26,269 bases of DNA, taken from a virus. The stretch is taken from IMG/VR virus record IMGVR_UViG_3300033144_003003, positions 1 through 26,269 of that record; one strand, 5' to 3'. The notes beneath the pieces are model-generated. The model did no database searches. It was not told the origin of the DNA and saw nothing but the letters and a program-made list of their open reading frames with translations. Position numbers and translations under genes: made by a program. Every line of letters starts with the position of its first letter. Position 1 is the first letter of the stretch. Positions 1-26,269 of this stretch are shown one piece after another.

Positions 1-257
1 GTCAATGTCCAATCGCTGGAGTCGGGAATCGATAGGTAGTCATCAGTGCCGTCGAGCAGCAGCACCCCGTCATTAGTTCCAAACGGATCAGCCTGACCTG
101 TATCTACCTGTGCGTTGCCATTTGCAGTGACCGTATGGTTGCTGTTGCTCTTGTCGGGAAATGTGGTGGAAGCATCCGCGCCGTCCATATGCAGATGAAG
201 AACGGTTTTTGTTCGTATCTGATGGTTCCTGCGACCAGCTAAAAATGCCTGTCCCAT
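1..257 (-). CDS. LamG/concanavalin A-like lectin-domain tail protein (partial, 3' end outside window)
   Basis: The reading frame opens with ATG at 257, preceded by GGAG six bases upstream, and stays open to the window edge, so only about 85 N-terminal residues are visible. After about 20 residues comes the pattern VLHLHMDGADASTTFPD, then a Thr/Asn-rich turn, then LLLDGTDDYLSIPDSSDW. This is the usual N-terminal signature of LamG/ConA-like jelly-roll domains in phage tail fibres and virion surface proteins, which typically bind glycans. It begins three bases after the stop of the preceding gene and is last in the tail gene order, which fits a receptor-binding or tail-surface role. Domain recognition is from pattern memory. 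The C-terminal part, which could hold further lectin or enzymatic domains, is not in the window. Confidence 0.72.
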   Translation of the reverse strand, partial: MGQAFLAGRRNHQIRTKTVLHLHMDGADASTTFPDKSNSNHTVTANGNAQVDTGQADPFGTNDGVLLLDGTDDYLSIPDSSDWTL

Positions 258-260
258 TAT

Positions 261-686
261 TTACTCCGCAAACACGGCGTCGCGCATCGCCTGAGTTATG
301 TCGGCGGCGGCCAAGGCGGAGTCAGCAGCGAGGCGTCTTTGGTGCCTGCGGATACCAGCTTCACATGTCGCGTTATCGGCAGCGGCATCAGCAGCAGCGG
401 CTATAACAGCGTCAATGTTGTTGCGCCTATCTGGGGGTTCCAAAATCGGCTTACTGCCGTCCCCCTTGCATTTCCAGTACTTGGCGGGTTGGAGAACCCC
501 GCCACGGGTCGGCAAGTCGGAGGGCTGTAAGAGATTAGTAATGCCCAGATTGACCACATGCTCGCTATCGACAGAGTACTTATTGGACCCTGCCTTGTTA
601 AAAATCCAGCAATCGTTGCTGTTGATGTATTGCTCAATGCTGTGAACACGTTTCACCACAAAGGTTGTTTTATCCATTATCCACAT
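261..686 (-). CDS. Hypothetical protein in tail-fibre region (141 aa)
   Basis: ATG at 686 is separated by one base from the TGA of the preceding gene and has GGAG nine bases upstream. An in-frame ATG lies three codons further in. The N-terminal half is mixed polar with short hydrophobic strands. The C-terminal half is Ala-rich and probably helical (runs such as VIAAAADAAADNA and LAADSALAAADITQAMRDAV). I recognise no family, catalytic motif, signal peptide or membrane segment. Its place between a jelly-roll-like virion protein and a LamG-type protein suggests a virion-associated or fibre-assembly role, but that is inference from position only. The change of character midway could reflect two domains; no frameshift was evident. 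Confidence 0.55.
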   Translation of the reverse strand: MWIMDKTTFVVKRVHSIEQYINSNDCWIFNKAGSNKYSVDSEHVVNLGITNLLQPSDLPTRGGVLQPAKYWKCKGDGSKPILEPPDRRNNIDAVIAAAADAAADNATCEAGIRRHQRRLAADSALAAADITQAMRDAVFAE

Positions 687-687
687 A

Positions 688-1272
688 TCAAAGGACTCCA
701 GCTATGGTTATATCCAGCGGAATTTGACAAACAACGGAAAGGATACGGACAACATCCGTCAGATTGTCGGCACCAGTATCGGACCTTTCCAAGCGTAGCG
801 ACACCATGCGACCGGGAGTGGCCATGGTGGCAAGGTCTCCGGGATCAGAAAACTGGACCGCGTTTGCCTGCGCGTTATTGCCGTCTTGAATAGTGTCGAC
901 AAACACGACCGCGCTGTCAATGTCATCGCCATTTTGGAACGGACGAGCCGAAAGCTGGAACTGCGTGAACAGCGAACTGTTGGTGTTGGGTGATGTCCAC
1001 GTATAGAACCAGCGGATGGGCGCGGTCGTTAGAAGATTCGGTGGCAACCAAAACCCATTGTGTACATATCCATAGTCAGTAGCCCCATCGGCAAACTCCA
1101 AAAAATCAGCATGTCCAAACTGTGCAGTCGTTTCTTGAAATGTTCCCGCAGCAAAGGGTTCCGTAACATCGGGAACGAATCGATTGGCTGGAATGATGAT
1201 TGGGTCGGAATAGGCGATATTGCCGCCACCACCACCACCGCCGCCGCCGCCTAATGGAGGATTGAGTCCCAT
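688..1272 (-). CDS. Virion surface protein with Gly10 linker and beta-rich (jelly-roll-like) domain (194 aa)
   Basis: I place the start at ATG 1272, because GGAGGG lies eight bases upstream and the previous stop (TAA) is one base before it. An ATG 18 bases further upstream would overlap the previous gene. Residues 1-8 are followed by ten consecutive glycines. A beta-rich domain follows, containing FLEFADGATDYGYVHNGFW, then a WFYTW strand, NGDDID, and near the end RLERSDTGADNLTDVVRIL. I recall similar stretches (acidic 'gDdld' followed by 'R...aDtL..d..ll.v') in small surface or fibre proteins of marine and environmental podoviruses. That is family memory, not a search result. It probably decorates the tail or head surface. 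No catalytic motif is visible. Confidence 0.65.
   Translation of the reverse strand: MGLNPPLGGGGGGGGGGNIAYSDPIIIPANRFVPDVTEPFAAGTFQETTAQFGHADFLEFADGATDYGYVHNGFWLPPNLLTTAPIRWFYTWTSPNTNSSLFTQFQLSARPFQNGDDIDSAVVFVDTIQDGNNAQANAVQFSDPGDLATMATPGRMVSLRLERSDTGADNLTDVVRILSVVCQIPLDITIAGVL
1223..1252. repeat. In-frame trinucleotide (CCN/NGG) run encoding ten glycines
   Basis: Ten consecutive triplets on the plus strand, first CCG, then several CCA, then CCG/CCC, read on the minus strand as ten GGN glycine codons. The block sits between a short N-terminal segment and the beta-rich domain of the 194-residue virion protein, so it is probably a flexible tether. Any change of whole triplets would only alter tether length. 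Confidence 0.8.
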
Positions 1273-1273
1273 C

Positions 1274-1588
1274 TTAGAATCCCTCCGCAACCTTGATTGC
1301 GTCTGCCGCCAGCGGCGCTCCGGCCGCAGTCAGCGTCACCACTCGCATGATGACCAGCTCCAGCACGTTGTTCTCCCAGTTTGCCCCGTCAACCATCTTG
1401 ATCATGGTCGTGGAGTCGGTGGGGTCACTCGCGGAGTCGTTCTCAAACGCAATGTAGATATCTTGGCCTGACTCGTTGTAGATGCCAAGGAATTTGCGCT
1501 TCGTGTTCGCCCCTACCATCTCGGTTGCCGTATCGTCGGCCGCGATAGTCTTCGGGACGATGGGCATTCTGCCAATCGTATTCGCCAT
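1274..1588 (-). CDS. Small beta-rich virion-associated protein (104 aa)
   Basis: ATG at 1588 has a GAAGG ribosome-binding site about nine bases upstream. The gene follows the giant ejection-protein gene after a 69-base gap. The protein has a short N-terminal tail with MPIVPKTIAADDTA, then alternating hydrophobic strands (KRKFLGIYNESGQDIYIAF and LELVIMRVVTLTAAG), and ends DAIKVAEGF. This is a compact beta-sandwich pattern, seen in small phage decoration or fibre-base proteins. No catalytic residues, transmembrane segment or signal peptide are visible. The next gene starts one base after this stop, which suggests coupled translation with the Gly-linker surface protein. The function is inferred from context; I cannot name a family. 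Confidence 0.6.
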   Translation of the reverse strand: MANTIGRMPIVPKTIAADDTATEMVGANTKRKFLGIYNESGQDIYIAFENDSASDPTDSTTMIKMVDGANWENNVLELVIMRVVTLTAAGAPLAADAIKVAEGF

Positions 1589-1657
1589 TTTGAAGTACCT
1601 TCAGTTCTTTCTTTCCAACTGCTTCGGATACTTCAATCGCTGAGTCTATATCTGGGA

Positions 1658-4600
1658 CTATTCCAGTCGCAATGCCCGTCTTGAAACTCTTACGATGTTC
1701 TCGTACTGAAGATCAAGTCTGGTTCTCTTTTCTGCAGAAGTCATTCTGTCGTTTTCATAGATGAGATTTATTTTTGCCCATCTCTTAGAAAGGTCATCAA
1801 CAGCACGATTGATCCGGCCCTTTTGCAGCAGCAGATCCCGATTCTGCCGACGAAGACGCTTCCGCTCGTCTGGACTGCGAGCCACCTTGATCTGCGCGTC
1901 GACGCCCTGGATGGAGTCGCGCAGCTCATAGAGGTTGACGATGCTCTGTGACGAACCGCGCGGGTTGCTGGAGATGAAGACGGACAGGCCAAGTAGGTCC
2001 GGAGCATTGAGGGTGTTGTTCTCCGGATCGATGGCGAAGTCGACCAGCTCGGTGGCTTTGCGGCCCATGCCGGCGGTATAGCCGTAGATCAGATGATCAA
2101 TCTTGGCCGGCGAAGTGTTGGTCCATTTGCCGATCAGCCTTGAGATGTCGCTATTCCAGGGATTCGCCTGCTGCGGCGGCGGCAACTTAGCATCCCAGTC
2201 GCTGACGATGTTCTTCTGGCGAAAGAAGTCGTAGTCTGCGTAGACCTCCAGCAGCGGCATGACTCCTGTCGGCATGATCGAAAAGGCCGCATCGGCTCCG
2301 ATCCCCTCAATGCTATCTCCAAGATCGCCCATGTTGGCGCGGTCATTGTTCCAAAAGTGACTGAGCACCTGGGTGATTGATGTGCCGCCCAGGAACCCGT
2401 AGGTGTGCGGCTTCGGGATCCGCCCGATCCCGTCATACCCTGGGAACCGGAAGTGCCAATACGCCCGCTTCTCCCATTCGGGAATCTCTTGGTACTCTTC
2501 GTCATCCTTCATCAGCGCAAAGAATACGATCGACGGCGTGGTGACGTAGACGATAGTGTGGCTGATCCAGCTGATCGGATCCTCCTTGAATTTCTCGACA
2601 GCGCGCAGATTGCCCTGAATGGATGCGTTGAAGAACGCAGCGACTCGGTTGAAGGCGCGGGCCGTAGTGCCGCCGCGCTGGAAGTCGGTGGTTACGTTGC
2701 GCGCCTCAAAGCCGGCATAGGCGCGAGCCTCGCGCTCCGACATGTTCTCTCTAAGCCCCTTCTTGTGTGCCTTGAGGAATTCACCGACGCGGGTGCTGTT
2801 CTCCATGACATCGGACATAAACCGCATTCCCTCAATAGGGTTCTTAATCGTACTGCCGAGAATCTTCTGCACGCGGTTTTCGGTGGCTTTTTTCAGACTC
2901 TTTTGCACCTCTTTGCGGTCCTGCGCTGCGAATGTCGATTGGCCGGCTCCGGAAGCTTTGAACGCTCGGTACGCATCGGTGTTCAGCATAATTTGAGCGA
3001 GTCCACCGAACGTGTCCCAAAAAGGAATGAATCCGCTTTCCGATTGGATGCCGGCGGTGATAGTGTCGCGAACCGGATTGCGAATGATGAAGTTCGGCAC
3101 CAGCGTGGCGCCAGAGCGCAGGATGCGCGCGGCCTGGATGAAGATGTTGACCTGCAACTGGCTGATGGCTGGATGCGAACGGGTCAGCGAATCGTACATG
3201 GCTGCGTCATGCATCTCATAGAAACGGCGCTTGCCGTCCACAACGATCGTCATTATGCGCTCGTTGTCAGAAAACCTGCCGGTCTTATTGAAGATGTTCA
3301 GGATTAGATCCGGATCGATCTCACCTGCCCGCGTTCCCACTTCAATGACTTCTCCGTCCTCCTCGAGTAACAACCGGAACTTTTTTATTTTCTGCCGTTT
3401 TGCTTTGATCCGGTAACGCTTCAGCTCCTTGATGATCTCTTTGATCATCACGTTTGATGGACGCAACGGAGGTGGCTCCTGCTCCGCAATGAAGACCCCC
3501 ATCCCTGGCACTTCTGCCGCCTTGGCGATTGCAAGCATTGTGCGCTGCCGGAAGACGGCATGGGCAAACGTGTATGTGTTCTGCAGCAGCGCCTCAAATG
3601 GCGGGATCACTGTTTCTTCAGCACCCTTGGTGATCGCGGCCAGCGGACTCGGCGTTCCCTTCTTGCCGCCCTTTCCCCTGTTGTCCGCGCCGACAGTGCG
3701 GTCCAGCAGCCGGTGGAATGGGACATAGGCCGAATTCAGCCTAAGTATCGTGTTACGCTCGGCGTCAGTAATCACATTCTCGACCACAAGTGCTTCAAGC
3801 ATTGCATCGGTGTAGTCTCTGAGTCGAGCGTTCCATTCAGCAGCCTGCTTCCCGAAGTCGCGTTCAAAGTCGCGCACAATGGCATGTGCAGTCGCTAGGT
3901 TCTCAGGGGTAACGAGTCCACGCGGACCCAAGTCCTGTACTTCACGCCTGCTTTTCAGATATGTTTGATACTGGACCGTGAGCTTCGCCTTGTGAACGTC
4001 GCGCAGCAGCGAACCGAGTCCTTCCTTGCTCAACTGGTTTCCTGCTAAGTCTTGAACGCCATTATCCACCCAAGTGCTGCCGTAGTCGACACTGCCGCCC
4101 ATCATGCGCTCCATCTTATAGAAGTCGGCGCTCATCTTGATCTTCCCGCCCTCGTAGATCTCGTTCACCGCCTGCTTCAGCGGGAACAAATCATCAAGCC
4201 AATGGATCTGAAAATCCTGCCAGGTATCACGCAGGCTAGTCGGCTGGCGCGGATCCCAGGCGATATCAGCCATGCCCCGCTCCATTGGACTCATGCGCTG
4301 GATAGCAAGCATCTGACGCCGGTGAACCATTACGGCTTGATCCATCTGCGCATGACCGATCAGCTCGGTGAAGTACTGGTGGTAGGCTGGCGCTGCCTTC
4401 CTGGCCGCTGGCTCGTTGGTGACGTAGATCCTGTAGAACTCAGCAATGCCCTCAATGCGGAGCTTTTTCGGGTCCATTGATCCGCCGGCGGTTTTTTCGC
4501 CAAGTGGCGCCAGTTCGTCATCAAAGAAGGTGCCTATCGACTCGCGGATCCCAAGCACCTTATCGATCCCGTGACCGATTTCATGCGCGACTGTATGCAT

Positions 4601-7600
4601 GTCGCCATAGGTCTTTGACCGAATCTCGTGGGACTCCTTATATCCCCTCTCTTTATCGATGATGATACCGCGACGAAAGAATCCCAGGACGTTTTTGGCG
4701 CGGACCTTGCCGATGGCAAGCTTAAAGCCAAACTGCTTTTCCAGCTCCTTGCGCATCTTGCGAATCGACTTGTTGGTTTCTTTTTCGTTTGGCAGATGCC
4801 CAAGAATCGGATACGGCACGAGTTCGGCAAGAGTGCCTGGAAGCGCCGCTCGGACATTCATCTCATCGATTGTTTTATCGGTCTTCGCGCGCTCCTCCTT
4901 TTCAAAGGTTTCGCCCGTGAAGGACTCGTCCACTTCCGCGTCGGAGATTTGGGTGCGGACCAGGATCCCGTCAGCGACATCAGAGAACAGCTGGAACATC
5001 GAATCGGTCTTGCTGATCGACACTTCATCAACGCCGACCTGTCTCATGGTGCCAAGCAGCTCAAGCATGTTCTGAGCATTGACGCTGCCAATGTATGTAG
5101 CCCCTTCGATGTTTGAGGATTCATAAGCCGACTGCTCTCCCGTCTCAAGGCCGTTCGCCTTAGCCGCGAGCGTCCCATCCTTGGCAATGTAGAGCGCCAC
5201 ATCAGCGGCCCTGGTTCCGCGTTCGACAACTGCAGCCGCCTGCGCAAGGATCTCCCACGCTTGGGCGGTGTTGAACTTCCCGACCGACTCTCCCGTCCTG
5301 GCGATCATCTCTTCGAGGTTTTTCAAACCAGCCTGCACTGACGAATCATTGTCAGTAGGCTGCTTTTTGAAGGTCTGTCCTTTTGAGGGATAGACAAAGA
5401 TTGCCTTGTAGCCGTCACTTACGACAAGCCGCCCCTTGGAGTCACGGTGGAAATCGCTGACGATCTTGGCAGAACCATCGTCGGAGAGGAGCTTCTTAAT
5501 CACCTTCTTTATCTCGGCCTCGACCCTGCCCAGCTTGCCCAGCTTTGGCACCTTGAGCAACGCACCTTTTTTCGCCTTGGATGGCTTCTCGCTTACCAGT
5601 GCGGCGAAACCGCCAAGCACCGGCGCCCTGCGAGTAACGACTGACTTCGGGCCGGTGGGAGTGTCGACGGTCTCCCTCGTATCCTTGCCGGCCTTCCGCG
5701 AAGTCTTCTTGACGTTCTCCCTGAATTGTTCGAGTGCCAATTCGTCGTTCTTGACCATGAACGTACCGTCATTGGGAACCTCAATCGTGATCACACCTTC
5801 GCCGTCAGGGCCGGCGGCAATAGCTTCGTCAACAGCCTTGTCAACGAATGCGACCATTGCCTTGCGGCGGGCAGTACCCGCGCGAGCTGTCTCGGCAGCG
5901 CGGGATGGGAGAGGAGACGGTGCCGCCGGCGCAGCAGGCGCAGCGGGCGCAGCAGGCGCCACCGCAGCTTCTCCAGTTTTCATAGTAATGGCTGGTCCGT
6001 CCAATACGAAATCTGTCTTGCCGCGCTTCACTCCGATACCGTGGTAGATGCCCAGAGGGACTTCGTCAAGCTCGCCAAGGTTCAGCTTCTCCTCAAGCGA
6101 CTCAAACACCGATCCATCGTAATCCTCTAACGGGATCAGACGATATACTTGGATCATGCGGTCGTTGTCGACGGTTCCTTCATTCACAGCAACGTGTAGA
6201 TCGCCATCGAATTCAAAGGCGTTTTTGATCTTGCCGGCGCGAAGCTGTTTCTTGTTTAAGCTTTTCGCGGCCGCAGCGGCTATCGCTTCACTCGGCGTGA
6301 TTAATGTGTCAAAATCTTCAAGTTCTTCGGCTATCTCATCAACTGCCTCTACGTCTAACGCTGCACCCGCTTCGCGCAATTCGGCAAGGCTGGCGTCGAT
6401 AGCTTCGATCTGCCTGCTAATCTCCGCGAGCCGGTCTGTATCCACAGCTTTGGTCTGATCATTTATTACGGCCTGTTGCTCGGCCACAAGGATGTCGCGC
6501 TCATGCCGCAATTCCGCAAACCGCCGGCTATTTGCCGCCAATCGCTGCTGTGCGGTCTCGGCGGCAGGAGCGGCAGTTTCAACTTCACCCGCCACCCTCT
6601 CATCGGCGAAGATCACCGGCACCGCCTCGAGACCCAACTGCTCTGCGGCCAGGGCTCGGTGGATGCCCTCCTGGTTGACGCTCCCGTCGCGTATCGTAAG
6701 CGACAAGACCTCGGCTTCATTGTTGCGTAAGTTCCCCAGCGACCGCTCCATACCCGCCTGGTCCTGCCGGCGGATGTCAAGCTGCTGCTCGCCGTCGAAA
6801 CCCTGCCGGCTGAAAGCTTCAGACACTAGGCGCAGGTACTCGGCTGGGGCCATAAGCCTCAATTCGCCGCCGCCGGTGATAAACTCTTTATCGTTGGGGG
6901 TCGCGCCAGACTCCTCACGGATGGTGCCAAAGCCCTCGACCGTGTCGCCCTCTTTGGCGGTTCCCCGATCGCGCACACTGAACCGGGGCGCGGCCGCTGC
7001 CTCAGCGAATACCGGAACCGTGAATTGCTGCAGGTCAACAAGGTCGACCAGCTTACTCCGGCCGACTCCTTCAATCTGTTCAGCGACAAACTTGAATTCC
7101 AAACTAAGAGAATTCACCTCACCGTCCGCCACATCCTCGCCAGCGTTAATGCGACCTTCCAATGCGTCAGCCAATTCAAGAGTTGCTGGCTTGATCGTCA
7201 AGCCATTTTCGCCTGCATAAGCTTGCAAGGCACGAAAATGTAATATCGCCATAGGCACGGATGCACCAAGACCAAAATTCGGAAGTTTAAGAACGTCAAT
7301 CGATGCCATTGTCGCGACTACACCGGATGGCGCCGGCGCTGCCGGAGCCTCATCAACATCCAACCCAATGACCTGCGAATCGCCAAACACTCGACGGAGC
7401 CTCTTGACGGATCCTTCGCCATCGAAAGACACATCAGCCTGCTGCGGGAACATGATGATCACCGCATCATGACCAGCGGCGATAATAGCTGCGCGCGCCT
7501 TGTCGCGTGCAGCATTCGCTTCCGGCGAACCCACTTCCGAATCCAATCCGATATTGATCAGATCTTCAAGCTCTGGGATCTGCTCTATGGCGTTTTGATC

Positions 7601-10204
7601 GGATGTAATAACCAGTGGATTCTTTGCCGATATTGTTAACTCCTGCACTTCACCAAACTGAGCAGCGGTGAGCGGGTCTAATGCAGCGTACAAGGCTGGG
7701 CCAAGTATCGCCTGTTCGCCACGACCACCCGTAATCGTCCCGCCGCCCGTCCCTCTATGGACTGCAACAGTGATCGGCTGTCCCGTTTCCGGCAATTTCC
7801 CTTCTGCATCACGTAGTACATCGGCTGCGTTCATCTCAGCCATGTGCCGCTCGGCCTTTTCAGGGGAAAAGCCTCGCCCCTCCAGCGACTCGCGCACTAT
7901 CTTGACGAATTCCGGATCGGGCGGCTCAAACTTTACCGAAGTGAATTCTGTTGTTTCAACTGCTGCTGTTGCTGGGGCTGGCTCTGGCGAAACAAGCTTT
8001 CGCACCCTCACCAAAATATCGGCGGCGGTAGCGTCGGGCTTCACCCTAAACGATATTTTCGTGCGACCCTTCGCAGCGGTCCGCTGAATGATCACCTCTC
8101 CCGATTTGGTGCGCGTGATCGACTCCACTACAGCAGTGAGATCGGAAGGCACCGCTATATCCGGTGCTGCGGCTGCGGCTGGGGTGGTGGCTGGTGCTGG
8201 TGCGACTGCGCCGGTCGAAAGGAACGGCGCCAGGGATGGGGGGATCGTGAACGGGGTCGCGCGGATAGTATTTAAGATGCGATCGCGCCCAGGGAAACTA
8301 CCACTAGCAAGCTCCTGCGATGTGGCTCCCAGCGATGATGCCTCTGCGAGTAGCTGGTTTGCGAGATTGTGGTCCACTTGCCCGCCGGCGACCACTTGTT
8401 CTTCCAGCTCTTGAGCCGCCAGCAATGCCTGGCTCGAAACTTCGAGCTGGTTGGCCTCTGCTGCGTTCAGGGTCGCTTCAAATAAGAGCAGGGCGTTTAT
8501 CGCGCGGGAGCGTTCCGGCGTTGTCTCGCTGACGGATATGTCAGACAGTTGAACCGTCTCGCCTTCTGCTCCTTCTGCCTTGCGGGCGGCTATTGCCTCG
8601 TTCATCAGCGCACGAAACTTGGCCTCATATGCCGCTGCCGCTTCCTCGCTTATATTCCGGGCAATATTATCGCGCTTCTCTGATGCGGCACGGCTAAAGG
8701 CTGGGGACTTCTTGAAATCCTTCTCTGCCTCTGCCTCCATCCTTGCTTGATCAAATTCTACTTCCGGCGCAGCTTCTGCGGCAGCTTCTGCAGCTGGTTC
8801 TGCGGCTGGTTCTGCAGCCGGCAACTCCGGCGCTTCGATGTCGGCCAGGAAACTCTGCAGATCCCCAGCTACTTCGGCGCCTTCGGCCTGTCTCTTTACG
8901 TCCAGCTCCGCATCGATCTGATCTAAGAATGTCAGCAGCCCTTGCAAGTCCAGCTGGGCCTCTAAGATGCCGGATTCCTCCTTCTCTGCTTCCGTAAGCT
9001 TGCGGCCGCGCATAACAGCCTTCCTGGCGCGGATCCGCTTGAGATCCTTCGACAGCTTCTCGGCAATACGCCTCGCGTTTGTCACCCGCTCGTCGCCGCT
9101 GACGTTTACGAGACCACCAATGCTGGCACCAGGGATCTCAGCGATCGCCTCAAGGAAAATGGGGCCGACGCGGAACTCTTCGCCTGACGCCAGCTGCGCG
9201 ACAGCTTCACCACCACCACCCCAGCCGCCCTGCGCGAGCAGTTCGGCGAATGCAGCGACAAACTTTTGTCGCCGGCCAGTGGCTTTTGCCATCAGCTTAC
9301 CGGCCGTACCAACAGCGAGTGCATCAAAGATCGCAATGGGAATACCGCGCTGCAAGCCCTTCTTGCGGCCGCGCGCCATAAGTTCCTTATTCTCAAATGC
9401 TCTGATGATCGCATCGGGATCCTCAATGTCCACGCCCTCTTCGGCCATGATATCAACGATCGCATGACTGAACTCCAGAGTGCCACTGAATGCACCTATC
9501 GTAATCGGCACACCAAGAGGACCAAGGCGCTTGCCGAATGTGCCGGCCACAACGATACCTGGAGCAAACTGCGCAAGGCTCTCGGATAGCGTTTCTGTGA
9601 GCACTTGAACAGGCGCTTGGCGGAATGCCTCGACTGTCTCTTTAAGGGTCTTCGCCTGTCCGGTCGCAATGGTGGCTGGCGCTGCGGCAATCTTCGGATC
9701 CTCGACCAAGGCAGTGACCGTTGCGAGATCCTGTGCAGCTGCCGTTCCTGGCCGGCCAAGGGCAGACGCCAGCGCGCCTTCAAGAATGGCAGTTGCCTGG
9801 GAGACCCGCAAAGAACCGCGCGCCACCGATCTAGTCACAGTGCCGATCGATAATTTAGTGAACCGTTCGCCGGTCTCCTCATCGATGACGGAGGCAATCT
9901 CCGGATCCCGCGACTTAACGTGCTTCCGAATCAAACTCTGACGCTTGAGCGTTTGGTCGACCTTCTGAGCCAGCCGGAACGCAAGGGAACCTTCGTCTGC
10001 GACAGGCGGCGGGCCTAACTCTGGCACCGCGACATGCGCGCGCTTGATCAGATCAAGGCGATCGAAGTCCGCTCCATATTTTTCTGCGAAAACTCGCTCA
10101 GTATCCCTAAGCCAATTCTGCGCAACCTGTCGCTGCTGTGCGGGCGGTAGTCCTTGGTATGAGGGATCCTGCCGAACATCCTCAAACGGTATCGCTTCGG
10201 GCAC
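1658..10204 (-). CDS. Giant multidomain polyvalent ejection protein (about 2,848 aa)
   Basis: I place the start at GTG 10204: GGGAGG lies just upstream and the preceding TGA is one base away. The frame is open to 10243 (GTG), which would overlap the previous gene by 38 bases. Order of regions (approximate residues): helical N-terminus; hydrophobic Gly-rich segments 210-240, 285-305 and 322-368; coiled coil and PAAE linker 377-485; ADP-ribosyltransferase-like region 805-965 (VHRG at 815-818, then GPALYAALDPLTAAQFGEV); ParB-like region 1108-1205 (NQEGIHRALAAEQLG); coiled coil 1218-1295; Ala-Pro linker 1410-1433; possible sliding-clamp-like region 1560-1753; metallopeptidase with H1874-E-I-G-H1878; C-terminal LPD38-type region about 2340-2725 (NPVRDTITAG, FNASIQGN); basic coiled-coil tail. 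This is the architecture of phage 'polyvalent proteins', thought to enter the host with the DNA. At roughly 300 kDa it occupies the slot of T7 gp15/gp16 or the N4 virion RNA polymerase. No lytic transglycosylase or polymerase motif was seen. Confidence 0.85.
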   Translation of the reverse strand: MPEAIPFEDVRQDPSYQGLPPAQQRQVAQNWLRDTERVFAEKYGADFDRLDLIKRAHVAVPELGPPPVADEGSLAFRLAQKVDQTLKRQSLIRKHVKSRDPEIASVIDEETGERFTKLSIGTVTRSVARGSLRVSQATAILEGALASALGRPGTAAAQDLATVTALVEDPKIAAAPATIATGQAKTLKETVEAFRQAPVQVLTETLSESLAQFAPGIVVAGTFGKRLGPLGVPITIGAFSGTLEFSHAIVDIMAEEGVDIEDPDAIIRAFENKELMARGRKKGLQRGIPIAIFDALAVGTAGKLMAKATGRRQKFVAAFAELLAQGGWGGGGEAVAQLASGEEFRVGPIFLEAIAEIPGASIGGLVNVSGDERVTNARRIAEKLSKDLKRIRARKAVMRGRKLTEAEKEESGILEAQLDLQGLLTFLDQIDAELDVKRQAEGAEVAGDLQSFLADIEAPELPAAEPAAEPAAEAAAEAAPEVEFDQARMEAEAEKDFKKSPAFSRAASEKRDNIARNISEEAAAAYEAKFRALMNEAIAARKAEGAEGETVQLSDISVSETTPERSRAINALLLFEATLNAAEANQLEVSSQALLAAQELEEQVVAGGQVDHNLANQLLAEASSLGATSQELASGSFPGRDRILNTIRATPFTIPPSLAPFLSTGAVAPAPATTPAAAAAPDIAVPSDLTAVVESITRTKSGEVIIQRTAAKGRTKISFRVKPDATAADILVRVRKLVSPEPAPATAAVETTEFTSVKFEPPDPEFVKIVRESLEGRGFSPEKAERHMAEMNAADVLRDAEGKLPETGQPITVAVHRGTGGGTITGGRGEQAILGPALYAALDPLTAAQFGEVQELTISAKNPLVITSDQNAIEQIPELEDLINIGLDSEVGSPEANAARDKARAAIIAAGHDAVIIMFPQQADVSFDGEGSVKRLRRVFGDSQVIGLDVDEAPAAPAPSGVVATMASIDVLKLPNFGLGASVPMAILHFRALQAYAGENGLTIKPATLELADALEGRINAGEDVADGEVNSLSLEFKFVAEQIEGVGRSKLVDLVDLQQFTVPVFAEAAAAPRFSVRDRGTAKEGDTVEGFGTIREESGATPNDKEFITGGGELRLMAPAEYLRLVSEAFSRQGFDGEQQLDIRRQDQAGMERSLGNLRNNEAEVLSLTIRDGSVNQEGIHRALAAEQLGLEAVPVIFADERVAGEVETAAPAAETAQQRLAANSRRFAELRHERDILVAEQQAVINDQTKAVDTDRLAEISRQIEAIDASLAELREAGAALDVEAVDEIAEELEDFDTLITPSEAIAAAAAKSLNKKQLRAGKIKNAFEFDGDLHVAVNEGTVDNDRMIQVYRLIPLEDYDGSVFESLEEKLNLGELDEVPLGIYHGIGVKRGKTDFVLDGPAITMKTGEAAVAPAAPAAPAAPAAPSPLPSRAAETARAGTARRKAMVAFVDKAVDEAIAAGPDGEGVITIEVPNDGTFMVKNDELALEQFRENVKKTSRKAGKDTRETVDTPTGPKSVVTRRAPVLGGFAALVSEKPSKAKKGALLKVPKLGKLGRVEAEIKKVIKKLLSDDGSAKIVSDFHRDSKGRLVVSDGYKAIFVYPSKGQTFKKQPTDNDSSVQAGLKNLEEMIARTGESVGKFNTAQAWEILAQAAAVVERGTRAADVALYIAKDGTLAAKANGLETGEQSAYESSNIEGATYIGSVNAQNMLELLGTMRQVGVDEVSISKTDSMFQLFSDVADGILVRTQISDAEVDESFTGETFEKEERAKTDKTIDEMNVRAALPGTLAELVPYPILGHLPNEKETNKSIRKMRKELEKQFGFKLAIGKVRAKNVLGFFRRGIIIDKERGYKESHEIRSKTYGDMHTVAHEIGHGIDKVLGIRESIGTFFDDELAPLGEKTAGGSMDPKKLRIEGIAEFYRIYVTNEPAARKAAPAYHQYFTELIGHAQMDQAVMVHRRQMLAIQRMSPMERGMADIAWDPRQPTSLRDTWQDFQIHWLDDLFPLKQAVNEIYEGGKIKMSADFYKMERMMGGSVDYGSTWVDNGVQDLAGNQLSKEGLGSLLRDVHKAKLTVQYQTYLKSRREVQDLGPRGLVTPENLATAHAIVRDFERDFGKQAAEWNARLRDYTDAMLEALVVENVITDAERNTILRLNSAYVPFHRLLDRTVGADNRGKGGKKGTPSPLAAITKGAEETVIPPFEALLQNTYTFAHAVFRQRTMLAIAKAAEVPGMGVFIAEQEPPPLRPSNVMIKEIIKELKRYRIKAKRQKIKKFRLLLEEDGEVIEVGTRAGEIDPDLILNIFNKTGRFSDNERIMTIVVDGKRRFYEMHDAAMYDSLTRSHPAISQLQVNIFIQAARILRSGATLVPNFIIRNPVRDTITAGIQSESGFIPFWDTFGGLAQIMLNTDAYRAFKASGAGQSTFAAQDRKEVQKSLKKATENRVQKILGSTIKNPIEGMRFMSDVMENSTRVGEFLKAHKKGLRENMSEREARAYAGFEARNVTTDFQRGGTTARAFNRVAAFFNASIQGNLRAVEKFKEDPISWISHTIVYVTTPSIVFFALMKDDEEYQEIPEWEKRAYWHFRFPGYDGIGRIPKPHTYGFLGGTSITQVLSHFWNNDRANMGDLGDSIEGIGADAAFSIMPTGVMPLLEVYADYDFFRQKNIVSDWDAKLPPPQQANPWNSDISRLIGKWTNTSPAKIDHLIYGYTAGMGRKATELVDFAIDPENNTLNAPDLLGLSVFISSNPRGSSQSIVNLYELRDSIQGVDAQIKVARSPDERKRLRRQNRDLLLQKGRINRAVDDLSKRWAKINLIYENDRMTSAEKRTRLDLQYENIVRVSRRALRLE

Positions 10205-10205
10205 A

Positions 10206-11777
10206 TCACCCTCCCTGGGAGGCGCCCGCGTCTCCACGAGCACCCGCGTCTCCAGGACTGCCAGGGGGCAATCCTATTCTAAGCTTGTCTGCTTCCTGCA
10301 GGCCGGCGCCGCCACTGGCGTTGCCCAGCAACTCTCCACGGACCGAGTTTATGAGCTGGGCCTGCGTAGTCTTGTCCTCACGACTAAACTCCTCAAACGT
10401 GATCAGTTCTTCATCAAGCATCCCGCGAGACACAAGAATTTTAAAAGCGCGCCTGCGTTGATCCAGTGTTAGCGTGTCAAAGAAGGCTGTCGCTCCGATC
10501 GTCGGCGTTGGCTTGGCTGCGGCCTTGGCCTTCTCCTGTGCCGCGAACTGAACCAATGCTGTCCGCTCTGCGAGCTTTCTTCCCTCCACCATGGCGGTGA
10601 GTCGCTTCTCCAGTTCTTGGTTGATCGGGTTATTGTCCATCATCTTACCGATAAAATCTTCAAGCGGCATGATGACCTGCTGCGCATGCCCATTGTCATC
10701 GATGTCATTCACAGTGATTGAGGCATCGCGGAAAGAGGACACGCCTTCAGTGCCAATCTGTAGTGGCTGAATAATCGCATCAAAGAAACCAGCCTGCCGC
10801 GCCAATCCCTCCAGTTGCTCCTTCAAGAGCTGCGAGCCTTCGCTGTTAATCGTGCCGGCGCGCTCCCGTCTGACCGCATCAAAATATCCATGGCCAAGCG
10901 CCAACTCGTTCCTGGGCGGACTATTGACAGGCCAAGCGTTGATGATCTCCGTGCCTTCATTATGTGCGTCAACCTTGGTGAAGCCTGCGGTAATGGCGCG
11001 CGTAGTGAATCCCGCTAAGGCAATCCCCTCACCATCATCGGCTCCAGCCGCCTCGGCCAATTCAACAGCTGTTTCTTCAGCCCACTTCCTCATTGCTTCG
11101 TGCTTGATCGTCATGAAGTTTTCCAGGTTGATCTCTTCATCGATCGTGCCTTCGACGTTACGGATACGAGTGCGATCAGCCGTGATGAAAAGCCCATACT
11201 GATTGGCAAGGCGATCGGCGGCATCACCGCTACTGCGGGCACCACCAGGGAAATCGGACTCCCCCTCAAAGACATCGCCCTCACGGAAGATCAATTCAGC
11301 AAGCGCGTCCATGACAATCACCATCTCGCCGTGCGGTGTACCCTGTATCCTTTCGACGGTTTTATCAGTCAGGAGGTGCGCCGCGTTTTTCTTTTTCATC
11401 GTTTCGTGAACGAACCCAAGACTCTGCTGCTTTGAGTTATTCATCGCAATCGTAATGTCTTTATCAAGTGCAGCATTCTTGTCGTTGAATCTGAGCATGT
11501 CGGCGTCACGCTCTAGCTTATCAACCGCGTATTCTTCTGTCCGCAGGATGAGATCTTGACGGCGCTTCTGCTGCTTGCGCTTCGCAGACAGTTCGTCGCG
11601 GCGAAAGAGCAAGTCGTTGATGCCCTGACCGGCGGTGAATCCCCCTGGCCCCTGCTCTATCGTCAGGGCAATGGGGATAGCGGTCTCGACCACGCCTTGA
11701 GTGACATCACCCACTGCGCCAAGAAAGTTCTTCAGCCCCGACACTGCCCTGCTCCCTACTGTTGGATCACTAGCCAT
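10206..11777 (-). CDS. Internal virion (ejection) protein, collagen-like C-terminus (523 aa)
   Basis: ATG at 11777 overlaps the preceding stop by eight bases (ATGGCTAG) and has GGAGG nine bases upstream. The protein is largely alpha-helical, with a Gly/hydrophobic N-terminus (FLGAVGDVTQGVVETAIPIAL) and a basic, coiled-coil-prone stretch around residues 65-130 (ELSAKRKQQKRRQ onward). A C-terminal helical segment contains DTLTLDQRRRAFKILVSRGM. The last residues are collagen-like (GSPGDAGARGDAGASQGG), encoded by an imperfect 18-base tandem repeat. Size, helical character and position directly before the giant protein suggest an internal core or ejection protein comparable in role, not in sequence, to T7 gp15. 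No enzymatic motif was seen. The giant gene starts one base after this stop. Confidence 0.68.
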   Translation of the reverse strand: MASDPTVGSRAVSGLKNFLGAVGDVTQGVVETAIPIALTIEQGPGGFTAGQGINDLLFRRDELSAKRKQQKRRQDLILRTEEYAVDKLERDADMLRFNDKNAALDKDITIAMNNSKQQSLGFVHETMKKKNAAHLLTDKTVERIQGTPHGEMVIVMDALAELIFREGDVFEGESDFPGGARSSGDAADRLANQYGLFITADRTRIRNVEGTIDEEINLENFMTIKHEAMRKWAEETAVELAEAAGADDGEGIALAGFTTRAITAGFTKVDAHNEGTEIINAWPVNSPPRNELALGHGYFDAVRRERAGTINSEGSQLLKEQLEGLARQAGFFDAIIQPLQIGTEGVSSFRDASITVNDIDDNGHAQQVIMPLEDFIGKMMDNNPINQELEKRLTAMVEGRKLAERTALVQFAAQEKAKAAAKPTPTIGATAFFDTLTLDQRRRAFKILVSRGMLDEELITFEEFSREDKTTQAQLINSVRGELLGNASGGAGLQEADKLRIGLPPGSPGDAGARGDAGASQGG

Positions 11778-12399
11778 TTAATTGTTCCTCCAATGCATCT
11801 TGGAAGGTACGGACCCGCATGGTGCCGTCTTCCTGCTCAATAAAACCGACAGGCGCTCGACGGGGCGCTTGCGACTGGACAACGCCACCTTGCGGAACCT
11901 GCGTTGGTTCACCCTCCAGAAAATTGACCAGCCCGCGCGTTTGTTCGATGCTCTTGATCGTCGCCTGTACTCCGCGAGCAGTCTTCGCTGCGGTGCCAGT
12001 TCCGGTCGTGGCGCCTGGAGTGCCGGCGATCCCAGTGACAACACCCTTGCCGGCCTGCAGTACTGTACCCAAAGCCGAAGGCGGGGGTGCACCGGGGGTG
12101 CCAGCTGTACCCGAAGGCGGTGGTGCGCCGGGGGTGCCAGCAACGCCCTTTCCGCCACCAAGCCCCGCCGCTCCTTTAGCTGCTGCCGTTCCGGCTCCCG
12201 CCGGCGCTGCCGCTGCTGCCGCTGCCGGCGCTGCTGCCGCTGCCGGCGCTGCTGCCGTTCCGGCCGCTGCCGCCGGCGCTGCTGCCGGCCCAGCGGACAC
12301 CGCTGCCGTCGCCGCTGTCGTCGCCGCCGTCGCAGTCCCAGTCGCCGTCGCCGTCGCCGCCGCCGAAGTGACTTGAAGTATGCCTGCTAATGGACCCAT
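11770..12399 (-). CDS. Ala/Pro/Gly-rich low-complexity virion-associated protein (209 aa)
   Basis: ATG at 12399 has GGAGG seven bases upstream and overlaps the acetyltransferase-like gene by 13 bases. Residues 10-75 are nearly all Ala, Thr, Pro and Gly. A collagen-like part follows with GTPGAPPPS twice, 12 residues apart. Only the last 60 or so residues look like a normal domain (QATIKSIEQTRGLVNFLEG and EEDGTMRVRTFQDALEEQL-type acidic helix). The stop overlaps the next start (ATGGCTAG). The ribosome-binding site and the coherent C-terminus argue that it is translated, but the repetitive DNA leaves competing frames open on the other strand. It probably provides a flexible linker or stalk for the ejection apparatus; this is inference from composition and position. 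Confidence 0.6.
   Translation of the reverse strand: MGPLAGILQVTSAAATATATGTATAATTAATAAVSAGPAAAPAAAAGTAAAPAAAAAPAAAAAAAPAGAGTAAAKGAAGLGGGKGVAGTPGAPPPSGTAGTPGAPPPSALGTVLQAGKGVVTGIAGTPGATTGTGTAAKTARGVQATIKSIEQTRGLVNFLEGEPTQVPQGGVVQSQAPRRAPVGFIEQEDGTMRVRTFQDALEEQLNG
12075..12141. repeat. Tandem imperfect 31-bp direct repeat (period 36)
   Basis: Copies at 12075-12105 and 12111-12141 differ at two positions. They encode the two GTPGAPPPS collagen-like units of the Ala/Pro/Gly-rich protein. The repeat is in frame (36 bases = 12 residues), so gain or loss of a unit would lengthen or shorten the linker. Confidence 0.8.
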
Positions 12400-12869
12400 T
12401 CTAATGCCTCCATGAGTGAGCAGGGAACATCCACGCCATTGCGGGTGTAGATCCCCCGAATTGTTCCTGTTTTCTTGTAGCCCAACCGGTCCGCGAACCC
12501 GTGTATGCGGCGGTTAGTTTCGGGCAATAATAGGATGACCTGCTCATAGTCGGCGTCAGCCTTAACCCTTTCGATTGACAGCTTGGCCGCTTCCAGTGTG
12601 GGGGTTCCCCAGAACTGCCGGAAGATCGATATATGTCCTTCGATCTGAAAGTCGCTGAAGTACGTTGCGTAACAAAGGCCCATCGGCTTGCCGTCCGTGA
12701 CCGGACAGTAGTAATAGTCCGTTCCCATAAGCCAGCGGTCGATCCGGTTAAACATCCCCGCAGGTGTCCGATCATCATCATCAAGCTGCCGCTGAATGTA
12801 ATCAACAGCGAGCGTATTCCATATGTAATTGATGCCATCGTCATTCTTTGGCACCTCCATGATTTCCAT
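12387..12869 (-). CDS. GNAT-like acetyltransferase-fold protein in ejection cassette (160 aa)
   Basis: ATG at 12869 overlaps the previous stop by one base (TAATG). The protein has the length and order of a GNAT fold: N-terminal helix with VPKNDDGINYIWNTLAV, central strands (DYYYCPVTDGKPMGLCYATYF), a helix resembling the acetyl-CoA-binding region (GTPTLEAAKLSIERVKA), then ILLLPETNRRIHGFADRLGYKKTG, where 'N+RI+.fa+rLGYk.tG' is a typical GNAT ending. The usual Q/R-x-x-G-x-G/A loop is not clear, so catalysis is uncertain. Comparable GNAT-like or DUF2824 proteins sit among injection or internal proteins of P22-like and related podoviruses. A structural or ejection role is therefore as likely as enzymatic modification of a host target. 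Confidence 0.7.
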   Translation of the reverse strand: MEIMEVPKNDDGINYIWNTLAVDYIQRQLDDDDRTPAGMFNRIDRWLMGTDYYYCPVTDGKPMGLCYATYFSDFQIEGHISIFRQFWGTPTLEAAKLSIERVKADADYEQVILLLPETNRRIHGFADRLGYKKTGTIRGIYTRNGVDVPCSLMEALEWVH

Positions 12870-13330
12870 TAGGTAAAGAGACCCTTGATGCCCCCTGGCT
12901 CCGTGGTCACGTTCTGTGTGATCGGCGCGGCCGTAGTCGCCTGCGGTGATTGTTGCAGACTAAAGGCAAGCAGCTGGTTGCGCTGATTGATGTTCTGCAA
13001 AAAGGCTTGATTCGATACCTCGGCAGCTGACTGCGCGCGCGCTACCTCAAGTCCGACCAACCCCTGCTGCTGCAAGCCGCCAGTGACGCCGCGTCGCGCC
13101 AAGCTGCGCTGCAGATCCGCAGAGCCGGCCTGGAAGGCGCGCTGCACGTTTGCTAAACCAACTTGCGCCAGTTCAGCGGTTTGGCCGAAGCCTTCAGCCG
13201 CTTCCACTCCTGCCTGCAGTTGCGGGAGAATGAACGAGCGAAACAGATTCTCTCTGCTCTTGAGTATCTTCGCCTGCTCAATTGAAAGAGTCGTTTCGCG
13301 GGCGCGTGTTTTACTTGATCCGGATCCCAT
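12869..13330 (-). CDS. Small internal virion protein, T7 gp14-like in size and context (153 aa)
   Basis: ATG at 13330 has a strong AAGGAGG site seven bases upstream, immediately after the nozzle gene's stop. The sequence starts with a Gly/Ser/basic tail (MGSGSSKTRARET). A long amphipathic helical region follows, rich in Ala, Gln and Leu (LPQLQAGVEAAEGFGQTAEL, SLARRGVTGGLQQQGLVGLE, LAFSLQQSPQA). It ends in a short flexible segment (EPGGIKGLFT). The length, helical Ala/Gln-rich content and position directly after the tail nozzle match the smallest ejection protein of podoviruses, which crosses the outer membrane or lines the translocation channel. There is no signal peptide or enzyme motif. The assignment rests on composition and gene order. 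Confidence 0.62.
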   Translation of the reverse strand: MGSGSSKTRARETTLSIEQAKILKSRENLFRSFILPQLQAGVEAAEGFGQTAELAQVGLANVQRAFQAGSADLQRSLARRGVTGGLQQQGLVGLEVARAQSAAEVSNQAFLQNINQRNQLLAFSLQQSPQATTAAPITQNVTTEPGGIKGLFT

Positions 13331-13342
13331 TTTATTGCCTCC

Positions 13343-15163
13343 TTAGCTAGCTTCGCAGAAAGGCGCTCCGCGTTCGCTCAGATGGAATACCACCATGAAC
13401 CCACGGATCTCGCCCTTTGCTTCAAATTTGAATTGAAACCGCTCCCCGCGCATACGGTCGTTGAAGAAGAGCGGCCGGTTGCCAGTCCGATCGCTCGTTG
13501 ACTGAAATTTCTCAACGCCATTGGCGAAAGCAGTTACCTTCACCAATCCGGTGGCGTCTATCCAAATTGATCTTAACTGCTTTGTCTCATTAACGCTGTT
13601 GAACGAATATTCGGGACTTGTCCAGCTGAACTCCAAATCAGCGCCGGCATCTGTCACTTCTGTTTCCCCCGAAGCCTTGCGCAGCAGCAGCCGATCGTTG
13701 TCCTTGTCATATGCGGCAAGATCCGCGTCGAACGAACGCTTGTAGATGACCCGCTCCTTTCTGAAATCGATGCAGATCGCAAAGCCATCATAAAAGAGGA
13801 AGTAGACATCGTTGGCGACCTCGGCAAACTTCGCACCTTTCGGAAAACTGAAGGTGCCCTCGGTTAGCACCTGCAGGATCTCGGCCTGGAAGTCGGGAAC
13901 GAACCCATACCGGCAAAGACCGTCATTGCTCATCCACACCGGCGCGTTCTGCAGATAGCTGATCGTCCGGTAATTGGGGCATCCCTGCACGTTGGGCAGC
14001 TGCCGATTGACGATGTCGGTAATGCCCAGGCCGGTAACCTTGTTGGTGTTGTTGCTGGTGAAGACCAAAATTCCGTCTTTCTGTCGCGCGATTCCGGTGA
14101 CTTCATCGCGGAACTCAAGAAAGTCCAGAAAGCTCCAGCTATGCGGGCTGCTCTGTTTGCTCAGGTACACCCTGTCGCCCACAGCCAAATAGAACCGCTC
14201 GTCAACCTCCGTCAGAAACTTGCCGCCCACTCGCGTGAACGAACCGTCCTCATTGGATTTGAAGATGGGAGGATACGCCAGATGGCTGAGATTGATCTGA
14301 CGCGCCGTCAAGATCTCTTCATCGCCGCGCGTATCAACATAGGATGTTGTGCCGACATCGATTGTATCTACAAAGAACAGCGCACCGCCGTCAGCGATCG
14401 AACGGAAAATATTAATCTTGGTGACTGCGCTCTCAACGGGCGTCGGGAAATCCGTAAGTACAATCTCCTGAAACCCGCTCACCGTGATCGTCAACAGCGT
14501 GACATCCTTCCAGAGGCGCCCGTTATCAGCGCCTGGAAACTGATCGGGCCGAACCGGCTGTCGACGCTCCGTCTGGGGGGTGCCGGCAAAGCTCTGTATG
14601 CACTCCCATGTCTTGCCGATGTAGTTGACCCGATCGCCGGCCGTGTATCCGTATCGCTTCCGATGGACATAGTGCGTGGTGTTGAACCCATCAACATCAC
14701 CCTGAGTCAATACAGTAGCGACAATACGTGTATTGACTACAGAGAAGAGCGGCACGCTCTCTTGGATGAAGGGAGCGGACTCCCAGCCTTCAGGCGTCTC
14801 AAACGTGATCAAATACTTGTAGATCCCAGTGAACCGATCGCCAAACACATTCGGCTTGACGGAAGGCTTGAGGTTGGGCGGGGTCAACCCGAAGTAACCC
14901 AACGTACTGGTCAGCTCGCCGGTATCGTTATTTGAGCTGTAGAACTCTTCGCCAAACTTAACCACAGACAGCGTGCCGGTGGTGTTCTGATTATCCAGCT
15001 CCTCGACCGAATCGCTGGTCCGGACTGACGCACGAAAAGAGCGCAAGGATCCGTCAACGATGTCCGCATCAAGAGTGTCTGTTGCGAACTGCGACTTAAG
15101 CAGATGCGGTCGGATCCGATTAACTTCACCGCCGTTGAAAGTTTGAACGCCAAATTGTGCCAT
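13343..15163 (-). CDS. Tail nozzle/tubular protein with carbohydrate-binding-like insertion (606 aa)
   Basis: ATG at 15163 follows the preceding TAA with no gap (TAAATG), so translation is probably coupled; the ribosome-binding site is weak. The N-terminus (MAQFGVQTFNGGEVNRI) and repeated beta-strand blocks are typical of podoviral nozzle proteins of the T7 gp12 or P22 gp10 type, which fold largely as a beta-propeller. Examples are FLTEVDERFYLAVGDRVYLS, SPHSWSFLDFLEFRDEVTG and DGILVFTSNNTNKVTGLG. Residues about 172-221 (YGYTAGDRVNYIGKTWECIQ, ending GRLWKDV) look like a CBM5/12-type carbohydrate-binding module inserted between two strands. The protein would form the distal tail tube that contacts the cell and gates DNA release. 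The internal protein genes start directly downstream. Confidence 0.75.
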   Translation of the reverse strand: MAQFGVQTFNGGEVNRIRPHLLKSQFATDTLDADIVDGSLRSFRASVRTSDSVEELDNQNTTGTLSVVKFGEEFYSSNNDTGELTSTLGYFGLTPPNLKPSVKPNVFGDRFTGIYKYLITFETPEGWESAPFIQESVPLFSVVNTRIVATVLTQGDVDGFNTTHYVHRKRYGYTAGDRVNYIGKTWECIQSFAGTPQTERRQPVRPDQFPGADNGRLWKDVTLLTITVSGFQEIVLTDFPTPVESAVTKINIFRSIADGGALFFVDTIDVGTTSYVDTRGDEEILTARQINLSHLAYPPIFKSNEDGSFTRVGGKFLTEVDERFYLAVGDRVYLSKQSSPHSWSFLDFLEFRDEVTGIARQKDGILVFTSNNTNKVTGLGITDIVNRQLPNVQGCPNYRTISYLQNAPVWMSNDGLCRYGFVPDFQAEILQVLTEGTFSFPKGAKFAEVANDVYFLFYDGFAICIDFRKERVIYKRSFDADLAAYDKDNDRLLLRKASGETEVTDAGADLEFSWTSPEYSFNSVNETKQLRSIWIDATGLVKVTAFANGVEKFQSTSDRTGNRPLFFNDRMRGERFQFKFEAKGEIRGFMVVFHLSERGAPFCEAS

Positions 15164-15988
15164 TTATGCAGTCGGCCTGAATACTGTGAATGTTACTTCT
15201 GTGGATGCTGGGATGTTTGCGTCGAACGTGTATGTAATTTCATCAGTATCGGTGATCTCGGCTGTCAGCAGAGCTTCGGTTGTCGTGCCCGTGCGAACTG
15301 TGGCCTGAAGTCGGTCCGTAACTAAAACACCTGGAGCGCCGCTGATCGCTTCGATTTCAGTGGCGGCGCCACCGCCAAGAATGTGTACATCAGATGCGAT
15401 GACGAAATGCGAGGGCGGCGTGCCGACTCCATCCATGTCAAGCTGCGTCTTGCCGACTGATGCGGTATCCAGCTTGTCTTTGGTGATAGTGCCGGCCGCG
15501 ATCTTTGGACCTGTCACCGCAAAGCCGGCGAGCTGGCCTGTATCGACAGACAGCAGCGCCAACTTGGCGGTGGTTACCGCCAAGTCGTTAATCTTTGCCG
15601 TGATGACGGCATCATCACGGATTGTAACTGACGAAACAGCTTCTGTTCCTGGCGTCTGATCCAGCTTGCCGGTCGAAACGCCCTCGTCTTTTATCTGCAG
15701 GACACCAAGCAAGAATTGCAGCGTGATGTTATCGGGGATGCCGATCTGATTCATCTCGTTAAGGATGAAGGCAATGGCTGCATCGACATCCGTTGCAGTC
15801 AGGACTGTATCAGCAGCGCCTTTAAGCGCACGAGTCGCCACGCGCAGCGGTATGTGAGACGCATTCAGCTTCTTAGCAGCCCTAGAGTCGCCAGTGGAAG
15901 TCGGCACAACTACAGTAGCATCCGTCCCTTCCAAATCGCGGTGAAGGTACTCCATTGGAATCTTTGTTTTGCGTATGTCTGAAGGCAT
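15164..15988 (-). CDS. Tail fibre-like repeat protein (274 aa)
   Basis: ATG at 15988 has AGGAG six bases upstream, fused to the adaptor stop (TAGGAG). Residues about 100-190 contain a degenerate repeat of the type 'I.DDAVITAKINDLAVTTAKLA', continuing with TGQLAGFAVTGPKIAAGTIT and KDKLDTASVGKTQLD. Short repeats with alternating 'K/Q-L/I' of this kind are common in phage tail-fibre and head-fibre shafts. The N-terminal 60 residues include RDLEGTDATVVVPTSTGDSR and may attach to the tail. The C-terminal region is strand-rich (ATVRTGTTTEALLTAEITD), ending FTVFRPTA. Its place between adaptor and nozzle suggests a fibre bound at the tail-head junction. No enzymatic motif was seen. Confidence 0.65.
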   Translation of the reverse strand: MPSDIRKTKIPMEYLHRDLEGTDATVVVPTSTGDSRAAKKLNASHIPLRVATRALKGAADTVLTATDVDAAIAFILNEMNQIGIPDNITLQFLLGVLQIKDEGVSTGKLDQTPGTEAVSSVTIRDDAVITAKINDLAVTTAKLALLSVDTGQLAGFAVTGPKIAAGTITKDKLDTASVGKTQLDMDGVGTPPSHFVIASDVHILGGGAATEIEAISGAPGVLVTDRLQATVRTGTTTEALLTAEITDTDEITYTFDANIPASTEVTFTVFRPTA

Positions 15989-15997
15989 TATGATCTC

Positions 15998-17725
15998 CTA
16001 AAAAAAGTATGTCCTGTTGCCTGTGTGATGTTGGTTCCAGCCCTTGAGCCGCCGCGCTGATTCGCGATTACGACGGGCAATGAATTTGGCGAGGTGCCTC
16101 TGGCTTTTGAGCAGACTTGCTTCGTCGCCGGCCTTTTCAAAGGCGCGGAACAGCGCGTAGTCGATGATCGCGCGCCACTCAACTATTTCGATCAGATCAG
16201 CGCGGGGGCAGCGAACGTACCAAACCTTTGCCTGCTCTTCCGCTTCGTAGATCGCGGCGAAGCAGCCACGGTCATCAGCAAACGTATAGAGATCATCTTC
16301 GCCGATCAGATCGGCCAAGCAGCCCTCTTCTTGATCAAACTCGACACCGTCCCAATACGCAACAACCCCCACTTCAGGGTTGGAGGATAGAATCGCGTAA
16401 CTGAATGGCGGGACACCCACCGTTTCGGTAAAATGATAAAGCGTATCACGGTGGGCTGCTGAACGGTTGTACCGTGGCACAGAATTGCTGGGGTAGTCAT
16501 CGGGGGAATTAATGCCCTCCACAACGGTGTCATTCGCTATATCATAGCGACTCGTGAAGATCACCGGCGAGTCAGCGGGGCCAAACCATACATAGTCCTT
16601 ATCGCCCGCCAACCAGGTATTAGTCCCGCCGGTCAGACCGGTCGTTGCCGTGATCTGAGTTCCCAAGGCGTCATTAGCCGTATCGACCGCGTACAAAGAC
16701 TCAACACCCAATACCAAGACGTTCGCATAAAGCACATCATCGACCCACACTGCGCCATACGTGTCATTGGTCGTGATCTGCGTTGCGCCAGAAGAGGGAA
16801 GGCGATACAATCCATTAGACCCTGTCGCCAAGTGCATATCTTCCCCGCCCTTGTCCTCGTAAGCCCATTGGTCAAACCCGCCCCCAGATAGAATTGTTGT
16901 TTCGGCAAAGCTCGTATGGGCGGTACGCATTATGTCGTTACTCGCCCCCTCCCACCAGATCCTAAAAGGGGTACACGGCGATAGATTACGGATAAAGGTG
17001 TTTGAGGAGCTTCCGTAGATAGAGGCGGTCTGGCCAAAACCATCGGCGCGATACAAATCAACAGAGCCGTTTGCTATGTATATCGCTCCACCAAGAGAGC
17101 CAGTATTATGGCGAAAGGGGATCACGGAAAAATCAGTCGCCCCCGTGACTCCATGCGTCCAGCTATCCACCAAAACAGGCTCAAGTCCATCAATATTGTA
17201 GCGACGTAAAACCGTCTCGCTTAGAACCCACAGCAACCCGTCCTGTACGCGCATTCTTTTTAATGAGTCATTTTCCAAATACACAACGGTGTGAATATTA
17301 ATTGGCAGTACCTCGGTTGGCGCTGCTTCAATACTGGGAGACGGTTTTGGATAGAAGCGAAGCCGGCGCGGCCCGTCGAGATCCATGTAGTAATAGCTGG
17401 GATTCGGGCCTTCCGTCTGCCGGTAGCTGCTGCCGAACATCGACGCCAGTGTTCGTGAATCGATCGGGTCGACAATCAGCCCCTCCTTGTTCTCGACGCG
17501 AAGAACGTCCAGCAGGTCGTTGGGGAGATCGTAGACCTCTTGATTCTCCTTGCTGACAATCGGGAACTCGGCGCGCAGCTCGCCGGTCTGTCGAGCAAAC
17601 TCCAGCTGCCCCTCGTTGAGATAATCGCGTAACTCATCGACGGTCCAGTAGTTGCCTTCGCAGTCCTGTAACGTGCGCTGTACGCGCGGGACAAGATCAT
17701 CAAATATGATTGTGTCTTCAGGCAT
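15998..17725 (-). CDS. Head-tail adaptor protein with large beta-propeller-like insertion (575 aa)
   Basis: ATG at 17725 overlaps the preceding stop by eight bases (ATGCCTGA), with AGGAAG upstream. Residues 1-135 look like a podoviral head-tail adaptor: EDTIIFDDLVPRVQRTLQDC, WTVDELRDYLNEGQLEFARQ, DLPNDLLDVLRVE, RRLRFYPKPSPS. Residues about 500-575 look like its C-terminal half: VWYVRCPRADLIEIVEWRAI, IDYALFRAFEKAGDEASLLK, then a basic tail. Such proteins are usually about 200 residues and bind under the portal ring. Between the halves lie about 360 residues of strand-rich sequence with repeated propeller-like motifs (DGLLWVLSETVLRRYN, SNGLYRLPSSGATQIT, WVDDVLYANVLVLGVESLY, DDLYTFADDRG). The insertion point is where one strand should run into the next, so the core can still fold. 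The insert could be displayed outward around the neck. Confidence 0.75.
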   Translation of the reverse strand: MPEDTIIFDDLVPRVQRTLQDCEGNYWTVDELRDYLNEGQLEFARQTGELRAEFPIVSKENQEVYDLPNDLLDVLRVENKEGLIVDPIDSRTLASMFGSSYRQTEGPNPSYYYMDLDGPRRLRFYPKPSPSIEAAPTEVLPINIHTVVYLENDSLKRMRVQDGLLWVLSETVLRRYNIDGLEPVLVDSWTHGVTGATDFSVIPFRHNTGSLGGAIYIANGSVDLYRADGFGQTASIYGSSSNTFIRNLSPCTPFRIWWEGASNDIMRTAHTSFAETTILSGGGFDQWAYEDKGGEDMHLATGSNGLYRLPSSGATQITTNDTYGAVWVDDVLYANVLVLGVESLYAVDTANDALGTQITATTGLTGGTNTWLAGDKDYVWFGPADSPVIFTSRYDIANDTVVEGINSPDDYPSNSVPRYNRSAAHRDTLYHFTETVGVPPFSYAILSSNPEVGVVAYWDGVEFDQEEGCLADLIGEDDLYTFADDRGCFAAIYEAEEQAKVWYVRCPRADLIEIVEWRAIIDYALFRAFEKAGDEASLLKSQRHLAKFIARRNRESARRLKGWNQHHTGNRTYFF

Positions 17726-17930
17726 CTTGTTTCTTCCTGGCTTTTTTCAGCTGGGCGTCGAGCGTAGCAGCAGCAGCCGACACCGACTTCTTCTTGGTCT
17801 TGCGCTTATTGACAGGGGGTGGCGCCGGCGCTGCAGCCGCCATCTCTGCGGCAAGCTCACGAGCAGCTGCTATCTCCTGTCGACGCCGGCGCACATACGC
17901 TTTGCGACGGCGTTTCCGTGGAGCGAGCAT
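17718..17930 (-). CDS. Small Arg/Lys-rich basic protein (70 aa)
   Basis: ATG at 17930 overlaps the preceding stop by one base (TAATG), so translation depends on the 42-residue gene before it. The sequence starts APRKRRRKAYVRRRRQE, continues with an Ala-rich helix (IAAARELAAEMAAAAPAPPP) and ends in a second basic block (NKRKTKKKSVSAAAATLDAQLKKARKKQDA spans residues 41-70). The very high positive charge around an Ala/Pro hinge resembles linker-histone-like or nucleoid-associated tails. It may bind packaged DNA inside the capsid or attach to the inner shell. It is unlike any standard head-tail connector. No enzymatic motif is present. Confidence 0.68.
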   Translation of the reverse strand: MLAPRKRRRKAYVRRRRQEIAAARELAAEMAAAAPAPPPVNKRKTKKKSVSAAAATLDAQLKKARKKQDA

Positions 17931-18058
17931 TACTTCTTGGCCTTCTTCTTGGCCGGCTTCTTCCTGGCAGCAGGTTTCTTCTTGGCCGGCGCTTTTGGTG
18001 CAGCGACAGGCTCTGGGTTCTCAGCCTGCCGACGAATCTTTCGTCTGCGGTGACTCAT
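17930..18058 (-). CDS. Histone H1-like Lys/Ala/Pro-rich peptide (42 aa)
   Basis: This short ORF has a strong AGGAGG site seven bases before its ATG at 18058. It starts MSHRRRKIRRQAENPEPVAA and continues with repeats of the PAKKK / AARKKPAKK type to the stop at 17930. The Lys-Pro-Ala repeats match the C-terminal tails of bacterial H1-like DNA-binding proteins (HctB/AlgP type). TAATG coupling to the 70-residue basic gene suggests the two are made together. It lies between head decoration and adaptor genes, so it is likely a virion DNA-condensing or capsid-lumen component. It is below common length cut-offs and is easily missed by gene callers. Confidence 0.66.
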   Translation of the reverse strand: MSHRRRKIRRQAENPEPVAAPKAPAKKKPAARKKPAKKKAKK

Positions 18059-18089
18059 AAATGGTCCTCCTGAGTAAAATGTTGGTGGA

Positions 18090-18123
18090 GCGCCTTTTGG
18101 GGTGGGAGTACCACAAAAGACGC
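18090..18123. other. Imperfect hairpin in the gap between decoration and basic-peptide genes
   Basis: Arms CGCCTTTTG (18091-18099, after a G at 18090) and CAAAAGACGC face each other with a three-base bulge and a short loop. The T-tract (18131-18136) lies on the side that would serve plus-strand transcription, not the minus-strand operon. It is therefore not a classic terminator for these genes; it could be an RNA processing or attenuation element. The 78-base gap is one of the longer ones in the structural cassette. Confidence 0.3.
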
Positions 18124-18136
18124 CCCGCCAAATTTT

Positions 18137-18571
18137 TTACGGGTTCAGAATCGCTGAATCGATTCGGATCAACTCCGGAACGATGACGATCTTACCGCCG
18201 TCCATAGTACCGACGGTGATGATGTCGATCGTCAGAGCTGCCGACTTGGCATAGCCAGCAACGCCTTCAACAGCGGCGGCATCGCCAAACCGCAGATCAA
18301 TGACATCGCCAGCGGCGAGGTCAGCAATCGGCAGCACGCCGGTCAGTTCGTCACCGCCTGACATCACGAACCGGAGGGATGTCCCACCGGTCACCGAATC
18401 CTCAACGATGACAGATCCACCAACCAACGCCCACCCTTCGGGAACGTCGATAGCTGGATGCGTGGAGGCGGTATGATACCCTTCGGCAACGATATCGATC
18501 ACATACGCATCAGCATGGTACGGAGTCGTGTGGCGATTTTGTGTGCTCGCCTGACTTGTAACAGTAGCCAT
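18137..18571 (-). CDS. Putative head decoration protein (144 aa)
   Basis: ATG at 18571 has an AAAGGA site upstream, and the gene follows the capsid gene after 31 bases. The protein is strand-rich with no long helix. It starts MATVTSQASTQNRHTTPYHA, then has HPAIDVPEGWALVGGSVIVE, SLRFVMSGGDELTGVLPIAD and AAGDVIDLRFGDAAAVEG. It ends with IITVGTMDGGKIVIVPELIR. A single beta-sandwich of 130-150 residues encoded next to the capsid gene is the usual pattern for capsid cement or decoration proteins that stabilise the expanded head. This is inferred from size, composition and position; no named family is recognised. Confidence 0.6.
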   Translation of the reverse strand: MATVTSQASTQNRHTTPYHADAYVIDIVAEGYHTASTHPAIDVPEGWALVGGSVIVEDSVTGGTSLRFVMSGGDELTGVLPIADLAAGDVIDLRFGDAAAVEGVAGYAKSAALTIDIITVGTMDGGKIVIVPELIRIDSAILNP

Positions 18572-18602
18572 AATGCTTTTTCCTTTACGTTATGCTTCCA
18601 AC

Positions 18603-19679
18603 TTAGTTGGAGGCGGTGATCACCTGTGCCACACCCATGTCGACGCCGTTAAACGTGACCTTGATCTGACCGCGAATCTCGCAACCATTGCTGGACAGAA
18701 TCCGGCCGTGGTCGAGAACTTCTTCCGTCATCTCGGTAGTCTGCGCCCATGCGAGCACGGAGGCGTCACCGCCAACCAACAGATTACGAGCCAGCGTGTC
18801 AGAACCGTCAGCGAACTCGAAAACGCGCTCACTTGACTTCACGATCACGTTGTCCCAGACACCCAAGGCGCCTTTCGCGATCATGTCCTCGGCGCCAAGG
18901 CCGGCTTCGATGATCGAAAGGGCGTGATCCTTCCAGTCCTGATTGAAACGCAGATCGCGCGCTGCCTTCAGACTCACGAAGAGAATGAAGAACTCGGAGT
19001 TGCTCGGACCGACGCGGATGGGCTGCATCTTGTACAGACCGGAGGTCCGTGCCATGATGACTGAATCCTCAATGAGCTGCGGCGACATGATGTCGGTCGT
19101 AGCCATCGCAGCGGCCAGTGCAGTCTCATCAGAGTTAGCGGCCGTGACTTCGGCAGAGCTGTTACTACCGACTGCACGAATGCAGCGGCCGACGCCATTG
19201 ACAGCATCCGTGGTGAGCGGGGTCGCCTTGTACGTCGCGGTGATCCCGCCCAGCGCATCGAAGATAACATCTTCGTTGTACTGCGCGAAAGCGCGGGTGA
19301 TCTGGCGTGTATGTTCCTGCCGATAGTTAACCAGCGAACGCTGATCAGTCATCTTACCGCGCTTGCGCAACGGGAAATTGACTTCATCGACGGTGATCTG
19401 AAGAGGGAACTCCGCGATCTTGCCTTCGTTACCCAGAATCTCGACATCCTGACCGATAAGAGCATCGGCAGTCAGAAGAGCCTGCGGAATGAAGGTATAG
19501 ATTTTGGTGTCGCCAGCATCAGCCTGCAGTTCGGTATCGACAACGATGCTCGCACCGGACCCTTTCGCTCCCATCATGCCACGAAGGCTGAAGAGACGCA
19601 GATGCTCCTGAAAGACACTGCGTGAATTGGCTATCGGATTGAGTACGTCACCGGTTTCCCGTGTGAACTCTTGACCCAT
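18603..19679 (-). CDS. Major capsid protein, N4 gp56/DUF4043-like HK97 fold (358 aa)
   Basis: ATG at 19679 has GGAG seven bases upstream. Recognisable family features include the N-terminal block LFSLRGMMGAKGSGASIVVD, then AGDTKIYTFIPQAL, the GNEGKIAEFPLQITVDEV strand followed by basic FPLRKRGKMTDQRS, the NEDVIFDALGGI helix end, and the late DNVIVKSSERVFEF and FNGVDMGVAQVI strands. The order 'activation by expansion loop, spine helix, P-domain strands' matches HK97-fold capsids of the DUF4043/N4-gp56-like group, which are typically 330-400 residues. It assembles the shell around the scaffold encoded immediately upstream. There is no N-terminal protease or delta domain. No frameshift or second capsid form was evident. 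Confidence 0.85.
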   Translation of the reverse strand: MGQEFTRETGDVLNPIANSRSVFQEHLRLFSLRGMMGAKGSGASIVVDTELQADAGDTKIYTFIPQALLTADALIGQDVEILGNEGKIAEFPLQITVDEVNFPLRKRGKMTDQRSLVNYRQEHTRQITRAFAQYNEDVIFDALGGITATYKATPLTTDAVNGVGRCIRAVGSNSSAEVTAANSDETALAAAMATTDIMSPQLIEDSVIMARTSGLYKMQPIRVGPSNSEFFILFVSLKAARDLRFNQDWKDHALSIIEAGLGAEDMIAKGALGVWDNVIVKSSERVFEFADGSDTLARNLLVGGDASVLAWAQTTEMTEEVLDHGRILSSNGCEIRGQIKVTFNGVDMGVAQVITASN

Positions 19680-19708
19680 TGGTCTACTCCATTATGTTGT
19701 GCGCTCCC

Positions 19709-20572
19709 CTATTGATTCCAATCGGGGATAACGCTTTGTAACACTTGATTAGGAGTCGGGATCGTCTTGTCAGTTGGTGCCCTTCGGCCCCCCTGACTGT
19801 TCACTCCCGACAGCGTGCGTGGGCGCGCTCTCGTTCGTGACGATCCCTTCTCCCCTTTTAGCTCGGCGAGAACTTCCTCTCTGATCCTCTCACGAAGACC
19901 ATCGGGGTTGTCCCTGAATTCAGACTGTTCCTTCAGTTTTAAGCCGATCTCATAAGCCTCGGCCGCTGACTTGCCGTTCTCTCGCCACTCGGCAGCGAGC
20001 TGCCCATTGGTTTTGAACTCCGGAACCACGAAATCATTGATCACCTCGTCGTAATCGCTGTGCTGCTCTCGCAACTCAACCTCTTGACGCGCGAGGTTTT
20101 CGGTCTGCACCGCAGTTACCTGCGACTGAACCGTTGACATGGCTCGTGTTATTGCTGCTTCAGTGCGTTGCTGGATTAGTTCCGCGACATAGGTCGTTGC
20201 CTCTTCAGGGTCTTCTTCCCACTTCTCGGAGAACTCGCGCTTCCAATCATCCGGTATGCCGGCGTCTGGTTCGCCTGTCGGCGCAGTTGCCTGCGTTTCC
20301 AGTGCCAGTAGCCGTTGTTCCAGTGCCTTGTTGCGCTCGCGCTCCTCATTGAGTCGAGTACGTGTGTCGTTGAACCGCTTCTTGTAGTCATGGGCGTCAT
20401 CGCCTTCGCCGGAATCCTCATCTGAGGGCGGCTCCTGCGTTGTCCTTGACTGCTCATCAGTTGCGACAGCCGATTCGTCTTCAACCGTTTCGGGTTCGGC
20501 AGACGGCGTACCATTCTGCGCGAGCGAGTCGATAAAGTTGTCGATTTCCTCTTCCTGTTCTGACAATGCCAT
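19709..20572 (-). CDS. Scaffolding protein (287 aa)
   Basis: The start is ATG 20572, with AAAGG about nine bases upstream. The first 60 residues are acidic and disordered (EQEEEIDNFIDSLAQNG, SDEDSGEGDDAHDYK). A coiled coil follows at about 65-100 (RTRLNEERERNKALEQRLLAL), then helical acidic regions (WEEDPEEATTYVAELIQQRT). It ends with a basic/Gly-rich C-terminus (SRTRARPRTLSGVNSQGGRR) that could bind the inner capsid surface electrostatically. The acidic N-terminus, coiled coil and basic C-terminus, with a location between portal and major capsid genes, are diagnostic of podoviral internal scaffolds, which leave the procapsid before packaging. No protease signature is present. Confidence 0.83.
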   Translation of the reverse strand: MALSEQEEEIDNFIDSLAQNGTPSAEPETVEDESAVATDEQSRTTQEPPSDEDSGEGDDAHDYKKRFNDTRTRLNEERERNKALEQRLLALETQATAPTGEPDAGIPDDWKREFSEKWEEDPEEATTYVAELIQQRTEAAITRAMSTVQSQVTAVQTENLARQEVELREQHSDYDEVINDFVVPEFKTNGQLAAEWRENGKSAAEAYEIGLKLKEQSEFRDNPDGLRERIREEVLAELKGEKGSSRTRARPRTLSGVNSQGGRRAPTDKTIPTPNQVLQSVIPDWNQ

Positions 20573-20653
20573 GTTGCATCACCTTTCTGTTGTAGGCCGT
20601 TCCGTATCGGGAATCCGTTATGGGCCGATGTGGTTACGGGAGTCCACGGGTTG

Positions 20654-22381
20654 TTAAACGACTTGTAGCTGTTGCTGCACTGCCAGCTCCTGCTCTTGCT
20701 GGGCTGCTAGTGCCTGCTCTTGCCGTTGTCGTTCAAAGAAAATTGCTGTTTGCTGCAGAAGCTCCTGTTTCCCAGGCATGTCCGACAGCGTGATAATCAG
20801 CTGGCTGGCGATCTCCGGCGGGATGATGCCGCCCTTCGCAGCCTCCACTACCTGCGAAAGCTGCAGCTGCTTGACGGTGTTGAATTGCTCGACTTCCTTG
20901 AGTACCACATCGAAGTGGAGCAGGTCATCGATCTGATTGATCTTGACCATTTTGCCGGTTTCTTCGTCCTGGCGCTCACCGTTCAATTCGATGAAGTTGT
21001 TAAAGCCATTGATCTGCGTGATCCGTACCACTCGGCTCTCGTTGTAGAACTGGCCGATCAGCCGCAGCGTGATGTTCGCCACCTGCCGGCGCGTGAAGAA
21101 AAGGTTTTCGATGATGCTCGTCTGCATCGAACTGCCCTGCAGCAGCCGACTTGATTCCTGCAGCGCGCTGCGGGCGTTGGTGCCGCCGATCCCCAGCGTG
21201 GCATCGTTGACGCCGGATACGCGCTGGCTCATGGCGAGAAGGAAATTCATGTTCTGCATAAGCAGCTGAGATTCGTTGACATGATCCAGCAGCTGCACCG
21301 CGCCCAGCCGTCCTGGCTGAACCATGATGACGCCATCGGGCTTGGCGATCTCTTCACGCATCTCTTCGGGGTTGTCGATGGCGCCCTCTTCGGCCATTAC
21401 CTGTCGGGCCGACTGTGCCCAGATGTACTTGGATTGAGACTTGTTGAGCGCATCCTGTATCGATAACAGAAATTCAACGATGCCCTGCGGCTCGCCCTTG
21501 CGGTTGCGGAAGGCATAGAACGAAATCAGCGGGAAGATGTTGGCCTTGTATGGCGAAGGATTCATCGCATCGTTATTGCCATCTTCGTCAGGATCGACGC
21601 CTTCCAAAAAGACGTTGGACATCCAAATGGTGTGGCGGATCTCGCCGGTCTCGTCCTTGTACCAAGTATCGTTCACGGCTACACGCCGGCGGCGATCGTC
21701 AAAGATTGTGTCGATGTCGACGCCGCGAGACTGAGCGGTATGCTCGTGACCCTTGAAGTCTGCGGTAACGGCGCTGGTCAGCAGGCTCATTTCCTGAAGG
21801 ATCATGTCCTTCTTTTCGGGGAACTCGTCTATCAGCTGGTCGCGGTCCATCCACACCTGACGAATGATGAACCGTGCGTCAGTGGAGTCGGGCTTCTTGC
21901 TGTAGGGGTCCGCGTAGACCTCGTCCCATGGGATATGATTGACCTCGACTTCGTTGCGGCCAGACTCGTCATTGACGCTTACTTCAATCCAGCCGGCACC
22001 ACCAATGACACCTTCTCGGAATGTTTTTCCCAGGTAATAGTCAAAGCTGTTGTCATCGAATACCTGCTTAAGCAGCTTGGTGAGGATGTCCGACATCGGC
22101 CCATCATCCGGCTCGCGGCCGACTACCTGGATGTCGGCGCGGCGCTGCTGCTCAAGGGCAAGGATCTGATCGACAGTTGGCCGGATGATGTTTAAGACGC
22201 TGGCTTGTTGGCCGCGTATCATCAACTGCTCTATGTCGGCAGCTGACCACTGGTCGCCATCGTAATATCGGTAATTAGCGGTATTCCGCTGCCGCCAATC
22301 CTGCTGAAAGAGTACCGCAGAGGATAGCATTCGCTGGAATTTGTGATCCGGAAACTGAAATTTTGCTACATCATCTGCCAT
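20654..22381 (-). CDS. Portal protein, P22-like (575 aa)
   Basis: The frame extends to a TTG at 22411, but ATG 22381 (MADDVAKFQFPDHK) is the better start; neither has a clear Shine-Dalgarno site. The N-terminal part has YYDGDQWSAADIEQLMIRGQ, followed by VLNIIRPTVDQILALEQQRR, the characteristic 'N.iRp.vdqi...e.qrr.di' signature of P22-type portals. Later blocks are IPWDEVYADPYSKKP and DARFIIRQVWMDRDQLIDEF. The stem region is predicted around VNESQLLMQNMNFLLAMSQR. The C-terminus is Gln-rich (ERQRQEQALAAQQEQE), a short crown-like helix; P22 gp1 is longer (725 residues). It forms the dodecameric ring for packaging and ejection, next to terminase upstream and scaffold downstream. Confidence 0.88.
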   Translation of the reverse strand: MADDVAKFQFPDHKFQRMLSSAVLFQQDWRQRNTANYRYYDGDQWSAADIEQLMIRGQQASVLNIIRPTVDQILALEQQRRADIQVVGREPDDGPMSDILTKLLKQVFDDNSFDYYLGKTFREGVIGGAGWIEVSVNDESGRNEVEVNHIPWDEVYADPYSKKPDSTDARFIIRQVWMDRDQLIDEFPEKKDMILQEMSLLTSAVTADFKGHEHTAQSRGVDIDTIFDDRRRRVAVNDTWYKDETGEIRHTIWMSNVFLEGVDPDEDGNNDAMNPSPYKANIFPLISFYAFRNRKGEPQGIVEFLLSIQDALNKSQSKYIWAQSARQVMAEEGAIDNPEEMREEIAKPDGVIMVQPGRLGAVQLLDHVNESQLLMQNMNFLLAMSQRVSGVNDATLGIGGTNARSALQESSRLLQGSSMQTSIIENLFFTRRQVANITLRLIGQFYNESRVVRITQINGFNNFIELNGERQDEETGKMVKINQIDDLLHFDVVLKEVEQFNTVKQLQLSQVVEAAKGGIIPPEIASQLIITLSDMPGKQELLQQTAIFFERQRQEQALAAQQEQELAVQQQLQVV

Positions 22382-22450
22382 AATTGCGTGATGAGAACAC
22401 AACAACGACAATGCAAGCTACGTATCACCGGAAAATACAAAGATTGCTTT

Positions 22451-23989
22451 CTACAGAAGCTTCCAGCGTTCGGCAAGTTGCTCTTGTTTGCCGTGGGCTT
22501 TGCGCTTCTTGGTGTGCGTCTTGCCCGCCTTCAGCTTCCAATCGGCGTAGAAAGTGAGGATAAGCGCATCTGCAAGGTCTGGCGAAACGCCGAAATTCTT
22601 ACGGATGTTGTCCTTGGGATCAACGTAGACGCAGCCGCCGCGATACTCGAAATTGGGCATTGCCAATTCTTTCGCCAGCTTGCGCATCTCCATGCCCTTC
22701 TCGCAAAAATGCGGATGCTGGTCGCGGAAGAACGCCCGCGCCTGCCACCACAGCCAATCGCGCAGCAGCCGACACTTGGTGCCGCCATCCTCCGGCGGAC
22801 GGGTGTGGACATCGACCGGCAGCGCCGGAATACCCCAGCTGCGCAGGTTGCTGTAGACGCCGGCGCCGATACCGATCACATCGACACACACGTAGCGCGG
22901 TGGTCGGCCCTGCTCGTAAAGCTCCTGGTAGCGACCTCTGACAATCTCGCTGGTTTCGGTCGGATCGTTGCCATGCCATGAGACCACCTCTTCGACATTG
23001 GATCCCTGGCGAACGACATACGAACTGCGGTCGGTTCCCTGCCACGCCACATCCACACCCATCAGTCGCGGCCGGCTAACATCAAGGCTCGGCTCAGAGG
23101 CGAAGCAGCGGTCGATCCACTCCGACTTGATCAGCTGGTCCACTTCGCTGTGCGGGAAGTCGCCCAGCACACGGATGAAGTACTCTGGGCTGTTCAATTC
23201 AAATTCGCGGATGGTATCGTCAACGAACTGTTGACCGACGCGCCCGTTGACCATGATCGTGACCGGCTCGCCGGATGGACTCAGATAGGTGAGCGGGTAG
23301 CGGTTGTGCTCAAGGGTGTCCAGGCAACTCATCTTCATACAATGCCAGCGGCTCGGCCCATGGAAGCAGTCGTAGAAGTACCCCGAAAGCTTCGACGGGT
23401 TGGCGAACATCAATCCGCGCGCATTGGATTCGGAGAAGCTGCCCAGCCCTGAAGTGAAAATGCTCTTGTTGATGCCGGCAGCTTCATCGATCAAGAACAG
23501 CACATTGCCATGCAGCCCCTGCAATGCTTCGGGATTCTCTGGCCGCGCGGTACGCGGCTCGGCGTAGCAGCTGTCGGGCGCCTCGACACAGTAGAAGCGT
23601 TCGCTTGTCTGTATAAACTTGTCCCGCAGAAAGGGTAGCTTCTGCTGCTGCACCAATGAAATCTCTTTCCATACGTTGCCAACCGTCTTACTTGTCGGCG
23701 CGGTGCACGGGATTGTGACCGCTTCACCGATATTCCGGTTACAGGTGATGTGCCAATCCGCAGCAACCGCGAGCGTTCGGGTCTTGCCTACACCGTGACC
23801 ACTGGATACCGCAACGAAGTTCTGCCGGCACAGGGCGCGTAGGATCTCGGCCTGCTGCGGCGTGGGGTATCCGTACTTGTGCGCCTGCAATGCTTCCACC
23901 CAGTACGCCACCGGATCCCGCCGCCAGCGGTGGATGTAAATCGACAGCGCATCGCGCAGATCAAGGATAGCCTTATTGCTTAACTGCAT
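22451..23989 (-). CDS. terL: Terminase large subunit (512 aa)
   Basis: ATG at 23989 overlaps the small-subunit gene by 17 bases. ATPase domain: Walker A SSGHGVGKT at residues 62-70, a TAPTSKTV adenine-binding-like stretch near 97, and Walker B VLFLIDEA at 163-170 with the catalytic Glu at 169. Nuclease domain (RNase H-like): GVDVAWQGTD with D313, CVDVIGIGAGV with D370, and SPDLADALILTF with D471/D474, which together give the expected acidic triad. The length matches P22 gp2-like and Terminase_6-type large subunits. It cuts concatemeric DNA and drives ATP-dependent translocation through the portal. The C-terminus is basic (THTKKRKAHGK), probably for portal docking. All key residues appear present, so it should be active. 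Confidence 0.93.
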   Translation of the reverse strand: MQLSNKAILDLRDALSIYIHRWRRDPVAYWVEALQAHKYGYPTPQQAEILRALCRQNFVAVSSGHGVGKTRTLAVAADWHITCNRNIGEAVTIPCTAPTSKTVGNVWKEISLVQQQKLPFLRDKFIQTSERFYCVEAPDSCYAEPRTARPENPEALQGLHGNVLFLIDEAAGINKSIFTSGLGSFSESNARGLMFANPSKLSGYFYDCFHGPSRWHCMKMSCLDTLEHNRYPLTYLSPSGEPVTIMVNGRVGQQFVDDTIREFELNSPEYFIRVLGDFPHSEVDQLIKSEWIDRCFASEPSLDVSRPRLMGVDVAWQGTDRSSYVVRQGSNVEEVVSWHGNDPTETSEIVRGRYQELYEQGRPPRYVCVDVIGIGAGVYSNLRSWGIPALPVDVHTRPPEDGGTKCRLLRDWLWWQARAFFRDQHPHFCEKGMEMRKLAKELAMPNFEYRGGCVYVDPKDNIRKNFGVSPDLADALILTFYADWKLKAGKTHTKKRKAHGKQEQLAERWKLL

Positions 23990-24500
23990 CGGCTACCCAC
24001 TTGGCAATGTCTTCTTCAGAGAGCAGCGCGGCCTTGCGCTCCAAGTGGTAGTTGTTGACAACAGTCTGGACGCGACCAATAAGATTGATCAGCAGCTGCG
24101 GATCCGTGCCGCCACGGCGCTTGGCAATCATCCGACACTCTGCCATCATCAGCGTTTGCTGCTCCATCAAGGCTTCGACCTTGCGACAGTGAATCGCCAA
24201 AGCACACGCCTTCTGGCTGATATCGTCTATCGTTTGGAGTTGTTCAAGCGCAGCAGATAAGCTAAGAGCCTGGGATTGGAGGTCTTCGTCAAGGTCTTTC
24301 GGTTTGCCCAGGCGACCATGAAGAAATTGGGCTTGCGTCGATGGCGGTAGACTGTCAAAGAAATCCTTGTTTTCTCGTATGGCTTCAAGCGCCTGCCCCA
24401 TAAGAAGCTGCTCAATCTCCGCAGTGGCCCGCCGGCTCTGTTCCAACTCACCGTTGCCGCCGCCGCCGACACGGTTGCCGGTTTTGCGGTGTTTCGCCAT
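23973..24500 (-). CDS. terS: Terminase small subunit (175 aa)
   Basis: ATG at 24500 has AAGGAGG six bases upstream. The gene's 3' end overlaps terL. The basic, Gly-rich N-terminus (MAKHRKTGNRVGGGGNGE) is followed by an all-helical protein with a long central helical pair (QALSLSAALEQLQTIDDISQ, EALMEQQTLMMAECRMIAKR) and a C-terminal segment (EEDIAKWVADAVKQ). Size, helicity and position directly before terL match small terminase subunits, which form a ring that recognises the packaging site and regulates TerL. A classic helix-turn-helix is not obvious, and family similarity is weak, as is common for this group. The first 53 bases overlap the end of the ribbon-helix-helix gene. Confidence 0.75.
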   Translation of the reverse strand: MAKHRKTGNRVGGGGNGELEQSRRATAEIEQLLMGQALEAIRENKDFFDSLPPSTQAQFLHGRLGKPKDLDEDLQSQALSLSAALEQLQTIDDISQKACALAIHCRKVEALMEQQTLMMAECRMIAKRRGGTDPQLLINLIGRVQTVVNNYHLERKAALLSEEDIAKWVADAVKQ

Positions 24501-24636
24501 CTGTAGCCTCCTTCAGGGCAGGCCGCAGCAATCTGTTGATGACATCACCGTAGCTGCGAAAGTGTCGCTGCTTGCGCAGCTCCTCGACCATCAGCCACAC
24601 ATCTTCATCAAACCGTACACTCTTCTGTACTTTCAT
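24448..24636 (-). CDS. Ribbon-helix-helix (Arc/MetJ-type) DNA-binding protein (62 aa)
   Basis: I place the start at ATG 24636; a longer frame to 24729 adds residues that look non-native. After a short strand (MKVQKSVRFDEDVW) come two helices (WLMVEELRKQRHFRSYGDVI and NRLLRPALKEA). This is the Arc/MetJ layout, where the paired N-terminal strand of a dimer contacts DNA. 'RSYGDVINRLL' resembles the usual 'S.sevIn.lL' turn. A basic tail (RRRRQR) ends the protein and overlaps the terS start by 53 bases. It may regulate the packaging operon or the divergent plus-strand gene. The ribosome-binding site is weak, so expression could be coupled to the gene upstream, whose end it overlaps. Confidence 0.7.
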   Translation of the reverse strand: MKVQKSVRFDEDVWLMVEELRKQRHFRSYGDVINRLLRPALKEATDGETPQNRQPCRRRRQR

Positions 24637-24799
24637 TGATTCTCGGCCAGCAATGTGGATTCGCGTTTCCCCGCTGGACCACTCGGACCCAGTCGTTGGG
24701 GGTAAAGGCCAAGCAGATCTTCTCCTCACCGTTCTGCACCCACACCATCCGGTAGTGAGTCGCTGCCAGCTGAGAACCCGATACGTTCTTTCTGCGCAT
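24608..24799 (-). CDS. Small hypothetical protein upstream of the RHH regulator (63 aa)
   Basis: The frame is open from 24862, but that first codon is TTG. In-frame ATGs lie at 24853, 24832 and 24799; I list 24799, which has only a weak AGAG upstream, and the 24832 start is nearly as good. The core (GSQLAATHYRMVWVQNGEEK, then ICLAFTPNDWVRVVQRGNANP) alternates strands with a short helix and looks like a compact alpha/beta domain. I recognise no family. The 3' end overlaps the RHH start by 29 bases, suggesting both are translated from one message. Codon use and the hydrophobic pattern support real coding, but without a strong ribosome-binding site this stays tentative. Confidence 0.5.
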   Translation of the reverse strand: MRRKNVSGSQLAATHYRMVWVQNGEEKICLAFTPNDWVRVVQRGNANPHCWPRINESTEECTV

Positions 24800-24849
24800 G
24801 GTGTTCTCTGTGAGTATGACCTGACCTAGCATCCAACATTTCTGAGAAC
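24731..24849. promoter_or_regulatory. Cluster of GTTCT/AGAAC half-sites (candidate operator)
   Basis: Five copies occur in about 120 bases: GTTCT at 24731, GAGAAC at 24772-24777, GTTCTT at 24785-24790, GTTCTC at 24803-24808 and GAGAAC at 24844-24849. The second and third face each other with a seven-base gap, and the last lies four bases before the -35 of the plus-strand promoter. RHH dimers usually bind short half-sites in arrays, and an RHH gene lies next door. The link is inference. The motif also appears in coding sequence elsewhere, and three copies here lie within the 63-residue gene. Confidence 0.3.
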
Positions 24850-24852
24850 CCA

Positions 24853-24880
24853 TTGACGACAATTCAAGGCGTGATACATT
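24853..24880 (+). promoter_or_regulatory. Sigma70-like promoter with extended -10
   Basis: TTGACG at 24853-24858, a 16-base spacer, then TACATT at 24875-24880 preceded by TGA (extended -10 TGn). The expected start of transcription, about seven bases on, falls at or near the ATG at 24887. It is the best promoter match I found in the window. Confidence 0.55.
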
Positions 24881-24886
24881 TTTTGG

Positions 24887-25207
24887 ATGAACGAAGCAAT
24901 CCCCGCCGAGACCCCTGACGAGATAATGAACCTTGCACGCGCCCGCCTGCCTATCCCGCTCACCGAGCAGCAGGCAACTGTAGCTATCTATGCGATAACC
25001 GACCGCTACGACAAAGCAGTAAAAGAGGCGTTCGCAGCGTCGGACGCGCTGACTAAGGTATGGCTGGAGATCGCCCTTGCTGAAGGCAAAGGTCTACAGT
25101 TCCCGCCTGGAGGAGGAACCAAGGCGATCGAAGAGGATATCAAAACACGGCTGTATAAGATGCGGCTAGCTATGAACTCCCAAGAGGCGAAGGAGTCGCG
25201 GCTTTAG
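24887..25207 (+). CDS. Hypothetical helical protein, possibly leaderless (106 aa)
   Basis: This is the only plus-strand gene. The ATG lies six bases after the -10 element and has no Shine-Dalgarno site, so the transcript may begin at the start codon itself. An internal ATG at 24926 is an alternative start. The protein is mostly helical: TPDEIMNLARARLPIPLTEQ, then QATVAIYAITDRYDKAVKEA, then DALTKVWLEIALAEGKGLQF, ending with a charged helix (IEEDIKTRLYKMRLAMNSQE). No family or catalytic motif is recognised. Its 3' end overlaps the convergent minus-strand gene by 38 bases, so the two may interfere with each other. Isolation on the opposite strand with its own promoter suggests an early or regulatory product. 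Confidence 0.6.
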   Translation: MNEAIPAETPDEIMNLARARLPIPLTEQQATVAIYAITDRYDKAVKEAFAASDALTKVWLEIALAEGKGLQFPPGGGTKAIEEDIKTRLYKMRLAMNSQEAKESRL

Positions 25208-25523
25208 TATCAAGCCAAGGGCCGTAGTGCCGGCTGTCGCGCATATACTCACAGGCTTCTTCCGGCGCGTAGCGCGTCACTTCCGATATTCCACCAATCG
25301 CATAGTACGCAATCGGATCCATTTGGATGTCGCGTCCCATCGAACGATCATGGACAATCCCGTCAATCTCCACCCAGGCATGGCCGTAGGTAACCCCCTC
25401 AAGCAACCCGCAGACTGGACAGATCTCCGCGTGGCACAGCTGGGCGGTCGTTGACCGACCAAATACCCACAGATCCATTATGTGCCTGCCGGCGGATTCG
25501 TAGCAATCACCGGTCGCGGTCAT
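25170..25523 (-). CDS. Papain/transglutaminase-like Cys-His-Asp protein (117 aa)
   Basis: ATG at 25523 overlaps the previous stop by one base (TGATG). The protein opens with ATGDCYESAGRHIMD, where C7 sits at the start of a helix. It then has YGHAWVEIDGIVHDRSMGRD with H48 and D59, then PIAYYAIGGISEVTRYAPEE, and ends HYGPWLDT. The order Cys (helix N-terminus), then 'HAWVE' strand, then 'v.D.s' is the classic C-H-D triad of NlpC/papain/transglutaminase-like folds. Similar short phage proteins exist. A CxxC pair (C35, C38) is unusual and could bind metal or form a disulphide. Likely activities are peptide or amide cleavage or amide transfer; the substrate is unknown. Its 3' end overlaps the plus-strand gene. 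Confidence 0.65.
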   Translation of the reverse strand: MTATGDCYESAGRHIMDLWVFGRSTTAQLCHAEICPVCGLLEGVTYGHAWVEIDGIVHDRSMGRDIQMDPIAYYAIGGISEVTRYAPEEACEYMRDSRHYGPWLDTKAATPSPLGSS

Positions 25524-25876
25524 CACCCAACTTCATCGCATAAAAGGGCGTCTTCCATCCGCTGATTGATCCCCTCGCAGAATCGCTCAGCAACCGCATC
25601 GTCCATAAGATTCATCATGCACTGAATCCCCACCACCACCCCAGCCGCCCACATCGACGCCGGCTGCTCGCGCGTGTTCTGCGGAGCGGCGCAAACCTCC
25701 GCGCTGCACCCCTCCGACAGCATCATCACCGCAGCAATAACCCTGGCAGGACCACCGGCTTCGCTGAGACCCGAAACTTCCTCAACCACCTCGGCCGACT
25801 GCGCCAGCGCGGCAACCGTCGCCGCATAGGCACCCTTCAGCCGCTCGTGCCAATCACCTTCAACTGGTTTAACCAT
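25523..25876 (-). CDS. Hypothetical helical protein (117 aa)
   Basis: I place the start at ATG 25876, where GAGGTG lies about six bases upstream; a GTG three codons earlier overlaps the 29-residue ORF. The protein is mostly alpha-helical: EGDWHERLKGAYAATVAALA, AGGPARVIAAVMMLSEGCSA, ASMWAAGVVVGIQCMMNLMD, then a charged C-terminal helix (INQRMEDALLCDEVG). Hydrophobic stretches are interrupted by charged residues and are too short for confident membrane segments. Four Cys and many Met residues stand out. No family is recognised. It is coupled to the Cys-His-Asp gene by a TGATG overlap, so a joint function is plausible. Confidence 0.6.
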   Translation of the reverse strand: MVKPVEGDWHERLKGAYAATVAALAQSAEVVEEVSGLSEAGGPARVIAAVMMLSEGCSAEVCAAPQNTREQPASMWAAGVVVGIQCMMNLMDDAVAERFCEGINQRMEDALLCDEVG

Positions 25877-25881
25877 TATCT

Positions 25882-25971
25882 TCACCTCGCTAGCCTCAAC
25901 CGTTTTCCAACAGCCTTGTATTCTCCCGTAGAGCTGCTCACCGTGGGCGGAGGTGGACCAAATGGTGGCAC
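25882..25971 (-). CDS. Possible small Pro-rich peptide (29 aa)
   Basis: GTG at 25971 has GGGGGAG five bases upstream and a promoter-like sequence about 30 bases further up. The peptide starts with a run PPFGPPPPTVSSSTGEY and ends basic (KAVGKRLRLAR). Its stop is five bases before the ATG of the next gene, spacing like the rest of this genome. No family is recognised. It could instead be only a leader ORF that couples translation to the downstream genes. It is too short to be called by standard cut-offs, and the evidence rests on start signals and spacing. Confidence 0.4.
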   Translation of the reverse strand: MPPFGPPPPTVSSSTGEYKAVGKRLRLAR

Positions 25972-25997
25972 ACTAACTCCCCCATACTGCAGGCCAT

Positions 25998-26026
25998 ATC
26001 ATACCCCTGTCGTAGCCGTGATACAA
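25998..26026 (-). promoter_or_regulatory. Candidate sigma70-like promoter for the 25,170-25,971 operon
   Basis: Read on the minus strand: TTGTAT, a 17-base spacer, then TATGAT. The -10 is a five-of-six match and the -35 matches at three positions. The expected start would give a short leader containing GGGGGAG and the GTG of the 29-residue ORF. Moderate to weak support. Confidence 0.4.
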
Positions 26027-26141
26027 ACGGAGAAAGCAGGTTCACGGAGAGAAGGTGGCATTAGACATAGCGATCGCCCCCGCCGGGGTCCACGCCCCCC
26101 GCCCCTCCCTACTTCCTACTAAAAGGCGCCGGCAAGCTGCA

Positions 26142-26165
26142 GCCGGCAGCTGCCCCGCTGCCGGC
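26142..26165. other. Perfect GC hairpin (9-bp stem)
   Basis: GCCGGCAGC (26142-26150) and GCTGCCGGC (26157-26165) form a perfect nine-base stem with a six-base loop (TGCCCC). There is no T-run directly after it on either strand, so it is not a clear intrinsic terminator. It lies in the GC-rich region upstream of the minus-strand promoter candidate and could act as a protein-binding or structural element. Confidence 0.6.
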
Positions 26166-26269
26166 CGGCAATAGCGTGCAAGGCTAGTGAAGCCGAGCCT
26201 ACCGCCGCCGGCCGGTGGGGCTTACGGTGGCGATCGCCGGGCGCCAGGCGTCGCGGCCGGCCGGCCGGC

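Follow-up and report, generated by a model that had tools for sequence, protein, structure and literature searches.

A giant polyvalent protein with conserved ends and an exchangeable middle, encoded by a metagenomic short-tailed phage

The giant gene described here comes from a metagenomic short-tailed phage and, judged by its domain content, its 2,848-residue product is a phage-type polyvalent protein. LPD38, a zincin-like metallopeptidase and an ADP-ribosyltransferase (ART)-like domain occupy one chain, and at least two domains of unlike function, drawn from the set described for the class, mark a polyvalent protein. Both ends of the chain are conserved among phage proteins, and the peptidase combines conserved motifs with a predicted zincin fold. 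We regard the protein as an ordinary polyvalent protein, though large and instructive, in which the ART is divergent and several parts are orphans. It gives a poorly described class a clear anatomy, in which the ends are fixed and the middle is exchangeable.

Gene and genomic setting

The window (the whole stretch of DNA that was analysed) is the entire 26,269-base IMG/VR record, probably a fragment. An earlier note, made from the sequence alone, had described a single 2,848-residue open reading frame, and this frame is real and lies unbroken on the minus strand (Table 1). Internal stops are absent throughout and the base composition is even. An in-frame GTG at 10243, 39 bases upstream, would add 13 residues and is a possible alternative start.

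The gene sits among virion genes, which is also expected of polyvalent proteins. Neighbours on the same strand encode the terminase, portal, scaffold-like protein, major head protein and SU10-type adaptor, together with a tail/internal-virion protein and a tail-fibre-like protein. The order of capsid genes, tail genes, an acetyltransferase-like gene, two more genes and then the giant gene is much like that in JC1 and Pelagibacter phages, and the 160-aa gene occupies the place of the relatives' acetyltransferase gene. The 523-aa and 209-aa genes had no sequence match among the genes of JC1 (gp67/gp68), BA3, Vibrio, Pelagibacter and other relatives.

Some neighbours have features of their own. 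The product of positions 15998-17725 (minus strand) fuses an SU10-type adaptor domain (residues 8-134; the adaptor profile has 194 positions) to about 440 more residues. The product of 13343-15163 (minus strand) belongs to PHROG 511 (internal virion protein) and weakly matches carbohydrate-binding module 5/12 at residues 173-191 (E 3e-4). In a single L058 ORF, three overlapping stretches match residues 98-183 of the 274-aa tail-fibre-like protein (15164-15988, minus strand), which suggests the presence of repeats.

Table 1. Positions of the giant gene, its domains and the adjoining genes in the window
Feature	Window positions	Strand	Remarks
Whole coding sequence, 2,848 aa	1658..10204	-	GTG start at 10204, stop 1658-1660
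N-terminal Gly-rich domain, residues 200-440	8885..9607	-	common to ~70 giant phage proteins
ART-like domain, residues 797-948	7361..7816	-	R817, Y839, D913 at H-Y-D positions
ParB/Srx-like domain (weak), residues 1110-1203	6596..6877	-	EGIHRALAAEQLG-VPV motif
Coiled coil, residues 1214-1300	6305..6565	-	1214-1290 predicted with pLDDT ~86-96
Small beta-rich region, residues 1315-1412	5969..6262	-	relatives not found
Helix-hairpin-helix-like region, residues 1436-1510	5675..5899	-	one relative, in L234
Orphan region, residues 1511-1790	4835..5674	-	sliding-clamp reading unsupported
Zincin-like metallopeptidase, residues 1805-1966	4307..4792	-	H1874, E1875, H1878, E1918
Conserved C-terminal module, mostly helical, residues 1985-2848 (~860 residues)	1661..4252	-	
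Pfam LPD38 (PF18857), residues 2568-2727	2024..2503	-	E 8.6e-29
523-aa gene directly upstream of the giant gene	10206..11777	-	candidate second internal protein, by position
209-aa gene	11770..12399	-	candidate internal protein, by position
160-aa protein	12387..12869	-	weak GNAT / head-morphogenesis / DUF2824 matches

The conserved ends

The LPD38-type region recognised earlier was borne out by Pfam, with 101.4 bits against a curated cut-off of 27, and was the sole Pfam match in the C-terminal part. LPD38 occurs C-terminally in many phage proteins. The conserved part extends beyond LPD38, from about residue 1985 to 2848, an extent that the earlier note had missed, and PHROG 9854, which has no assigned function, spans residues 2314-2845. 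By tblastn, 59 phage records, including those of Thalassomonas, Vibrio, Shewanella, Bacillus and Pelagibacter phages, match the last 450-1,000 residues, and in no record does the match extend over 80% of the query. Local searches of 5,238 ORFs from fetched loci found the module at the end of 186 ORFs, with the metallopeptidase in 96 of these; this sample was collected by searching for the same parts, includes some duplicate contigs and gives no population frequencies. Some shorter relatives (~1,240 aa) consist of the module alone, with the peptidase absent. With the C-terminal pair alignment as query, nothing was found in sequenced bacterial genomes.

In a model of residues 1560-2750 (59 sequences), the peptidase and the greater part of the C-terminal module were predicted with confidence. 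Foldseek found no match to the C-terminal model in the PDB under E 0.1, and the list from a second look was filled by the peptidase, so that the C-terminal part may still have a known fold. The module is probably a common part that docks in the head or serves as a carrier through the ejection machinery.

At the other end, residues 200-440 form a domain that had also been overlooked. Some 70 giant phage proteins match it in their N-terminal parts, and several of them have LPD22 or ART-PolyVal. The two ends occur together in the giant protein and in L069, L071 and L197. A membrane role for the N-terminal domain is our guess from its Gly-rich character.

The metallopeptidase

The metallopeptidase that had been proposed from its HEIGH motif is supported by motif conservation and by the predicted zincin fold. 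HEIGHG (1874-1879) and EGIAEF (1918-1923) are kept in relatives; among the sampled ORFs, 120 of the 121 peptidase matches retain HExxH, and an EGxAE motif is conserved along with it. Residues 255-397 of the model resembled zincin peptidases (VIA Z 8.8, rmsd 3.3, 124 residues aligned to 4dv8); this agrees with an earlier report in which peptidases of polyvalent proteins matched 4dv8 by profile (Iyer et al. 2017, PMC5512222). Phage P1 DdrB is reported to be processed before packaging and the N4 polymerase is not (PMC5512222). The peptidase described here probably cuts its own chain, before packaging or after entry. Such self-cleavage cannot be general, because about half of the sampled proteins with the C-terminal module lack the peptidase.

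The middle of the protein

The ART-like region suggested previously could be linked to ART-PolyVal through intermediate sequences; a direct Pfam match and the family histidine were both missing. Pfam gave no match in this segment up to E 10, and the ART-PolyVal (PF18760) cut-off was not reached; NCBIfam gave nothing meaningful, and tblastn with the segment found no match in phage records. The segment matches ORFs L184, L255 and L243 at 1e-15 to 3e-8, and an iterated profile search that started from it reached accepted ART-PolyVal domains, including that of Limnohabitans phage DC33. By hhalign, residues 805-948 aligned to ART-PolyVal with 97.7% probability (E 2e-12) when intermediates were included, and residues 808-919 with E 1e-3 when they were not. 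As Pfam alone is blank here even at E 10, the region is confirmed through intermediates only. ART-PolyVal is defined by His, Tyr and Asp (Iyer et al. 2017, PMC5512222). In the giant protein this active site is incomplete: R817 replaces the histidine, and Y839 and D913 are retained. Arginine stands at the same position in L184, L243 and L255, where R-Y-D is conserved. From these residues, the ART-like domain may be altered or inactive. The DC33 record (L012, PQ492659.1) is 39 kb long, encodes a 3,125-aa polyvalent protein and files the phage under Inoviridae, which looks like wrong taxonomy.

The ParB-like region that had been claimed has a short motif match and one similar phage protein in its favour; neither Pfam nor structure search confirmed it. 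EGIHRALAAEQLGLEAVPVIF at residue 1179 resembles ParB, and the G-x-H/R-R motif of the ParB/Srx superfamily is present. A profile of Octadecabacter virus DB2 gp6 and four LPD38 giants matched residues 1177-1202 (E 7e-5, probability 63%), and gp6 itself matches the region at about 1e-4. L255, one of these four giants, has a sub-threshold ParB_N match (20.7 bits versus a cut-off of 26.3). Strands and helices are predicted in an order that suits the beta-alpha-beta arrangement of ParB/Srx, at modest confidence (model pLDDT ~55-77), and the coiled coil filled the fold-search list. The ParB pair alignment found nothing in IMG/VR. A DdrB-like ParB identity was rejected: PF18763 matched neither in the Pfam scan nor to the three-relative profile. 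These data weakly suggest a ParB/Srx-like domain, not of the DdrB type, at about residues 1110-1203. The gp6 gene of Octadecabacter DB virus 2 (L014, 2752-4233) lies near the terminase gene and encodes a 493-aa protein with both a ParB-like and an ART-PolyVal-like region (E 8e-4).

The Ala/Pro-rich linkers of the earlier note were found at residues 446-496, 648-698 and 1397-1454; of its coiled coils, only one is clear (~1214-1290). Several middle regions have no counterpart in any library searched. A sliding clamp at 1560-1770, which a weak Pfam match and inspection by eye had brought up, was not supported. This region has no IMG/VR relatives and no meaningful PDB sequence matches, its pairwise score to a clamp was weak (p ~0.02-0.03), phage mini-clamp profiles did not match it, and neither model folds it confidently. 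The small phage proteins L274-L278 (~180-195 aa) resemble only part of a bacterial sliding clamp.

Probable delivery from the virion and alternative explanations

We consider it likely that the giant protein is packed in the virion and delivered from it with the DNA. The virion location is inferred from the gene position and from the presence of JC1 gp69 in virions, so that the 'ejection protein' of the earlier note stands as an inference from synteny and homologues. Burkholderia phage JC1 gp69 and Bcep22 gp75 (DarB-like) share with the giant protein an LPD38 C-terminal module and a similar gene position; JC1 gp69 differs in having transglycosylase-like, methylase and helicase regions in place of ART and ParB. 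The C-terminal profile matches gp69 at 8e-61. Mass spectrometry of CsCl-purified JC1 virions detected gp69 (4,515 aa, carrying LPD38) with 51 unique peptides, and its score ranked second among the proteins (PMC9144972). JC1 genes 67 and 68 (196 and 510 aa) precede gp69 as the 209- and 523-aa genes precede the giant gene, without sequence similarity. P1 DarB, at 250 kDa, is packaged as well, and its first 30 residues target it (PMC9024508).

In the course that we propose, the C-terminal module would dock the protein in the head or carry it through the ejection machinery, and the N-terminal domain may work on membranes as the protein passes. The peptidase, cutting before packaging or after entry, would free the middle parts; once in the host cell, the ART-like and ParB-like domains could target host proteins and DNA or nucleotides. 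Should the C-terminal module prove to serve delivery in general, the injection of very large enzymes by short-tailed phages would be easier to understand.

Other readings of the gene were weighed against this one. The protein might be a structural conduit like P22 gp16 or T7 gp16, forming a DNA channel, with middle domains that are degenerate and have no enzyme activity. The location downstream of a DUF2824 / head-morphogenesis-like gene, the short relatives that keep the C-terminal module without the peptidase, and the loss of the ART histidine to arginine would all suit a conduit. We nevertheless think it unlikely, since HExxH is almost invariant among the peptidase matches, R-Y-D is conserved in the three ART relatives, and exchange affects the middle domains and spares the ends, a pattern expected of effectors.

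Production in the infected cell as an unpackaged host-takeover or anti-defence protein appears less probable still. Several enzyme-like domains would fit such a role and the virion placement here is by analogy, but the gene belongs to a structural block that shares its strand with the capsid genes, and the homologous LPD38 giant of JC1 is a virion protein. That an assembly artefact joined pieces of two phages is scarcely credible: the N- and C-terminal ends do match mostly separate sets of proteins, yet the frame is uninterrupted over an evenly composed sequence, and both ends co-occur in three other proteins.

A possible link to the N4 virion RNA polymerase

The giant protein was also compared with N4 virion RNA polymerase gp50, which is injected. 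Both proteins are giant, and in both a zincin motif precedes a large helical part at the C-terminus; gp50 carries an RNA polymerase, unlike the giant protein, and homology between them stays below accepted thresholds. According to a preprint (PMC12633501), a C-terminal HExxH of the N4 polymerase is followed by a large helical domain with no known structural relatives. N4 was picked for comparison after this preprint.

Comparison of the C-terminal profile with six N4-type sequences by hhalign gave two colinear matches (E 0.008 and 0.006), one between residues ~1895-1936, near EGIAEF, and N4 ~2283-2324, the other between ~2459-2551 and N4 ~3359-3450. The hhalign score was 36.7 (E 0.0064, probability 6%) versus 29.0 for the best of 120 column shuffles, none of which scored as well; this shuffle test covers the N4 comparison alone. 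A third, weaker match appeared in a single-sequence comparison, between the other two and in the same order. Because the HHalign probabilities are 6-15%, we treat the match as a lead and not as a result. It is conceivable, though doubtful, that the peptidase and LPD38 C-terminal module share common ancestry with C1-C2 of the N4 polymerase, one ancestral delivery module having been joined in many short-tailed phages to unrelated cargo (polymerase, methylase-helicase, ART, ParB-like). The C-terminal module opens a testable connection with the N4 polymerase, for whose C-terminal domain no known structural relative is reported (PMC12633501).

Relationship to known polyvalent proteins

The polyvalent-protein layout recognised in the earlier note agrees with Iyer et al. 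2017 (PMC5512222). Phage-type polyvalent proteins described there share with the giant protein many unlike domains per chain, a zincin, an ART, LPD38 and a late-gene location; the giant protein differs in that its ParB-like region is not DdrB-like and its ART has Arg for His. The ART, ParB and peptidase profile matches on which the earlier note had staked its reading were found, for ART via intermediates and for ParB weakly.

The 2,013-aa L184 ORF (IMGVR_UViG_3300023223_001433) shares the ART, the metallopeptidase and the whole C-terminal module at 34-36% identity (36% over residues 1809-2845, 34% over the ART region). It lacks the stretch 960-1800, with the ParB-like region, the coiled coil and the orphan region, and blastp found no match between the two N-terminal parts. 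The suggestion that the combination of domains may be new did not hold: L255 and L243, both LPD38 giants, also carry ParB-like, ART, metallopeptidase and LPD38 parts, so the parts are already known as a set. In these two ORFs ParB precedes ART, unlike in the giant protein, and the other middle parts differ. Relative to the sequences searched, what is novel is the domain order and regions 1315-1412 and 1511-1790, for which no relative was found.

An even larger protein of 3,597 aa is encoded at 2126-12916 of L267, with two ART-PolyVal stretches, RadC, a methylase-like match, a zincin peptidase and LPD38. In Iyer et al. 2017 (PMC5512222), RadC is reported only from polyvalent proteins of conjugative elements.
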